NCBI RefSeq assembly: GCF_025961225.1 | Contig: NZ_JAOQNG010000010.1 | Location: 672,501-736,500 of the forward strand | DNA length: 64,000 nt | Source: Azospirillum canadense | GTDB taxonomy: Bacteria > Pseudomonadota > Alphaproteobacteria > Azospirillales > Azospirillaceae | Reading direction: 5' to 3' | In this document: one piece after another, positions 1 through 64,000 of the stretch | Numbering within the stretch: position 1 is the stretch's first letter | Layout of the letters: the number at the start of each line of letters is the position of its first letter | Made by a program: the position numbers and the translations under genes | Notes under the pieces: generated by a model | Told to the model about the DNA's origin: nothing | Seen by the model: only the letters and a program-made list of their open reading frames with translations | Databases searched by the model: none

Positions 1-3365
<3,365 letters not shown>

Positions 3366-3452
3366 GCACCGGCCCGCTTCGCGGGAAAGATACGGCCTTG
3401 CAGTGGCCAGGGGTTGACGGGCAAATTTTGCGCGCCAAGGTCAACCCCACGG

Positions 3453-3481
3453 TTGACCGGCGGGGCATCCCCTCTTATGGT
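3453..3481 (+). promoter_or_regulatory. Candidate sigma-70 promoter of tRNA-Lys
   Basis: TTGACC (3453-3458), a 17-base spacer, then TATGGT (3476-3481). Predicted transcription would begin near 3488, about 40 bases before the mature tRNA. The -35 hexamer is one base off consensus. There is no coding sequence between coaD and the tRNA, so an independent tRNA promoter is reasonable, but this is pattern evidence only. Confidence 0.5.
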
Positions 3482-3527
3482 GCGCCCCTCTCCGGCGATC
3501 GCGTTTCCAAGCGGTCCAGCAAACAGT

Positions 3528-3603
3528 GATCCGGTAGCTCAGTCGGTAGAGCACGTGACTTTTAATCATGTGGCCGTGGGTTCGAATCCCACCCGGATCA
3601 CCA
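3528..3603 (+). tRNA. tRNA-Lys (anticodon TTT)
   Basis: A full cloverleaf can be drawn. Acceptor stem GATCCGG (3528-3534) pairs with CCGGATC (3593-3599). D-arm is GCTC...GAGC. Anticodon stem CGTGA/TCATG encloses loop CTTTTAA, with anticodon TTT at 3561-3563. T-arm is GTGGG-TTCGAAT-CCCAC (3576-3592). A discriminator A and an encoded CCA (3601-3603) finish the gene. The anticodon reads AAA and AAG (with modified U34) as lysine. A GC hairpin follows at about 3619-3635 but lacks a T-run. Confidence 0.97.
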
Positions 3604-3827
3604 TTCTTTCCAAGCGGCTCGCGGGTGGTGACCCGCCCCTTCAATCCCTGGCGGTGATTGCATAGCACGATCGGTGGAGACCGTTGTGACGGCCTCCCCG
3701 CGCGTCGGCGGTGTTGGGCACCCCTGGATTACATCGGCCGCACATCGGCGCTGGAATGCGCCTAGCCCTGTTATTCCCAATGCTCCGCGACGGGGCACGC
3801 CGAAGCTTCGCAGCGATGGGGGATGAC

Positions 3828-3974
3828 GTGACCGACATCGAATTCATGCACACCGCTCTGGTCGCGGTCCTGTCTCTGCTCGCCGGGTTTGCCGCGGCTT
3901 GCTTGTGGATCGTCTGGCTGAGCAACGCGTCGGAGCGGAACTATCGGAAGACGCGGCGGTGGCCGGGGCCGTAA
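3828..3974 (+). CDS. Small single-pass membrane protein, unknown
   Basis: A 48-residue protein if read from the GTG at 3828, which has a GGGGG ribosome-binding site five bases upstream. An in-frame ATG at 3816 has no such site. After a short acidic start (VTDIEFMHT) there is one hydrophobic segment (ALVAVLSLLAGFAAACLWIVWL) and then a basic tail (NYRKTRRWPGP), which suggests a membrane anchor with a cytoplasmic C-terminus. I do not recognise a family. It stands alone between the tRNA and a convergent small gene. It could be a chance open frame; the membrane segment and ribosome-binding site are the only support. Confidence 0.4.
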   Translation: MTDIEFMHTALVAVLSLLAGFAAACLWIVWLSNASERNYRKTRRWPGP

Positions 3975-4002
3975 GCGGCACTGGACGCTTGCGGCGCCCG
4001 AC

Positions 4003-4036
4003 AAAAGTCCCCGCCCGTTCGGGGAAACGGGCGGGG
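4003..4036 (-). terminator. Hairpin terminator, best on the minus strand
   Basis: CCCCGCCCG (4009-4017) pairs perfectly with CGGGCGGGG (4028-4036). On the minus strand the stem is followed by ACTTTTG, a short T-run, which fits an end for the minus-strand gene at 4192-4392. On the plus strand no T-run follows. Confidence 0.5.
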
Positions 4037-4191
4037 CAGGAAAACGCATCTCACGCAGTGATCAGCGAGGACTATGGCTGGACGGTAACCGACCGACGCC
4101 AGGGCGTCTCATTAACTCCCTGTCATCTTACCCGGTTTCCATCCGACGGAATGTCACAAGGACTGTCATGGCGACGCGGCGGGCGTGATCC

Positions 4192-4392
4192 TCAGCGGTG
4201 GTCGCCGGTGGACATCGCAGCTTGTTCAAGCAGCAGTTCAACACCGGCCACGCGCAGGAACGAACCCGGATAGAGGCGCCTTTCCATGATGCCGTCGTTG
4301 ATCATCACCTGCGCGTCTGCAAGCGAGATCGGCTCGCCGGCGTAGAAGATCGGGCCTTCCGCGTGCCGGATGTGGTGAAAGAGAATCTGCAT
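4192..4392 (-). CDS. Small conserved-type protein, unknown function
   Basis: A 66-residue soluble protein starting MQILFHHIRHAEGPIFYAGE. This start is chosen over an in-frame ATG at 4473 because an AGGAGG ribosome-binding site lies just upstream of 4392. The middle (ISLADAQVMINDGIMERRLYPGSFLRVAGVELLLEQA) reads like a compact alpha/beta fold with a helical end. No catalytic motif or membrane segment is visible and I cannot name a family. It is monocistronic, with a hairpin terminator about 155 bases downstream. Confidence 0.6.
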   Translation of the reverse strand: MQILFHHIRHAEGPIFYAGEPISLADAQVMINDGIMERRLYPGSFLRVAGVELLLEQAAMSTGDHR

Positions 4393-4561
4393 CGGCGCCT
4401 CCTTCCGTTCTCTTGGGGCCGTCCTCTTAGGGCCGTTCTCATCGGGTAGGAACGCTCTTTCGAGCGTTTTCATTCCCGGACGCAGGGCCCGCGACCGTCG
4501 GATTTTGCAAATTCGGGATTTCTGGCACAGACCGGCAACTCCGCTGGCGCAGGCGAAGCGC

Positions 4562-4577
4562 TGTTACCATCTGTTAC
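4562..4577 (+). promoter_or_regulatory. TGTTAC direct repeat, one helical turn apart
   Basis: TGTTAC occurs at 4562-4567 and again at 4572-4577, a 10-base period, about 90 bases upstream of the lipoprotein gene at 4669. Direct hexamer repeats one turn apart are typical of OmpR/PhoB-family response-regulator sites. No particular regulator can be named. Confidence 0.3.
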
Positions 4578-4668
4578 ACAACAGGCCCCGGCGGACAAAT
4601 TTGCGTTACGCAAAGGCCTTATGGTGGGTGCGGGTGGTTCGTTGCGTCTGGTTTGCGGAGGAGTCGCC

Positions 4669-5292
4669 ATGCAGCGCCTCACAGGTTGCCTCGCCGTCGC
4701 CGTGAGCCTGGGGCTTGGCGCGTGCGCCGTTGTTCCCCCGACCGGCCCGTCAGTGATGGCCATGCCCGGCAAGGACAAGAGCTTCGTCGCTTTCCAGCAG
4801 GACGACGCGGAGTGCCAGGCCTACGCGGCCCAGGGCACCGGCACCACGCCGGCTCAGGCGGCGACGGACAGCGCCGTCGGCAGTTCGGTCCTCGGCACGG
4901 CGGTCGGCGCCGCGGCCGGGGCGGCGCTGGGGGCGGCGGCCGGCAACCCCGGTGCGGGAGCGGCGATCGGCGGCGGCACCGGGCTCATTGTGGGAAGTGC
5001 TGCCGGATCCGCCAACGCCGGGCTTTCCAGCGCGGCGCTCCAGCAACGCTACGATATGCGCTATTCCCAGTGCATGACCGCCAAGGGCGACACGGTTCCC
5101 GTGGCGACGGCGCAGGCGCCCTCGGTCGCCTACCCGGCGTACCCCTATGCCTACCCGTATCCTTATTCCTACCCGTACCCCTACGGCTATCCGTACCCGG
5201 TCTATGCGTATCCGCGGCCCTATCTGTACGGGCCGGTGGTGGGCGGCACGATCATTGTCGGCGGCGGGCATCACCACCACGGGCATTGGTGA
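4669..5292 (+). CDS. Glycine-zipper lipoprotein with Tyr-Pro repeats
   Basis: Predicted envelope lipoprotein of 207 aa. The ATG at 4669 is preceded by GGAGGAG. The N-terminus is a lipoprotein signal (MQRLTGCLAVAVSLGLGAC), with lipobox LGAC at residues 16-19. Residues 70-115 are rich in Gly and Ala with GxxxG spacing (AVGAAAGAALGAAAGNPGAG, then AAIGGGTGLIVGSAAGSA), the glycine-zipper pattern seen in SlyB/YMGG-like outer-membrane proteins. Residues near 160-195 are a run of Tyr-Pro dipeptides, and the C-terminus is GGGHHHHGHW, a possible metal-binding tail. Such proteins are thought to sit in or span the outer membrane; the exact role is unknown. A TGTTAC direct repeat lies upstream. Confidence 0.8.
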   Translation: MQRLTGCLAVAVSLGLGACAVVPPTGPSVMAMPGKDKSFVAFQQDDAECQAYAAQGTGTTPAQAATDSAVGSSVLGTAVGAAAGAALGAAAGNPGAGAAIGGGTGLIVGSAAGSANAGLSSAALQQRYDMRYSQCMTAKGDTVPVATAQAPSVAYPAYPYAYPYPYSYPYPYGYPYPVYAYPRPYLYGPVVGGTIIVGGGHHHHGHW

Positions 5293-5338
5293 TACGCCGG
5301 GGTGACACGCCGAGGTGACCGGCCGGGCGGCGGACGCG

Positions 5339-5542
5339 TCAGGTTCGCGGCGCTTCCACCGCGATGCAGTCGCGCCGGTGCGCCAGCATGCAGTCCTCCA
5401 GCTTCGATTGCCGGATCAGCGCGTTGATCAGCCAGTAGCCGACCACCAGAAGGATCACGACGACGACCGCCACGCCGATGTTTGCGGCGTTTCGGGAGCG
5501 GTCGTCGTCATGCGGGTCTTCGTTTTGGTCGTGCTTGCTCAT
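5339..5542 (-). CDS. Small membrane protein with C-terminal Cys pair
   Basis: A 67-residue protein starting MSKHDQNEDPHDDD. The highly charged first 20 residues are followed by one strongly hydrophobic segment (GVAVVVVILLVVGYWLINAL), then RQSKLEDCMLAHRRDC, with two cysteines seven residues apart. Small proteins with a single membrane span and a similar C-terminal DC...RRxC motif occur widely in alphaproteobacteria without known function. The Cys pair would be periplasmic if the N-terminus is inside. It is convergent with the lipoprotein gene and downstream of the cupin gene on the same strand. Confidence 0.65.
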   Translation of the reverse strand: MSKHDQNEDPHDDDRSRNAANIGVAVVVVILLVVGYWLINALIRQSKLEDCMLAHRRDCIAVEAPRT

Positions 5543-5626
5543 GCGCCCGAGTTTGGCGCTGGCGCGGCCGGCGTCAAGCCGCGAACCGGTGCGCGGATTG
5601 TGCCCGGCCGCCCTCAAGCCGCAGCG

Positions 5627-5926
5627 TCAGCCTTCCTGCAACAGCTCGACCTCGACGAACACGATGTCGGAAGGGCCGTCGTTGATGACGTTGTGGCTCA
5701 CGCCCGCCTTGCGGAAGTAGGAGCGTCCGGGCTCCAGCGGGAACGCGCGCGCGGTGCCCTCCGGATCGACGATGGTGAAGGTGCCGGGGGTGATCGGCAC
5801 GATGACGTAGTCGAAGCCGTGGACGTGCGCGCCGGTTTCGGCGCCGGGGACCAATCGCCATTCCGTGACCCGGGTGCGCTCGTTCTCGACATGCGACACC
5901 GAAACGGCTTGCGGACGCGTGCTCAT
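5627..5926 (-). CDS. Small single-domain cupin protein
   Basis: A 99-residue single cupin barrel. The first cupin motif appears as GAETGAHVHGFDYVIVPITPG (approximately residues 29-49), with H35, H37 and Tyr/Asp nearby. The second motif is RSYFRKAGVSHNVINDG, with one His. The metal-ligand set is partly kept (H-x-H and a distant H). Cupins of this size are often metal-binding small-molecule enzymes or sensors, so substrate cannot be given. The start has a GGGAGAGGGC site upstream. Confidence 0.75.
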   Translation of the reverse strand: MSTRPQAVSVSHVENERTRVTEWRLVPGAETGAHVHGFDYVIVPITPGTFTIVDPEGTARAFPLEPGRSYFRKAGVSHNVINDGPSDIVFVEVELLQEG

Positions 5927-6153
5927 GCCCTCTCCCTTGGTTTTCTGATGTTGAAAGGGGGGCAGCGTAGCATGCCGGCGGCCTTGGCCTCGACCGTTTG
6001 GGCCTGCCGATCCGGCATCCCGGCCATGACAGTAGAAAATGCAGTTTCCCTGTGGGGCGGTTCACAGCCGCGCCAGGCGGCTGCGGGTAGGGTCTGGTCA
6101 TCGACAACGCCGGGGCAGGGTCCCTGGCCCCACCACACCCAGGGAGACCAACC

Positions 6154-6516
6154 ATGATCCGCACCTCGCTGCTCGCCGGTTTCGCCACGCTGGCCCTGCT
6201 GTCCGCCCCGGCCATGGCGCAGAACATCACCAGCCTGAACAACACCGCCGCGGGCGTCGGCAACGTCGCGGTGCAGAACGCCTTCACCAAGCAGAAGGGT
6301 GGCGGCTTGCTCGGCGGCCCAAACATCATCAACATGAACAACACCGCGGCCGGCGTCGGCAACCTCGCGGTCCAGAACGGCACCGTGATCCAAAAGACCC
6401 CGAAGGTCGGTCCTCTCGGCGTGCCCTTCGGCGGCGGCAACCAGTTCCAGGCCAACAACCTGGCCGCCGGCATCGGCAACTTCGCCAAGCAGAACGCCTT
6501 CGGCATCCAGAAGTAA
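6154..6516 (+). CDS. Secreted protein with three curlin-like repeats
   Basis: A 120-residue exported protein. Residues 1-22 are a Sec signal peptide ending AMA-QN. The mature part holds three units of the pattern NN-x-AAG(V/I)GN-x-A-x-QN followed by an xIQK/TKQK end: at about residues 29-48, 64-83 and 101-120. Units are joined by Gly/Pro-rich linkers (KGGGLLGGPN, KVGPLGVPFGGG). The regular Asn, Gln, Gly and Ala spacing resembles curlin repeats (N-x5-Q-x4-N-x5-Q) of CsgA/CsgB amyloid subunits, although spacing and linkers differ. The start follows an AGGGAGA site. No csgE/F/G gene is nearby. A strong terminator follows. Confidence 0.7.
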   Translation: MIRTSLLAGFATLALLSAPAMAQNITSLNNTAAGVGNVAVQNAFTKQKGGGLLGGPNIINMNNTAAGVGNLAVQNGTVIQKTPKVGPLGVPFGGGNQFQANNLAAGIGNFAKQNAFGIQK

Positions 6517-6562
6517 TCTCGCGACTTCCACCCGCTATCAACCCACCCTAAACACGCAAAAA

Positions 6563-6607
6563 AGCAGCGGCGCCCCACGCGAGGGACGCCGCTGCTCGTA
6601 CTTTTTT
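6563..6607 (+). terminator. Rho-independent terminator after the repeat protein
   Basis: AGCAGCGGCG-C-CCC (6563-6576) pairs with GGG-A-CGCCGCTGCT (6583-6596) with one mismatch. TTTTTT follows at 6602-6607 after five bases. An A-run before the stem can extend the pairing with the T-run, so it may also work on the opposite strand. Confidence 0.75.
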
Positions 6608-6792
6608 CGGAGGTCCGACCATCATCGGTCGCGGTGGAATGCCATTCTGCGATCAAATGCCTTTCCGCTGTGAAGCACCATGCCCGTTCAACCCAGCAAG
6701 GGTTGGCTTCGTCACCGGTTCGGTCGGCATATCACAAGCGACAGTCCCGGGGGATTGCCGGAGGCCCGGGAATTGTTTGACGAGTGTGCGGG

Positions 6793-6955
6793 CAAAAAAA
6801 TGGCGCCCAGGCAGCGGGTGCCTGGGCGCTTGAGGCATCATGACAGAACAGTTTGCACGGGACTCCGGCCCGGGAGCAAAAAGCCGGAGGGAGACAGGCT
6901 CCTTTGGCAAGACCACATGGAAGGAAGCCATGTGTCTCCATCAACCTGCGCGCAG
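6793..6955 (-). ncRNA. Possible three-hairpin small RNA
   Basis: Read on the minus strand this gene-free stretch shows three hairpins in order. The first is CACATGG-CTTCCTT-CCATGTG (6915-6935), whose loop CTTCCTT is complementary to AAGGAAG ribosome-binding sites. The second is CTCCGGC...GCCGGAG, with a T/C-rich loop (about 6862-6890). The third is a perfect 11-bp stem, GCGCCCAGGCA...TGCCTGGGCGC (6803-6829), directly followed by a seven-T run. No minus-strand protein gene lies upstream to need this terminator. The 5' end is not fixed; a weak TATTAG -10 lies near 6958. An accidental terminator for read-through from the minus strand is the alternative. Confidence 0.4.
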
Positions 6956-7070
6956 CCTAATATTGCGGTGGTTCGGAAGCGATATCACCTTCGGTGGCAT
7001 CATAGAGTCGCCCTGTTCCCGAGCTGCCGGCTCGCCAAGGCCGGACTGTGGATGGGGCGGCGGATTGCAC

Positions 7071-7110
7071 TTGCGCCCAACATCATGCTCTCGTATGGTA
7101 GTATACATGA
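7071..7110 (+). promoter_or_regulatory. Promoter with overlapping GntR-type operator
   Basis: TTGCGC (7071-7076), a 17-base spacer and TATGGT (7094-7099) form a sigma-70 promoter for the ABC transporter operon. The -10 box and start point are covered by ATGGTAGTATAC (7095-7106), which shares the 11-mer ATGGTAGTATA with the site at 11304 in front of the MFS gene. Binding there would repress. The neighbouring GntR regulator (10300-11055) is the likely binder, by inference. Confidence 0.6.
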
Positions 7111-7176
7111 TCGTTCGTGCGCGGTGCGAATGGCCGGCGCGCCAAAAAATGCGGGTCTAGGGAAGGAAGCGGAGAC

Positions 7177-8004
7177 ATGAGGAAAGCACTCACCTTGACG
7201 GCCGCGGCGGCCGCGTTGGCGCTGATGACCTTCGGTTCGGCCATGGCGCAGGACGCGCCGGCCCAGGGGGCCAGCCCCCGGATCGACGCGATCCGCAAGG
7301 CCGGGGAACTGCGGGTCGGCGTCCTGGCGAACGTGCCCTGGCTGGTGGAGAACACCACCGGCACGGGCGAGGCGTGGAGCGGCCCGGCCTGGGACCTCGC
7401 CAAGGAATACGCCCACCGCCTGAACGTCACGCTGAAGCCGGTTCCGGTCAGCCATGAGACGAAGGTCCCGGTGCTCGCCTCAAACCAGGTGGACATGACC
7501 ATCTCCCCGCTGGCCGAGACGGCGGAGCGGCTGAAGGTCGTCGACTTCGTGATCTACTCCAACACCAGCGTCTGCATGTTCGGGCTGGCGTCGAACAAGA
7601 AGTTCGCCGGGGTCACCTCGGTCGACCAGCTGAACAGCCCGGACTTCACCATCGCCTACTACACCGGCGGCGGAGAGGAGGGCTGGGTGAAGGAGCGCTT
7701 CCCCAAGGCCAACCTGCGCGGCGTGACCGGGTCCGGCACCGCGCCGGTCGAGGAGATCATGGCCAAGCGCGCCGACGCCGCCCCGATCAACCGCGTGCCG
7801 TGGGTCGGCATGAGCAAGAAGGTGAAGGGCCTGGCCGTCCTCCCGAAGGAAAACAACTGCCAGGACAGCAAGGAGAAGGCGAACCCGGTCGGCCTTGCCG
7901 TCGACAAGAACCAGCCCGCCTATCTCGACTGGCTGCGCGCCGTCGCCAAGGACATGCAGCCGAAGCTGCAGGCGGCCGAGCAGAAGATCGCCGAGGGACT
8001 GTAA
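7177..8004 (+). CDS. ABC transporter periplasmic binding protein (family 3)
   Basis: Solute-binding protein of 275 aa for the import system encoded by the next three genes. The start at 7177 follows a GGAAGGAAGCGGAG site; an in-frame ATG 60 bases earlier overlaps no such site. Residues 1-25 are a Sec signal peptide (cleavage after SAMAQ). The body is a family-3 fold: IRKAGELRVGVLANVPWLVE at the start of the mature domain, MTISPLAETAERLKVVDF as the conserved 'T-x-T-x-x-R' region (here the middle is altered), and a hinge near SGTAPVEEIMAKRADAAP. Family-3 proteins usually bind polar amino acids. The regulator and neighbours here concern sugar acids, so the true ligand is open. Confidence 0.9.
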   Translation: MRKALTLTAAAAALALMTFGSAMAQDAPAQGASPRIDAIRKAGELRVGVLANVPWLVENTTGTGEAWSGPAWDLAKEYAHRLNVTLKPVPVSHETKVPVLASNQVDMTISPLAETAERLKVVDFVIYSNTSVCMFGLASNKKFAGVTSVDQLNSPDFTIAYYTGGGEEGWVKERFPKANLRGVTGSGTAPVEEIMAKRADAAPINRVPWVGMSKKVKGLAVLPKENNCQDSKEKANPVGLAVDKNQPAYLDWLRAVAKDMQPKLQAAEQKIAEGL

Positions 8005-8086
8005 CGGATCCCGCCGCGCGCCCTGCCGTCCATAGGGAGGGCAGGGCGCCGCCGCCTTTCGCGCGCCAACGGCCATAGGGACGGCC

Positions 8087-8752
8087 ATGGACTTCGACTT
8101 CTCGCCGATCGTCGACAACTGGGGATTCCTGGCCCAGGGGTTGCTGATCACCATCGAACTGTCGGTCGCCACCATCGTGGCGGCCACGCTGGTCGGCATC
8201 GCGCTCGGCCTCGGGCGGGTCTACGGGCCGGGCTGGCTGCGCGTGCCGCTGACCTTCTACGTGGATTCGATGCGGGCCATCCCGGTGCTGGTCGTGCTGG
8301 TGTGGACCTTCTTCGCCTTTCCGCTGGTCACCGGCATCACGCTGCCGCCCTTCTGGGCGGCGCTGGCCGCGCTGACGCTGCACATTTCCGCCTTCGTGTC
8401 GGAGATCCTGCGCGCCGGACTGAACTCCATCCGGCCGGGGCAGGTGCGGGCGGCGCGGGCGCTGGGCATGTCGGGCGCGCAGATCGTCCGCAAGATTCTG
8501 TTCCCGCAGGCGGTTGTGCGCATGCTGCCGGCCTATGGCTCACTGCTGTCGGTGACGATCAAGGACACGGCCATCGCCTCCGTCATCGCGGTGCCGGACC
8601 TGATGCGGCAGTCGGAGACCATCGCGGCGCAGAACTACGCCCCCATTGAGGTCTTCACCACGGCGATGCTTGCCTACTTCCTGATCCTGTTCCCGGTGAC
8701 GCGCGCCGTCGAGGCGTTCTACCGCCGGGTCGCGCATTTGGGGCGGTCATGA
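8087..8752 (+). CDS. ABC transporter permease (polar amino acid type) 1
   Basis: Inner-membrane permease of 221 aa, HisM/GlnP family. It has about five hydrophobic segments, starting with LLITIELSVATIVAATLVGI. The cytoplasmic EAA loop (VRAARALGMSGAQIVRKILFPQAVVRMLP) contacts the ATPase. The N-terminal TIELSVATIVAA and 'DSMRAIPVLVVLVW' (family pattern: R-x-x-P) are typical. It starts 82 bp after the binding-protein gene and overlaps the second permease by 4 bp (8749-8752), so the two form a heterodimer. Confidence 0.92.
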   Translation: MDFDFSPIVDNWGFLAQGLLITIELSVATIVAATLVGIALGLGRVYGPGWLRVPLTFYVDSMRAIPVLVVLVWTFFAFPLVTGITLPPFWAALAALTLHISAFVSEILRAGLNSIRPGQVRAARALGMSGAQIVRKILFPQAVVRMLPAYGSLLSVTIKDTAIASVIAVPDLMRQSETIAAQNYAPIEVFTTAMLAYFLILFPVTRAVEAFYRRVAHLGRS

Positions 8753-9408
8753 CCCTGGACTGGAACGTCGTCTGGCAGTACCGCGGCGACCTCGCCCAGG
8801 GCGTGCTGCTGACCATTGCGCTGACCGTCGCGACCATGGCGATCGCCGTTCCCGGCGGCATCGCGGTGATGCTGATGCGGCAGTCGCACGTCCGCGCCGT
8901 GTCCTTCGCCGGCACGGTCTTCGTGGAGTTCTTCCGCAACGTCCCGCTGATCCTGCTGGTTTACTGGGCCTTCTACGTCCTGCCCATTCTGACGGACATC
9001 CAGTTCTCCGCCTTCGCGACCGGGCTGGTCGCCATGTGCCTGAACGTGTCGGCCTACAACGCCGAGACCTTCCGGGCCGGCGTGAACTCGATCCGCAAGG
9101 GGCAGCTGGAAGCGGCCATGGCGATGGGGATGAGCCGGTCGCAGGCCATGCGTAAGGTGGTGCTGCCACAGGCCGTCCGGCGCATCCTGCCGGTGCTGGC
9201 CAGCACCTGGGTGTCGCTGTTCAAGGACACGTCGCTGGTGTCCGTCATCGCCGTCGGCGAACTGGCCCACACCGCGCTGCAGATCCGGTCGCAGACATTC
9301 CGGGTGCTGGAGATGCTGACCGCCATGGCGGCGATCTACTGGCTGCTGGGCTACCCGCAGGCCAAGATCGTCGACTGGATTCACCGCAAATACGGGGTCA
9401 CCGAGTGA
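8749..9408 (+). CDS. ABC transporter permease (polar amino acid type) 2
   Basis: Second permease, 219 aa, HisM/GlnP family, partner of the product of 8087-8752. The family signature [20 protein letters not shown] is at about residues 63-82 and the EAA loop [29 protein letters not shown] at about 121-149. The start codon overlaps the previous stop (ATGA), and its own stop overlaps the GTG start of the ATPase gene (GTGA), so translation is coupled. It forms the transmembrane channel of a type I importer. Confidence 0.92.
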
Positions 9409-10199
9409 GCACGACCACCATGGAATCCACCGCCGCCGGCCTCCGCAAGAACGGCGACCAGCCGCCGGTCGTCCAATACGACGGCGTGGTCAAGCGCTTC
9501 GGGTCCCTGACCGTGCTGAACGGCGTTTCGGCGCGGGTCAACAAGGGCGAGGTCGTGTGCCTGATCGGCCCGTCGGGGTCGGGAAAGTCCACGCTGCTTC
9601 GCTGCACCAACGCGCTGGAGATCGCCGACGGCGGGCGCGTCGTGTTCGAGGGCCAGCCGCTGCCGAAGACGGAGGGCGAACTCCGCCACGTTCGCCAGCG
9701 CATGGGCATGGTCTTCCAGAACTTCGAGCTGTTCCCGCACATGACCGCGCTGGAGAATGTCGCGGTCGGCCCGATCACCATCCTCGGCGCTAACCCGGCC
9801 GAGGCGCGGGCCAAGGCGCAGATGCTGCTTGAGAAGGTCGGGCTGGGCGCCAAGGGCGGCAACCATCCCAGCGCCCTGTCCGGCGGCCAGCAGCAGCGCG
9901 TCGCCATCGCCCGCGCGCTGGCCATGGACCCGGATGTCATGCTGTTCGACGAGCCGACCTCGGCGCTCGACCCGGAGACGATCGGCGAGGTGCTGAACGT
10001 CATGAAGCGGCTGGCGGAGGAGGGAATGACGATGGTCGTCGTGACCCACGAGATGAGCTTCGCCCGCCGCGTCGCCAACTGGATCCTGGTCTTCGACGAG
10101 GGCCGCGTGATCGAGGAGGGGCCGCCCGCCCAGATCTTCGACGCGCCGACCCACGCGCGGACGCAGTCGTTTTTGAGCCACCTGGGCTGGAACGGCTGA
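9405..10199 (+). CDS. ABC transporter ATP-binding protein (GlnQ-like)
   Basis: ATPase of 264 aa that powers the importer above. It starts with GTG at 9405, overlapping the permease stop. Walker A is GPSGSGKST (near residue 59), the Q-loop is in [19 protein letters not shown], the ABC signature is [15 protein letters not shown], Walker B is [12 protein letters not shown] and the switch His is in VVVTHEM. About 25 extra N-terminal residues precede the first strand. The motif set is that of the polar-amino-acid subfamily. A long inverted repeat ends the operon. Confidence 0.95.
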
Positions 10200-10208
10200 A
10201 GAAAAGAA

Positions 10209-10278
10209 TTCACCACAGAGACACGGAGACAGAGAGGGCGTAGTTTCTCTGTGTCTCCGTGTCTCTGTGGTGATTTTT
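10209..10278 (+). terminator. Long inverted repeat, shared terminator
   Basis: CACCACAGAGACACGGAGAC (from 10211) pairs with its mirror ending at 10272 over about 25 bp, with one two-base interruption and a short loop (GGGCGTAGTT). TTTTTC follows on the plus strand (10275-10279). It lies between two convergent genes and can stop both. The CACCACAGAGACAC sequence resembles a palindrome that recurs between genes in many bacterial genomes and encodes the meaningless peptide TETRRHRE. Confidence 0.75.
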
Positions 10279-10299
10279 CTTTGGCCTGCGGCCGACTCT

Positions 10300-11055
10300 T
10301 CAGACCTTTGTCGTGACCGGGACGCGCCGGGGCGTGGCGTCCTCTCCTCGGGTCGGCGCAGCACCGTCGCTGTCGAACAGGTCGGGGAAGCGCTTCTCCA
10401 GGTCGGGTAGGGAGGTCAGGATCTCGCCCATGTGCAGGCGCATGGCGGATTCCGCCAAGTCGGGGTTGCGCGCCTGGATGCCCTCCAGGATCATTTCGTG
10501 CTGGGTGATCAGCCGCTCGATCGGCGTCGCCTGCTCCGGGATGCTCAGGTAGCGGACGCGGTCCATCTGAGCCTTGGTTTCCTCCACCACACGCCACGCG
10601 TATTCGCAGCCGACACCCAGCGCGATGGAGCGGTGGAAGGCCTCGTCCAGGTCCAGGAAGATGTCCGGGTTCTCGACGGCCGCGACGCGCTGCTGCTTCA
10701 TGATGCCGTGGAGGTCCCGGATGGCGGCCGCGGACAGTTCCTGGCTCGCCTTGCGCACCACGGCCAGTTCCACCGCTTGGCGGACGAACTGCGCGTCCAT
10801 CACCTGCTTGGCCGAGATCTTCACGACGAAGGTGCCGCGCTGTGGGCGGATGGACACGAGCCCGGCCTCGCTCAGCTTGATGAAGGCCTCGCGCACCGGC
10901 TGACGGCTGATGCCCAGGGATTTGGCGACCTCCGCTTCCGACAGGGGTTGGCCCGGCCGGAACCGCATCGTGACGATGGCCTGCCGCAGGTCCCGGAAGA
11001 CGCGCCGCGCCACAGGTTCCGACGAATCCGGTTCAATCCTGTCGAGCATCGCCAT
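10300..11055 (-). CDS. GntR-family regulator, FadR/FCD subfamily
   Basis: A 251-aa repressor-type regulator. Residues 12-75 are a winged helix (VFRDLRQAIVTMRFRPGQPL, then SLGISRQPVREAFIKLSEAG, the recognition helix). Residues about 90-215 are an all-helical FCD domain that usually binds a sugar acid or organic acid, often through a metal held by Asp and three His; DEAFHRSIA and QHEMIL carry candidate ligands. The C-terminus has about 25 extra polar residues. It is divergent from the MFS gene and convergent with the ABC operon, whose promoters both carry ATGGTAGTATA. A promoter containing CCATACCAG at 11172 suggests autoregulation. Confidence 0.92.
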   Translation of the reverse strand: MAMLDRIEPDSSEPVARRVFRDLRQAIVTMRFRPGQPLSEAEVAKSLGISRQPVREAFIKLSEAGLVSIRPQRGTFVVKISAKQVMDAQFVRQAVELAVVRKASQELSAAAIRDLHGIMKQQRVAAVENPDIFLDLDEAFHRSIALGVGCEYAWRVVEETKAQMDRVRYLSIPEQATPIERLITQHEMILEGIQARNPDLAESAMRLHMGEILTSLPDLEKRFPDLFDSDGAAPTRGEDATPRRVPVTTKV

Positions 11056-11160
11056 CCTCCACCATTCCCCGTCCCGTGTTCATGCGCTTGTGCCGGGCCT
11101 CCACAATCCACCCAATGAGCCCACGCAAAGGGCCCACGCAAGGGCGTCGCGTGCCCGTCC

Positions 11161-11190
11161 GTTATACGCTTCCATACCAGTCCGGTTCAA
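11161..11190 (-). promoter_or_regulatory. Promoter of the GntR gene, with possible operator
   Basis: On the minus strand TTGAAC (11185-11190), an 18-base spacer and TATAAC (11161-11166) make a good sigma-70 promoter, 106 bases from the start codon at 11055. The spacer holds GGTATGG. GTATGG also occurs at 7093-7098, and as CCATAC at 11293-11298, in front of the two presumed target operons. Confidence 0.5.
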
Positions 11191-11283
11191 CACGGGCATG
11201 AGATTGTCCGTCCCGCATGCCAAATGCGGCGTCCCGCCGCACCGTTCCGGCGGATTCGCGGCCGGTTGCAAAGGGCGCTCGTC

Positions 11284-11316
11284 TTGACCGTGCCATACTG
11301 GAATGGTAGTATATCA
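11284..11316 (+). promoter_or_regulatory. Promoter with overlapping operator for the MFS gene
   Basis: TTGACC (11284-11289), a 17-base spacer and TAGTAT (11307-11312). The -10 box sits inside ATGGTAGTATATCA (11303-11316), whose right half AGTATATCA matches the operators at 35220-35237 exactly and those at 30240, 33960, 39447 and 45231 with one A/G difference. The 5' leader to the start codon at 11521 is about 200 bases and has no other gene. Confidence 0.6.
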
Positions 11317-11520
11317 ACGTCAGCCAGCAAGAGGTTCGCTCCGCCGCTCCAAGAAGGAAGAAGCTAGGGCGGTGGAAACCCGGTACGCGGGCTCCGACAC
11401 AGGCTAAAGCCATCCTCCACTTCGTTCCGACCGCCCGCCGCATGGCCGGCGGCGACGGGCACACGCATGCGGCGCGCCCCAGCACCCCGCGGCGCGCGCC
11501 AGCATCAGGAGAGTTCGATC

Positions 11521-12882
11521 ATGAGCGCTGATTTCGAAGTCACCGGGGCAAGCCCGCCGGCCAGCGCCACCCCCACCACCGGCGAGCGCGCCCGCGCCGC
11601 GGCGGTCACGGTGAGCAAGCACATCGGCCGTTACCGCTGGACCATCTGCGCGCTGCTGTTCTTCTCGACGACCATCAACTACATGGACCGCCAAGTCCTC
11701 GGCCTGCTCAAGTCCACCCTGATGGGGGACATGAACTGGACGGAATCCGACTTCGGCGACATCGTCGCGGCCTTCTCGCTGGCCTACGCGTTCGGCTACA
11801 TCGGCTGCGGCCGGCTGATGGACAAGATCGGCATCCGCATCGGCCTTCCGGCCGCCGTGGCGGGGTGGAGCTTCTTCGCCTGCGTCCACGCCTTCATGGG
11901 CAGCGTCTTCGGCTTCAAGGTCGCCCGCGCCGGCCTAGGCCTGACCGAGGGCGGCAACTTCCCGGCCTCCATCAAGGCCGTGTCGGAGTGGTTCCCGGCC
12001 AAGGAACGCGCGCTCGCCACGGGCATCTTCAACGCGGGCAGCAACGTCGGCGCCGTCGTGGCACCGATCCTAGTGCCGATCCTGCTCGCCGTCTGGGGCT
12101 GGCAGGCCGCCTTCCTGGTCACCGGCGGCATCGGCTTCTTCTGGGTCATCGCCTGGCTGCTGATCTACCGCAAGCCGGAAGAGCACCCGAAGATGACGGC
12201 CGAGGAACTGGCCTACATCCGCAGCGACCCGGTCCAGCCGCAGGTCAACATTCCCTGGCTGCAATTGCTGCGCTACCGCGGCACCTGGGCGAACATCGTC
12301 GGCACCTGCTTCAGCGCGCCGGTCTGGTGGTTCTACCTGAACTGGGTCCCGGGCTTCCTGTCCAAGCAGTATGGCGTGAACCTGTTCGGCGCGATGCTTC
12401 CACTGATCATCATCTACACCATGGCCGATTTCGGCAGCGTCGGCGGCGGCTGGCTGTCCTCCCACCTGATCAAGCGCGGCGTTAAGCCCCTGCGTGCCCG
12501 GAAGATCACCTTCCTGATCTGCGGCCTGTGCGTGCTGCCGGTGTTCTTCGCCTCCCAGGTTTCCAGCATGTGGGTCGCCGTCGTGCTGATCGGCATCGCC
12601 GCCTCGGCGCACCAGGGCTACTCGGCCAACGTCTATACCATCGTGTCGGACACCATGCCGCGCAACGCGGTGGGGTCGGTGGTCGGCATCGGCGGCTTCT
12701 GCGCCTACTTCGTCGGCATGTTCGTCTCCATGGGCGTCGGCCGCCTGCTCGACGCCACCAACGGCAACTATCACCTGCTGTTCGCCATCGCCTCGGTCCT
12801 GTACCTCGTCGGCCTTGCGATCATGCACTTCATCCTGCCGAAGACCGGGTCCGGCATGACCCCGGCCGGGATCGAGGTCTGA
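11521..12882 (+). CDS. MFS transporter, hexuronate (ExuT/ACS) type
   Basis: Inner-membrane proton symporter of 453 aa in the anion:cation symporter family, which includes ExuT, GarP and GudP for sugar acids. Start at 11521 follows an AGGAGAG site. About twelve hydrophobic segments follow a 35-residue cytoplasmic lead. The family motif [12 protein letters not shown] at about residues 57-68 is close to ExuT 'INYLDR', and [20 protein letters not shown] (about residues 141-160) is the signature of this family. The operator in its promoter and the following hexonate genes fit uptake of glucuronate, galacturonate or an aldonate; which one is inference. Confidence 0.9.
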
Positions 12883-12995
12883 TCCCAAAGGAATGGTCCG
12901 GGGCGCGCGCCTGCGTCCCGGAACGTCCCGGCCCCCCGCAGTCGTCATCGCAGAGTTTTTTCCCAGTCGGACCTGAAGGGGTCCCGGAGCCTCCC

Positions 12996-14207
12996 ATGAA
13001 GATCCAGAACGCGTACGTGATCGTGACGAGTCCCGGCCGCAACTTCGTCACGCTGAAGATCGTCACCGACGAAGGCGTATACGGCGTGGGCGACGCGACG
13101 CTCAACGGACGCGAGCTGTCGGTCGCGTCCTACCTGACGGACCACGTCATCCCCTGCCTGATCGGCCGCGACCCGCAGCAGATCGAGGACATCTGGCAGT
13201 ACCTGTACAAGGGCGCCTACTGGCGGCGCGGGCCGGTCACCATGTCGGCCATCGCCGCGGTGGACACCGCGCTGTGGGACATCAAGGCCAAGCTTGCCGG
13301 GATGCCGCTCTACCAGCTGCTGGGCGGCAAGAGCCGGACCGGCGTGATGGTCTACGCCCACGCCAACGGCCGCGACGTGGCGGAGACGGTGGACCGCGTC
13401 GGCGAATACATCGAGAAGGGCTACAAGGCGATCCGCGCCCAGTCCGGCATCCCCGGGGTGAGCGGCGTCTACGGCGTCGCCAAGGGCAAGAGCAAGTTCT
13501 ACGAGCCCGCCACCAAGGGCCTGCCGGAAGAGTCGGTGTGGTCGACGGAGGCCTACCTGGACTTCGCGCCCAAGCTGTTCGAGGCGGTGCGCGTGAAGCA
13601 CGGTATGGGTCCGCACCTGCTGCACGACGTGCACCACCGCCTGACCCCGATCGAGGCCGGCCGCCTGGGCCGGAGCCTGGAGCCCTACCGCCTGTTCTGG
13701 ATGGAGGACCCGACCCCCGCCGAGAACCAGGAAGCCTTCCGCCTGATCCGCCAGCACACGGTGACGCCGGTCGCGGTGGGCGAGGTGTTCAACACGATCT
13801 GGGACTGCAAGGACCTGATCCAGAACCAGCTGATCGACTACATCCGCACCTCCGTCGTGCACGCCGGCGGCATCACGCACATGCGCCGCATCGCCGACCT
13901 CGCAGCACTCTACCAGGTGCGCACCGGCAGCCACGGCGCCACCGACCTGTCGCCCATCTGCATGGGTGCGGCGCTGCACTTCGACAGCTGGGTCCCGAAC
14001 TTCGGCGTCCAGGAGCACATGGAGCACTGCCCGGAGACCGACGAGGTCTTCCCGCACGCCTACCGCTTCGAGGACGGCTACATGCTCCCCGGCGAAGTGC
14101 CCGGCCACGGCGTCGACATCGACGAGACCCTGGCCGCCAAGTACCCCTACAACCCCGCCTACCTGCCCGTCGCCCGTCTGGCCGACGGCACGCTGTGGAA
14201 CTGGTAA
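12996..14207 (+). CDS. Mannonate dehydratase-like enolase-superfamily enzyme (ManD/RspA)
   Basis: A 403-aa member of the enolase superfamily, RspA/ManD branch. ManD enzymes dehydrate D-mannonate to 2-keto-3-deoxygluconate, using Mg2+. The residues known from ManD are present: HDVHHR (metal Asp and catalytic His, near residue 208-213), WMEDPTP (metal Glu), AVGEVFNT (metal Glu), plus the capping N-terminal domain ([20 protein letters not shown]). Start at 12996 follows CCCGGAGCCTCCC; open frame further upstream overlaps the MFS gene and is not used. Some family members have low activity or prefer D-gluconate, but the neighbouring fructuronate reductase makes D-mannonate, so mannonate dehydratase replacing UxuA is the simplest reading. 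Confidence 0.88.
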
Positions 14208-14223
14208 GCGCACGCTTTTCGAC

Positions 14224-14360
14224 CCCTCTCCCTAACCCGCAGGGAGAGGGAGGGACCCATGCGTAGCATGGGAGGGTGAGGGCAAGGTCTGCCCGAGAAA
14301 CCAAGCCCTCACCCTCCCACTTCGTGGGCCCCCCTCTCCCGCCGGGGGCGGGAGAGGGGG
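14224..14360. repeat. Intergenic palindromic repeat element
   Basis: Several nested palindromes: CCTCTCCCT...AGGGAGAGG (14224-14250), CCCATGC-GTA-GCATGGG (14257-14273), and CCCTCTCCCGCC...GGCGGGAGAGGGG near 14331-14360. Blocks CCCTCACCCTCCC and CTCTCCCG recur at 30360-30565, 21461-21508 and 57443-57490. It lies between mannonate dehydratase and uxuB and may act as an mRNA-end or stabilising structure. No transposase is present. Confidence 0.65.
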
Positions 14361-14486
14361 AATGCGCACCGCCTCTTTTTATAAAATTCGCTGGCACGGC
14401 CATGGCTGTCCGCTCTGCGCGGACGGATCGCCCCCTTGCGGCCCAATCAAGCCACAGCCACGCCCGACACGAAGGATCAAAGCGTC

Positions 14487-15992
14487 ATGTCCACGTCCTC
14501 CCTCCCGGACGGCGCATCCGCCCGGCTCGACAACGCGCGCCTTGCGGCACTTCCGCAATCGGTGCAGCGCCCCGCTTACGACCGGGCCAAAGTCACGCCC
14601 GGCATCCTGCACATCGGGCTCGGCGCCTTCTGCCGGGCGCATCTGGCGGTTTACACCGACGACGCCATCGCCGCCGGGGACATGGACTGGGGCATCATCG
14701 GCGCCGACCCGCTGTCGCCGGCCATCCGCGACGCGCTGGAGCCGCAGGATAACCTCTACACCCTCCTGGTCCGCGGGGCGGATGGCGACGAGGCTCGGGT
14801 CGTGGGGTCCTTCCTGGAGGCGCTGGTCATCCCGGAGGAGCCGGAGCGCGTGCTTGACCGTATGCTCGACCCACGCGTCCGGATCGTCACGCTGACCGTC
14901 ACGGAGAAGGGCTACTGCCAGGACGCTGCGACCGGCGCGCTCGATGAAGCGCATCCGGCCATCGTCGCCGACTTGAGCGGTGCTGGGATGCCGCGCAGCG
15001 TTCCGGGCCTGCTGGTGGAGGGATTGAAGCGGCGCCGCGATGCCGGAATGGAGCCCTTCACCGTGCTGTGCTGCGACAACCTTCCGCAGAACGGCAAGAC
15101 GGTGCGCCGGATCGTCACGCGCTTCGCGGAGCTGCGCGACCCGGCGCTCGGGCGCTTCATCGCCGACCGCGTTGCCTTTCCCTGCACCATGGTGGACCGC
15201 ATCACGCCGGCCACGCGTGACGAGGACAAGGCTGCTGTCGCGGCCGCGCTCGGTTGCGAGGACGCGTGGCCGGTGGTGACGGAGCCCTTCCGGCAATGGG
15301 TGATCGAGGACGACTTCCCGCTCGGCCGCCCGCATTGGGAGGAGGTTGGCGCCCTGCTGGTAGAGGACGTTCACGCCTATGAGGTGATGAAGCTGCGCTG
15401 CCTGAACGGCGCGCACTCCGCGCTCGCCTACCTTGGCGTGGTGTCGGGAATCGAAACCATTTCCGACGCCATGCGCGACCCGCAGCTTCCGGCCGTCATC
15501 CGCCGGCTGTGGGACGAGGACCTGATCCCGACCCTCCCGCCGATCCCCGGCGTCGATCCGGCGCAGTACACCGCGGCGCTGGAGGAGCGGTTCCGCAACC
15601 CCGCACTCCGCCACCGCACCATCCAGATCTCGTCGGACGGCTCGCAGAAGCTGCCGCCGCGCCTTTTGGAAGCCGCGTTGGAGCATGTCCGCCGGGGACG
15701 CACGCCGCGCTTTATCGCGCTGGCCGTCGCCGCCTGGATGCGCTTCACGCTTGAGGAGACGGAGCAGGGCACGGCCTACGCGATCGCCGATCCGCTGGCC
15801 GCCCGCCTGAGGGCGGCCGCGGCCTCCGCTGGGCGCGACCCCGCCGCGCTGGCTGGCACACTGTTCGCCATCGACGACATCTTCGCGCCGGAACTGGTGG
15901 CGGATGCCGGCTTCGGTCTGGCGGTCGTGGCGGCCCTGGACAGCCTGCTGAAGAAAGGCTGCCGGGCGACGCTGGCGGACATGCTGGGCTGA
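14487..15992 (+). CDS. uxuB: Fructuronate reductase (mannitol dehydrogenase family)
   Basis: NAD-dependent polyol dehydrogenase of 501 aa that most likely interconverts D-fructuronate and D-mannonate. The nucleotide-binding region begins ILHIGLGAFCRAHLAVYTDD (about residues 36-55), the family G-x-G-x-F-x-R-A-H pattern. The catalytic K-x4-N-x2-H signature is KLRCLNGAH (about residue 301). Start at 14487; a weak site precedes it. D-mannitol dehydrogenase is the main alternative, since the family is hard to split by eye. The preceding mannonate dehydratase and the following GntR regulator (26 bp on) favour UxuB. Confidence 0.82.
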   Translation: MSTSSLPDGASARLDNARLAALPQSVQRPAYDRAKVTPGILHIGLGAFCRAHLAVYTDDAIAAGDMDWGIIGADPLSPAIRDALEPQDNLYTLLVRGADGDEARVVGSFLEALVIPEEPERVLDRMLDPRVRIVTLTVTEKGYCQDAATGALDEAHPAIVADLSGAGMPRSVPGLLVEGLKRRRDAGMEPFTVLCCDNLPQNGKTVRRIVTRFAELRDPALGRFIADRVAFPCTMVDRITPATRDEDKAAVAAALGCEDAWPVVTEPFRQWVIEDDFPLGRPHWEEVGALLVEDVHAYEVMKLRCLNGAHSALAYLGVVSGIETISDAMRDPQLPAVIRRLWDEDLIPTLPPIPGVDPAQYTAALEERFRNPALRHRTIQISSDGSQKLPPRLLEAALEHVRRGRTPRFIALAVAAWMRFTLEETEQGTAYAIADPLAARLRAAAASAGRDPAALAGTLFAIDDIFAPELVADAGFGLAVVAALDSLLKKGCRATLADMLG

Positions 15993-16018
15993 CGCTCAAT
16001 CACACTGTGGGGGAGACG

Positions 16019-16732
16019 ATGCCGGACAGGCTGATGGAAGGTGCCGCCGGGTCCCAGACCGTGACCGTCGCGGGGGCCATCTACGGTCGGCTGCGCAGCG
16101 ACATCGTCTCGTTGAAGCGCCCGCCGGGCGAGTCGCTGCAACGGCGACCGCTCGCCAAGGCGTTCGGCGTCAGCATCACGCCGGTGCATGAGGCCCTGCT
16201 CCGGCTCGGCAACGAAGGGCTGGTGGAGACGCTGCCCGGCAATGGCAGCGTTGTCGCCCGCATTCCCGTCGAAGCCCTGCCGACGGCCATCGCGATTCGC
16301 CGGACGCTGGAGCAGGCCACCGTGCGTTGCGCCGCGGAGTGCGCGACCCCGGCCGGCCTCCGCCGGCTCCAGCGCAACCTGGATGCCCAGCGCCAGGCGG
16401 CGTGGGCGGGCAACCATGCGGACTTCTACCAAGCGGACGAGGAGTTCCACGCCCTGATCGCGGACATTGCGGGCCATCCCGGATTCTGGGACGTCGCGCG
16501 CAAGGCGAAGGTGCAGGTGGACCGTTGCCGGCACCTGGCCCTGCCGGCGTTGGGCAACGCCGGGCGGGTGCTGGCCGAGCACGAGGCCATTGTCGCCGCC
16601 ATCGCCGCCAGCGACCCGGACCAGGCCGCGCGCGCCCTGGCCGGGCATTTCACCGGCATCGAGGCGGGCGTGCGGGAGATCGTGGCCCTGTTCCCGGATT
16701 ATTTCGAGCCGGCCGACGCCCAGCCGCACTGA
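16019..16732 (+). CDS. GntR-family regulator, FCD subfamily (second)
   Basis: A 237-aa regulator, started at ATG 16019 behind GGGGGAGA. Winged helix: IYGRLRSDIVSLKRPPGESL then AFGVSITPVHEALLRLGNEG; note SITPVHEA in place of the usual SRTPVREA in the recognition helix, so its DNA target may differ from those of its sister regulators. FCD domain from about residue 85, with EEFHALIADIAGHPGF and VQVDRCRHLALP. It is a clear paralogue of 25359-26135 and 32251-32958. It lies 26 bp after uxuB and is probably the last gene of that operon. Confidence 0.92.
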   Translation: MPDRLMEGAAGSQTVTVAGAIYGRLRSDIVSLKRPPGESLQRRPLAKAFGVSITPVHEALLRLGNEGLVETLPGNGSVVARIPVEALPTAIAIRRTLEQATVRCAAECATPAGLRRLQRNLDAQRQAAWAGNHADFYQADEEFHALIADIAGHPGFWDVARKAKVQVDRCRHLALPALGNAGRVLAEHEAIVAAIAASDPDQAARALAGHFTGIEAGVREIVALFPDYFEPADAQPH

Positions 16733-16813
16733 CCCGGCCTTCTCCGAAAAAATGCGTGTCCGAAAAAATGCATGCAGCGCAAAAAAGCGGGTGGTGACCC
16801 TCGCGCGGGCATG

Positions 16814-16836
16814 GTTATATACCTGTCGTATATAGC
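16814..16836 (+). promoter_or_regulatory. ModE-binding box
   Basis: GTTATATA (16814-16821), seven bases, then TATATAGC (16829-16836): an inverted repeat with 7 of 8 positions matched. It follows the ModE operator pattern CGCTATATA-N6-8-TATAACG known from Escherichia coli. It ends 17 bases before the modE start codon, so molybdate-loaded ModE should repress its own operon. Confidence 0.8.
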
Positions 16837-16853
16837 GCCTGAGGGCACACCGC

Positions 16854-17657
16854 ATGTCGCCGTCCAAGCCCATCCACCCGCAGGTCTCCCTCGCCGGAAC
16901 CGGCGCGTCCCCCATCGGGGGCGACCGCATCCGGCTGCTGGAGGCGGTGGGGCGCGAGGGCAGCATCTCCGGCGCGGCGCGCGCGGTCGGCATCACCTAC
17001 AAGGCCGCGTGGGACGCCGTCGACGCCATGAACAACCTGTTCGGCCAGCCTCTGGTCGAGGCGCAGGCCGGCGGCCGGCGCGGCGGCGGCACGGCGCTGA
17101 CTCCGGCCGGGGTGCGGCTGGTGGCCGCCTTCCATCGGCTGGAAGGCGAGATGGCGCGCGCCTTCAAGACGCTGGAACCGGACCTGGACGGCACGGGGCT
17201 GTCCGCGGCCGGGCTGATGTGGGGGTTCTTCATGCGCACCAGTGCTCGCAACGCCCTGCGCGGAACGGTGACCGCCATCGCCGACGGCGCCGTCAACGCG
17301 GAGGTCACGCTGACCCTGTCGGAGCGGACGGCCATCACCGCCATCATCACCCGCGACAGCGTGCGGGAGTTGGGCCTGATCCCCGGCCGCGAGGCGACGG
17401 CGCTGATCAAGGCGCCCTTCGTCATCCTGGCCCCGGTGGACGAGGCCCGCCGCACCTCCGTCCGCAACCGGATCGAGGGCACGGTGGCGCGGCGGGAGGA
17501 CGGCGCGGTCAACAGTGAAATCACGCTCGACATCGGCGGCGGCAAGACGCTGACCGCCATCATCACGCGCCACAGCGTTGAGGATCTGGGGCTCGCCGCG
17601 GGCGGGCCGGCCTGCGCGCTGATCGACGCGTCGCACATCATTCTTGCGGTCGATTGA
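16854..17657 (+). CDS. modE: Molybdate-responsive regulator ModE
   Basis: A 267-aa repressor. Residues about 20-85 are a LysR-like winged helix (RIRLLEAVGREGSISGAARA, then YKAAWDAVDAMNNLFGQPLV), the ModE form. Two Mop/TOBE molybdate-binding domains follow: ARNALRGTVTAIADGAVNAE at about 127 and SVRNRIEGTVARREDGAVNS at about 202, each with the S/T-ARN-x-L-x-G start. The linker has an unusual Gly/Arg cluster (GGRRGGGT). With bound molybdate the dimer should block the promoter just upstream. It is the first gene of modE-modA-modB-modC. Confidence 0.95.
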   Translation: MSPSKPIHPQVSLAGTGASPIGGDRIRLLEAVGREGSISGAARAVGITYKAAWDAVDAMNNLFGQPLVEAQAGGRRGGGTALTPAGVRLVAAFHRLEGEMARAFKTLEPDLDGTGLSAAGLMWGFFMRTSARNALRGTVTAIADGAVNAEVTLTLSERTAITAIITRDSVRELGLIPGREATALIKAPFVILAPVDEARRTSVRNRIEGTVARREDGAVNSEITLDIGGGKTLTAIITRHSVEDLGLAAGGPACALIDASHIILAVD

Positions 17658-17679
17658 TCCAGTCATGGGAGTTCACGGA

Positions 17680-18426
17680 ATGAAGCGCCTTCTGCTCGCC
17701 ACTGTCGCGCTGCTGTCGGTCACCGCCGCCGCGCGGGCTGGTGAAACCAACGTGGCGGTCGCCGCGAACTTCACCGCCCCGGCGAAGGAGATCGCCAAGG
17801 TTTTCGAGGAGAAAACTGGGCACAAAGCGATCCTGAGCTTCGGCGCGACCGGCCAGTTCTACGCGCAGATCAAGCAGGACGCGCCCTTCACCGTCTTCCT
17901 GGCCGCCGACGACGAGACGCCGAAGAAGGCGGTAGAGGACGGGCTGGCGGTCGGGGACAGCCGCTTCACCTACGCCATCGGCCGCCTTGTGCTGTGGAGC
18001 AAGAACCCGGCGACGGTTACCGGCGAGGATACGCTGAAAAAGGTCTCCTTCGAGAAAGTTGCCATCGCCAACCCGGCACTGGCCCCCTACGGCGCTGCGG
18101 CGGTGCAGGCCATGAAGAAGCTAGGCGTCTACGACGCGCTCCAGCCCAAGATCGTGCAGGGCAACACCATCGCCCAGGCCTACCAGTTCGCCGAGACGAG
18201 CAACGCGGAGGTCGGCTTCGTCGCCCTTTCGCAGGTGATGGAGAAGGGCGAGGGCTCCCGCTGGGTCGTTCCGGAAACGCTGCACGAGCCGATCCGCCAG
18301 GACGCCGTGCTGCTGAAGAAGGGTGCGGCGGACGACGCGGCCAAGGCCTTCCTCGCCTTCCTGAAGGGGCCGGAGGCTGGTGCCGTCATCGCCAAGTACG
18401 GCTACGGTACCGCGGCGTCCAACTGA
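17680..18426 (+). CDS. modA: Molybdate-binding periplasmic protein
   Basis: A 248-aa solute-binding protein for molybdate and tungstate. Start at 17680 has a GGGAG site; a longer in-frame start overlaps modE. Residues 1-20 are a signal peptide (cleaved around ARAGE). The mature protein opens with [20 protein letters not shown], the standard ModA start with Ser/Ala oxyanion ligands, then [19 protein letters not shown] and [16 protein letters not shown]. It hands molybdate to ModB-ModC. It is 22 bp after modE. Confidence 0.96.
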
Positions 18427-18437
18427 TCCCGCCCGTC

Positions 18438-19106
18438 ATGAACTGGCAGCCCATCGTCCTGACGCTGCAACTGGCGACGCTGGCCACCGCGATCCTGCTG
18501 GTGGTCGGCACGCCGCTGGCCTGGTGGCTGGCCCGGTCGCGCGCTTGGTGGAAGGAGGCGGTCGCCACGGTGGTGGCGCTGCCGCTCGTCCTGCCGCCGA
18601 CGGTGCTCGGCTTCTACCTGCTGACCCTGCTGGGGCCGGAGGGGCCGGGCGGCTGGGTGGCGTCGCTGTGGGGGGCGCGGTCGCTGGCCTTCACCTTCGA
18701 AGGGCTGGTCATCGGATCCGTGCTGTATTCCATGCCCTTCGTGGTGCAGCCGATCCGCAATGCCTTCGAGGCGTTCGGCGACCGCCCCCTGGAGGCGGCG
18801 GCGACGCTGCGCGCTTCCCCGCTGGACACCTTCTTCACGGTGGCGGTGCCGCTGGCCCGGCGCGGCTTCCTGACCGGGGCCGTGTTGGGCTTCGCCCACA
18901 CCATGGGGGAGTTCGGCGTCGTCCTGATGATCGGCGGCAACATCCCCGGCAAGACCAAGGTGCTGTCGGTCGCCATCTACGACTATGTCGAGACCCTGCA
19001 ATGGGCCGAGGCGCACTGGCTGGCCGGCGGCATGCTGGTCTTCTCTTTCACGGTGATCCTGGCGATGATGACGCTGGAGAAGCGCATCGGGCGGTCGCAT
19101 CGATGA
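18438..19106 (+). CDS. modB: Molybdate ABC transporter permease
   Basis: A 222-aa inner-membrane permease with about five membrane segments. The cytoplasmic coupling loop is [29 protein letters not shown]. The family block [27 protein letters not shown] close to the C-terminus is diagnostic of ModB. Start at 18438, 11 bp after modA; its stop overlaps the modC start (ATGA), so the two are translationally coupled. Confidence 0.96.
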
Positions 19107-20206
19107 GTTTGACCGCCAGATTCCAGGGAACGCTCGGGCGTTTCACGCTTGACGTCGCGTTCGAGGCGCCCGGCCGCGGGGTGACCGCTCTGTTCGGGCC
19201 GTCAGGCTGCGGCAAGACCTCGGTGCTGCGCTGCGTCGCCGGCCTGCAACGGCTGGGCGGGCGCTTCGCGCTCGACGGCGACGTCTGGCAGGACGAGCGG
19301 AGCTTCCGCCCGACGCACAAGCGTCCGATCGGCTACGTCTTCCAGGAGGCGAGCCTGTTCCCGCACCTGTCGGTGCGCAGCAACCTGCTGTTCGGCCATC
19401 GCCGCACGGTCGGGCGCGGCGTGCCGGAGAGCATTCGGCTGGACGATGTGGTGGACTTATTGGGGCTCGGGCACCTTCTCGACCGCTCGCCGGAGCATCT
19501 GTCGGGCGGCGAGCGGCAGCGCGTCGGGGTGGGGCGGGCACTGCTGTCGCAGCCGCGCCTGCTGCTGATGGACGAGCCGCTGGCGGCGCTCGACCGCTTC
19601 AGCAAGGAAGAGATCCTGCCCTATCTGGAGCGGCTGCATGGTGTGCTGCCGATCCCGGTGCTCTACGTCAGCCACGACATCGCGGAGGTGGAGCGGTTGG
19701 CGGACCATCTGGTGCTTCTGCGGGAGGGGCGGGTGGTCGCCGCCGGCCCGATGCAGGAACTCCAAGCCGACCCGTCCCTGCCCATCGCCCGCATGCCCGA
19801 GGCCGGTGTAACCCTGCCCGCGGTGGTGGAGGGGCACGAGGAAGCCTACGGCCTGACCGCGCTTCGGCTGGAAGGCGGGCGCCTGCTCGTGCCGGGCAAT
19901 CTCGGCGCGGTGGGTGCCGGGCGCCGGGTGCGCATCGCCGCGTCGGACATCAGCCTCGCCCGCCAGCCCTCGACGGGCAGCACGATTCTCAATTCACTGC
20001 CGGCGCGGATCGTTGCGGCGGAGCGGCAGGACGAGGTGCAGATGATGGCCGTCGTGGCGCTGGGCGCCGAGGGGCAGGGCGCGCGGATGCTCGCCCGCGT
20101 CACGCGCAAGTCTTGGGACGCGCTGGGGCTCGAAGCGGGGCAGGACGTCTTCGCCCAGGTGAAGGGCGTCGCGCTGGTGCAGGACGGATTTCAGGCGGAG
20201 GGCTGA
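19103..20206 (+). CDS. modC: Molybdate ABC transporter ATP-binding protein
   Basis: A 367-aa ATPase. Walker [10 protein letters not shown] (about residues 32-40), signature [15 protein letters not shown], Walker [13 protein letters not shown], switch His in [14 protein letters not shown]-terminal TOBE/Mop domain from about residue 295 ([19 protein letters not shown]) is the molybdate-sensing part typical of ModC. Its last 16 bases overlap tail-to-tail with hpnB on the other strand, so no terminator separates them. Confidence 0.96.
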
Positions 20207-21363
20207 TCCGGCGCCGGATAGGTTCGCCCTTTCCACTGCCCGCCGCGACCGCGCCAGTGGCGTAGCGCGGAATCCAGCGTCATCAGGCTATAGGCCAGAC
20301 CGGCCAGCGGCAGCAGCGCGCCGAGCAGCGCGGGCTGCCCATAGAGGCGCAGGGTCGGCCGGAAGCTTACGATCATGAGCAGCCAAGCGGCGGCACCGGC
20401 GAGGGCCGTCGCCGCGCCACCGTGCAGCGGCAAGGACAGAACGGCCAGCGGCGGCGCCAGATAGGTGACGGCCATGCCCAGCATGGCGCCGGCCAAATGC
20501 CAGGGCGAGTGGTTCAGCTGGGTGTATGCGGTTCGCGCCACCATGGTCCAGATGCTCGACAGGGACCGGTTGTCGCGCAGGCTTCGGGCGGAGTCGGCGA
20601 GGCCCAGCCAGATCTTGCCACCGGACCGCTTGATGGCCGCCGCGAGCGTGCAGTCGTCGATCAGCGCGCCGTGGATCGCGGCGATCCCGCCGATGCGCTC
20701 CAACGCCGTGCGGCGCACCAGCACGCAGCCGCCGGCCGCCGCCGCGGTGCCGCGCTTGGCGTCGTTGACCCAGCGGAACGGGTAGAGCTTCTGGAAGAAG
20801 AACACGAAGGCCGGGATCAGCAGCCGCGCCCAGGGACCGCGGTGGTCCAACTCCACCATCAGGGACACGAGGTCCAGGTCATCCCGCACCGCCTTGGCGA
20901 GCAGGCGGCGTACCGTGCCGGGGCCGAGGTCGATGTCGGCGTCGGTCAGCAGCAGATAGTCGGTGTCTGGGACCGCGCGCTCGGCGCAGCGGATGCCCTC
21001 CGCCACCGCCCACAGCTTGCCGCTCCAGCCCGGCGGCAGGGTGGCGGTGCCGGTGACGATCAGCCGGCCGGGGTTCTCGGCGGCCAGCTCTTCGGCGATG
21101 GCGCGGGTGCGGTCGCGGCTATGGTCATCCACCAGCACGGTCGTCAGCGTCACGCCCGTCTGCGCGAGCAGCGAGGAGAGGGCACGGCCGATGCCCTCCT
21201 CCTCGTCGCGCGCCGGGACCACGGAGGCGATCCGGACGGAGAAGGAGTCGTCACAGTCCGGAGGGAGCCGCTGGTCGGCCCGCCAGAAGCCGCCGCGGGC
21301 AAAGACCAGCACCAGCCAGATTGCGAGGGAAAGAAGCGCCAGAATCACCGCTGCATCAGCCAT
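20191..21363 (-). CDS. hpnB: Hopanoid-associated glycosyltransferase HpnB
   Basis: A family-2 type glycosyltransferase of 390 aa, anchored in the inner membrane. An N-terminal membrane segment (VILALLSLAIWLVLVFARGG) is followed by the GT-A fold: VRIASVVPARDEEEGIGRAL, LVDDHSRDRTRAIAEEL, and LLTDADIDLGP (the D-x-D metal site). Several membrane spans lie at the C-terminus. The order matches HpnB, linked with hopanoid synthesis in proteobacteria, although its substrate is not established. No other hpn gene is in the window, so it stands outside the usual cluster. Start at 21363; an in-frame ATG 30 bases upstream is possible. Confidence 0.82.
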   Translation of the reverse strand: MADAAVILALLSLAIWLVLVFARGGFWRADQRLPPDCDDSFSVRIASVVPARDEEEGIGRALSSLLAQTGVTLTTVLVDDHSRDRTRAIAEELAAENPGRLIVTGTATLPPGWSGKLWAVAEGIRCAERAVPDTDYLLLTDADIDLGPGTVRRLLAKAVRDDLDLVSLMVELDHRGPWARLLIPAFVFFFQKLYPFRWVNDAKRGTAAAAGGCVLVRRTALERIGGIAAIHGALIDDCTLAAAIKRSGGKIWLGLADSARSLRDNRSLSSIWTMVARTAYTQLNHSPWHLAGAMLGMAVTYLAPPLAVLSLPLHGGAATALAGAAAWLLMIVSFRPTLRLYGQPALLGALLPLAGLAYSLMTLDSALRHWRGRGGQWKGRTYPAPDQPSA

Positions 21364-21460
21364 CCGAGGTTCCCGCCGTTGCGGCGGTTCCATCAAATAT
21401 GTCCGCCGGTACGGCGGACGGCGGCATTCTGCCTCGGTGGAGGTGGCTGGTCTAGAACTC

Positions 21461-21508
21461 CCTCTCCCGCCTCTCGCGCCCGCAAGCGGGCGCGAGAGGC
21501 GGGAGAGG
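21461..21508. repeat. Perfect 23-bp inverted repeat after kduD
   Basis: CCTCTCCCGCCTCTCGCGCC plus CGC (21461-21483) pairs without mismatch with 21486-21508 across a two-base loop. It is seven bases past the kduD stop on the minus strand, so it is placed as a terminator, but no T-run follows. CTCTCCCG links it to the repeat family at 14224, 30360 and 57443. Confidence 0.75.
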
Positions 21509-21515
21509 AGTTTGG

Positions 21516-22274
21516 CTACCGGGCCAGCCAGCCGCCATCCACGGGCAGGATCGTGCCGTGGATGTAGTCGGCCGCCTCGGACGCCAGGAAGACCGCCGGG
21601 CCGCCCATGTCGGACGGCACGCTCCAGCGGCCGGCCGGGATGCGGCCCAGGATTTCCGCGCTGCGATTCTCGTCGGCGCGGAGTGCGGCGGTGTTGTTGG
21701 TGGCGACGTAGCCCGGCGCGATGGCGTTCACGTTGATGCCCTTGCCGGCCCACTCGCAGGCCAGGAGCTTGGTGATGCCGGCGACGCCGCTCTTCGACGC
21801 GGTGTAGGAGGGCACGCGGATGCCGCCCTGGAAGGACAGCATGGAGGCGATGTTGATGATCTTGCCCTTGCGCCCCGCGTTGATCGCGTAGCGGCCGAAG
21901 GCTTGGCAGAAGAAGAACAGCGTCTTGATGTTGATGTTCATCACGAGGTCCCAGTCGGCCTCGGTGAAGTCCACCGCGTCGGCGCGCCGGATCAGGCCGG
22001 CGTTGTTGACCAGGATGTCGAACTGCCCGTAATGGGCGACGACCTCCTCGATCAGGCCCGGCACCGGGGCGATGCTGGTCAGGTCGGCCTTCAGGCCGAG
22101 GAAGCGGCGCCCGGCCGCCTCCACGAGGCCCTGGGTTTCGTCGAGCGGGGCGACGTCAACCGCCGCGATGTCCGCGCCGGCCTTGGCGAGCGCCACGGCG
22201 ATGCCCTGGCCGATGCCGGTGTTGGCACCGGTGACCAGCGCGACCTTGCCGGAGAGGTCGAAAGGATTGGTCAT
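21516..22274 (-). CDS. kduD: 2-deoxy-D-gluconate 3-dehydrogenase
   Basis: Short-chain dehydrogenase of 252 aa. It reduces 2,5-diketo-3-deoxygluconate (from KduI) to 2-keto-3-deoxygluconate with NADH. Glycine motif TGANTGIGQGIAVAL (residues 15-29), NNAGLIRR, catalytic Ser in NIASMLSFQGG, and YTASKSGVAGITKLLACEWA with the Y-x3-K pair. The NPFDLSGKVALVTGANTGIG start and RRADAVDF are like KduD. Last gene of the minus-strand kdgT-hydratase-kduI-kduD group, 15 bp after kduI. Confidence 0.9.
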   Translation of the reverse strand: MTNPFDLSGKVALVTGANTGIGQGIAVALAKAGADIAAVDVAPLDETQGLVEAAGRRFLGLKADLTSIAPVPGLIEEVVAHYGQFDILVNNAGLIRRADAVDFTEADWDLVMNINIKTLFFFCQAFGRYAINAGRKGKIINIASMLSFQGGIRVPSYTASKSGVAGITKLLACEWAGKGINVNAIAPGYVATNNTAALRADENRSAEILGRIPAGRWSVPSDMGGPAVFLASEAADYIHGTILPVDGGWLAR

Positions 22275-22289
22275 AACGTCTGTCTCCGC

Positions 22290-23126
22290 TCAGCGCATCG
22301 TGGCCAGGGGAACCTGGTCCATGTCGTCGAAGGCCTGGTTGTCGCCGCCCATGGCCCAGATGAAGGTGTAGTTGTGCGTGCCCACGCCGCAGTGGATCGA
22401 CCAGGGCGGAGAGATCACCGCCTCCTCGTTCGCCATGACGATGTGGCGGGTCTCCGTCGGCTCGCCCATGAAGTGGAAGACGCGCGCGCTTTCCGGCAGG
22501 TCGAAGTAGAAATAGACCTCGTTGCGCCGGTCGTGCGTGTGGCACGGCATGCTGTTCCACATGTTGTTCGGCTTCAGCATGGTCATGCCGAGCACCAGCT
22601 GCGCTGTCTTGCAGATGTCCGGGTGGATCATCTGGAAGATGGTTCGCTCGTTTGACGTGGACGGGTCGCCGAGGTGGCGCTGCTTCGCCTGCGCGATGGA
22701 GATCTTCATGGTCTCGAAGCGCGCGTGGGCCGGCGTGCTGTTCAGGTAGAACTTGGCCGGATTGCGGCGGTCCAGGCTGTCGAAGCGCACGTCCGCGCTG
22801 CCCATGGCGACGTAGAGGCAGTCGCGGGTGTCCAGATCGTAGACGGCGCCGTCCACGGTGACCCGGCCGGGGCCGCCGACGTTGACCACGCCCAGCTCGC
22901 GCCGGTCGAGGAAGTTCGGGGAGCCGATCTCCTTCGTGGCTTCCAGCTTCAAGGGACCGGCGACCGGCATGGCGCCGCCGACCACGAAACGTTCGATGTG
23001 GCTGTAGGTCAGGACGATGTCGTCGGGCTGGAACATCGACGACACCAGGAAATGGTCGCGCAGCGCCGTCGTGTCGTAGCCGCGGACGGCGTCGGGATGG
23101 GAGGGGTGGCGAACGGTAATCTTCAT
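22290..23126 (-). CDS. kduI: 5-dehydro-4-deoxy-D-glucuronate isomerase
   Basis: Zinc-dependent cupin isomerase of 278 aa, acting on the unsaturated uronate product of pectin or polyuronate lyases. The metal site is visible as MPCHTHDRRNEVYFYFDLP (about residues 194-212; two His and one Glu), with the fourth ligand in PPWSIHCGVGTHNYTFIWAM. The first domain (FLVSSMFQPDDIVLTYSHIE) is standard KduI. Start at 23126 has a weak site. Placed between the hydratase-like gene and kduD. Confidence 0.95.
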   Translation of the reverse strand: MKITVRHPSHPDAVRGYDTTALRDHFLVSSMFQPDDIVLTYSHIERFVVGGAMPVAGPLKLEATKEIGSPNFLDRRELGVVNVGGPGRVTVDGAVYDLDTRDCLYVAMGSADVRFDSLDRRNPAKFYLNSTPAHARFETMKISIAQAKQRHLGDPSTSNERTIFQMIHPDICKTAQLVLGMTMLKPNNMWNSMPCHTHDRRNEVYFYFDLPESARVFHFMGEPTETRHIVMANEEAVISPPWSIHCGVGTHNYTFIWAMGGDNQAFDDMDQVPLATMR

Positions 23127-23152
23127 GATCGGAACTCGTGTTTGTGCCGGGG

Positions 23153-23905
23153 TCAGCCGACGGTGAGCTGGATGGAGCCGAGGTTGCGGAAGGTCGCGAC
23201 GCTGTGGCTGCCGGGCTTGACGAAAATCGTGCCGGTGCAGGATCCGGTGGTCACCGTGTCGCCGGCGTGGAGGCCGCCGAAGGGCTTGGCGGCGACGTCG
23301 GCGAGCCACTGAAGCAGGCGCACAGGATCGCCCGCGCTGTTGCCGCCGACCACGTCGATCCGCCGCTCCCCGTCGATGTCGAGCGTCAGCGGCTCCTTCA
23401 CCGGGTCGAGGGAGCGCCAATCGGCGACCGCCGGCCCGACGATCAGCGCGCCGTGGTTGGCTTGGTCGGCCAGATGGCTCAATGCGTCCTGCGAACCGTA
23501 CTGGGCAAAGCGCGTGTCGCAGATCTCGAAGCCCGGATGGACGGAGGCGACGGCGTCCAGAATCTCCTCGCGGCTGTAGGGCTTGTCGCGGGCCGGAAGG
23601 TCGCGGCCGAAGCGGTAGACGACCTCGGCCTCGATCCCGATGACGTGGAACGTCTCCGCCGGCAGGCGGGACACCTCAAAGAAGACGGTGGCGGCGTTGA
23701 TCGGGGCGCAGGACGGCTCGGCGTCCGGGCCCGGCGCGCCCACCTTCCAGGCCGTCACCGGGCCGATCCGGCGCGCGACCTCGTTCTGGATGGCGGTAGC
23801 CTCGGCCTTGTCGGCCGGACGCGCCGACGGGGGGAGCGTGTCGAGGAGGCTGCGGGTCCGGCGGGCGCCGGTCAGCAGGTCGGCGGCTTTGGTGACGGTG
23901 CTCAT
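23153..23905 (-). CDS. 2-keto-4-pentenoate hydratase-like protein
   Basis: A 250-aa protein of the MhpD/fumarylacetoacetate-hydrolase fold. Visible family parts: AWKVGAPGPDAEPSCAPI (the substrate-lid Lys-Val-Gly), IGIEAEVVYRFGRDLPARD with the E-x-E metal ligands (IEAEV), and LHAGDTVTTGSCTGTIFVKPG near the C-terminus. Such enzymes hydrate or decarboxylate short 2-keto acids. Its place between kdgT and kduI points to a 2-keto-3-deoxy sugar acid or unsaturated keto acid as substrate, but no known KDG pathway needs this step, so function is open. Confidence 0.75.
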   Translation of the reverse strand: MSTVTKAADLLTGARRTRSLLDTLPPSARPADKAEATAIQNEVARRIGPVTAWKVGAPGPDAEPSCAPINAATVFFEVSRLPAETFHVIGIEAEVVYRFGRDLPARDKPYSREEILDAVASVHPGFEICDTRFAQYGSQDALSHLADQANHGALIVGPAVADWRSLDPVKEPLTLDIDGERRIDVVGGNSAGDPVRLLQWLADVAAKPFGGLHAGDTVTTGSCTGTIFVKPGSHSVATFRNLGSIQLTVG

Positions 23906-23947
23906 GACGGGGTCCTCAGGAAGGGAACTTCGGGTCGGCGCGCAGGC

Positions 23948-24958
23948 TCATTCCGCGGGGGCGACGGTCAGGGAGGCCTTGGCCGCCTCAGCCGCCTTGT
24001 AGCGGGGCGACAGGACGCCGTAGCGGCGCGCCCACCAGGCGGTCAGGACCGGGGTAAGCAGCGAGGTGACGACGACCGAGGTGGCGACCAGCGCCGTGGC
24101 AGCCGGGGCGACCGGGGCGAAGTTCGGCTCAATGGAGGCGATGATGGGCGGGACCGTGACAGCGGCGCCGGCGGTGGAGGCGGCGCCGATGCCCGCCGTG
24201 CCGTTGCCCTTGGCCAGGAAGATGTCCGACAGCACCAGCGTGACGCCGGTGACCGCGATCACCGCGAGGCCGAGCAGGATGCCGAGCAGGCCGGTGTTCA
24301 GGATGGTCGTGAAGTTCAGGTTGTTGCCCAGCGCGAAGGCAAAGAAGGGCACCATCACCGACACGCCCTGGCTGAAGAAGGCGCGCAGGTCCTTGTCGAG
24401 GTTGCCGAGCGCAAAGCCGATGACGAAGGGCAGCAGCGCGCCGACCATCGTCTGCCAGGGGAAGCTGGCGAGACCGGCGATGCCCAGCGTGACCATGGTC
24501 ATGAACGGCCCGGATTCCAGGCACATCAGGCAGAAGGCGCCGGCTTCCTCCTTGGTGCCGTACTGCTGCATCAGCGCCATATACATGCCGCCGTTGGTGT
24601 CGTTCATGGCGGCGATGATGGCCAGCACTGACAGCCCGGTGAAGAAGCCTGACGTGATGCCTTCCGCCGGGATGAACAGCGAGGCGATGACGCCGGCCAG
24701 CGCCGCGGTGATGATCTTGATCGACACCAGGACGCCGCTCTTGCGCAGGACCAGCGGCGTCGCCTTCAGGCTGATGCTGGCGCCGATGCAGAAGAACCAC
24801 ACGGACAGGATCGGCAGGGTGCCGGTGATCAGGCCGTTGGTGAAGGAACCGAAGAATTTCCCCGTGTTCGGCGCGAAGGTGTTCAGGCAGGCGCCAAGAA
24901 ACAGGGGGAGGATCATCATCCCGCCGGGGATGCGATCGATGCGCTTTTTGATGTCCAT
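23948..24958 (-). CDS. kdgT: 2-keto-3-deoxygluconate permease
   Basis: A 336-aa inner-membrane proton symporter for 2-keto-3-deoxygluconate. About ten hydrophobic segments. The family start [20 protein letters not shown] is near-identical to known KdgT proteins, as are [19 protein letters not shown] and the [15 protein letters not shown] block. Start at 24958. Divergent from the GntR gene at 25359; the 400-base gap holds an operator-like palindrome at 25081. Confidence 0.95.
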
Positions 24959-25080
24959 TACCGGCACTCCTGGTGGGCGACTCCCGATTCTTTTCTGTGG
25001 GAGCGCTGTGGCCGCGTGGGATCCGGCTGGCCGCGGCGGGGAATGACCTGTCGCGGCGTCCGGTCCTGATCTCTGCAAAC

Positions 25081-25098
25081 TAGAATACTAGTATTACA
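25081..25098. promoter_or_regulatory. Operator-like palindrome between kdgT and gntR
   Basis: TAGAATACTAGTATTACA, with a perfect 12-base core AATACTAGTATT (25084-25095). It fits the 18-base pattern TGATATAYTARTATATCA less well than the sites at 33960 and 35220, at 13 of 18 positions. It lies about 125 bases from kdgT and 260 from the regulator start, so it could control both. The rest of the 400-base gap shows only short CACCCGGAC-type repeats near 25170. Confidence 0.5.
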
Positions 25099-25358
25099 GA
25101 CTGAGTCACAGCGCTGCGATGGGATGGAGACAGTTTGTCGCAGGAGGCACCGCCTTCGGGGTGCGCGCACCCGCACCCGGACCCGCACCTGGACGCGATG
25201 GCGGCATGGCAGCCACAAGGCGCTATCGTGGCCGGATCTCCCTGTTGTATCTGTTGCTTGAGCCTCCGGGCGTGCCCCGGACGGGAAGCAAAGACCGCGA
25301 CCAACAACAAGGATCGGCCAACCGGCCCCGGCATGGGACCGACCGGCGAAGGACGGCG

Positions 25359-26135
25359 ATGGGCACGAACATGACGACCGGCGAAGGAACACCCGCGGCG
25401 GGAACGGCCGACTCGGAGTCGGCGACCAGCCGTCGTCGCGCGCCGCATCCGTCGCGCGCCGCCCGCGGACGCGGGGCCACGGCGGCGCAGAGCATCTACC
25501 AGCAGCTCCGCGCCGAGATCATGACGCTGAAGCGCAAGCCGGGGGAGCCGGTCATTGAGAAGGATCTGCTCCAGACCTACGGGGTCAGCCGCACCCCGGT
25601 GCGCGAGGCGGTGCGGCAGCTGGCCGGCGAAGGGCTGCTGGAGGTGTTTCCGCAGAGCGGCACCTTCGTCGCCCGCATCCCCCTGTCGAACCTGCCGGAG
25701 TCCATGAGGATCCGCACGGCGCTGGAGGAGACCACCGCCCGCTACGCCGCCCAGCGCGCGACGCCGCAGCAGGTGGCGGGGTTGAAGGACCTCATCGCAC
25801 GGCAGCGCGCCGCCGCGGAGGCCGGCGACGCCGAAGCCTTTCACCGCGCGGACGAGGAGTTTCACTCCGCCATCGCCGACGTCGCCGGCCTGCCGGGCGT
25901 CTGGACCCTGATCCAGCAGGTGAAGGTGCAGATCGACCGCTACCGGCGCCTGACTCTGCCCGATCCGGGTCGCATGGTGCGCTTGGTGGACGAGCATGCG
26001 GCGGCCGTCACCGCCATTGCCGAACACCGGCCCGATGCGGCGGAGGCGGCGATCAAGCTGCATCTGGAAAAGCTGGCGGCCGAGTTCGGCGAGCGCAGCA
26101 AGCAACTGCCCGACTATTTCATCGCCGATCCGTAA
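25359..26135 (+). CDS. GntR-family regulator, FCD subfamily (third)
   Basis: A 258-aa regulator, started at ATG 25359 behind AAGGA. A 45-residue Arg/Ala/Thr-rich lead, unusual for the family, comes before the winged helix (IYQQLRAEIMTLKRKPGEPV, then TYGVSRTPVREAVRQLAGEG). FCD domain from about residue 118 with EEFHSAIADVAGLPGVW and VQIDRYRRLTLP. Very similar to 32251-32958 (both share VFPQSGTFVARIP). Likely controls the divergent kdgT-kduID operon and itself through the palindrome at 25081; this is inference. Confidence 0.92.
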   Translation: MGTNMTTGEGTPAAGTADSESATSRRRAPHPSRAARGRGATAAQSIYQQLRAEIMTLKRKPGEPVIEKDLLQTYGVSRTPVREAVRQLAGEGLLEVFPQSGTFVARIPLSNLPESMRIRTALEETTARYAAQRATPQQVAGLKDLIARQRAAAEAGDAEAFHRADEEFHSAIADVAGLPGVWTLIQQVKVQIDRYRRLTLPDPGRMVRLVDEHAAAVTAIAEHRPDAAEAAIKLHLEKLAAEFGERSKQLPDYFIADP

Positions 26136-26402
26136 GCGCCGACCTGTGACGATGGGGGACGGCTGGGCGCCGCCGGCTGATGCGCGGCGTCCAACCGGTC
26201 CTGCGCCCTATGGTGGTGTGACTGCTGGCGCTGCGCAGTTTCAAAAACACTTAAAATGCCGCATTGCTCGCGAACGAAGACGAGCGCAACTGCTGGCATA
26301 AGAAAAAAGCCATAGAATGCTGCAGCGCAGAAAGCCTTTGCCGCTGCATTTTTACGGCAAGCGCCCATTCTTCCAGTACCGCGCCGGTGTTTGGCGTCAC
26401 AT

Positions 26403-26416
26403 TTGATATAAATCAA
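26403..26416 (+). promoter_or_regulatory. Perfect FNR/FixK-type box
   Basis: TTGATATAAATCAA matches the TTGAT-N4-ATCAA consensus of FNR, FixK and Anr regulators at every fixed base. It lies 118 bases upstream of the chemoreceptor start at 26534. The 398-base gap after the GntR gene holds no gene; apart from this box I see only weak hairpins (around 26310-26350). Confidence 0.75.
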
Positions 26417-26533
26417 TACGGCCGTACTGAATCCCTGCAAAGCTTCCGCCGTACTTCCAAATTTGAGTTCGCGACCGAGCGGAGCCATCCAGGGCTCCGT
26501 CATCACGCCGCTCGCTTTTCGTGAGCCTCACCC

Positions 26534-28636
26534 ATGAAAAATTCCTTCCAGCGCCTGACAATCCGGGCGACGCTTGGGTTGATTGTTGCTGCCTTGGGGC
26601 TTTTGCTGATCGCGGTCAGCGCCAAAACCCTCGTCGACGTGGTCGAGCGCACCCAGAGCGCCCACCGCGTTGCAACCCTCAGCACGACGAGCCGTGAACT
26701 TCTTCGGGCTTTGCTTGCGGTCCGTCTCGAACGGGGACTGCTGACGCCGGCGCTGGGCGCCGACGCCGCCATTTCCGCGAACGACGAGCAGGAGATCGCG
26801 GCGAACCGCCAGACCGCGGAGTCCGGCTATGACGCCGTCGTGACGGTGGTTGCGGGGGTGGACGCGCCCGGACTGCGCCCGGCGCTCGACCGCCTGCGGG
26901 CGGCGCACGACGCCATGGCGGGCTTGCGGCCGAAGGCGGATTCCGCGGCGCGTCTGCGCAAGGATGCCCGCGACCAGGGCATCGTCGCCTCGTGGGCAAC
27001 GGTCCCGCTCGCCTACCTGGACGCGCTGATGGCGATGACCGATCTGCTCGACGCGTCCCTGAAACTCGCCGACCCGGTGGTGGATCATCTGCTCGGGGTC
27101 AAGCGCGCCGCTTGGACCACGCGGCTGAACGCCGGGGCCATGGCATTCCGCATCCAGACCGCCGTGGCCACGGGCCAAGCCTGGACGCCGGCCGACTCGC
27201 TCGCCGTGGCCGACCTCAACGGGCGGAGCGCACAGTCCTGGGCCCTGGTCACGGAGGCCGCCTCCCGTCCCGACACGCCGGCCCCCATCCGGGAGGCGGT
27301 CGACCGGGCCAAGGTGAACTTCGATGGCCCGTTGGTCGAGCAGCGGGCGGCAATCCTGTCCGCCCTGTCCGCCGGCAAGCGGCCCGACGTGGACATCGTC
27401 ACACTGCGCAGGCAGGACACGGTCGCCCAGGGATACATTGTCGACGCCGCCCACGCGGCGGTCGAACGGATGGTCGCCCACGCGGACCAGGAGGCCGCCC
27501 GCGCGACGCGCGAGGCGATCCTCGCGGCCGTGACCCTCGTCATCGCGGTCGCCCTCACGCTGGTCGGCTTCGTCTTTGCCCAGCGGCGTGTCAGCGGGCC
27601 GATCCGCGCGATGACCGAATCCATGCGCCGTCTGGCGCAGCGCGACATGACGGCGGCGATCCCCGGCGTCGGCCGGTCCGACGAGGTCGGCGGCATGGCG
27701 GCGGCCGTGCTGGTCTTCCGCGACAGCATGATCACGGCGGAGCGGCTGGCCGCCGAACAGGCTGCGGAGAACGCCGATAAGGAACGGCGCACCGCCCGGC
27801 TGGAGCAACTGTTCGGCGCGTTCGACGCCAAGGTGACTGGCATCGTGGAGACCGTTGCCTCCGCCGCGACGGAGATGCAGAGCACGGCCAACGCCATGGC
27901 CCACATCGCGGAGCACGCCGGCGAGCAGGCGACGACCGTCGCCGCGGCGTCGGAGCAGGCCTCCGTCAATGTGCAGACGGTGGCCTCGGCGACCGAGGAG
28001 CTGTCGGCCTCCATCTCCGAGATCGGGCGGCAGGTCGCCACCTCGACCCAGGTGACCGGGGAGGCCGTATCGCAGGCCGAGCAGACCAACGCGACCATGC
28101 GCAGCCTCGTCGACGCCGCGGAGCAGATCAGCCATGTGATGGCGATGATCAACTCGATTGCCGGCCAGACCAACCTGCTGGCGCTGAACGCGACGATCGA
28201 AGCGGCGCGGGCCGGGGAGGCCGGAAAGGGCTTCGCCGTGGTCGCCAGCGAGGTGAAGAACCTCGCCAACCAGACGGCCAAGGCCACCGACGACATCCAA
28301 GCGCGGGTGAAGGAAATCCAATCGGCGACGGCCGGCGCCCAGTCGGCCATCCAGGGCATCGGCCTGACCATCGGCCAGATCAGCGAGGTCGCCACCGCCA
28401 TCGCCGCCGCCGTGGAGCAGCAGGGCGTCGCCACGCGCGACATTGCCGGCAACATCGCGCAGGCGGCCCGCGGCACCGGCGAGGTGTCCTCGACCATCGT
28501 CGGGGTCAACCACTCCGTCGCGGAGACCGGGGCGGCGTCGGCGCAAGTGCTCGAAGCCTCCGGCCGGCTGGCGCGGGAGGCGGAACAGCTGCGCCACGAG
28601 GTGACCGGCTTCATCGCGGCGGTCCGCACAGCGTGA
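26534..28636 (+). CDS. Methyl-accepting chemotaxis receptor
   Basis: A 700-aa chemoreceptor. First membrane span at about residues 13-30, then a roughly 295-residue helical periplasmic sensing region, second span about 326-348, HAMP linker about 349-401 ([20 protein letters not shown]), and a cytoplasmic signalling coiled coil. The hairpin tip [20 protein letters not shown] near residue 540 binds CheA and CheW. No NWETF-like C-terminal tether for CheR. The ligand is unknown; the sensing part has no PAS or Cache motif I can see. The FNR-type box upstream suggests expression at low oxygen. A hairpin terminator follows at once. Confidence 0.95.
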
Positions 28637-28647
28637 CGGCAACAAAA

Positions 28648-28675
28648 AAGGAAGGGGGTTTTCGCCCCCTTCCTT
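28648..28675. terminator. Bidirectional terminator
   Basis: AAGGAAGGGGG (28648-28658) pairs perfectly with CCCCCTTCCTT (28665-28675) around TTTTCG. On the minus strand TTTTTT follows directly (28644-28649), giving uxaB a good terminator; on the plus strand it ends the chemoreceptor gene with a weaker tail (CGTTGT). Confidence 0.85.
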
Positions 28676-28706
28676 CGTTGTCGGTATGGTCAGAAACGCG
28701 CCGTGC

Positions 28707-30212
28707 TTAGGCGCCCAACAGGTCCTTCAACGCGCCGCGCACGCCCTTGGTTTGGATGGCGGCAAGGTGGGCGGCGGTGCGGACCGCGAGGCCGGGGATG
28801 CGGGTCAGGTCCTCGCCCCACAGCCGGGCGTCGGCCAGCACCGTGTTGACCAGCGCCGCCGCGTCGTTGCCGTTCGTCGCCCAGGCCGCGGCCATGGCCG
28901 CGATCACCGCCGCGTCGTCTTTGATTGAATAGGCGCCGGCGTCGCGCGTGCCGGTGTAGGCGCCTTCCGCCAGCGTGCCCTGGTAGAAGCGCAGCAGCGC
29001 GGCCAGCGAGAAGGACAGCCCCTCCGGCGCCTCACCCCTGGCGGCCACCGCGTCCTTCAGGCTGGGCAGCACGCGCACGGCCCACTTCGACACGGAGTTC
29101 AGGGCGATCGAGATCAGCTCGTGCCGGATGTAGGGGTTGCCGAACCGCTCCATGATCGTGCGGGCGTAGTCCTGGCGCTCCGCCTCGGGCAGGGGGACGT
29201 AGGGGACGATCTCCTCGAACATCACCTTGGACAGGTAGGCCGACAGGGTGGCGTCGTCCATCATGCCCTTCACCGTGTCGATGCCCGCGCCATGGGCGGC
29301 CAGCGCGCTTGCCGTGTGGGCGCCGTTCAGGATGCGCACCTTGCGGCTGCGGTAGGGCTTCAGGTCGTCGGTCCACACCACGTTCAGGCCGGCCTTGTGC
29401 AGCGGGAACTCTTCCGCCAGGGCCGCCGGACCTTCGATGACCCAGACGTGGAAGGGCTCGCCGGCCACGGCCAGCGTGTCCTCGTAGCCCCACTTGGCGG
29501 TGAGGGCCGCGGCCTCGTCGCGCGGATAGCCGGGGACGATGCGGTCGACCAGCGTGTTCAGGAAGTGGTTGTGCGCCTCCACCCAGGCGGCGAAGCCGGA
29601 TTCCAGGCCCCAGCGCTTGGCGTGGGCGAGCACGATGCGCTTCAGGTTGGCGCCGTTGGCCTCGATCAGCTCGCAGGGCAGGAAGACCAGGCCGGTCGCG
29701 GCCGTGCCGCCCAGCGCCTTGAAGCGGGCGTGCAGCAGTGCGGCGACCTTGGCCGGGAAGCTCTGCTGGCAGATGCCGGGGGTGTAGGGCTCTTCCACGT
29801 CGGCGATGCCGGCCTCGGTGGTGTTGGACACGACGAAGCGCAGCTGGGGCACCGTGGCGTAGGCGACCATCCGCTCCCAGTCGGTGTAGGGGTCGAGCGC
29901 GTCGGACACGCAGCTGACCACGCGGCGCTCCTCGACCTCGCGGCCCTGCTCGATGCCGCGCAGCAGGACGGTGTAGAGGCCGTCCTGCGCCTTCAGCAGG
30001 CCGGCGATGCCCTGGGCCAGCGGCTGGGCCACGGCGACGCCGGCGCCCATCAGGCCGCGGCCATTGGCGACGTCGACCATCCAGTCGACAAAGCCGCGCA
30101 GGAAGTTTCCGTCGCCCACCTGCAGGATGGTGACGGGAAGCACCGGCGCGCCGGCGGTGTGCGCGACATCGAGCGAGCCGCCAGCGAGGAGGTCACGGGA
30201 GAGCTGGGCCAT
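28707..30212 (-). CDS. uxaB: Tagaturonate reductase (altronate oxidoreductase)
   Basis: A 501-aa NAD-dependent enzyme that interconverts D-tagaturonate and D-altronate in galacturonate breakdown. The start region PVTILQVGDGNFLRGFVDWM and FVVSNTTEAGI (about residue 128-138) are typical of UxaB and differ from the UxuB at 14487. Catalytic signature KVRILNGAH (about residue 293). Start at 30212 behind AAGGA. It is a single-gene unit with its own promoter and operator at 30240 and a terminator at 28648. Altronate dehydratase and uronate isomerase, the adjoining steps, are not in this window. Confidence 0.88.
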   Translation of the reverse strand: MAQLSRDLLAGGSLDVAHTAGAPVLPVTILQVGDGNFLRGFVDWMVDVANGRGLMGAGVAVAQPLAQGIAGLLKAQDGLYTVLLRGIEQGREVEERRVVSCVSDALDPYTDWERMVAYATVPQLRFVVSNTTEAGIADVEEPYTPGICQQSFPAKVAALLHARFKALGGTAATGLVFLPCELIEANGANLKRIVLAHAKRWGLESGFAAWVEAHNHFLNTLVDRIVPGYPRDEAAALTAKWGYEDTLAVAGEPFHVWVIEGPAALAEEFPLHKAGLNVVWTDDLKPYRSRKVRILNGAHTASALAAHGAGIDTVKGMMDDATLSAYLSKVMFEEIVPYVPLPEAERQDYARTIMERFGNPYIRHELISIALNSVSKWAVRVLPSLKDAVAARGEAPEGLSFSLAALLRFYQGTLAEGAYTGTRDAGAYSIKDDAAVIAAMAAAWATNGNDAAALVNTVLADARLWGEDLTRIPGLAVRTAAHLAAIQTKGVRGALKDLLGA

Positions 30213-30239
30213 GATGGAATTCCTTATCGGGAGATGGCG

Positions 30240-30270
30240 TATTATATTAATATATCAGTTATGGAGGCAA
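30240..30270 (-). promoter_or_regulatory. uxaB promoter with overlapping operator
   Basis: On the minus strand TTGCCT (30265-30270), an 18-base spacer and a consensus TATAAT (30241-30246). The operator TATTATATTAATATATCA (30240-30257) covers the -10 box and part of the spacer; its right half AATATATCA is identical to that in front of kdgK. Confidence 0.7.
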
Positions 30271-30359
30271 GGGATTCCGGCTGTGGGATGCTCCCTTGCG
30301 CGGTGGCCTTTTGCGGGGTTTCCGGGGGTTGGACGGGGGTGCGGCAAAATGCGCGTGGC

Positions 30360-30566
30360 GCCATATCCCTCTCCCGTCCCGGGAGAGGGTGGCCCGAAAG
30401 GCCTATCGCGCTGGCCTAAGGCCAGCGCTGACGGCGTCAGGCGGATGCCAAGGGCATCCGCTGAGAGCCGGGTGAGGGTCGCACGAGGACCAGTGGATTA
30501 TCCTTCCACGACCCTCACCCTCCCGCCTGCGGCGGCCCCCTCCCTCTCCCGAGGCGGGAGAGGGGA
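30360..30566. repeat. Intergenic palindromic repeat element
   Basis: About 200 bases of nested palindromes: CCCTCTCCCG-TCC-CGGGAGAGGG (30365-30388), CTGGCCTTAGGCCAG-like (30411-30425), GGATGCC-AAG-GGCATCC (30441-30457), and a final CCCTCTCCCG...CGGGAGAGGGG (30542-30565). The CCCTCACCCTCCC and CTCTCCCG blocks are shared with 14224-14360. It separates uxaB from the kdgK operon, and no gene is seen in it. Confidence 0.7.
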
Positions 30567-30582
30567 ATACACTCCGTGCAGA

Positions 30583-31611
30583 TCAGTGCGTCGCGACTGA
30601 CGTCACCGCGAAGGCTTGCGACGCCGCCAGGATCGTCTCGATCAGGCGGTGCACTTTCAGCGCCTCGCGGCCGGTGACGCGCGGGTTGCCGCCGCGGTCG
30701 AGCGCGTCCAGGAAGTCGGACAGGACGGCGCGGTGGTGGGTGTTGGCGAAGGCCATGGGGTCGGCGCCGCCGCCGAGCGTGCCGGCCGTCTCCCCGGCGC
30801 GAATGGTCTCGCCGCTGTGGAGTTGGACCTCCAGGCGGTCGCCGGACAGGATGGCGGAGCCCTTGGTGCCGGCGATCTCGATGCGTTCGGGGAAGCCGGG
30901 GAAGGCGACCGTGGTGGCGTCGACCGTGGCCAGCATTCCATTCTCGAAGCGCAGGGAGGCCGTGACCATGTCCTCAGTGTCGATGGGGCGCAGCCCACTG
31001 GTCGCCGCGAAGGCAGCGACATGGCTCGGCAGGCCGAACAGGCTGACGAACAGGTCCAGCGTGTGGATGGCCTGGGTCAGCAGCACGCCGCCGCCATCGC
31101 GCGCCTTCATGCCGCGGCCGGGCTGGGCGTAATAGTCGCCGTCGCGCCACCAGCGGATGATCACGGAGGTGGTCAGCGGGTCGCCCAGCGCGCCGTCGCG
31201 CAGCAGGTCGGTCAGCCGCTCGGCCGCCGCGCGGAAGCGGTGCTGCAGGACAACGCCCAGAGTCAGGCCGGCGCGTTCCATGGTTTCGACCACGGTGCGG
31301 GAGCCCTCCGGCGTGGCGTCCAGCGGCTTTTCCAGCAGCACATGCTTGCCCGCGGCGGCGCAGCGCGCCACCAACTCGGCGTGGCTGTCCGGCGGGGTCA
31401 GCAGCAGGATCGCCGACAAGGTCGGGTCGTCCAGCAGCGTCTCCATCCGGTCCACCACCGGCAGGCCGAAGCGTTCGCCGAAGGCGGCGCGCCGGGCGGG
31501 GGAGGGGCTGAATCCGCCGGCCACCTCCACCCGGTCCGCCAGATCCAGCAGGCTCTGGGCGTGGGGCGTCGCCGCCATGCCCAGCCCGATCACGCCGACG
31601 CGCCGCCGCAC
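30583..31611 (-). CDS. Gfo/Idh/MocA-family oxidoreductase
   Basis: A 342-aa NAD(P)-dependent dehydrogenase. Rossmann start RRRVGVIGLGMAATPHAQSL (residues 2-21), the conserved HVLLEKPLD with catalytic-region Lys (about residue 91-99), and a C-terminal alpha/beta domain. Starts with GTG at 31611, four bases after the eda stop. As the last gene of kdgK-gntR-eda it may oxidise a sugar acid or sugar entering this pathway, for example a galactose- or arabinose-type substrate; the family is too diverse to name one. Confidence 0.85.
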   Translation of the reverse strand: MRRRVGVIGLGMAATPHAQSLLDLADRVEVAGGFSPSPARRAAFGERFGLPVVDRMETLLDDPTLSAILLLTPPDSHAELVARCAAAGKHVLLEKPLDATPEGSRTVVETMERAGLTLGVVLQHRFRAAAERLTDLLRDGALGDPLTTSVIIRWWRDGDYYAQPGRGMKARDGGGVLLTQAIHTLDLFVSLFGLPSHVAAFAATSGLRPIDTEDMVTASLRFENGMLATVDATTVAFPGFPERIEIAGTKGSAILSGDRLEVQLHSGETIRAGETAGTLGGGADPMAFANTHHRAVLSDFLDALDRGGNPRVTGREALKVHRLIETILAASQAFAVTSVATH

Positions 31612-31615
31612 GGAC

Positions 31616-32254
31616 TCAGACCTGCGTTGCGAGAGTGGAGGCCTCGCGGGCGAGGCGCTCGATGGCGGCCCAGCGGCGCTCCTTGACAGCGTCGGCCGGG
31701 GTCAGCCACGTGCCGCCGAGCGCGAAGACGTTGGGCAGGGACAGGATCTCTCGGACATTCTCCGCCTTGATGCCGCCGGTCGGGCAGAAGCGGATCTCGG
31801 GGAGGAGCGGGGCCATGCCACGGAGCGCCGGGGCGCCGCCGTTCAGCATGGCGGGGAAGAACTTCAGCTCGCGGAAACCGTGCTCGTAGGCGATCAGCGC
31901 CTCGGTCACCGTGGCGATGCCCGGCAGGTAGGGCAGGCCGGCGGCCTTGGCGGCCTCGGCCAGCCGGTCGGTCAGGCCGGGGCTGACGACGAAGCGGGCG
32001 CCGACGTCGCGGGCCTGGGCGAACTGCTCCGGCCGGATCAGCGTGCCGAGCCCGACCAGCGCGCCCGGCACCTTGGCGGCGATCGCTTCCGCGCAGGCGA
32101 GCGCGCCCGGCGTGCGCAGGGTGATCTCCAGCGTGGTCAGGCCGCCGGCGACCAGCGCCTCGGCCAGCGGAACGGCCTCGGCCGGGTTGTCGAGCACCAG
32201 CACCGGGACGATCCGGGCGCCGGTCAGGGAGGGTTCAAGGCGGGGAACAGTCAT
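31616..32254 (-). CDS. eda: KDPG/KHG aldolase
   Basis: A 212-aa class I aldolase that splits 2-keto-3-deoxy-6-phosphogluconate into pyruvate and glyceraldehyde-3-phosphate. Schiff-base Lys is in ELKFFPAML (about residue 128-136), with the general base Glu in TTLEITLRTP (about 41-50), and the phosphate loop FCPTGGIKAENV. One loop reads GLGTLIRPEQ where GAGTV is usual, a modest change near the active site. It overlaps the GntR stop by four bases (start 32254) and completes the KDG route begun by kdgK. Confidence 0.95.
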   Translation of the reverse strand: MTVPRLEPSLTGARIVPVLVLDNPAEAVPLAEALVAGGLTTLEITLRTPGALACAEAIAAKVPGALVGLGTLIRPEQFAQARDVGARFVVSPGLTDRLAEAAKAAGLPYLPGIATVTEALIAYEHGFRELKFFPAMLNGGAPALRGMAPLLPEIRFCPTGGIKAENVREILSLPNVFALGGTWLTPADAVKERRWAAIERLAREASTLATQV

Positions 32255-32958
32255 GGCTTGGCCTCGGGAAGAGAGAAATAGAGGGGGGTGGCGTGCCGCA
32301 CGTCGTCGATCGTCAGCAGCAGGCCATCGATATGGGCGCTCAGCGCGCGGGCGGCAGCCTCCGGGTCACCGGCGGCGATCGCGGCGACGATGGCCTCATG
32401 CTCCGCGATCACGGTGGACATGCGGCCGCGCACCGGCAGGGTCAGGCGGCGGCAGCGGTCGATCTGCACCTTCACCTGCTGCACGATCGGCCAGAAACCG
32501 GGACAGCCGGCGATCTCGGCGATCAGCGCGTGGAAGCTTTCGTCGGCTTGGTGGAAACCGTCGGCGTCGTCGGCGACGTCCACCTCATGCTGACGCTCGA
32601 CGTTGGCGCGCAACGCCGCGATCTGGCTGCGCGTGGCGCGCTCGGCGGCGAGGCGGGCGGTCTGCTGCTCCAACGTCTTTCGGATCAGGCTGGCTTCCGG
32701 AAGGGCGGCGATGGGGATACGGGCGACGAAGGTGCCCGATTGCGGGAAGACCTCGATCAGGCCCTCATCGGACAGGCGCAGCACCGCCTCGCGGACGGGC
32801 GTGCGGCTGACGCCGGCCGCTTCTGCGATCTGCTTTTCGGAAATGGGCTCGCCGGGTTTGCGGCGGAGCGACACGATCTCGTTGCGCAGGTCGCGGTAGA
32901 TCGCCGCCGCCGCCGTTGTGCCGCGTTGGGCGGCGCGGGGGAGGGGGGCGGGTCCCAT
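32251..32958 (-). CDS. GntR-family regulator, FCD subfamily (fourth)
   Basis: A 235-aa regulator with start at 32958, four bases after the kdgK stop, and a stop overlapping the eda start. Winged helix: IYRDLRNEIVSLRRKPGEPI then AAGVSRTPVREAVLRLSDEG. FCD domain from about residue 90 with ESFHALIAEIAGCPGFW and VQIDRCRRLTLP. Closest in the window to the regulator at 25359. Being inside the kdgK-eda operon, it probably senses a pathway intermediate (KDG or KDPG would be typical) and acts on the operator at 33960. Confidence 0.93.
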   Translation of the reverse strand: MGPAPLPRAAQRGTTAAAAIYRDLRNEIVSLRRKPGEPISEKQIAEAAGVSRTPVREAVLRLSDEGLIEVFPQSGTFVARIPIAALPEASLIRKTLEQQTARLAAERATRSQIAALRANVERQHEVDVADDADGFHQADESFHALIAEIAGCPGFWPIVQQVKVQIDRCRRLTLPVRGRMSTVIAEHEAIVAAIAAGDPEAAARALSAHIDGLLLTIDDVRHATPLYFSLPEAKP

Positions 32959-32962
32959 GGCG

Positions 32963-33907
32963 CTACCCGACGTCCTGGGCGAGCACGGCGTCCGTCGCCT
33001 CACGCGGGATGATGGCGCCGCGGTGCTGGATGACGACGGCGGCGATGCGGTGGGCGGCACGGGCGGCCTCCACCGGGCCGCGCCCTTGCAGGCGGGCGGC
33101 GAGGTAGCCGGCGGAGAAGCTGTCGCCGGCCGCGGTGGTGTCCACGACATTGGCGACCTTCTGACAGGGCACCTCCTCCTGGAACCCGTCCGCGGTGGCG
33201 ACGATGCAGCCGGGCTGTTCCAGCTTCAGCACGATCTCCGGCACGCCGGCGGCGCGCACGCGGGCCAGCGCCGCGGCGGCGTCGGTGTCGCCGTACAGGC
33301 CGCGCAGGTCCTCCACGCCGGGCAGGGCGATGTCGGCGCGCCGGAACATGGCGTCGTAAGCGCGCTGCGCCGTTTCCTTGTCCGGCCACAGGCGGGGGCG
33401 CCAGTTGGTGTCGAAGGCGACGCGGCCGCCGCGCTCGCGCAGGCGGTCGAGCAGGGGGAACAGAACCTCGCGCCCGCGCTCGCCCCAGATCGCCAGGCTG
33501 ATGCCGGAGAGGTAGAGCAGGTCGTAGGTCTCAAGGTCGGCGATCAGAGCCGGCGACTGCGGCAGGACGAACAGCTCGCGGGCCGGGGCGGCGTCGCGCC
33601 AGTAGAGGAAGCGGCGCTCCCCCTTGTCATCGGTTTCGATCATGTAGAGCCCCGGCACGCGGCCGGGCACGCGCAGCACATGGCCGGTGCCCACGCCCTC
33701 GGCGCTCCAGGCGGCGACCATGGCGTCGCTGTTCGGGTCGTCGCCCAGCGCGGTGACGTAGTCCACCGGGGCGCCGAGCCGGGCCAGATAGACGGCGGTG
33801 TTCAGCGTGTCGCCGCCGAAGCCCATGGTGAAGGCGCCGTCGGGACGGCGGACCATCTCCAACATGCACTCGCCGAGGGAAGCCACCCGCTTCGCGGAAA
33901 CACTCAT
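32963..33907 (-). CDS. kdgK: 2-keto-3-deoxygluconate kinase
   Basis: A 314-aa PfkB-family sugar kinase. Phosphorylates KDG to KDPG with ATP, the common point of all three uronate branches here. N-terminal VASLGECMLEMVRRPDG and GGDTLNTAVYLARLG; C-terminal PfkB signature VDTTAAGDSFSAGYLAARL with the catalytic Asp in AAGDSF. Start at 33907 lies seven bases after GGAGG; an ATG two codons earlier is too close to that site. First gene of kdgK-gntR-eda-oxidoreductase, with a promoter and operator directly upstream. Confidence 0.95.
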   Translation of the reverse strand: MSVSAKRVASLGECMLEMVRRPDGAFTMGFGGDTLNTAVYLARLGAPVDYVTALGDDPNSDAMVAAWSAEGVGTGHVLRVPGRVPGLYMIETDDKGERRFLYWRDAAPARELFVLPQSPALIADLETYDLLYLSGISLAIWGERGREVLFPLLDRLRERGGRVAFDTNWRPRLWPDKETAQRAYDAMFRRADIALPGVEDLRGLYGDTDAAAALARVRAAGVPEIVLKLEQPGCIVATADGFQEEVPCQKVANVVDTTAAGDSFSAGYLAARLQGRGPVEAARAAHRIAAVVIQHRGAIIPREATDAVLAQDVG

Positions 33908-33959
33908 GCTCATCCTCCGTCCGCCGGTCGTTTGTGGGTCCGTACCCGGCGCTTCGGAT

Positions 33960-33990
33960 AAATATATTAATATATCACGCCGCCATGCAA
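33960..33990 (-). promoter_or_regulatory. kdgK promoter with overlapping operator
   Basis: On the minus strand TTGCAT (33985-33990) is followed, after 17 or 18 bases, by ATATAT or TATATT. The operator AAATATATTAATATATCA (33960-33977) spans this -10 region; 16 of 18 bases fit the palindrome TGATATATTAATATATCA. Clear repression geometry. Confidence 0.7.
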
Positions 33991-34027
33991 GGGTTATCGG
34001 CCTTGCCGGCCGCTCACCCTGCGGCGA

Positions 34028-34990
34028 TCACGCCACCGCGGGAACCTGTGATGCGGCGCGTTCCTTCTGCCGGATCCGTTCGCGGTGCGCGGTGTAGACG
34101 CCGCTCGCGATGATGACGCCGGCGCCGACAAAGGTCCAGTGGTCCGGCATCGCGCCGAACACAAGATACCCCATCATCGACGACCAGACGATCTGGATGT
34201 AGGAGTAGGAGGCCAGTACCGAAGCGTCGCCGTAGCGGTAGGCCTGGACCAGCAGCCATTGCGCGATGGTGGACACCACGCCGATCAGCCCGCCCAGCGC
34301 GATTTCCCGCCAGGTCGGCACCGCGAAATCGAAGGGCAGCAGGGCGGTCAGCACGGCAAGGCCGGTCAGCGCGGTCCAGATCAACGTGGTGGCCGGGCGT
34401 TCCTGCCCGGTCATCTTGCGGGTGATAACCACGCCGGTCGCCCAGCTCATCGCCGACAGGATGGGGAAGATGGCGGCGGGCTGGAACGCGGCGCCGCCCG
34501 GACGGATCACGATCAGCACGCCCATCAGCCCAACCAGCACGGCCGCCCAGCGCCGCACGCCGATCTTCTCGTTCAGGATCAGGATCGACAGGATGGTGAC
34601 GAAGACCGGCGAGACGTAGCTGGTGGCCGCCGCCTCGGCCAGCGGCAGGTAGCGCATGCCCATGATGAAGAACAGCGCCGACCCCAGCATGCCGAGCCCG
34701 CGCAGGACTTGCAGGCCGGGGCGTGCCGTCCGCACGACCTCCGGCCCGCCGCGCATCATCAGCGGTAGAAGCAGCGTCGAGAAGCCGACGTAGCGCATCC
34801 AGCCGATCTCGATGGAGGGCAGGGTCTGGCTGAGGTATTTCGCGGTCGCGTCGGAGCAGGAGAAGAAGAACACCGCGACGACGACCAGCAAAATCCCGCG
34901 CAGCGGGTCGTCCCGGCGGGCGGGCATGGCGGCGGTGGTTGCGGCTTCTGCGGACAGCGCGGCGGGGGCGGTGGGGGAGCAGTCGGGCAT
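34028..34990 (-). CDS. EamA/DMT-family transporter
   Basis: A 320-aa inner-membrane protein with ten hydrophobic segments arranged as two EamA halves (RGILLVVVAVFFFSCSDATA at about 31-50, and the second half from AAIFPILSAMSWATGVVITR). The first 28 residues are polar and Ala-rich. Members export or import small metabolites; the substrate cannot be read from the sequence. A minus-strand terminator at 35092 separates it from the operator at 35220, so it may have its own promoter in the roughly 100 bases between. Confidence 0.88.
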   Translation of the reverse strand: MPDCSPTAPAALSAEAATTAAMPARRDDPLRGILLVVVAVFFFSCSDATAKYLSQTLPSIEIGWMRYVGFSTLLLPLMMRGGPEVVRTARPGLQVLRGLGMLGSALFFIMGMRYLPLAEAAATSYVSPVFVTILSILILNEKIGVRRWAAVLVGLMGVLIVIRPGGAAFQPAAIFPILSAMSWATGVVITRKMTGQERPATTLIWTALTGLAVLTALLPFDFAVPTWREIALGGLIGVVSTIAQWLLVQAYRYGDASVLASYSYIQIVWSSMMGYLVFGAMPDHWTFVGAGVIIASGVYTAHRERIRQKERAASQVPAVA

Positions 34991-35091
34991 GGCGGGGCAA
35001 GTCTAGGTAGGGAACGGAAGGAGCGCACGGGCGAATCTTGTGCGATGCAGCATGGCTGCCATTCAAAGGCCGCTCCGGGACGCGAGCGTCC

Positions 35092-35131
35092 GAAAAGAAA
35101 AAGGCCACCCGGGGGGAGCCCTGGTGGCCTT
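35092..35131 (-). terminator. Rho-independent terminator on the minus strand
   Basis: AAGGCCACC (35101-35109) pairs with GGTGGCCTT (35123-35131). On the minus strand the stem runs into TTTTTCTTTTC (35092-35102). It stands 101 bases upstream of the DMT transporter start, so it ends a transcript that starts further upstream. Confidence 0.8.
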
Positions 35132-35214
35132 GAAGTCGCTTTTGGAGAAACGCCAACCGGTCGGACAACACGAAGGCTGTGACGGCCGAATGGGCTTCAA
35201 AGGATAACCGAACG
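35092..35214 (-). ncRNA. Possible operator-controlled short RNA or leader
   Basis: A complete minus-strand transcription unit without a protein gene: the promoter and operator at 35220-35249, a predicted start near 35214, and the terminator at 35092-35131, giving about 120 nt. The RNA before the terminator is unstructured-looking, with no ATG; GTG/TTG frames there run through the terminator. It may be a trans-acting RNA under sugar-acid control, or an attenuating leader of the DMT transporter gene at 34028-34990. Confidence 0.4.
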
Positions 35215-35219
35215 AAAAA

Positions 35220-35249
35220 AGCTATACTAGTATATCACATTTGACGCAA
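35220..35249 (-). promoter_or_regulatory. Promoter with overlapping operator, orphan unit
   Basis: On the minus strand TTGCGT (35244-35249), exactly 17 bases, then TATAGC (35221-35226). The operator AGCTATACTAGTATATCA (35220-35237) has a perfect TATACTAGTATA core and the AGTATATCA right half seen before the MFS gene. The only downstream element before a terminator is the short RNA above. Confidence 0.65.
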
Positions 35250-35290
35250 GCCCTTTTTGCGGGGGCGGACAAAAAGTGGGGGCGGTCGTG

Positions 35291-35674
35291 TCAGCTCGCG
35301 CCGCCGAAGCCGCGCGGCGGAGTGGTGCGCAGCGCGTGGATGCGGTCGCGTTCCTCCAGGAAGAGCGCCGCCCAGCGCGGCTCGTTGGCGCGCAGGTCGT
35401 CGAGCAAGCGGCTTGCCTCGGCAAGCGCGTCGGTGGACAGGGCGCCAGCGGTCAGCAGTTGCATGCGGGCGTCGACGTAGGTCAGGGTGCCGGCGATGGC
35501 GGCGGCCGTTTCCGGATAGTCGCTGCGGTAGCCGATCGGGCCGGCCAGGATCGTGTAGGCTGCGAGTTCGGTCTCGCAGGATGCGCGGACCCGGTCGAGC
35601 GTCTCGGCCAGCCTGACCAGCAGGCGTTCCCAGCGTTTTTGTTCGACGATGTCGAATCCGATGATCTCGCCCAT
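35291..35674 (-). CDS. Hypothetical helical protein
   Basis: A 127-aa, probably all-helical soluble protein (IIGFDIVEQKRWERLLVRLA, ETLDRVRASCETELAAYTIL, LSTDALAEASRLLDDLRANE, FLEERDRIHALR). No membrane segment, no catalytic motif, and I do not know the family. Its start overlaps the stop of the previous gene (ATGA), so it is co-translated with 35674-35895. Last of the small genes downstream of ubiTUV. Confidence 0.65.
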   Translation of the reverse strand: MGEIIGFDIVEQKRWERLLVRLAETLDRVRASCETELAAYTILAGPIGYRSDYPETAAAIAGTLTYVDARMQLLTAGALSTDALAEASRLLDDLRANEPRWAALFLEERDRIHALRTTPPRGFGGAS

Positions 35675-35895
35675 CAGCGCGGATCCCCAAATTCCGGACT
35701 CACGATGCGCAAAATGCGAACCATCTGGCTCATGACACGGCTGTGCTCCCGTTGCAAGCGGCTGTAGGCGAGAAGCAGATCCCGGCAGACCGGCTCCCAG
35801 CCATCGCGGGGAGTCTCACCCGCGGCCAGCCGCTCCAGCCACCGCTCGGCGTTGATGGGTTCCAAGGCATCGCCATTCGTATCCATCGGCTTCAT
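35674..35895 (-). CDS. Hypothetical small helical protein
   Basis: A 73-aa protein: MKPMDTNGDALEPINAERWL, then a short amphipathic helix and LLLAYSRLQREHSRVMSQMVRILRIV near the C-terminus. Arg-rich helix may bind a partner or nucleic acid, but nothing specific is seen. The start has GCGAGG eleven bases upstream. Coupled by a four-base overlap to the next gene. Family unknown to me. Confidence 0.6.
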   Translation of the reverse strand: MKPMDTNGDALEPINAERWLERLAAGETPRDGWEPVCRDLLLAYSRLQREHSRVMSQMVRILRIVSPEFGDPR

Positions 35896-35955
35896 CGTCG
35901 GACCTCGCTTGCGGGTCGTTAGACTTTGGCTGTTGCGTACCGCCGCCGCAGCGGC

Positions 35956-36141
35956 TCAGTTCACCCGCCGCGCGAGGTGCGTCGGCGCGACCTTCAGCAC
36001 GGTCCGGAACTCGTTCCAGTTCGGGTCCACGCCTTCGACGAAGAAGCGGCGGCCATCACTGGTGATGTGGGCGGACTGGTCCAGCGCGTAGGTCTGGTCG
36101 CTGGCGGTCTGCAAGGCTTGGTCGAGGGTGTTGAACGACAT
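35956..36141 (-). CDS. Hypothetical small protein
   Basis: A 61-aa protein starting MSFNTLDQALQTASDQTYAL, with ITSDGRRFFVEGVDPNWNEF in the middle and a basic end (HLARRVN). It looks like a compact alpha/beta unit. The start at 36141 is preferred over one 42 bases upstream because it begins the conserved-looking part. Not recognised. The 223-base gap upstream holds a small palindrome, so it may have its own promoter. Confidence 0.55.
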   Translation of the reverse strand: MSFNTLDQALQTASDQTYALDQSAHITSDGRRFFVEGVDPNWNEFRTVLKVAPTHLARRVN

Positions 36142-36289
36142 GATCGTTTGCCATCGTGTGAGGTTTGGGGCCGGCCTTCGCACGGGGGGCGCGTCGGAAG
36201 AAGCGCGCGGCGGAGGGGGCCTTGTCGTGCGGGATCGGCGTGATCCGCGTCGCTGGGCGGGCGCGTATCGGCCGGAGCAGCGAATGCTG

Positions 36290-36300
36290 TGGTAATACCA
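36290..36300. promoter_or_regulatory. TGGTAATACCA palindrome
   Basis: A perfect 11-base palindrome in the 36142-36364 gap. Its half-site TGGTA is the one used by hexuronate GntR regulators such as ExuR/UxuR (TGGTATACCA), and TGGTA also begins the sites at 7096 and 11304. Direction and target gene (35956-36141 is the nearest downstream on the minus strand) are uncertain. The rest of the gap shows nothing. Confidence 0.35.
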
Positions 36301-36364
36301 GTTTTGCCGGGAGGAGCCCTGTGAGGAATCCGGTCTGCGTCGAGTTGCCGCGGCGTCCCAGAGA

Positions 36365-36541
36365 CTATCCGGAGATCACCAGAAGCGCCCCGTAGGCCGA
36401 AATGTGCATTTCGGCCCGGACGAGCTTGCCGTCGACTCCTTTCCACCAGCGTCCCGGTGCTTCCAGGAACTTGAATCCGTTGCGTTGCAGGAACGGGATC
36501 GCGTCCTCAGCGCTCAGGAAGTGCATCGTTTCTATGGACAT
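36365..36541 (-). CDS. Hypothetical small protein
   Basis: A 58-aa protein, MSIETMHFLSAEDAIPFLQR, then KFLEAPGRWWKGVDGKLVRA and a hydrophobic C-terminus (ISAYGALLVISG). The pattern looks like a small beta-rich fold. Not recognised. It lies 26 bases after the membrane micro-protein gene and may belong to the ubiTUV transcript. Confidence 0.55.
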   Translation of the reverse strand: MSIETMHFLSAEDAIPFLQRNGFKFLEAPGRWWKGVDGKLVRAEMHISAYGALLVISG

Positions 36542-36567
36542 GACTGTGCCTCGGCCGGTCATCCCCG

Positions 36568-36729
36568 TCACAGGATGGCGAGCAGCATCCCGAGAAGGGC
36601 GGCGATGACGACGAGGAAGATCGGATCGCCGGTGTGGAGCGCAGCTTCGATGCGCCGCAGGAGGAACGCCTTGTCCGGGCCTTTGCGGTGCGTCGGATCG
36701 GGGCGGAACGGGTAGGGATAGTAATGCAT
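36568..36729 (-). CDS. Small tail-anchored membrane protein
   Basis: A 53-aa protein starting MHYYPYPFRPDPTHRKGPDK. A basic helix (AFLLRRIEAALHTGDP) comes before one C-terminal membrane segment, IFLVVIAALLGMLLAIL, which ends the protein. It starts 19 bases after the ubiV stop, so it is likely cotranscribed. Function unknown. Confidence 0.6.
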   Translation of the reverse strand: MHYYPYPFRPDPTHRKGPDKAFLLRRIEAALHTGDPIFLVVIAALLGMLLAIL

Positions 36730-36748
36730 GATCGTGACTCTTCGTGGC

Positions 36749-37663
36749 TCAGGGGTGGACCGTGCCGACCCAGTCGGCGCCGGGCCGGTCGAGAAGGAAG
36801 CCGTTGGTGATGCCGGCCTCGCCGACGCGCTCCGCCACGCGGGCGTCCGCGTCGGCGCCGGACAGGGTGCCGTCGAGCACGGCGCGGAAAAGGCGCGCGA
36901 CCTCCACCATGTTGACCGTGTGGGGCGACAGGCGGAAACGGGACACGCCGAGGCTCCGCAAGGCGTCCAACCGGCCGGCGAGCGTGAGGTAGCGGCGCGA
37001 CAGCGTTTGCAGGCCGTTGACGGCCAGGAAGGGCTCGCCGTCCAGCGTGTCGACGGGAAGGCCGTCGGCGTCCTCTCCGCAGACGAACTGGCAGCCGTCC
37101 TTGTGAAGCCCGTGCGAGCGCGCGTGGTAGCAGCGGGCCGAGATGGCCAGCGGAATGCGGCCGAAGACCTGCACCTCCACCGCAACGCCGAGCGGGGCGG
37201 CGGCGGCAGCGATGGCGCGGACGGAGGATTCCGGCAATTCGGCAGGCAGCGTCACCGACGTGGCGCCGCGCGCAGCCAGCCAGGCCAGGGTGCCCTCGTT
37301 GTAGACGTTGACGTACGGCCCGACGGCGTGCGGGCGCCCGGCGAGGTGGAGCAGCGCGCCGGTGTCGTTCGCTTCGAACGCGACGCCTTCCATGGCGAGC
37401 AGGTCGCGGACGGCCGCCCGTTCCTTGTCGGTCGTCACCAGGATCGGGGTCGACAGCAGCACGCGCTTGCCGGCGGCGGTCAGCCGCTCGATCACGTCGG
37501 GCAGGTGGTCCGCAAAGAAAGGCGCGCGCTTGGAGCAGACAATCTCGCCGAGATGGACGGTGTCCACCGGTGCCTCGTCGGCAATGCGCGCGTAGAAGTC
37601 GCGCCAGGCGGCGAGCGGCCAATTGAACAGCAGTGGGCCCAGGGTGAGTTGTGGTGCGCTCAT
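36749..37663 (-). CDS. ubiV: O2-independent ubiquinone hydroxylation protein UbiV
   Basis: U32-family protein of 304 aa. With UbiU it forms an Fe-S complex that hydroxylates the quinone ring without oxygen, using prephenate as the oxygen donor in Escherichia coli. Family start LTLGPLLFNWPLAAWRDFYA and VDTVHLGEIVCSKRAPFFAD. Cysteines for a 4Fe-4S cluster are in EIVCSKR, ARCYHAR and DGCQFVC. Start placed at 37663 with AAAGAGG upstream; an ATG at 37681 overlapping the ubiU stop is also possible and adds six residues. Confidence 0.92.
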   Translation of the reverse strand: MSAPQLTLGPLLFNWPLAAWRDFYARIADEAPVDTVHLGEIVCSKRAPFFADHLPDVIERLTAAGKRVLLSTPILVTTDKERAAVRDLLAMEGVAFEANDTGALLHLAGRPHAVGPYVNVYNEGTLAWLAARGATSVTLPAELPESSVRAIAAAAAPLGVAVEVQVFGRIPLAISARCYHARSHGLHKDGCQFVCGEDADGLPVDTLDGEPFLAVNGLQTLSRRYLTLAGRLDALRSLGVSRFRLSPHTVNMVEVARLFRAVLDGTLSGADADARVAERVGEAGITNGFLLDRPGADWVGTVHP

Positions 37664-37677
37664 GGTTGGGGCCTCTT

Positions 37678-38664
37678 TCATCGCCAGCCGCGGGTGTAGG
37701 CGCCGGTGGTGTCGCGCCGGCCCTCGATCACGTCGGCCAATTGCGGCACCTCGGCCCGGCCGGTGCGGTCGAAGCTGTCCAGCGCCTGCCGGTAGGCGCC
37801 GACCACGGCGGCGATGTAGGCCTTGCCGCGCTGCCTCCCCTCGATCTTCAGCGCGCGAACGCCCGCGGCCTTCAGCTCCGGCAACAGCGCGATGGCGTTC
37901 AGGCTGGTCGGCTCCTCGAACAGGTAGGAGGCTTGGCCGCGCGCGACGAAGCGGCCCTTGCACAGGGTCGGATAGCCCGCGGCTTCGCCATCCTCGAATC
38001 GGTTGATGGTGAAATCTCCGAGCCGCGACACCAGGGTTGCGCCACGCGGTTCGTAACGGACATGGCTGGCCGGGGAGCACACGCCCTGCCGGTTCGGCGA
38101 CTGGCCGGTTGCGTAGGACGACAGGGAACAGCGCCCCTCCGCCATCGGGCAGAGGCCGCCGAAGACGAAGACCTCCGTCTCCACGCCGGTCTCCGCGGTC
38201 AGCCGGGCGATGTCCGGCACCGTTAGCACGCGCGGCAGGACCACGCGCCGGACGCCGAAAACATCGCGGTAGAGCGTCACGGCGTCGGCGTTGGCGGCCG
38301 ACGCCTGCACCGACAGGTGCAGCTTCAGTCGCGGGTGCCGGCGCGCGGCGTAGTCCAGCAGCCCGAAGTCGGCGAGGATCACCGCGTCGGCGCCGAGTGA
38401 CGCCGCTTGGTCCACCGCCTGATGCCAGGGGCCGGGGCTGCCGGCCGTTGGGTAGGTGTTGATGGCGATGAACAGCTTGCACCCGCGGCCGTGGGCGTAG
38501 GCGATGCCCTCCGCCATCTCGCGGACGGAGAAGTTCAGGCCGGGGAAGTTGCGCGCGTTGGTCGCGTCGCGGAATCCGCAATAGACGGCGTCCGCGCCGG
38601 CGTCGACGGCGGCGCGCAGGGCGGCCGGGGTCCCGGCCGGGCAGATCAGTTCGAAATGCGCCAC
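37678..38664 (-). CDS. ubiU: O2-independent ubiquinone hydroxylation protein UbiU
   Basis: U32-family partner of UbiV, 328 aa, starting with GTG at 38664 (VAHFELICPAGTPAALRAAV). Strong agreement with UbiU: DAVYCGFRDATNARNFPGLN, VQASAANADAVTLYRDVFGV, GGLCPMAEGRCSLSSYATGQ, GVCSPA and YPTLCKGR. The four cysteines in the last three blocks are the Fe-S ligands. It begins one base after the ubiT stop and has AGGGAG upstream. Confidence 0.95.
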   Translation of the reverse strand: MAHFELICPAGTPAALRAAVDAGADAVYCGFRDATNARNFPGLNFSVREMAEGIAYAHGRGCKLFIAINTYPTAGSPGPWHQAVDQAASLGADAVILADFGLLDYAARRHPRLKLHLSVQASAANADAVTLYRDVFGVRRVVLPRVLTVPDIARLTAETGVETEVFVFGGLCPMAEGRCSLSSYATGQSPNRQGVCSPASHVRYEPRGATLVSRLGDFTINRFEDGEAAGYPTLCKGRFVARGQASYLFEEPTSLNAIALLPELKAAGVRALKIEGRQRGKAYIAAVVGAYRQALDSFDRTGRAEVPQLADVIEGRRDTTGAYTRGWR

Positions 38665-38665
38665 G

Positions 38666-39307
38666 TCACGGCTCCCTGGATTCGACACGGGCGACCCGGC
38701 GCTCCAGCGCGTCGAGGCGCCGCGCTTCGGGGCGCAGAAGGGCCGACCGCAGGCCGCCCAGCGTTTCAGCAAGGCGGGCGGCGTGCCGACGTGCCTCGGG
38801 GCCGAAGCGGCCGATGGGGCCAGCGGCGGCGTCGATCTCGATGAGGAGGTCGATGTCTTCCCCGTCCAGCGCGTTGCGCAGGGCGACCACCAGCGCGGTG
38901 TCGCCAGCGATGGTCAGGTCGCGTCGGAAGAACAGCGCGTCGCCGTCGATCCGCCCCGCCGCGAGGTCGAGCAGGGCGCCGAAACGTCCGCGCACCACGG
39001 CGTCCGCGCTGGCGTCGACGGCGTCGCACAGGCGCAGCCGCAGCCCGCCAGGGCCGAGCCGAAGCAGCAGGCCTGAGGGCAGGTCCACCGGATCCACGAG
39101 CACCGTGGAGGCAGGCAGTTCCGCCAGGGCCTCCGCCGCGCGGGGATGGCGCCGGGCGAAGACCTGGGACAGCCGGTCGAGGACCGGATTGCCGAGGCGC
39201 GGGCCGACCGCGCGGGCCAGCCGCAAGGCGAGCGCCGCGACGGTCGTTTCCAACGGGCGTCCAATGCGGGACGTGCCCGCCGCCTCGTCATGGCTATGTG
39301 TCGACAT
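38666..39307 (-). CDS. ubiT: SCP2-domain lipid-binding protein UbiT
   Basis: A 213-aa accessory protein of anaerobic ubiquinone synthesis, thought to carry the polyprenyl intermediate. The central part (LPSGLLLRLGPGGLRLRLCD to GRFGALLDLAAGRIDGDALFFRRDLTIAGDTA) is an SCP2 domain, with the usual GD-x-L-F-F-x-R-x-L-x-I-x-GD-T motif. Start at 39307 follows AAAAGGA. First of ubiT-ubiU-ubiV. The leader carries a tandem 16-base repeat and, further up, an AT-rich operator-like site. Confidence 0.9.
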   Translation of the reverse strand: MSTHSHDEAAGTSRIGRPLETTVAALALRLARAVGPRLGNPVLDRLSQVFARRHPRAAEALAELPASTVLVDPVDLPSGLLLRLGPGGLRLRLCDAVDASADAVVRGRFGALLDLAAGRIDGDALFFRRDLTIAGDTALVVALRNALDGEDIDLLIEIDAAAGPIGRFGPEARRHAARLAETLGGLRSALLRPEARRLDALERRVARVESREP

Positions 39308-39362
39308 CGTGGTCCTTTTGCGCTTGCGGGTCGTCGGAGGACGCAAGGGCCGCCGGGCGCGC

Positions 39363-39394
39363 AGTCACGGGCGGAACAAGTCACGGGCGGAACA
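39363..39394. repeat. Tandem 16-bp repeat in the ubiT leader
   Basis: AGTCACGGGCGGAACA occurs twice without mismatch or gap (39363-39378 and 39379-39394), 56 bases upstream of ubiT. A period of 16 is not a helical repeat. It could be a recent duplication or a pair of protein sites. Confidence 0.9.
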
Positions 39395-39443
39395 CAGGGC
39401 TGCGATGTGCAGGCGATGGCGGTTCCGCTCATTGAAGGCGGGA

Positions 39444-39456
39444 ACTAATATATCAG
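39444..39456. promoter_or_regulatory. AT-rich operator-like site between ubiT and tcuA
   Basis: ACTAATATATCAG, with the same AATATATCA as the uxaB and kdgK operators. On the plus strand TTCCGC (39423-39428), 17 bases and TAATAT could form a promoter toward tcuA; on the minus strand no good -35 is seen. Which divergent operon it serves is unclear. Confidence 0.5.
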
Positions 39457-39531
39457 CGCTTCCGCGTCGAGGGGGACGCGTTAAGGTGTCGCAGGGGGGA
39501 CGCAGGGAATGTCCCGGTCTCGGCCGCGGCG

Positions 39532-40968
39532 ATGGTGCATAAAGCGCATCCCCCGGCGCGGCCCGTCCGCGCCTTCCGGTTCGATGAGCATATCGTGCGC
39601 CGTTGCGATGTCGTGGTGGTGGGCGGCGGGGCCGCCGCGCTGTGCGCCGCCATCTCCGCCCGCCGGTCGGGCGCGTCCGTTTTGATGCTGGAAAGCGCGC
39701 CAAAGGCTCTGCGCGGCGGCAACGCCCGCCACTCCCGCAATTTCCGGATCATGCACGACGGGCCGACGCCCTTCATCCAGGGGCGTTACGATGCCGATGA
39801 CGTTCGGTCCGATCTGCGCCGCGTGACGGGCGGGCGGATGGACGACGTGGTGGCGGACCGGCTGATCGGCGAGTCCGCGGGGATCGTGGGCTGGCTTTCG
39901 GAGAACGGCGTCCGCTTTCAGGACGCGGGCGACGGGAACCTGCCCTATTCCCGCAAGACGGCCTTCTTCCATGGCGGCGGGAAGGCGCTGGTGAACGCGC
40001 TGTATGAAACCGCGGCGCGGCTGGGCGTCGACATCCGCTATGACAGCGAGGTGTACTGGCTTGACCTGGGTGAAGGACTGGCGCCGTCGGTCACCGTCCG
40101 GTGCCTGGACGGCGAGCAGGTTCTGTCCGCCGGGGCGGTGGTCGCCGCGTCCGGCGGGTTCCAGGCCAACGGCGATTGGCTCCGGGAGTGTTGGGGGGCG
40201 GTGGCGGACCAGATCGTGACGCGCGGAACGCCCCACGCCACGGGGACGGTGCTGAAGGGCCTGCTGGACCTTGGGGCCGCGCCGGTCGGGGATGCGGGGT
40301 GCGGGCACATGGTGGCGGTGGACGCGCGGTCGCCCCGTTTTGATGGCGGCATCGTCACGCGGCTGGACGGCCTTGCGCAGGGAGTCGTGGTCGATCGGGA
40401 TGGGCGCCGCTTTGCGGATGAAGGGTCCGACATCGGGCCGACGCGCTTCTCCGTCTGGGGCGACCGCGTGGCGCGTTGCGCGGAAGGACTGGCATTTTCG
40501 ATCTTCGATTCGGTGATCGAGCGGCGCTTCCGCCCGTCGATCTTTCCGGCGATCCGGGCCGGAAGCGTTGGGGAGTTGGCGGTGGCGCTGGGGATCGCGC
40601 CGAAGGCGCTGGAACAGACGGTGGGCGCCTACAACGCCGCGATCCGATCCGGCGGCGGGCTGCCGGATTGGCGGACGGAGGGGCTCGATCCGCCGAAGAG
40701 TCGGCAGGCCGCGCCCATCGCCGTTCCGCCCTTCGGCGCCTACCCGGTGCGGGCGGGGCTGACCTCCACCCAACTCGGCGTCCGCGTCGACGAGCGGGCG
40801 CGCGTGCTGGATCGGTGCGGGATTCCGATGGACGGGATTTTCGCGGCCGGGGTGATCATGGCGCCCAACGTCATCGGCCGGGGCTACCTTGCCGGCATCG
40901 CCATGACCATCGGCGCCGTCTTCGGGCGCATCGCGGGGCGGGAGGCCGCGGCCCATGCGCGTCGATGA
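39532..40968 (+). CDS. tcuA: FAD-dependent tricarballylate dehydrogenase
   Basis: A 478-aa flavoprotein of the fumarate reductase/succinate dehydrogenase type. TcuA oxidises tricarballylate to cis-aconitate. The FAD-binding motif is VVVVGGGAAALCAAISA (about residues 27-43), with the second half at GIFAAGVIMAPNVIGRGYLA near the C-terminus. The start is unsure: the first 25 residues look nonconserved and the ATG at 39532 has no clear ribosome-binding site. It overlaps tcuB by 14 bases, and that pairing is the main support for the name; related 3-oxosteroid or other FAD dehydrogenases are the alternative. Confidence 0.85.
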   Translation: MVHKAHPPARPVRAFRFDEHIVRRCDVVVVGGGAAALCAAISARRSGASVLMLESAPKALRGGNARHSRNFRIMHDGPTPFIQGRYDADDVRSDLRRVTGGRMDDVVADRLIGESAGIVGWLSENGVRFQDAGDGNLPYSRKTAFFHGGGKALVNALYETAARLGVDIRYDSEVYWLDLGEGLAPSVTVRCLDGEQVLSAGAVVAASGGFQANGDWLRECWGAVADQIVTRGTPHATGTVLKGLLDLGAAPVGDAGCGHMVAVDARSPRFDGGIVTRLDGLAQGVVVDRDGRRFADEGSDIGPTRFSVWGDRVARCAEGLAFSIFDSVIERRFRPSIFPAIRAGSVGELAVALGIAPKALEQTVGAYNAAIRSGGGLPDWRTEGLDPPKSRQAAPIAVPPFGAYPVRAGLTSTQLGVRVDERARVLDRCGIPMDGIFAAGVIMAPNVIGRGYLAGIAMTIGAVFGRIAGREAAAHARR

Positions 40969-42073
40969 GGGCGCACCAGGTATGGACGCCGCGGAGGCCC
41001 GACGGGTGCTGGAGCTTTGCAACGCCTGCCAGTTCTGCGACGCCTATTGCGCCGTGTTCCCGGCGTTGAAGCGCCGGCGCGATGTGACGCTGGCGGATTT
41101 GGCATTCCTCTCCAACCTCTGCCACAGCTGCCGGACCTGCTACCACGCCTGCCAGTACGCGCCGCCGCACGGCTTCGACGTCAACGTGCCGCGGAGCCTG
41201 AGCTGGGTCCGGCATCGGACCTACCAGGACCATGTCTGGCCGCGGCCGCTGGCGCCGTGGTTCCGAAACGACGGACGGTTCGTGCTCGGCGTGCATTTGC
41301 TGGCCGTGGCGGTCTGCCTGGCGTTCGGCATCGTGTGGATTCCGCCGGAGGTCCTGCTGGGGCGGCACGTCGATCCCGGGGCCTTCTACCGGGTCGTGCC
41401 CTGGGGCCTCCTCGCCGGGAGCGCGGGGCTCGCGGTCGGATGGTCGTTGCTGGCAATCGGGGGCGCCATCCTGTCCTTCTGGCGCGGCATGGGACCGCTG
41501 CCGCCCGGTGTGGCGTGGCGGCCGGCCCTGCGCGAGGCCCTGCGCGACGCGGCGACCCTGCGCAACCTCGGGGGCGGGGGAGCGGGCTGCAACGATCGGG
41601 ACGAGCGATTCTCGCGGGCGCGGCGGCGGTTCCACCACGCCATGGCCTATGGCGTGGCCTCCTGCTTCGCCGCGACGGCCGTGGCGACCGTCTATGATCA
41701 TGCGCTGGGCTGGCCGGCGCCGTACCCGCTGCTCAGCGCGCCGGTGCTGCTGGGGACGCTGGGCGGGGTGGGCATCCTGATCGGAACCGCCGGACTGGCG
41801 TGGCTGAAGCGCGGCGCCGATCCGGGACCCGTCGCGCCGGAGCTGTCCGGCGCCGACCGGGCGCTTTTGGTCCAGCTGTTTCTAGTGGCCGCCAGCGGGC
41901 TGGCGCTGCTGGTCGCGCGGGAGACGCCCCTGATGGGGCCGCTTCTGCTGGTCCATCTGGGTGTCGTCCTCGCCCTGTTCGCGACGCTTCCCTACGGCAA
42001 GTTCCTGCACGCCCCGTTCCGCTTCGCCGCCCTGCTGCGCGCAGCGTTGGAGCGGCACGCAAGCGGCCGGTGA
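40955..42073 (+). CDS. tcuB: Tricarballylate utilisation protein TcuB
   Basis: A 372-aa membrane iron-sulfur protein that takes electrons from TcuA to the quinone pool. Two cysteine clusters, CNACQFCDAYCAVFP (about residues 22-36) and CHSCRTCYHACQYAPPHGFD (about 56-75), bind Fe-S centres. Six or so membrane segments follow, with His residues suited to heme b (HHAMAYG, LLVHLGV). An in-frame ATG at 40982 is an alternative start. No TcuC-type permease or TcuR regulator is next to it. Confidence 0.9.
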   Translation: MRVDEGAPGMDAAEARRVLELCNACQFCDAYCAVFPALKRRRDVTLADLAFLSNLCHSCRTCYHACQYAPPHGFDVNVPRSLSWVRHRTYQDHVWPRPLAPWFRNDGRFVLGVHLLAVAVCLAFGIVWIPPEVLLGRHVDPGAFYRVVPWGLLAGSAGLAVGWSLLAIGGAILSFWRGMGPLPPGVAWRPALREALRDAATLRNLGGGGAGCNDRDERFSRARRRFHHAMAYGVASCFAATAVATVYDHALGWPAPYPLLSAPVLLGTLGGVGILIGTAGLAWLKRGADPGPVAPELSGADRALLVQLFLVAASGLALLVARETPLMGPLLLVHLGVVLALFATLPYGKFLHAPFRFAALLRAALERHASGR

Positions 42074-42146
42074 TCCGGTGTAGGGATCGGTGGTGGCGGA
42101 GTCCTGTTCACGAATCAGGCCGCCGGGCCGATGCGCGTGCGGAAAC

Positions 42147-42326
42147 CTATTCGTCGGGCGCTCGGTCGTGCGCCCCCCCCCCGGGAGGCTCCGGGCTCGC
42201 CGCGACGCCGTGAAGGCGCTGGAGCAAGGCTTGTCGAACGGCGAGCAGCGCGCGATAACGCTCCCGGAGTTCCTGGGCTTTCGCGCGAAGGCGCCGCGAG
42301 TGCGCAAAGAGTTCCTCGTCGTCCAT
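42147..42326 (-). CDS. Small coiled-coil protein with G10 tract
   Basis: A 59-aa protein if started at MDDEELFAHSRRLRAKAQEL (42326). Residues 5-40 are a highly charged helix with Arg/Glu/Leu spacing that suggests a coiled coil. The last 15 residues (SPEPPGGGAHDRAPDE) are encoded across a run of ten G bases (plus-strand C at 42173-42182), where slippage would change the C-terminus. Family unknown. Reality as a gene is moderately likely. Confidence 0.45.
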   Translation of the reverse strand: MDDEELFAHSRRLRAKAQELRERYRALLAVRQALLQRLHGVAASPEPPGGGAHDRAPDE

Positions 42327-42411
42327 GCCCAGAGAAAACCACGGAGTGGGCCAGCGTTTCACGGCGGCAAAGGCGATATGTCTTCGGCGGAGCCCGTCCG
42401 ACGCGCCCTAT

Positions 42412-42456
42412 CATACGGCCGGCGCATAAACAGTTCCATGAACGGCCGGCCGTATG
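42412..42456. repeat. Perfect 12-bp inverted repeat
   Basis: CATACGGCCGGC (42412-42423) and GCCGGCCGTATG (42445-42456) are exact complements around a 21-base loop. It lies 80 bases beyond the last feo gene on the minus strand. No T-run follows on either strand, so it may be a protein-binding site or a second mRNA-end hairpin. The 42327-42537 gap holds nothing else apart from the hairpin at 42498. Confidence 0.6.
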
Positions 42457-42497
42457 CCTCTTTCGCACATGGCTGCGCCATGTTCTGTCGGGTTTGA

Positions 42498-42536
42498 ACC
42501 GGAGGCGATTGTCGGCTTCCATAAAACGCCTCCGGT
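42498..42536 (-). terminator. Hairpin right after the feo operon
   Basis: ACCGGAGGCG (42498-42507) pairs perfectly with CGCCTCCGGT (42527-42536), one base past the last feo stop codon on the minus strand. Only a weak tail (TTCAAA) follows, so it may protect the mRNA end rather than end transcription by itself. Confidence 0.55.
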
Positions 42537-42537
42537 A

Positions 42538-42702
42538 TCAGTGGCACCCGCCGCCGCCCTTCGGGCCGCAGCCGGTGCAGCGGCCGCAGGGGTTCGGCAC
42601 CGGCCGAGGCGATGCCTTGCGCCGAAAGGTCGGCAGGACGCGCCGCGCGAGCCAGCCCGCGGCCAGCGCGACGATCAGGTACACGATCAGGTCTTGTCCC
42701 AT
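42538..42702 (-). CDS. Cys-rich FeoB-associated small membrane protein
   Basis: A 54-aa protein, start at 42702 behind GGAGGGAT. One membrane segment (MGQDLIVYLIVALAAGWLAR) leads to a basic linker (RRVLPTFRRKASPRP) and a tail with four Cys, NPCGRCTGCGPKGGGGCH. It matches the size and layout of FeoB-associated Cys-rich membrane proteins, which take the place of FeoC in many bacteria. The Cys tail could bind iron or an Fe-S centre. It starts 15 bases after the feoB stop. Confidence 0.82.
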   Translation of the reverse strand: MGQDLIVYLIVALAAGWLARRVLPTFRRKASPRPVPNPCGRCTGCGPKGGGGCH

Positions 42703-42717
42703 GGCCGGATCCCTCCG

Positions 42718-44601
42718 TCACAGAAGGTGTGAGGCGATGCGGAAGGCCACGAAGGCCGCGCCGTAGGCCAGGGCGATCATGTAGGCGAACATGACGGCCG
42801 GCCAAAACCAGCCGTTCGTCTCCCGCCGCACGACCGACAGGGTGGCGAGGCATTGCGGGGCGAAGACGTACCAGGCGAGCAGCGACCGGGCTGTCGGCAG
42901 GCTCCAGGACCCCGCCAGCACGCCGGCGAGCGAGGCGTGCAGAGCCTCCCCGCTGCCGCTCAGCGCGTAGATGGTGCCCAGTACGCCCACCGCGACTTCC
43001 CGCGCCGCGATGCCGGGCACGAGCGCCACGGCGATCTGCCAGGGGAAGCCGATGGGTGCCAGCAGCGGTTCCAGCGCGTGGCCGATCATGCCGGCGACCG
43101 AATAATGAATGGCCGGCTCCGTCGCGCCATCCGGGGCTCCGGGGAAGCTCGCCAGGAACCACATCACGATCATCAGCGCGAAGATCGTCGTGCCGGCCCG
43201 CGCCAGAAAGACCTTCGCCCGCTCGAACAGGCCGAGCGCGATGTCGCGCGGGTTGGGCAGCCGGTAGGCCGGAAGCTCCATCAGCAACGGCTCGCGCGCC
43301 CCCCGGAAGACGGTGCGCTTCAGGACGAAGGCGACCGACAGGGCCGACAGGATGCCCGCCGCGTAGAGCGCGAACATCACCAGCCCCGGCAGCCCGACCA
43401 TGCCGCCCAGCACCGGCTCGTCCGGCACGAAGGCGGCGATCAGCAGCGTGTAGACGGGCAGGCGGGCCGAACAGGTCATCAGGGGGGCGATCATGATGGT
43501 CGCCAGCCGGTCGGCCCGATTCTCGATGGTGCGCGCGGCCATGACGCCGGGCACCGCGCAGGCGAAGCTGGACAGCAGCGGAATGAAGGCGCGCCCGTGC
43601 AGCCCGACCCCGCCCATCAACCGGTCTAGCAGGAATGCGGCGCGGGCCAGATAGCCGGTCGCCTCCAGCACCAGGATGAAGAAGAACAGCACGAGGATCT
43701 GCGGCAGGAAGATGACCACGCTGCCGACGCCGGCGATGATCCCGTCGGTCAGCAGGCTGCGCAGCGCGCCGTCCGGCAGGACCGTTCCGACCCAGTCCTT
43801 CAGCCCGCCGATGGCGCCGTCAATCAGCTCCATCGGGGCCGCAGCCCAGGCGAACACCGCCTGGAACATCAGGAACAGCACGGCGAACAAGAAGAACAGC
43901 CCGAAGACCGGGTGCAGCAGGACCGTGTCAACGCGCTGCGTCGCCAGCGGCGGCAGCCCGGCGTCGGTGACGCAGCGGGCGAGAATCGCCTCCACCTCCT
44001 GGTGGTAGGCGCGCAGCTCCCGCGAGGATGGCTCGCTCCACCGGCAAGGTTCCGCGGAGCTGGCGACGGACGCGACGGTCCGCTCGATCTCGTCCAGCAG
44101 GCCGGCGACCCCGCCGCTGCGGATGGCGACCGTTGGCACCACCGGCACGCCGAGCATGGCTGACAGCGCCGCCACGTCGATGCGGCAGCCGCGCTTGTCC
44201 GCCGCGTCCATCATGTTGAGCGCCAGGATGATCGGGCGGCCGAGCCGCTTCATCTCGACGACCAGCCGCAGGTTCAGGCGCAGGTTGGTGGCGTCGGCGA
44301 CGCAGACCAACGCGTCCGGCCCCTCTTCGTGCGCAAAGCGGCCGAGCACGACGTCGCGCGTCACCTCTTCGTCGGGGGAGCGGGCGCGCAGGCTGTAGGT
44401 GCCGGGCAGGTCGATCACCTGCACGCGGCGGCCGAGCGGGCCGACCGCATGGCCGGTCTTCCGCTCCACCGTCACGCCGGGATAGTTCGCCACCTTTTGG
44501 CGGGAGCCGGTGAGCGCGTTGAACAGCGCGGTCTTGCCGCAGTTGGGGTTGCCGACCAGCGCGATGCGCGGCGGCTCGACAGCGGATGCCTGGACCGACA
44601 T
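42718..44601 (-). CDS. feoB: Ferrous iron transporter FeoB
   Basis: A 627-aa GTP-dependent Fe2+ importer. N-terminal G domain: GNPNCGKT (residues 17-24), switch region NYPGVTVE, DLPGTYSL (G3), and LNMMD (G4, N-x-x-D). The membrane part has two gate domains with conserved Cys (LSSFACAVPGVMAAR and LMTCSARLPVYTLL). It is shorter than the 773-aa Escherichia coli protein, as is common in alphaproteobacteria. 40 bases after feoA. Confidence 0.97.
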   Translation of the reverse strand: MSVQASAVEPPRIALVGNPNCGKTALFNALTGSRQKVANYPGVTVERKTGHAVGPLGRRVQVIDLPGTYSLRARSPDEEVTRDVVLGRFAHEEGPDALVCVADATNLRLNLRLVVEMKRLGRPIILALNMMDAADKRGCRIDVAALSAMLGVPVVPTVAIRSGGVAGLLDEIERTVASVASSAEPCRWSEPSSRELRAYHQEVEAILARCVTDAGLPPLATQRVDTVLLHPVFGLFFLFAVLFLMFQAVFAWAAAPMELIDGAIGGLKDWVGTVLPDGALRSLLTDGIIAGVGSVVIFLPQILVLFFFILVLEATGYLARAAFLLDRLMGGVGLHGRAFIPLLSSFACAVPGVMAARTIENRADRLATIMIAPLMTCSARLPVYTLLIAAFVPDEPVLGGMVGLPGLVMFALYAAGILSALSVAFVLKRTVFRGAREPLLMELPAYRLPNPRDIALGLFERAKVFLARAGTTIFALMIVMWFLASFPGAPDGATEPAIHYSVAGMIGHALEPLLAPIGFPWQIAVALVPGIAAREVAVGVLGTIYALSGSGEALHASLAGVLAGSWSLPTARSLLAWYVFAPQCLATLSVVRRETNGWFWPAVMFAYMIALAYGAAFVAFRIASHLL

Positions 44602-44641
44602 GGCCGGCCTCCTTGAATTTTTTGGGGTGTGTGGCCGGGTT

Positions 44642-44926
44642 TTACGCCAGGGGAGTGACGCGCACGGCGCGGGCCTCGGCCCGGCGGAGCGCCAGGGTGT
44701 GCTCGTTGACGCGGATCGCGATGGGATCGCGACCGGGGAACCCCTCGTGCAGGATCACCACGCGGGACCCTTCGACGAGGCCCATTTCGATCATGCGCCG
44801 TTCCAGCTCCCCGGCGGGCAGGGTGGTGACGACGGCGGATTCATCGACGCCGGCCACGGTGGCCGGCTGCCCCTTGGACAGTTGGTGGAGGCGGAGGTCC
44901 CCATCGGGAGGGGATGAGACGGTCAT
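44642..44926 (-). CDS. feoA: Ferrous iron transport protein FeoA
   Basis: A 94-aa SH3-like cytoplasmic partner of FeoB. Typical core LPAGELERRMIEMGLVEGSR and INVRHTLALRR-like end (IAIRVNEHTLALRRAEARAV). Start at 44926, chosen by family length; longer in-frame starts add a nonconserved lead. A Fur-like box lies about 65 bases upstream and an AT-rich operator with its own promoter about 300 bases upstream. Confidence 0.9.
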   Translation of the reverse strand: MTVSSPPDGDLRLHQLSKGQPATVAGVDESAVVTTLPAGELERRMIEMGLVEGSRVVILHEGFPGRDPIAIRVNEHTLALRRAEARAVRVTPLA

Positions 44927-44990
44927 GACGGCACCTGAAGACGACCGGAGTCCGGAAGGATGGCGGACTGCCACGGTGGCGGCATGGTGT

Positions 44991-45008
44991 TGCGAATCGT
45001 TATCAATC
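44991..45008. promoter_or_regulatory. Fur-like box before feoA
   Basis: Plus strand TGCGAATCGTTATCAATC; the minus strand reads GATTGATAACGATTCGCA, close to the GATAATGATAAT-type Fur consensus. It lies 65 bases before feoA, the expected target of Fur. Match is by eye, and several mismatches remain. Confidence 0.4.
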
Positions 45009-45230
45009 GTCGATAGGGCGATGTGTCGCAGGCGTCGCAAGGTGGCAAAACGCCAAGGCACGCAATGCGGCGAGATCGGAAAGAGGGAGAAGCGGCCCGC
45101 TGTGGCCGCCTCTCACCCTTGCCCTGGGAAACCCGGCCTTGCTCCGTTTCCGCAATGACTGCTGCGCTCGTGGACGAAGCTTGGTATGCCCGGACTGGCC
45201 GTGAGTCCGCCGAGATTGGAGCGCTGCGTG

Positions 45231-45261
45231 AACTAATATATCAGTTTCGACGGATGCGCAA
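45231..45261 (-). promoter_or_regulatory. Distal feo promoter with AT-rich operator
   Basis: On the minus strand TTGCGC (45256-45261), 17 bases and TATTAG (45233-45238). The -10 is inside AACTAATATATCAGTT (45231-45246), a 16-base palindrome with one mismatched pair. The following 45062-45230 stretch toward feoA has no gene and no further element that I can see. Confidence 0.5.
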
Positions 45262-45280
45262 GCCCACGTGCCGACCCAGC

Positions 45281-46603
45281 TCACCGGCCGAGGACGGCCC
45301 AGCCATGCGGTGCGAGAGTCGCGTGCTCACCAGCGGCTTGCTCCAGCGTGGCGGCTCCGGCGAGAACGGCGCGGGCGCCGAGCGTCGGCAGGCGCATGGC
45401 GTGGTCGCCGAGGTTGAGCGCGACCAGGAGCTCGTCGTCGCCGTGCCTCGCCTCGTAGGCGAGTTGCCGGTTGGACAGGTGCCGCACGGTCGTCCGCGCC
45501 TCATGAAGCCAGGGATTCCGGCGGCGCAGGCCGATCAGGTCCTGGTGGAGGCGGTAGGTGCCCCAGCCATAGGGGGCCAACTCGGCTGGCCGGCTGGGAA
45601 AGGCCGGGCGGACCGCGTCGTCGCCGCCGGTGCGGTTCTCCTTGATCCCGCGGAACGCCTGCTCGTCGCCGGCGTAGATCGACGGCGTGCCACCGCAGGT
45701 GAAGAGGACGGCCAGGGCGTGCGGCAGGTGGCGCTCGTCCGTCAGCCGGCTGGCCAGCCGGGTCACGTCGTGGTTTCCGACGAAGGTGAGGGGCACGAAC
45801 GCGTCGAGCCACCGGTTGTGGCGGTCGAGCGCCCAGGCTAGCTCGAAGAAATTGCCGTCGTTGAGCGCGCTCCAGATCGCCTTCCACAACTCGTACTGGG
45901 TCACCGCATCAAGGCCACCGTCCCGGACGATGCCAGCGTAGTCGCCGTGGATGACCTCGCCGACGACATAAGCGTCGGGGTGCTGAGCACGGACGCGCGG
46001 CAGGACGTCGGCCCAGAAGGCGCGCGGCACCGCATAGGCGGCGTCGAGCCGCCAGCCGTCCGCGCCGCGGGACAGCCAATGGTCCATCACCCGCACCACA
46101 TGGTCGGCCACCGCCGGTTCCCCGTGGTTCAGCGTCACAAGCTGGCGGTGGCCTTCGAAGGTGGCGTGGTCGGGCTCGGTCCCCGGTGCGGCGTCCGTGG
46201 GCCAGGTGAGGTGGAACCAGGAAGCGTCCGGCCCGCCGGGGCCGTCGGCGAGGGCCTTCCGGAACCGGGGAAAGTCGCGGCCGACGTGGTTGAACACACC
46301 ATCGAGCAGCAGCTTCAAGCCCCGCCGCCGGAGCGCGCGGACGAGCGCGTCGAAATCCGCGTCGTCGCCGAGCCGCGGGTCGATGCGGAAGTGATCGGTC
46401 GTGTCGTAGCCGTGGGTCGAGGACGCGAAGATGGGACCGAGCGCCAGCCCGGACGCACCGAGTTCCACCGCGTAGTCGAGCCAGGGCTCCAGGTCCGGCA
46501 GTCGGCGCCGCACGCGTTCATCCGGGGCGCTTTCCGGTTCCGCGCCCAGGAAGCCCAGGGGATAGACGTGCCACCACACCGCGTGGCGAATCCAACCCGG
46601 CAT
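45281..46603 (-). CDS. GH13 alpha-amylase-family glycosidase
   Basis: A 440-aa (beta/alpha)8-barrel enzyme without signal peptide, so probably cytoplasmic. Start at 46603 behind AAGGAG. Region I LLLDGVFNHVGRDF, region II ADGWRLDAAY with the nucleophile Asp, region III VVGEVIHGD with the acid Glu, region IV FVGNHDVTR with the third Asp. It begins GWIRHAVWWHVYPLGFLGAE. The region II and IV forms are near those of neopullulanase- or trehalose-type enzymes; substrate is likely a malto-oligosaccharide or similar, not proven. MarR gene lies 13 bases upstream on the same strand. Confidence 0.9.
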   Translation of the reverse strand: MPGWIRHAVWWHVYPLGFLGAEPESAPDERVRRRLPDLEPWLDYAVELGASGLALGPIFASSTHGYDTTDHFRIDPRLGDDADFDALVRALRRRGLKLLLDGVFNHVGRDFPRFRKALADGPGGPDASWFHLTWPTDAAPGTEPDHATFEGHRQLVTLNHGEPAVADHVVRVMDHWLSRGADGWRLDAAYAVPRAFWADVLPRVRAQHPDAYVVGEVIHGDYAGIVRDGGLDAVTQYELWKAIWSALNDGNFFELAWALDRHNRWLDAFVPLTFVGNHDVTRLASRLTDERHLPHALAVLFTCGGTPSIYAGDEQAFRGIKENRTGGDDAVRPAFPSRPAELAPYGWGTYRLHQDLIGLRRRNPWLHEARTTVRHLSNRQLAYEARHGDDELLVALNLGDHAMRLPTLGARAVLAGAATLEQAAGEHATLAPHGWAVLGR

Positions 46604-46616
46604 GCTTCGCTCCTTC

Positions 46617-47054
46617 CTAGTCGCCGTCATAATCGGCCAGCTTCTGCATGACGCCCGCAGCCTGTCGAAGGACCGCAAGTTCCGCGTCGGTCAGGGTCGC
46701 CGCCATAACCCGGTCGAGCCACTGGAGGCGGGCGCCCATATCCGCGGCCAGCGCCGCGCGGCCCCGCTCCGTCAGGCTGATCAGCAGTTCGCGGCGGTCG
46801 GCCTCTCCGGGCTTGCGCGCGATCAGGCCGTCGCGCTCCAGGGCGGCGATCAGGCGCGACAGCGATTGGGGTTGAAGGCGTTCCTCCGCGGCAAGCCGCA
46901 CCGCGGGCATGCTGCCCAGGCGGTGCAGGGTGCCGAGCAGCCCGATCGCCGACAGGCTGGCCGACCCCTGCGGCCGCTCCGCCCGCAATCGGCGCCCGAG
47001 CGACAGCACGCTGCGCAGGATCCGCGCCGTATCCTCGGCTTCCCCCATCTTCAT
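46617..47054 (-). CDS. MarR-family regulator
   Basis: A 145-aa dimeric winged-helix repressor. DNA-binding helix ERLQPQSLSRLIAALERDGL (about residues 58-77) and wing RKPGEADRRELLISLTERG. Start at 47054 with AGGAAAC upstream. The GH13 gene follows 13 bases after its stop, so the two likely form an operon. The palindrome at 47086 is placed where an autoregulatory operator should be. Confidence 0.92.
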   Translation of the reverse strand: MKMGEAEDTARILRSVLSLGRRLRAERPQGSASLSAIGLLGTLHRLGSMPAVRLAAEERLQPQSLSRLIAALERDGLIARKPGEADRRELLISLTERGRAALAADMGARLQWLDRVMAATLTDAELAVLRQAAGVMQKLADYDGD

Positions 47055-47085
47055 GTTTCCTCAGCCGGCCGTGAACGCGATAATA

Positions 47086-47100
47086 ATACGCATAGCGTAT
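47086..47100. promoter_or_regulatory. Palindrome before the MarR gene
   Basis: ATACGCATAGCGTAT: ATACGC and GCGTAT are exact complements around ATA. It lies 32 bases before the MarR start codon. Size and location fit a MarR operator. Confidence 0.5.
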
Positions 47101-47194
47101 CGATTGCCGACGGTTCAACAGGAAAGCCCACGCATCGGTTCGCTCGGCCAAGCGCGACATTTTGTCCTTTGCGAAGGCGCTGCCCCGATGTCGC

Positions 47195-47224
47195 TTGCCT
47201 GCGCAGCTGATATATCAGTATGCA
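47195..47224 (+). promoter_or_regulatory. Promoter with CTGATATATCAG operator
   Basis: TTGCCT (47195-47200), 18 bases and TATGCA (47219-47224). The spacer holds CTGATATATCAG (47207-47218), a perfect 12-base palindrome related to the sites at 45231 and 39444. It precedes the 28-residue peptide gene and the AspT-type transporter. Confidence 0.5.
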
Positions 47225-47308
47225 ACGATAGAACCGGTCAGCGGTTCAGGAGGACTTGCGTTCCGACCAGACGGGCGGCCCGCCGTCCGCTTGACGCATG
47301 GAAAGGCA

Positions 47309-47395
47309 ATGACCGACTCCGTTCTGGAAACCCAGTTTCTGCTCCGCGCCACCCTCGTGCTCGGACTGATGACCGTCGGCCTTTGGTTCGCCTGA
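47309..47395 (+). CDS. 28-residue membrane micro-protein
   Basis: MTDSVLETQFLLRATLVLGL followed by MTVGLWFA, so almost the whole peptide is one membrane helix after an acidic start. GGAAAGG lies six bases before the ATG. It is 19 bases before the AspT-type transporter and may be a small subunit of it, as KdpF is for KdpFABC. Too short to place in a family. Confidence 0.55.
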   Translation: MTDSVLETQFLLRATLVLGLMTVGLWFA

Positions 47396-47414
47396 GCTGA
47401 CAAAGTGAGCTGAC

Positions 47415-49094
47415 ATGGATGTGATCACCAACCTGCTCGTCGCGATGCCGCCCATCGCGCGGGTGGTTTTCATGCTGGGCGTGGTCTCGGCCGCCGGGCT
47501 GGCGCTGGGGCACATCCGCATCCGCGGGGTGGGCTTGGGTATCGGCGGGGTGCTGTTCGCCGGCATCGCGGGCGGGCACGTCGCCAGCGTGACGGGGATC
47601 AGCTTCAACGCGGAGATGATGGATTTCATCCGCGACTTCGGCCTGATCCTGTTCGTCTACACCATCGGCATCCAGGTCGGCCCCGGATTCTTCGCCGCAC
47701 TGCGCGCGTCGGGCCTGAAGCTGAACGCGCTGGCGCTGCTGATGGTGGTGCTGAGCGTCGCGGTATCCGCCCTGCTGGCGGTCAGCGGCGCGCTGCCGCT
47801 GGGCGTGACGCTGGGCGTCTTCGCGGGTGGCGTGACCAACGCCCCGGCGCTGGCCGCCACGCAGCAGGTGCTGACGGAGGTGGGGGCGGACGCCTCGGTG
47901 ATGGTGCTGCCGGGTTTGGCTTTCGCGGTGACCTACCCCTTCGGCATCGTCGGCAACCTGCTGGCCATGGCGCTGGTGCGCATCGTTTTCCGCATCGACC
48001 CGCAGCGCGAAGCGCAGGCCTTTGACGCGGAGCGGCGGCGGGAACTGGCCGAGCTGCACACCATGGACGTCGCCATCCGGAACCCGAGCATCGACGGGCT
48101 GGAACTCCGCCGGCTTTCGACGCTGCCGAGTCTGGGTGTGGTCGCCTCGCGGCTGCTGCGCGACGGCACGCTGGTGGCGCCGAAGCCGGAGACGGTGTTG
48201 CAGGTGGGCGACGTCGTCCACCTCGTCGGCCCGCGTCTGAGGCTGGAGGAGCTGTGCCGGCTGCTGGGCGAGCCTTCGGACGTCACCCTGACCACCAAGG
48301 GCACCGACCTGAAATGGGAGCGGCTGGTGGTCACCGGCAACGCGGTGCTGGGTAAGCCCATTGCTGCGCTGAACCTCCAGGGCCTCTACGGCGTGGTGGT
48401 CAGCCGCGTGAACCGGGCGGGCGTGGAACTGGTGCCGAACGCGGCGCTGAAACTCCAGTTCGGCGACATCCTGACGGTGATCGGCCGCCCCGACGGGCTG
48501 GCCGCCGTGGCGCAGCTGATCGGCAATTCGCCGCGCCGGCTCGAGCAGGTGGAGATGGTGCCGATGTTCTTAGGAATAGCGCTGGGGGCCATTGTCGGCT
48601 CCATCCCGCTGTTCCTGCCGGGCATGCCGGCGCCACTGCGGCTGGGGCTGGCCGGCGGGCCGTTGATCGTGGCGATCCTGCTGGCGCGGCTCGGGCATCT
48701 GGGGCCGCTGGTGTGGTTCATGCCGCCGGCCGCCAATCAGGCGCTGCGGGAGATCGGGATCGTGCTGTTCCTCGGCGTACTGGGCATCGCGTCGGGCGCC
48801 CGCTTCGTCGACACGCTGGCGAGCGGGGCGGGCCTGCCCTGGATGACCTGGGGCGTGCTGGTCACGGCGATCCCGCTGGTCGTCACGGGACTGCTGGCGC
48901 GCGGCGTGCTGAAGCTGAACTTCCTGACCATCTGCGGGGTGCTGACCGGCGCACAGACCAACCCGCCGGGCCTTGCCTACGCCAACGCGGTTGCCGTGTC
49001 GGAAGCGCCGGCGCTGGCTTATGCCACTGTCTACCCGCTCGCCATGTGCCTGCGCATCCTGGCGCCGCAGATCCTTGTGCTGATGCTGTGGTGA
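47415..49094 (+). CDS. AspT/YidE-type transporter with two RCK_C domains
   Basis: A 559-aa inner-membrane protein. Two membrane halves of about five spans each (residues 10-190 and 375-559) flank a soluble middle with two TrkA-C domains (MDVAIRNPSIDGLELRRLST and LVVTGNAVLGKPIAALNLQG). Both halves keep the AspT-family motif GG-x-T-N-x-P (GVFAGGVTNAPALA; CGVLTGAQTNPPGLAYAN). Relatives include the aspartate:alanine exchanger AspT and YidE/YbjL of unknown substrate. Start at 47415 with AAAGTGAG upstream. Confidence 0.92.
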   Translation: MDVITNLLVAMPPIARVVFMLGVVSAAGLALGHIRIRGVGLGIGGVLFAGIAGGHVASVTGISFNAEMMDFIRDFGLILFVYTIGIQVGPGFFAALRASGLKLNALALLMVVLSVAVSALLAVSGALPLGVTLGVFAGGVTNAPALAATQQVLTEVGADASVMVLPGLAFAVTYPFGIVGNLLAMALVRIVFRIDPQREAQAFDAERRRELAELHTMDVAIRNPSIDGLELRRLSTLPSLGVVASRLLRDGTLVAPKPETVLQVGDVVHLVGPRLRLEELCRLLGEPSDVTLTTKGTDLKWERLVVTGNAVLGKPIAALNLQGLYGVVVSRVNRAGVELVPNAALKLQFGDILTVIGRPDGLAAVAQLIGNSPRRLEQVEMVPMFLGIALGAIVGSIPLFLPGMPAPLRLGLAGGPLIVAILLARLGHLGPLVWFMPPAANQALREIGIVLFLGVLGIASGARFVDTLASGAGLPWMTWGVLVTAIPLVVTGLLARGVLKLNFLTICGVLTGAQTNPPGLAYANAVAVSEAPALAYATVYPLAMCLRILAPQILVLMLW

Positions 49095-49104
49095 GGGGGG
49101 CCGC

Positions 49105-50112
49105 TCACGCCTCAATGACGGTGAGGGTTCCGTCGGCGTCCGCCAAGTGGGCGCGGGTGGCGCCGGCCCCGCGCAGGACGGCAGCAATTCGGTCGTGGGG
49201 CAGGACGATCAGCGCGGTGGACAGCGCGTCCGCCACCGTCGCGGATGGTGCCGTCACCGTCGTGCCCGCCCAGGAGAAGGCCGACCGGCCGGTGGCAGGG
49301 TCGAAGATGTGGTGGAACTTTCCCAACCGGTCGAACCGCGTGCCGTAGCCGCCGGAGCTGGAAACCGCCTCGTCGCGGGTGTCCAGGACGGCCAGCAGCC
49401 GCTCCGGCGTCCGCGGATCCGCAACCCCGACGCGCCAGGGCCGTCCGTCGGGCCGGGGCCCCAGCGACAGGACGTTGTCGAGGTCGAGCAGCACATGTTC
49501 CAGCCCGCGCGCCCGCAGCAGCGCTCCGACGCGGTCGGTGACGTAACCGCGGGCGATCCCATTCAGTGTGACGGCCATGCCAGGGTGGGCAAACCATACC
49601 CGGTCGGGCGTATGGTCGATGTTCCGCCAATCCACCAGGGCACAGGCCTTGGCGATCGCCTCCGCGGACGGGCCGATGGCGTCGTCGCGGCCGTGGGCGA
49701 AATGGGCGGCGTAGAGGTCCCAGAGCGGCTGCACCGTCACGTCGAAGGCGCCATCGGTCAGCGCCGCGATGCGCCCGGCCTCCTCCAGCACGGCGACGAG
49801 ATCGGCGGGCGGGGAGTCCAGCGCGCCGTCCCGGTTCAGCCGGCGCAGCGCCGAGTGCGGGCGGAACAGGCTGAACACATCCTCCAGCCGGTCGATTTCC
49901 GCCACACAGTCGACGATCAGCGCCCGCGCGATGTCCGGATCCTCGTGGTACAGCGTGATCCCGGCCTCCGCCCCCATCAACTGGCCTTTCCAACTGACCG
50001 GCTGGGGCGCGGCCCGCCCGGTGCGCGGCAGAAGGGCGAGGCCGGCGGTGGCGGCCATGACGGTGATGGCGCGCCGACGCGTCATGCGGACGGGGGATGC
50101 GTCAGCGGACAT
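49105..50112 (-). CDS. apbE: FAD:protein FMN transferase
   Basis: A 335-aa exported flavin transferase that attaches FMN to a Thr of target proteins, here most likely the adjacent NosR. Tat-like signal (MTRRRAITVMAATAGLALLP). ApbE blocks: FSLFRPHSALRRLNRDG, FDVTVQPLWDLY, NGIARGYVTDRV, and SSSGGYGTRF. The metal site Thr/Asp is in TVTAPSATVADALSTAL. It overlaps nosR by 11 bases and follows it, as nosX does in nitrous oxide reductase clusters. apbE and nosX names are both possible. Confidence 0.93.
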   Translation of the reverse strand: MSADASPVRMTRRRAITVMAATAGLALLPRTGRAAPQPVSWKGQLMGAEAGITLYHEDPDIARALIVDCVAEIDRLEDVFSLFRPHSALRRLNRDGALDSPPADLVAVLEEAGRIAALTDGAFDVTVQPLWDLYAAHFAHGRDDAIGPSAEAIAKACALVDWRNIDHTPDRVWFAHPGMAVTLNGIARGYVTDRVGALLRARGLEHVLLDLDNVLSLGPRPDGRPWRVGVADPRTPERLLAVLDTRDEAVSSSGGYGTRFDRLGKFHHIFDPATGRSAFSWAGTTVTAPSATVADALSTALIVLPHDRIAAVLRGAGATRAHLADADGTLTVIEA

Positions 50113-52195
50113 CGACTTTTCCTTCCTTTCTCGCTTGGAGCACCAGCGGCACGCAGGTGGACCGGTCCTGGTGGATCGCCACGCAGTCCAGGCACTGGAA
50201 GCAATTCGAATAAACGACGGAGCCGTCGCGCCGGATGGCCTCGTACCGGCAGCGCCGCTCGCAGAGGCGGCAGGGCGTTCCACACTCCGTCCGGCGCGGG
50301 ATCCAGTTCCAGCGCCGCAGGAGGCCGCCCAGCGCCAGACCGGCGCCGAGCGGGCAGAGGAAGCGGCAATAGGGCTTGAACAGGACCATCCCCGCCAGCA
50401 GCAGGGCCGCGGCGTAGGCGACGAAGGGCCACTCGCGCTGGAAGCCGAGCGTGATGGTGGTCTTGAACGGCTCGACCTCGGCCAGCACTTCCGCCAGGGC
50501 GGCGTTCCGGAGGGTGCCACCCACCAGCATCACCAGCACGCCGTACTTGATTCCGGTGAGCGCCCGATCCCAGCGCGGCGGCAGGCGGAGCTGCGGCAGG
50601 CCAAGTCGGCGCCCTGCCAGCGCTGCGAACTCCTGGAGCGCGCCGAAGGGGCACAGCCAGCCGCAGAAGGTTCCGCGTCCCCAGACGACGAGCGTTCCCA
50701 GCGCAAAGACCCACAGGATCAGGCTGATCGGGTCATAGAGCAGGAAGGACAGGTCGAAACCCGTCCCCGCCGCCTTCACCACACCCAGCAGGGTGACGAT
50801 GCTGAGTTGTCCTTGCGCGTACCAGCCGACGAAGCCAAGCGTGACGGCCAGGGCGAGCAGCCGCCCGGCGGCGAACAGCCGGGGTCGGCGGGTGATGCGT
50901 GCCTGCGTGAGCAGGGCGGCCGTCAGTACGGCGAGCAGCCCGCCGAGGAGGACGATTTCCGCGGCGCGGCTCCGCCACGTTGGCAGCCAGTCGGGCTCGT
51001 TGTCCGTTGAGCGGCGGGTGAAGAGGTCGGCGGGGAGGGTGTAGTCGGCCCGGAAATCGCGGCTTTCCGTCTCCGGATAGAAGAACCCATGCGTCCGCGT
51101 GACCCGCAGCGACAGCGTCCAGGGCGTGCCCGGATCGAAGCCCGAGCCGCCGTCGATGCGCAGGATCTTCATCTCCGCCGGATGGGGCACGCCTGGGGCG
51201 AGCGGCAGGTCCAGGTCCATGTCCCGGATGTTGACCGGAAAGCCGCCCTGGGTCAGGGCCAGCCGATCGGGCACGGTGCCGGGAATGAAGTTCTCCCCCA
51301 TCATCGACCACCGTCCGTCCGCCAGCACGGCGACGGCGTGGTCGCCCGGCGCCAGCTTGTCCATAAACCGGCGATAGCCGGCCTCCCCCAGCAGGCCGAG
51401 GCCGACCGACGGCACGTCGGCCAGGGCGAAGCGCAGGTCGATGAAGGGGCCATCCGGATCGGCCGCCGCCTCCGGGTCGTCGTGCGCGAGGCGCGATCCG
51501 GCGAAAGCCCGGTCGACGTCCCGGTTGCGCAGCGCGATCCGCCCGACATGCCCAGCGGCCAGCATGTCCGGCCAGGGCAGGGGGTGCCGCACGTCCATGC
51601 GCACTTCCGCCCCTTGCGCGGGGGCGACGCCGGCCATGCGGGCGCGCGCCACCGCGAGGGCCGAGGACAGGATGGTCACGTTGGCGATGCGCACCGACGC
51701 GGTGGCCTTGGTCACGCCGTCGATGGTGACGTTGGTGCCGGTGCCCTTCTCCCCGGCGCCGTAGGCGCTGCCGACCTTGATGTTCTGGCGGATCGATTTG
51801 CCCCGGTACTGCTTCAGGAACTCGACGAACGGCTCGGGACCGAGGCCGTCGACGAAAACCGGCTCGTTCTGGTGGACCAGCTGGACATCCAGGATGCCGC
51901 CGCCACTGTCGATCGCGATCAGCAGCTCGATCGGCGTGCCGGAGAAGCCGGGCAGGGGCGCGTAGTCCAGGCTGTCGAAGACGTAGCCGACGGTCCGCCC
52001 CGCCTTGACCAGGGGGTAGGCGGGAATATCGCGGTCGCGCGGCCCCAGCTCCATCCCCGGTGGCACGAGTTGGCGGGCAAGCGATTCCGTCAAGCCGCCC
52101 TCAGCCGCAGGGGCCGCCGTCCAGCCGCCGCAGAGGACCAGCAAGGCCGGGACGCAGCGGAGCAGGGCGCGCAGAATGAAGGCAGCGGTGTTCAC
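50102..52195 (-). CDS. nosR: NosR/NirI-family membrane flavo-iron-sulfur protein
   Basis: A 697-aa electron-transfer protein. GTG start at 52195, giving a signal peptide (NTAAFILRALLRCVPALLVL). Periplasmic FMN-binding domain at about residues 55-165, with the flavinylation sequence VTKATASV. Then a long periplasmic stretch, membrane spans from about 400, two C-x3-CP motifs (CGWLCPFGAL, CRFLCPLGAG), and a C-terminal ferredoxin pair (CGTPCRLCERRC, CFQCLDC). NosR delivers electrons to nitrous oxide reductase; NirI is a close relative near nirS. No nosZ is here, so the partner is unknown. The 52196-52425 gap shows no FNR-type box. Confidence 0.9.
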   Translation of the reverse strand: MNTAAFILRALLRCVPALLVLCGGWTAAPAAEGGLTESLARQLVPPGMELGPRDRDIPAYPLVKAGRTVGYVFDSLDYAPLPGFSGTPIELLIAIDSGGGILDVQLVHQNEPVFVDGLGPEPFVEFLKQYRGKSIRQNIKVGSAYGAGEKGTGTNVTIDGVTKATASVRIANVTILSSALAVARARMAGVAPAQGAEVRMDVRHPLPWPDMLAAGHVGRIALRNRDVDRAFAGSRLAHDDPEAAADPDGPFIDLRFALADVPSVGLGLLGEAGYRRFMDKLAPGDHAVAVLADGRWSMMGENFIPGTVPDRLALTQGGFPVNIRDMDLDLPLAPGVPHPAEMKILRIDGGSGFDPGTPWTLSLRVTRTHGFFYPETESRDFRADYTLPADLFTRRSTDNEPDWLPTWRSRAAEIVLLGGLLAVLTAALLTQARITRRPRLFAAGRLLALAVTLGFVGWYAQGQLSIVTLLGVVKAAGTGFDLSFLLYDPISLILWVFALGTLVVWGRGTFCGWLCPFGALQEFAALAGRRLGLPQLRLPPRWDRALTGIKYGVLVMLVGGTLRNAALAEVLAEVEPFKTTITLGFQREWPFVAYAAALLLAGMVLFKPYCRFLCPLGAGLALGGLLRRWNWIPRRTECGTPCRLCERRCRYEAIRRDGSVVYSNCFQCLDCVAIHQDRSTCVPLVLQARKEGKVDVR

Positions 52196-52425
52196 GCCCG
52201 GCGGTCTCGTGGAAGGACGACGTGCGGCTGATTGGAGCACGCCCGCCAACCGCGCGACATTGGACGATGGTGCAAGGGCAGCGCGCCTTTACCGCCGCCT
52301 CATAGCCGCGGCGTATATACCCGCGCCCCCAGCCGCCCCATCGCTTTTATACGGCCCGCCGCCCTTTTCTTGAGGGAGCGGACACCGGTGATGATCCACC
52401 GGGGTCACGTCAACCCAGGAAGTGG

Positions 52426-52647
52426 ATGGCGATCATGATTCCACACACCACGGCATCGCATCGGGCATCGCATCGGGCGACCAAGGGGCAGGCTTCCGTG
52501 CTTCCCGCTTGGCCCGGAACCGCGTCCGGAACGACTGGTCCGGCACCCACACCCGGCGACGTGTTCGGGGAAATCGCGGTCGTGGTCGCCGTCTTCCTCA
52601 CCCTGGCCTACGCGGCGACGACTCTGTTGGACACCTTCGGCCTCTGA
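52426..52647 (+). CDS. Small membrane protein upstream of kdp
   Basis: A 73-aa protein with a polar Ala/Thr/His lead (MAIMIPHTTASHRASHRATK) and one C-terminal membrane segment (FGEIAVVVAVFLTLAYAATT) ending LLDTFGL. AGGAAG lies nine bases before the start. No family known. It is before the FNR/FixK-like box and the kdp genes, so it may be a separate unit. Confidence 0.45.
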   Translation: MAIMIPHTTASHRASHRATKGQASVLPAWPGTASGTTGPAPTPGDVFGEIAVVVAVFLTLAYAATTLLDTFGL

Positions 52648-52667
52648 CGCAGCGTTCGTCGAAGCGC

Positions 52668-52681
52668 TTGATCCAGTTTAA
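52668..52681 (+). promoter_or_regulatory. FNR/FixK-like box before kdp
   Basis: TTGATCCAGTTTAA: the left half TTGAT is perfect, the right half has three of five bases of ATCAA. The 21-base neighbourhood is repeated almost exactly upstream of hsp20 (61358-61371). It is 58 bases before the 27-residue peptide gene. Confidence 0.45.
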
Positions 52682-52738
52682 CGCGCGTTCCGCCGCAGCC
52701 GTAAAGCTGTGGCTCGGGACGCCGTCAGGAGAGCAACC

Positions 52739-52822
52739 ATGCTGGACGTCATCATGCTGGCGATCACCGCGGCCTTCTTTGCCGGGGCGATCGCCTACGT
52801 GCACGCCTGCGACCGCTTGTGA
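52739..52822 (+). CDS. 27-residue membrane peptide before kdpF
   Basis: MLDVIMLAITAAFFAGAIAY, then VHACDRL. One membrane helix and a short cytoplasmic end with a Cys. AGGAGAG precedes the ATG. Peptides with the pattern FFA...Y-x-x-ACDRL occur in front of kdpF in many proteobacteria, which supports it as a real gene. It starts the tightly spaced kdp series (11 bases to kdpF). Confidence 0.65.
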   Translation: MLDVIMLAITAAFFAGAIAYVHACDRL

Positions 52823-52833
52823 GGACATGAGCC

Positions 52834-52923
52834 ATGATCCTCGACTATGTGTTGGGCGGCCTCGTGGCCGCTGGCCTGCTGGCGTATCTCGTCTACGCCC
52901 TGATCCACCCGGAACGGTTCTGA
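52834..52923 (+). CDS. kdpF: K+-transporting ATPase small subunit KdpF
   Basis: A 29-aa single-span peptide, [20 protein letters not shown] then YALIHPERF. KdpF stabilises the KdpABC complex. The YLVYAL(I/L)xPE-x-F end is the usual KdpF mark. GAGG precedes the start; kdpA begins 10 bases on. Confidence 0.88.
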
Positions 52924-52933
52924 GGAGCCTCCC

Positions 52934-54643
52934 ATGACCGTCAACGGGTGGATCCTGATCCTCCTCTTCGCCGCCCTGGTGGCCGCCGTCGCGCGGCCGC
53001 TCGGCGGCTTCATGACGCGCGTCTTCACCGGCGAGCGCACGCTGCTGTCGCCGGTGCTCGGCCCGGTCGAGCGCGGCCTGTACCGCTTGGCCGGGGTCGA
53101 TGAGAAGACCGAGCAGCACTGGGTGACCTACGCGGTCGCCATGCTGCTGTTCAACCTCGCGGGCATGCTGCTGCTCTATGGGATGCAGCGGGTGCAGGGG
53201 CTGCTGCCCTTCAACCCGCAGGGCATGGCGGCGGTGCCCGCCGACCTCGCCTTCAACACCGCCGCCAGCTTCACGACCAACACCAACTGGCAGAACTACG
53301 GCGGCGAAGGCACGATGGGTTATTTCGTGCAGATGGCCGGGCTGACGGTGCACAACTTCGTGTCGGCCGCCACGGGCATCGCGCTGGCCGTGGCGCTGGT
53401 GCGCGGCTTCGCCCGCGCCGGGGCGCGCACGGTCGGCAACTTCTGGGTCGACCTGACCCGCTGCACGCTCTACGTCCTGCTGCCGCTGTCCGTCGCCGTC
53501 GCGCTGTTCCTGGTCTGGCAGGGCGTTCCGCAGACGCTGGGCGCCTATGTGGACGCCACCACCCTGGAAGGCGCCAAGCAGACCATCGCGCTCGGCCCCG
53601 TCGCCTCGCAGGAGGCGATCAAGATGCTGGGCACCAACGGCGGCGGCTTCTTCAACGCCAACTCCGCGCATCCCTTCGAGAACCCGACCGCGCTGACCAA
53701 CCTCGTGCAGATGCTGTCCATCTTCGCGATCGGCGCCGGGCTGACCAACCTGTTCGGCCGCATGGTCGGGGACGAGCGCCAGGGCTGGGCCATCCTGGCT
53801 GCCATGGGCGTGCTGTTCTTCATGGGCGTGACGCTGGCCTATTGGGCGGAAGCCCAGGGCAACCCGGCCCTGACCGCGCTCGGCATCGACACCGCCGCCG
53901 GCAACATGGAGGGCAAGGAGACACGCTTTGGCATCGCCGCCAGCGCCCTGTTCGCCACGGTGACCACCGCCGCTTCCTGCGGGGCCGTCAACGCCATGCA
54001 CGACAGCTTCATGCCGCTGGGCGGCATGGTGCCGATGATCAACATGATGCTGGGCGAGATCATCATCGGCGGCGTCGGTGCCGGGCTGTACGGCATGCTG
54101 CTGTTCGCCATCATCGCGCTGTTCGTCGCCGGGCTGATGGTCGGCCGCACGCCGGAATATCTGGGCAAGAAGCTGGAGGCGAAGGAGGTCAAGATGACCA
54201 TGCTCGCCGTGCTCTGCCTGCCCGTGATGATGCTGGGCTGGACGGCCTTCGCCGTGGTGCTCGACACCGGCACGTCGTCGATGGCCAACGCCGGGCCGCA
54301 CGGCTTTTCGGAGGCGCTCTACGCCTACGTCTCGGCGGCGGCGAACAACGGAAGTGCCTTTGCCGGGCTGACCGGGAACACGCTCTGGTACAACCTGACG
54401 CTCGCCGTGGGCATGCTCGTTGGCCGCTTCTTCGTGATCGTGCCGATGTTGGCCATCGCCGGCTCGCTCGCCGCCAAGACGCGCGCCGCCGCGTCCGCCG
54501 GCACCTTCCCGACCCACGACACGCTGTTCGTCGGCCTGCTGGTCGGGGTGATCCTGATCGTCGGTGGCCTGACCTTCTTCCCGGCCCTCGCCCTCGGCCC
54601 TGTGGTCGAGCATCTGGCGATGAAGGCCGGCACCCTCTTCTGA
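52934..54643 (+). CDS. kdpA: K+-transporting ATPase subunit A
   Basis: A 569-aa K+ channel-like subunit of the high-affinity KdpFABC pump. It has ten or so spans and four pore loops related to the K+ channel filter; [17 protein letters not shown] and [20 protein letters not shown] are two. Start [20 protein letters not shown] and the typical length agree with KdpA. Start at 52934 follows GAGGAG. Confidence 0.98.
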
Positions 54644-54661
54644 TCGGGGACGATCCTTTCT

Positions 54662-56785
<2,124 letters not shown>

Positions 56786-56809
56786 GAGACGGCCGGGAGG
56801 ATACTGAAC

Positions 56810-57409
56810 ATGATCAAGCAATTGCGCCCCGCCCTGGTGATGATCGCCGCGCTGACGGTCATCACCGGGCTTGCTTACCCGCTGGCCGTCACCGGCATTG
56901 CGCAGGCCGTTTTCCCGCATCAGGCCAACGGCAGCCTGATCGAGCGGAACGGGACGGTGATCGGCTCGGAACCGATCGGGCAGGGCTTCACCGGCGAGGG
57001 CTATTTCCACGGCCGCCCGTCGGCCACCACGGGGAGCGACCCCGGCTACCCGGCCAAAACGGTGCCCCAGCCCTACAACGCCGCCAACTCCATGGGCTCC
57101 AACCTCGGCCCGACCTCCAAGGCGCTGGCCGAACGCGTGCAGGCCGACGCGGAGGCGCTGAAGGCGGAGAGTCCTGGCAAACCAGTGCCGGTCGAGCTGG
57201 TGACCACCTCCGCCAGCGGGCTCGACCCGCACATGTCCCCCGCCGCGGTCGACTTCCAGGTGCCGCGCGTCGCCAAGGCGCGGGGGTTGGCGGAGGAGGC
57301 GGTACGCCGGATCGTTGCGGAGCATGTCGAGACGCCGTTGCTGGGCGATCCGGTGGTCAACGTGCTGCGGCTGAACCTCGCCCTGGACGATGCGGCGGCG
57401 AAGCATTAG
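56810..57409 (+). CDS. kdpC: K+-transporting ATPase subunit C
   Basis: A 199-aa single-span periplasmic subunit. N-terminal span [20 protein letters not shown], then the family blocks [20 protein letters not shown] and [20 protein letters not shown]. Start at 56810 follows GGGAGG. Last of the structural kdp genes. Confidence 0.97.
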
Positions 57410-57436
57410 CTGAAGTGTCGCAACGCCTTAACCCCC

Positions 57437-57490
57437 ACCCTAACCCTCCCCCGCCCAGCGGGGGTGGGAGGGACCCGCGAAGCGGGAGTG
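57437..57490. repeat. Palindromic repeat between kdpC and kdpD
   Basis: CCCTCCCCCGC-CCA-GCGGGGGTGGGAGGG (57445-57472) and CCCGC-GAA-GCGGG (57474-57486). Related in sequence to the repeats at 14224, 21461 and 30360. It lies between the pump genes and the sensor genes and may lower read-through from kdpC to kdpD. Confidence 0.65.
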
Positions 57491-57526
57491 TGGGGGCAAA
57501 ACTCCGACGAAGAAACCACACACTCC

Positions 57527-60268
57527 ATGACCCCAGACCGCCCCACCCCCGCCCGTCCATCGCCTGAGGCGCTGCTGCGCCAGGCGGCGCGGGAGGAGCG
57601 TGGGCGGCTGAAGCTGTTCCTCGGCGCGGCCCCCGGCGTCGGCAAGACATACGAGATGCTGACGACCGCCCAGGCCAAGCGCCGGGATGGGGTCGACGTC
57701 GTGGTCGGCGTGGTCGAGACCCACGGCCGGAGGGACACCGAAGCGCTGCTCGCCGGGCTGGAGGTGATCCCGCGCCGCCACGTCGAGTACAAGGAGCGGC
57801 TTCTGGACGAGATGGATCTGGACGCCATCCTCGCCCGGCGGCCGCGGGTCGTGCTGGTGGACGAGCTGGCGCACTCCAACGCGCCCGGCAGCCGCCACGC
57901 CAAGCGTTACCTGGACGTGGAGGAATTGCTCGCCGCGGGGATCGACGTCTACACGACGCTGAACATCCAGCATGTGGAGAGCCTGAACGACGTCGTCGCC
58001 AAGATCACACGGGTCCGCGTGCGCGAGACGGTGCCGGATTCCATCGTCGACCGCGCCGACGACATCGAGGTCATCGACATCACGCCGGACGACCTGATCC
58101 AGCGCCTGAAGGAGGGGAAGGTCTATGTCCCGCGCACGGCGGAGCGTGCGATCCGGCATTACTTCTCCGCCGGCAACCTGACGGCGCTGCGCGAACTGGC
58201 GCTGCGGCTGACCGCGCAACGGGTCGACGATCAGCTGCTGACCCACATGCAGGCCCACGCCATCGCCGGCCCCTGGGCCGCCGGAGAGCGCCTGCTGGTT
58301 TGCGTCAACGAGCACCCAAACTGCGCGGCGGTCGTGCGCTACGCACGTCGCCAAGCGGAACGGCTGCGCGCCCACTGGACCGCCATCCACGTCGAGACGA
58401 CCCACGCGCTGCGCCTGAACGAGGTGGAGCGCGACCGCATCGCCGATGCGCTGCGGCTGGTGGAGAAGCTGGGTGGTGAGGCAGTGACGGTGCCGGGCCG
58501 CGACGTCGCCGACACGGTGGTGGACTATGCCCGATCCAACAACGTCACGCACATCGTCATCGCCAAGTCGAGCCGGCCGCGTTGGGCCGAGCTTCTGCAT
58601 GGGTCGGTCGCCTCCCACCTGATCCGCAGGGCGGGCGACATCAGCGTGCACGTCATCGCCGGCGATTCCGGCGGCCCGATTCCGCCAAAGACGGTGCGGA
58701 CGGCACCGCGGCGCGCGCCGTCTTTCGAGTGGTGGCCGTTCCTCGCCAGCACTGGCTATGTCGCCGCGGCGCTGGTCGTTGGCAAGGTGTTGCAGCAGGT
58801 GCTGGACGTCAGCAACGTCGCGCTGGTCTTCCTGACCGCGGTGCTGACCAGCGCCGTCACCGGCGGGCTGCTGCCGTCGCTCTACGCCAGCCTGATCAGC
58901 GTGCTGGCCTTCAACTACTTCTTCCTGCCGCCGCTCTACACCTTCACGATCACCGAAGCGGAGAACATCGTCGCGCTGTTCTTCTTCGCCGTGGTCGCGC
59001 TGATCGCCAGCAACCTGACCGCCCGCGTCCGCGCCCAAGCGGTCGCCGCGCGCCGGCGCGCCAAGACGACGGAGGACCTGTACCAATTCAGCCGCAAGTT
59101 GGCTGGCGTCGTCACCATGGACGACCTGCTGTGGGCGACCGCCTACCAGATCGCGGCAATGCTGAAGGTGCATGTGGTCCTGCTGCTGCCGGACGGCGCC
59201 AGCGGCGTGGCCGGAAGCGTGGAGGTGCGCGCCGGCTACCCGCCCGAGGACATTTTGGAAGACGCCGACCTCGCCGCCGCGAAATGGGCGTGGGAGAACA
59301 ACCGCCCGGCCGGGCGCGGCGCCGACACGCTGCCGGGGGCGAAGTGGCTGTTCCTGCCCATGCGCACGGGGCGTGGTGCGGTCGGTGTGACCGGCATCGA
59401 CACCGGCCGTCCCGGCGCCCTTCTGACACCGGACGAGCGGCGGCTGCTGGACGCGCTGATCGACCAAGCGGCGCTGGCCATCGAGCGCGTGAACCTTGCG
59501 GAGGACGTCGACCGGGCGCGGCTGGCCGCGGAGACGGAGCGGCTGCGATCCGCGCTTCTCACCTCCATCTCGCACGACCTGCGCACGCCGCTGGCCTCCA
59601 TCCTGGGGTCCGCGACCAGCCTGACCAGCTACGGACCGATGCTGGACGAGGAGTCGCGCCGCGATCTCGCGTCCACCATCCAGGAGGAGGCGGAACGGCT
59701 GAACCGCTTCATCGCCAACCTGCTGGACATGACGCGGCTGGAATCGGGAGCGATCCGTCCGCGCACCAGCCCGGTCGATCTGGCCGAAGTGGTGGGCAGC
59801 GCGCTGGAGCGGGCGGGGAAGATCCTGGCCGGCCACACGGTGGACGTGGATCTCGCCGCCGACCTGCCGATGCTGGACGTCGACTCCGTCCTGTTCGAAC
59901 AGGTCCTGTTCAATCTGCTGGACAACGCGGCGAAATACGCGCCCGCTGGGTCACGGATCGAGGTTCGGGCTCATCGAGAAAATGGTGGGCGCGAGAATGG
60001 GCAGGTGCGCATCGAGGTGCTGGACGAGGGGGACGGGCTTCCAGGGGCGGACGTGGAGCGGATCTTCGACAAGTTCTACCGGGTTCACGCCCAGGACCGG
60101 CAGCGCGCGGGGACCGGCCTCGGCCTCGCCATCTGCCGCGGCTTCGTGGAGGCGATGGGGGGAACCATCGTCGCGGGCAATCGCACCGACCGCAGGGGTG
60201 CCGTCTTCACGCTGACCGTTCCCGCGGCGGCGGAGCTGGCGCGCATCGACGAGGAGGCCGCGGAATGA
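57527..60268 (+). CDS. kdpD: K+/turgor sensor histidine kinase KdpD
   Basis: A 913-aa membrane kinase. KdpD domain with Walker [10 protein letters not shown] (about 33-41) and [20 protein letters not shown], then a universal-stress-like domain (about 250-375), four membrane spans (about 405-500), a GAF-like part, and the kinase core with His683 in [17 protein letters not shown] and ATP box [11 protein letters not shown] and [18 protein letters not shown]. The start at 57527 lacks a strong ribosome-binding site. Stop overlaps the kdpE start. Confidence 0.97.
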
Positions 60269-60963
60269 GGTCGGAAGCCATGCCGCTGCGCGTGCTCGTC
60301 GTGGATGACGAGCCGCCGATCCGCCGCTTCCTGCGCACCAGCCTGACCGCGCAGGGCTACGACGTCACGGAGGCCGAGGACGGCGCGAAGGCGCTGGAGG
60401 AGATGCGGCGCCGGACGCCGGACCTGCTGGTTCTCGACCTTGGCCTGCCGGTCATCGACGGCCTGGAGGTGATCCGCCGCCTGCGCAGCGACGGCGTGAC
60501 GGCGCCGATCATCGTGCTGTCCAGCCGGGTGGACGAGGCCGGCAAGGTGGAGGCGCTGGACCTCGGCGCCGACGACTATGTGACCAAGCCCTTCGGTATG
60601 GACGAACTGCTGGCGCGCATCCGCACGGCCATGCGCCACCGGCTGCAGCAGCAGGGCGAGCGGCCCCTGTTCCGAAGCGGCGACCTGACGGTCGACCTGG
60701 TCCGCCGGATCGTGACCGTGCGGGGGAACGAGGTGAAGCTGTCGCCGCGGGAGTACGACCTGCTGCGGCTGCTGGTCGCGCACGTCGGCAAGGTGCTGAC
60801 CCACCGCTTCATCCTGAAGGAGGTCTGGGGTGGCGAGACCGACGTGCAGTATCTGCGCATCTACATCCGCCAGCTGCGCCAGAAGATCGAACCGGACCCG
60901 GAACGTCCCTGGCACATCATGACCGAAACCGGGGTCGGCTACCGCCTGCGGGCTCCCGAATGA
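60265..60963 (+). CDS. kdpE: Response regulator KdpE
   Basis: A 232-aa OmpR-family regulator of kdp expression. Acidic pair Asp14/Asp15 (VVDDEPP), phospho-acceptor Asp58 ([10 protein letters not shown]), Lys in [15 protein letters not shown], and a C-terminal winged helix ([20 protein letters not shown], then [16 protein letters not shown]). It starts inside the kdpD stop (ATGA); an ATG at 60280 with GGAAGCC upstream would shorten it by five residues. Confidence 0.97.
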
Positions 60964-61018
60964 CCCTTGGCCGGAACGATCCGGTGCCGGAATGATTCGA
61001 AACCGGAATGGAGTCGTG

Positions 61019-61047
61019 AAAAGGGCCGCCCCGTCGCGGAGCGGCCC
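61019..61047 (-). terminator. Terminator between kdpE and the DUF465 gene
   Basis: GGGCCGCCCC (61023-61032) pairs with GGAGCGGCCC (61038-61047) with one mismatch. On the minus strand TTTTC follows (61018-61022), so it ends the DUF465 gene; on the plus strand it may also help end kdp. Confidence 0.6.
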
Positions 61048-61082
61048 ATCTCCGACGGCCCATTTCCGGTGGCCGGCGCCGG

Positions 61083-61256
61083 TCAGTGGAGCCTTTCGTA
61101 ATCGATCTGCTCCTTCACGTAGAGCTTTTCCAGCTTAAGACGCTTCAGGGCCATGTCGTCAGGTCTCGGGCGGGCATACTCGGCATGAAGCTGGGCTTCA
61201 AGGTCAGCATGCCGCTGACGCAGGGAGGCGACCGCCTCCGTCTCCGATGTCTCCAT
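61083..61256 (-). CDS. YdcH/DUF465-family small protein
   Basis: A 57-aa helical protein starting METSETEAVASLRQRHADLE. The family end LKRLKLEKLYVKEQIDYERL is clear: DUF465 proteins carry L-K-x-x-K-L-x-L-K-D-x-I-x-x. These small coiled-coil proteins are common in proteobacteria, with no agreed function. An in-frame start at 61319 is possible but lacks a ribosome-binding site. Divergent from the hsp20 gene. Confidence 0.78.
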   Translation of the reverse strand: METSETEAVASLRQRHADLEAQLHAEYARPRPDDMALKRLKLEKLYVKEQIDYERLH

Positions 61257-61357
61257 GGAAGCACCTCTGGTCTGGATATCCAGCGGGCCTGGTAAGGCCC
61301 ATTCTAGAGGTAGGTCCATCCGCGCGCGAGTCCACCGGCAGCTTCGCCGTGGGGCGC

Positions 61358-61371
61358 TTAATCCAGGTTAA
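61358..61371 (+). promoter_or_regulatory. FNR/FixK-like box before hsp20
   Basis: TTAATCCAGGTTAA, an inverted repeat (TTAA...TTAA) with the same ATCCAG middle as the kdp box. GCGCTTRATCCAGKTTAACG is common to both places. It lies 71 bases before the hsp20 start. Confidence 0.45.
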
Positions 61372-61441
61372 CGCGTGTCTGCGGCTTTGGCGCGATACCC
61401 GGTGCGGGACATCCGCCATCACCAAGAAACGGGAGGACCCC

Positions 61442-62041
61442 ATGGCTGAAGCGAACGCAACGGAAAAGCCCAAGCAGGGCATGACGTCCAAACCGGAGGA
61501 GGGACGCCGGGACGTCTCCTCCTCGGGTGCCTCCACGGGCGCCGCTGCCCGCGCGATGGCCGAGCGCAACCGGCATCCCTTCTTCGCCCTGCGTGACGAG
61601 TTCGATCGTCTGTTCGACGAGGCGTCGTCCATGTTCCGGCTGCCGTGGAACCGGCGCTCCCCCTTCGATCTCGAACCGCTGCTCCGCCCCGACCTGGAGC
61701 GCGTGGCCTTCGCACCCCCGGCCGAGGTCGAGGAACGCGAGGGCGAATACCGGGTGACCATGGAGATGCCCGGCATGGACGAGCAGTCGGTCGAGGTCAG
61801 CGTGCGGGACAACGTCCTGTCGATCCGGGCCGAGAAGCACGAGGAAACAGAGGAGAAGGGCGCCAACCGCCACTTCTCCGAACGGCGCTATGGCGTGTGC
61901 GCGCGCTCCTTCCGGCTGCCCGCCGACGTGGACCAGGACCGCATCGGCGCCACGATGAAGAACGGTCTTCTGACGGTCACCCTGCCGAAGGCCGAGATGA
62001 ACCGGAGGTCGGGGAAGAAGATCGAGATCGGCAAGGCGTAA
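61442..62041 (+). CDS. Hsp20 small heat-shock protein
   Basis: A 199-aa ATP-independent holdase. A Lys/Glu/Ser-rich lead of about 50 residues, then a helical stretch (HPFFALRDEFDRLFDEASSM) and the alpha-crystallin domain at about residues 85-185: VEEREGEYRVTMEMPGMDEQ, VRDNVLSIRAEKHEE, and the end motif NGLLTVTLPKAE. The Phe-rich DEFDRLFDE region and long lead match class-A sHSPs with rhizobial relatives. Start at 61442 follows GGGAGGA. The FNR/FixK-like box upstream suggests control by oxygen rather than heat; no ROSE-like or CIRCE element is visible. Confidence 0.95.
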   Translation: MAEANATEKPKQGMTSKPEEGRRDVSSSGASTGAAARAMAERNRHPFFALRDEFDRLFDEASSMFRLPWNRRSPFDLEPLLRPDLERVAFAPPAEVEEREGEYRVTMEMPGMDEQSVEVSVRDNVLSIRAEKHEETEEKGANRHFSERRYGVCARSFRLPADVDQDRIGATMKNGLLTVTLPKAEMNRRSGKKIEIGKA

Positions 62042-62224
62042 GGGGGAACGCCCGGCCGATCGTCCGCCGCGGCGGAATCCACGCGCCGCCGCGGCCGACG
62101 CTCGCCACCTCCGTAAAGTTCATCGTTCGGCTCCCAAAGGGCAATCCTCTCCCGAATAGGCGTGCATTCGGGGCTGGTCGGGCCTTCGGTGCGGATTACA
62201 TGCCCACCAAACAGGGAGGAGCCG

Positions 62225-62785
62225 ATGCAGCGTTTCGAACGGGAACATGGTCGGGAGTTCGAGGGCTACACGAGTTTGGCGGTGGGCTTGCACTGGATCA
62301 TCGTCCTGCTGCTGGTCGTGCAATACGCGATCGGCTGGACGATGCCGGGAATCCACCGCGACACGCAGCCGGAAACGCTGATCAACCTGCATCTGTCGTT
62401 CGGCGCCGTGATCCTGGCCTTGCTCGTCCTGCGGCTGGTCTGGCGGATCACCCACCCCGTACCACCGCCGCCCGCCGGCCTGCCCGGGTGGCAGAACGCC
62501 GCGTCGTCGGCCATCCATTGGTTGCTCTATCTGCTGCTGATCCTCGTGCCCCTGCTCGGCTGGATGAACGCGTCGGCCCGAGGCTGGTCGATCACCCTGT
62601 TCCAGACCATCCCGCTGTTCGGGCTGGTGGAGAAAGGGTCGTCCCTCGGCCGGTCGTCGGGGGACGTCCATGTGGTGCTGAGCTACGCGCTGCTGGCCGT
62701 GGCGGGGCTGCACATCCTGGCGGCGCTCTACCACCGCTTCGTGCTGCGGGACGAGGTGTTGAGCCGCATGCTGCCCGGGGCGTGA
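62225..62785 (+). CDS. Cytochrome b561
   Basis: A 186-aa di-heme membrane cytochrome of the bacterial b561 (CybB) family. Four membrane spans, with heme-ligand His in VGLHWIIVLLLV, INLHLSF, AIHWLLYLLL and VAGLHILAALYHRFV. Such proteins oxidise ubiquinol or pass electrons from superoxide to quinone. Start at 62225 behind GGGAGGAG; an in-frame start at 62162 has none. Convergent with pabC, with only six bases between. Confidence 0.92.
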   Translation: MQRFEREHGREFEGYTSLAVGLHWIIVLLLVVQYAIGWTMPGIHRDTQPETLINLHLSFGAVILALLVLRLVWRITHPVPPPPAGLPGWQNAASSAIHWLLYLLLILVPLLGWMNASARGWSITLFQTIPLFGLVEKGSSLGRSSGDVHVVLSYALLAVAGLHILAALYHRFVLRDEVLSRMLPGA

Positions 62786-62791
62786 GGGCGC

Positions 62792-63610
62792 TCAGTCGCC
62801 GTCGGGTTCGGCACCCTCGGCCAGGAGTGTGGTGGTGATGGGACCGGGCGTGCCGGAGCCGATGGCGCGGCCATCGACGGCGAGAAGAGGGCGCAGCCCA
62901 AGGCTGTTGGTCAGAAAGGCTTCGTCGGCGGCGAAGAGATGGTCTCGCGTTACGGGCTGCTCTTCCGCAGCATAGCGTTCCAGGATCAGGCCGCGCCGGA
63001 TGCCGGGCAAGGCGCCTTCGGACGGCGGCGGGGTCAGCAGGCGGCCTTCCCGCACGACGAACAGGTTGGCGACGCTGGATTCCGCCAGCCGGCCGGCGGT
63101 GTTGAGCAGCAAGGCCTCTCCGGCCCCACGCTTGGCGGCTTCCTGCCGGGCAATGATGGCGTCGAGGTAATTCAGCGTCTTCAGGCGCGACAGCGGAGAA
63201 TGCTCGTTGCGCCGGGTGCTGCGCGCGATCACGGCCTCCACGGGGCCGGCCACCGGTCCGGCGGGGGCCAGTGTGATGAGCACGGTCGGCTTTGGATCGG
63301 CCGGAGGCGGGACGCCGCGGGCTCCGGTGCCGCGCGTCAGGGTCAGCCGCAGCACGCCCTCGGCCAGCCCCTGCGCGGCGATCAGCGCGGCCATGGCAGC
63401 GGACAACGCGTCGGCGGGGTAGGGCAGCGGCAGGTCGAGAAGATCGGCGCTGGCCGCGAGCCGGGCAAGATGCCGGTCCAGATAACGAGGCTGGCCGCCG
63501 GCGACGCGGATCGTCTCGAACAATCCGTCGCCCAGCGTGAAGCCGCGGTCCGTCGGGTCGATGCGGGCCTCTTCCGCGGCGATCAGGCGTCCGTTCAGCC
63601 ACAGTGTCAT
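62792..63610 (-). CDS. pabC: 4-amino-4-deoxychorismate lyase (class IV aminotransferase)
   Basis: A 272-aa PLP enzyme. It removes pyruvate from aminodeoxychorismate to give p-aminobenzoate for folate. Start MTLWLNGRLIAAEEARIDPTDRGFTLGDGLFETIRV is the family pattern; the PLP Lys is in LSRLKTLNYLDAIIARQEA (about residue 137-155) and AESSVANLFVVREG follows. Branched-chain or D-amino-acid aminotransferases share the fold, but the start overlapping the pabB stop by four bases settles the role. Confidence 0.9.
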   Translation of the reverse strand: MTLWLNGRLIAAEEARIDPTDRGFTLGDGLFETIRVAGGQPRYLDRHLARLAASADLLDLPLPYPADALSAAMAALIAAQGLAEGVLRLTLTRGTGARGVPPPADPKPTVLITLAPAGPVAGPVEAVIARSTRRNEHSPLSRLKTLNYLDAIIARQEAAKRGAGEALLLNTAGRLAESSVANLFVVREGRLLTPPPSEGALPGIRRGLILERYAAEEQPVTRDHLFAADEAFLTNSLGLRPLLAVDGRAIGSGTPGPITTTLLAEGAEPDGD

Positions 63611-64000
63611 GGCACATCCTCCAGCGCGCGCAGCAGCGGGCGCACTTTCACCAGCATTTCCTCATGCTCCGCTGCCGGATCGGAATCGGCGACGATCCCG
63701 CCGCCGGCCTGGGCGACGATGCGGTCGGGCGTCAGCGAGAGCGTGCGGATGACGATGCTGCTGTCCATCGTCCCGTCGAATCCAATCCAGGCGACCGACC
63801 CGCAATAGGCGCCGCGCCGGGCGGGCTCCAACTCGTCGATGATCTCCATGGCGCGGATTTTCGGGGCTCCGGTGATCGATCCGCCCGGACAGGCGGCCCG
63901 CAGCAAATCCACCGGTCCCAGCCCGGCGCGCAGGCGGGCGGTCACCACCGAGACGAGATGGTGGACCGTGGCGAAGCTCTCCAGCCCGTACAGGGTCGGG
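63607..64000 (-). CDS. pabB: Aminodeoxychorismate synthase component I (partial)
   Basis: Only the C-terminal 130 residues are inside the window; the gene runs past position 64000. With glutamine amidotransferase it converts chorismate to aminodeoxychorismate. Chorismate-binding-domain motifs: YGLESFATVHHLVSVV (H-H near the active site), ACPGGSITGAPKIRAMEIID (PGGS-x-T-GAPK), and YCGSVAWIGFDGTMDSSIVI. The end QAGGGIVADSDPAAEHEEML is typical. Anthranilate synthase TrpE shares these motifs; the coupling to pabC favours PabB. Confidence 0.93.
   Translation of the reverse strand, partial: PTLYGLESFATVHHLVSVVTARLRAGLGPVDLLRAACPGGSITGAPKIRAMEIIDELEPARRGAYCGSVAWIGFDGTMDSSIVIRTLSLTPDRIVAQAGGGIVADSDPAAEHEEMLVKVRPLLRALEDVP

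Follow-up and report, generated by a model that had tools for sequence, protein, structure and literature searches.

The question raised by this locus is what is encoded by a short unit that has a promoter, an operator and a terminator of its own. The unit lies at positions 35249-35092 on the minus strand of the window, by which we mean the whole stretch of 64,000 nucleotides of Azospirillum canadense DNA that was analysed. From sequence comparison we think it probable that this unit encodes a small RNA that acts in trans, is about 120 nt long and is distantly related to the suhB/MmgR RNAs, and that it is controlled by the operator of the sugar-acid (uronate/2-keto-3-deoxygluconate) genes. The predicted transcript is called RNA A below.

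The -35 element TTGCGT (35249-35244), of which TTGC is kept in 11 of 11 aligned units, is followed after a spacer of 17 nt by the -10 element TATAGC (35226-35221), which is TATAGC in A. rugosum too and TATAAG or TATAAA in the remaining aligned units. The operator TGATATACTAGTATA (35237-35223), recognised from the numbers of its matches in the window and the genome, overlaps the -10 element and contains a perfect palindromic core of 12 bp, TATACTAGTATA (35234-35223), which was present in all 11 of the RNA A units first fetched. RNA A, a unit supported by homologues, a covariance model and an alignment, is predicted to run from about 35214 to about 35092 and closes with an intrinsic-type terminator (35129-35092) that consists of a GGCC-rich stem (35129-35103) and the T-rich tail TTTTTCTTTTC (35102-35092). 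The preliminary description had given TTGCGT-N17-TATAGC, a GntR-type operator over the -10 element and a stem after about 120 bases, and reading the sequence proved the coordinates right. That is, as far as the letters can tell, the unit is confirmed as real. The promoter and the terminator of RNA A were both absent from the list of a simple promoter and terminator scan, which accepts a -10 element only if it ends in T. The fold of RNA A is predicted at -44.1 kcal/mol, compared with -33.9 kcal/mol for shuffled sequences (z -3.0; 2 of 200 shuffles as good).

Then the other sites of the operator were collected. With up to 3 mismatches the 15-mer had 8 matches in the window, one of which is a site counted again on the opposite strand, against 0.02 expected. 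The form TGATATAYTARTATA with up to 2 mismatches gave 29 matches in the same genome and 1 for the reversed control, and the corresponding pairs were 25 and 2 in G020, 25 and 1 in G018, 22 and 6 in G007, and 17 and 3 in G001, palindromic sites being often counted on both strands. One copy in the window (33977-33963, minus strand) stands before a 2-keto-3-deoxygluconate-kinase-like gene (32963-33913), the product of which scored 366 bits against an NCBIfam cut-off of 400 and which lies in one row with a GntR/FCD regulator and KDPG aldolase. Another copy (30257-30243, minus strand) stands before the tagaturonate reductase gene (28707-30212). The GntR-family regulator with its FCD domain (33150-32251, minus strand; Pfam PF00392 and PF07729; coordinates of the open reading frame as listed, with the true start probably further in) is a candidate for the protein that binds the operator.

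In A. brasilense Sp7, operator matches set against the annotation precede gap, a sugar kinase-GntR-eda row, a TRAP transporter row, pyk, a GntR-kduI-kduD row, kdgT, ppc, an epimerase gene with tagaturonate reductase, a GntR-kduD-TRAP row, uxaC with altronate dehydratase, and a GntR-mgrA row; several GntR genes are thus linked to the operator in this strain. The sites before gap, pyk and ppc, on Sp7 plasmid p3, indicate that the regulon reaches lower glycolysis and anaplerosis. RNA A therefore shares its operator with catabolic genes, as is expected of a member of a sugar-acid (uronate) regulon, and the statement that it is under the same control as the uronate genes is supported by the sites before tagaturonate reductase and the kinase-like gene in the window and before uxaC, tagaturonate reductase, kduI/kduD and kdgT in Sp7. 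Two weaker operator-like sites were also seen in the window, at 47208-47222 (plus strand) and 25084-25098 (minus strand), each with 3 mismatches to the exact window site; the former has TTGC upstream and precedes a membrane-type open reading frame of 559 amino acids (47415-49094).

The distribution of the unit was examined by two kinds of search. An initial search found it in 12 of 41 genomes at E <= 0.01 and also gave short partial matches, among them a 32-nt one in another family (G025), promoter-only ones and terminator-only ones. With BLASTN at E <= 1e-4, the 158-nt unit was matched in 17 of 45 Azospirillum genomes, the match in G001 being borderline (E 7.5e-5), and gave no match at this threshold in the remaining 28. 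The preliminary description had named a search with Rfam and covariance models as a check. Rfam at its gathering threshold gave no match in the whole window except one tRNA, and the nearest family, RF00519 (suhB/MmgR, also alpha-r8), scored 22.7-24.2 bits, under its cut-off of 41. A covariance model that we built from 16 sequences of the transcript alone, leaving out the operator, was run on 82 genomes of the family and detected 18 RNA A loci, distributed over 17 genomes, with E <= 5.2e-14; the next match followed at E 5.6e-5. This search used strict filters, by which weak matches are lost.

Conservation between promoter and terminator, another check named at the outset, was found. In the alignment of 16 RNAs, which leaves out the G043 copy as it is without the search word used for extraction, the 5' end carries the conserved block CGTTCGGTTATCCTTTGAA, a second conserved block, G(A/G)CGTTTCTCC, precedes the terminator, and the middle is variable; both blocks are altered in G001. 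In the window the 5' block is GTTATCCTTTGAA (35208-35196), which includes the anti-Shine-Dalgarno-like UAUCCUUU and is partly unpaired in predicted folds, and the second block is GGCGTTTCTCCAAAA (35154-35140), which includes the anti-Shine-Dalgarno-like UUUCUCC. In these folds UAUCCUUU and UCUCC flank one stem, and they are partly paired in some relatives. Promoter, operator, RNA blocks and terminator are all kept in the 11 units aligned with their flanks. Between the window and A. rugosum, the nearest named relative in the comparison, RNA A is identical in 119 of 123 columns and the promoter in 33 of 35, compared with 352 of 387 in the upstream coding sequence, 80 of 94 around the start of the DMT transporter gene, and 85 of 101 and 31 of 44 in two intervals. 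RNA A is more conserved between these two than the neighbouring genes are. Comparison of the window type (GGCCACC/GGTGGCC) with the commonest brasilense type (GACCGCC/GGCGGTC) shows 2 pairs of the terminator stem in which both partners are changed, and the covariation of RNA A as a whole is slight, with such a change in 2 of 30 predicted pairs and a covariation term of -0.12. G055 has two RNA A units (G055:C4:16045-16165 and 659812-659932) near both ends of a contig of 660,876 bases. The two are identical over the 125 nt compared and may reflect a circular sequence whose overlapping ends were left untrimmed, in place of a duplication.

We next consider the relation of RNA A to known RNAs. The RF00519 model gave 22.7 bits for RNA A in its own genome (E 0.088) and 24.2 bits in G018 (E 0.025), and with lone RNA A units it matched 1 of 17 at E <= 0.1 (23.9 bits) and left 16 without a match. 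RF00519 was also the best of ten matches when 176 nt around RNA A were scanned against Rfam (E 0.0067). Formal membership was rejected on these scores. In the search with our own model, the ten best secondary hits were all loci of a second RNA, called RNA B, which stands under the same operator and is described below; 13 of the 24 weaker matches were RNA B, and 2 further ones coincide with RF00519 matches. The model missed 4 of 17 RNA B loci, including that of the same genome, and hit the others at E 5.6e-5 or weaker. Taken together, the comparisons suggest that RNA A is likely a diverged suhB/MmgR-like relative and not a member of the family, and that it is akin to RNA B; the GGCC-type make-up of the terminator, common to A and B, may add to the kinship scores.

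RNA A resembles the suhB/MmgR RNAs in its ACGUUUC/GCGUUUC-UCC core, which lies on the 3' side of a stem and before a GGCC-rich terminator. These RNAs are multicopy in Azospirillum, and RNA B, the sibling of RNA A under the same operator, passes the cut-off of the family in 2 of 3 loci. In contrast, RNA A is about 120 nt long compared with 77 nt for the family, has UCUCC where the family has UCCUCCC, and possesses the additional conserved 5' block. In the suhB/MmgR core the anti-Shine-Dalgarno sequence GGCGUUUCCUCCC stands 3' of a short stem and is followed by the terminator, whereas in RNA A G(G/A)CGUUUCUCC (in G001, GGCGAUUCUCU) comes after a longer stem and then the terminator. The equivalence of GGCGTTTCTCCAAAA with this core was judged from the 16-RNA alignment, the RF00519 copies and the Rfam alignment of one RNA A unit.

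The promoters differ as well. RNA A has the sugar-acid operator, whereas 15 of the 19 over-cut-off RF00519 copies in two genomes (12 in G000 and 7 in G018) have a PhaR-like box instead. The box YGCRNYGCR was found within 100 nt upstream of these 15 copies and in 39 of 475 stretches taken as controls at the same loci, which are mostly coding DNA around the copies and not matched intergenic DNA. The two RNA B copies among the 19 are preceded by the sugar-acid operator and not by this box, and two other copies have neither. YGCRNYGCR is the core of the published PhaR motif, and PhaR has been reported on the mmgR promoter of Sinorhizobium meliloti (PMC12542648), where the reported control is by NtrC and AniA/PhaR (PMC7143759, PMC12542648). 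By analogy, PhaR may bind these boxes at the Azospirillum copies.

RNAs of the MmgR, AbcR or RF00519 kinds have been described in rhizobia (PMC7143759, PMC12542648, PMC8844928). MmgR is reported to have one anti-Shine-Dalgarno motif, in its first loop, its direct target being then undescribed (PMC7143759). AbcR1 and AbcR2 (alpha-r15; rhizobia and Brucella) resemble RNA A in length, with 114 and 120 nt in S. meliloti, and they are reported to have partial RF00519 homology and two anti-Shine-Dalgarno motifs (PMC7143759, PMC8844928). AbcR1 and AbcR2 of S. meliloti adjoin lsrB (PMC7143759), the gene of a LysR-type regulator (PMC8844928); RNA A has a GntR-type operator, and the sections of these papers on AbcR mention none. 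The alpha-r15 family was absent among the 10 Rfam matches of RNA A at E <= 10. Another anti-Shine-Dalgarno RNA of similar length, alpha-r14/NfeR1 (RF02344; PMC8844928), gave 18.4 bits with RNA A against a cut-off of 58.8. The small RNAs from the uxuR regulator gene of Escherichia coli are, as is proposed for RNA A, linked to hexuronate regulation, but their promoters lie in the 3' end of uxuR (PMC10016265), whereas RNA A is a stand-alone gene under an operator. None of 6 sequence words of A and B occurs in the main text of a small-RNA survey of A. brasilense Sp245, a text that may not print all sequences (PMC7685610), and titles and opening lines of abstracts in the open-licence literature on uronate- or GntR-linked small RNAs included none under a uronate operator.

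The kinship raises the possibility that RNA A does not repress targets of its own and acts instead as a sponge or decoy, or as a sibling in competition with the many suhB/MmgR RNAs over Hfq or shared targets. RF00519 had 6-19 matches per genome (E <= 0.01) in all 45 Azospirillum genomes, so that overlapping targets are likely. On the other hand, the diverged core of RNA A, with UCUCC for UCCUCC, and its extra conserved 5' block suggest that it has its own targets, and we regard action as a sponge or competitor as unlikely.

The preliminary description had offered another possibility, that the unit is a terminator or attenuator in the leader of the DMT transporter gene, so that transcripts either stop at 35092 or run on into that gene. 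The DMT (EamA) gene (34990-34028, minus strand; Pfam PF00892) lies 3' of the RNA A terminator and outside the RNA unit, with 101 nt from the T tract to its ATG. It follows RNA A on the same strand in three genomes (the window species, A. rugosum and G001), and read-through into DMT is possible in these three. At the 8 other RNA A loci a DMT gene was not found within the 1.5-kb flanks, and in 7 of 7 matching plasmid records the annotation under the match ends puts altronate dehydratase on one side of RNA A and gcvA on the other. The altronate dehydratase gene of A. brasilense Sp7 (NZ_CP012917) stops at 610373, and the gene that follows RNA A there is gcvA, which is convergent (610502-611416). 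An attenuator would always stand before the gene that it regulates, which is not the arrangement at these loci. Nor is the unit a regular companion of the transporter, as only the A. rugosum locus among 11 DMT loci compared has a match to it, 4 of the 10 loci without a match being covered for only 1.1-1.4 kb upstream. The conserved blocks also extend beyond the terminator. G001 has a second copy of the operator (G001:C5:128208-128222) after the RNA A terminator and before the DMT gene, where it may serve as a control site of the transporter itself.

Two unrelated gene contexts, only one of which has a DMT gene, indicate that RNA A is a free-standing transcription unit and not an attenuator of DMT. 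For this reason we rejected the attenuator as the main reading and consider it improbable. The unit has its own promoter and terminator, a conserved RNA and no fixed neighbour gene, as a trans-encoded small RNA does, and the proposal of a small RNA gene made in the preliminary description is supported by the independent unit in two contexts and by the conserved blocks. In Sp7 the 3'-terminal 37 nt of the modelled RNA A (plasmid p3, 610419-610538, plus strand) lie opposite the annotated 3' end of gcvA, which is on the minus strand, and an antisense effect on gcvA is therefore possible in contexts of this type.

It is very improbable that RNA A encodes a small protein. The supporting feature is a TTG at RNA position 15 or 16, from which a frame runs without a stop as far as the alignment reaches in 15 of 16 sequences. 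No purine-rich ribosome-binding site precedes this TTG within 14 nt, the frame is closed in G001, the products of the window and brasilense types, offset from each other by an indel, differ strongly, and there is no conserved ATG. The original remark that the unit is without an ATG is correct for the window and A. rugosum and fails for 6 of the 16 aligned sequences, in which ATG occurs at differing places not common to all.

The sibling RNA and the relation to the suhB/MmgR RNAs go beyond what had been noted before. RNA B, traced from two of the promoter-only or terminator-only matches of the first search for RNA A, stands under the same operator, and its terminator is preceded by the core CTGGACGTTTCCTC. 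It lies at C7:1308806-1308679 (minus strand) in the same genome, and in Sp7 at about 485487-485623 of plasmid p3, between ppc and an aminotransferase-family gene. Against the RF00519 cut-off of 41, RNA B reached 44.3 bits in the former genome and 44.9 bits in G018, and that of G001 stayed under it, so that 2 of the 3 tested loci pass. At RNA A and RNA B alike, the operator overlies the spacer and the -10 element, the position in which a repressor would block transcription.

A pattern of operator and core at the right spacing, derived from the A and B units already seen, matched 38 times, in 21 of 45 genomes, compared with 1 match for the reversed control. They comprise 17 RNA A loci (16 genomes), 17 RNA B loci (17 genomes) and 4 others; the RNA A of G001, with its changed core, was missed by this pattern and found by BLASTN and the covariance model. 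A and B are present in the same 17 Azospirillum genomes, which may come from common descent of one clade alone. In the 4 others (G047, G049, G022 and G003, all of which lack A and B) a stem and a T run come after the core, which indicates that the operator has met this type of RNA at further loci. We think that this suggests repeated wiring of suhB/MmgR-like RNAs to the sugar-acid operator.

The promoter, operator, terminator, conservation and co-occurrence of A and B are features of the sequences themselves; from here on we infer how the unit may work, that is, its expression and induction, the binding protein, the part of Hfq, the pairing and the targets. When sugar acid is absent, transcription of RNA A would be blocked by a GntR-type repressor bound to the palindrome that overlaps the -10 element, as is suggested by the position of the palindrome and by the other genes bearing the same site. 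With sugar acid the repressor would leave, and RNA A would be made together with the catabolic genes and RNA B, its transcript stopping at its own terminator. The segments UAUCCUUU and UUUCUCC would then be exposed on either side of the one stem of the predicted fold. By analogy with AbcR and MmgR, these C/U-rich segments may base-pair with other mRNAs at the ribosome-binding site and reduce translation, Hfq probably assisting. The likely purpose would be that, with sugar acids in ample supply, the cell takes up or uses less of other, competing carbon sources.

A wider picture can be proposed, which we hold tentatively and with a little less than even confidence. A and B would form a paired RNA arm of the sugar-acid regulon, arisen as suhB/MmgR copies were captured, on more than one occasion, by the operator in place of a PhaR-type box; RNA A would have changed its core and gained a second anti-Shine-Dalgarno block, and growth on plant-cell-wall sugars would silence a defined set of mRNAs, possibly those of fatty-acid porins. 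If this is true, pectin-derived sugar acids of plant roots are tied to post-transcriptional control in a genus known for plant-growth promotion. It would also be a natural case of a small-RNA family rewired by promoter exchange, with PhaR-like boxes on most copies examined and the sugar-acid operator on few. In A. brasilense Sp7 a single plasmid bears A, B and a large part of the regulon, and the claim is directly testable in this strain.

AbcR1 and AbcR2 are reported to silence mRNAs through two independent anti-Shine-Dalgarno motifs (PMC8844928). Complements of both RNA A segments were looked for before start codons. An exact search in 5 genomes for GGAGAAACG-N0-10-ATG, the complement of the core segment, listed 52 places against 1 for the reversed pattern, an excess to be expected because the pattern is itself a ribosome-binding site with a start codon. 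Two sets of genes recurred in three genomes each, which from their sequences we take to encode a FadL-type outer-membrane protein (G001, G011 and G018) and an enoyl-CoA hydratase (G000, G020 and G011). The hydratase site also occurs in G047, which is without RNA A, and is missing in G001, which has it. A search with the 15-mer complement of the core (up to 2 mismatches, 4 genomes), leaving out the four copies of RNA A itself, gave 12 places against 11 for the control.

The FadL leader was examined in 30 genomes, namely 16 of the 17 that have RNA A and 14 of the 28 in which it gave no match. Among those with RNA A, 12 have GGGGAGAAACGC-ATG, 1 has GGGGAGAAGCGC, 1 has AGGGAGAAACGC, and the window species and A. 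rugosum have only GGAGAAAC; the GGGGAGAAACGC-ATG site is complementary to the RNA A core in 12 of 13 brasilense-type genomes. Among those without RNA A, 11 have GGGGAAGGAAC and 1 has GGGGAAGAAAC, and the site is kept as GGAGAAACGC in G009 and GGAGAAAACGC in G022, which speaks against co-evolution of FadL and RNA A. The contrast between the two groups is confounded by descent, as the FadL proteins of genomes with RNA A are at least 78% identical to the query and the others at most 58%. When the duplex was limited to the seed, 0-12 of 500 shuffles were as good in 15 genomes, for a gene that had been chosen for its seed match; over the whole length of RNA A and the FadL leader the duplexes were no better than shuffles (10-163 of 200 as good). 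The FadL-type porin mRNA may thus be named, with low confidence, as the best target candidate found for RNA A.

Finally, the complement of the 5' block was searched as AAAGGATAA-N0-10-ATG, which gave 5 places in 4 of the 5 genomes, none of them in the genome of the window species, against 2 control places. The only place common to two genomes (G018 and G011) is before a gene for an ABC-type binding protein, where AAAGGATAATC precedes the start and is complementary to the 5' block of RNA A over 9 bases, or 11 with a G-U pair.
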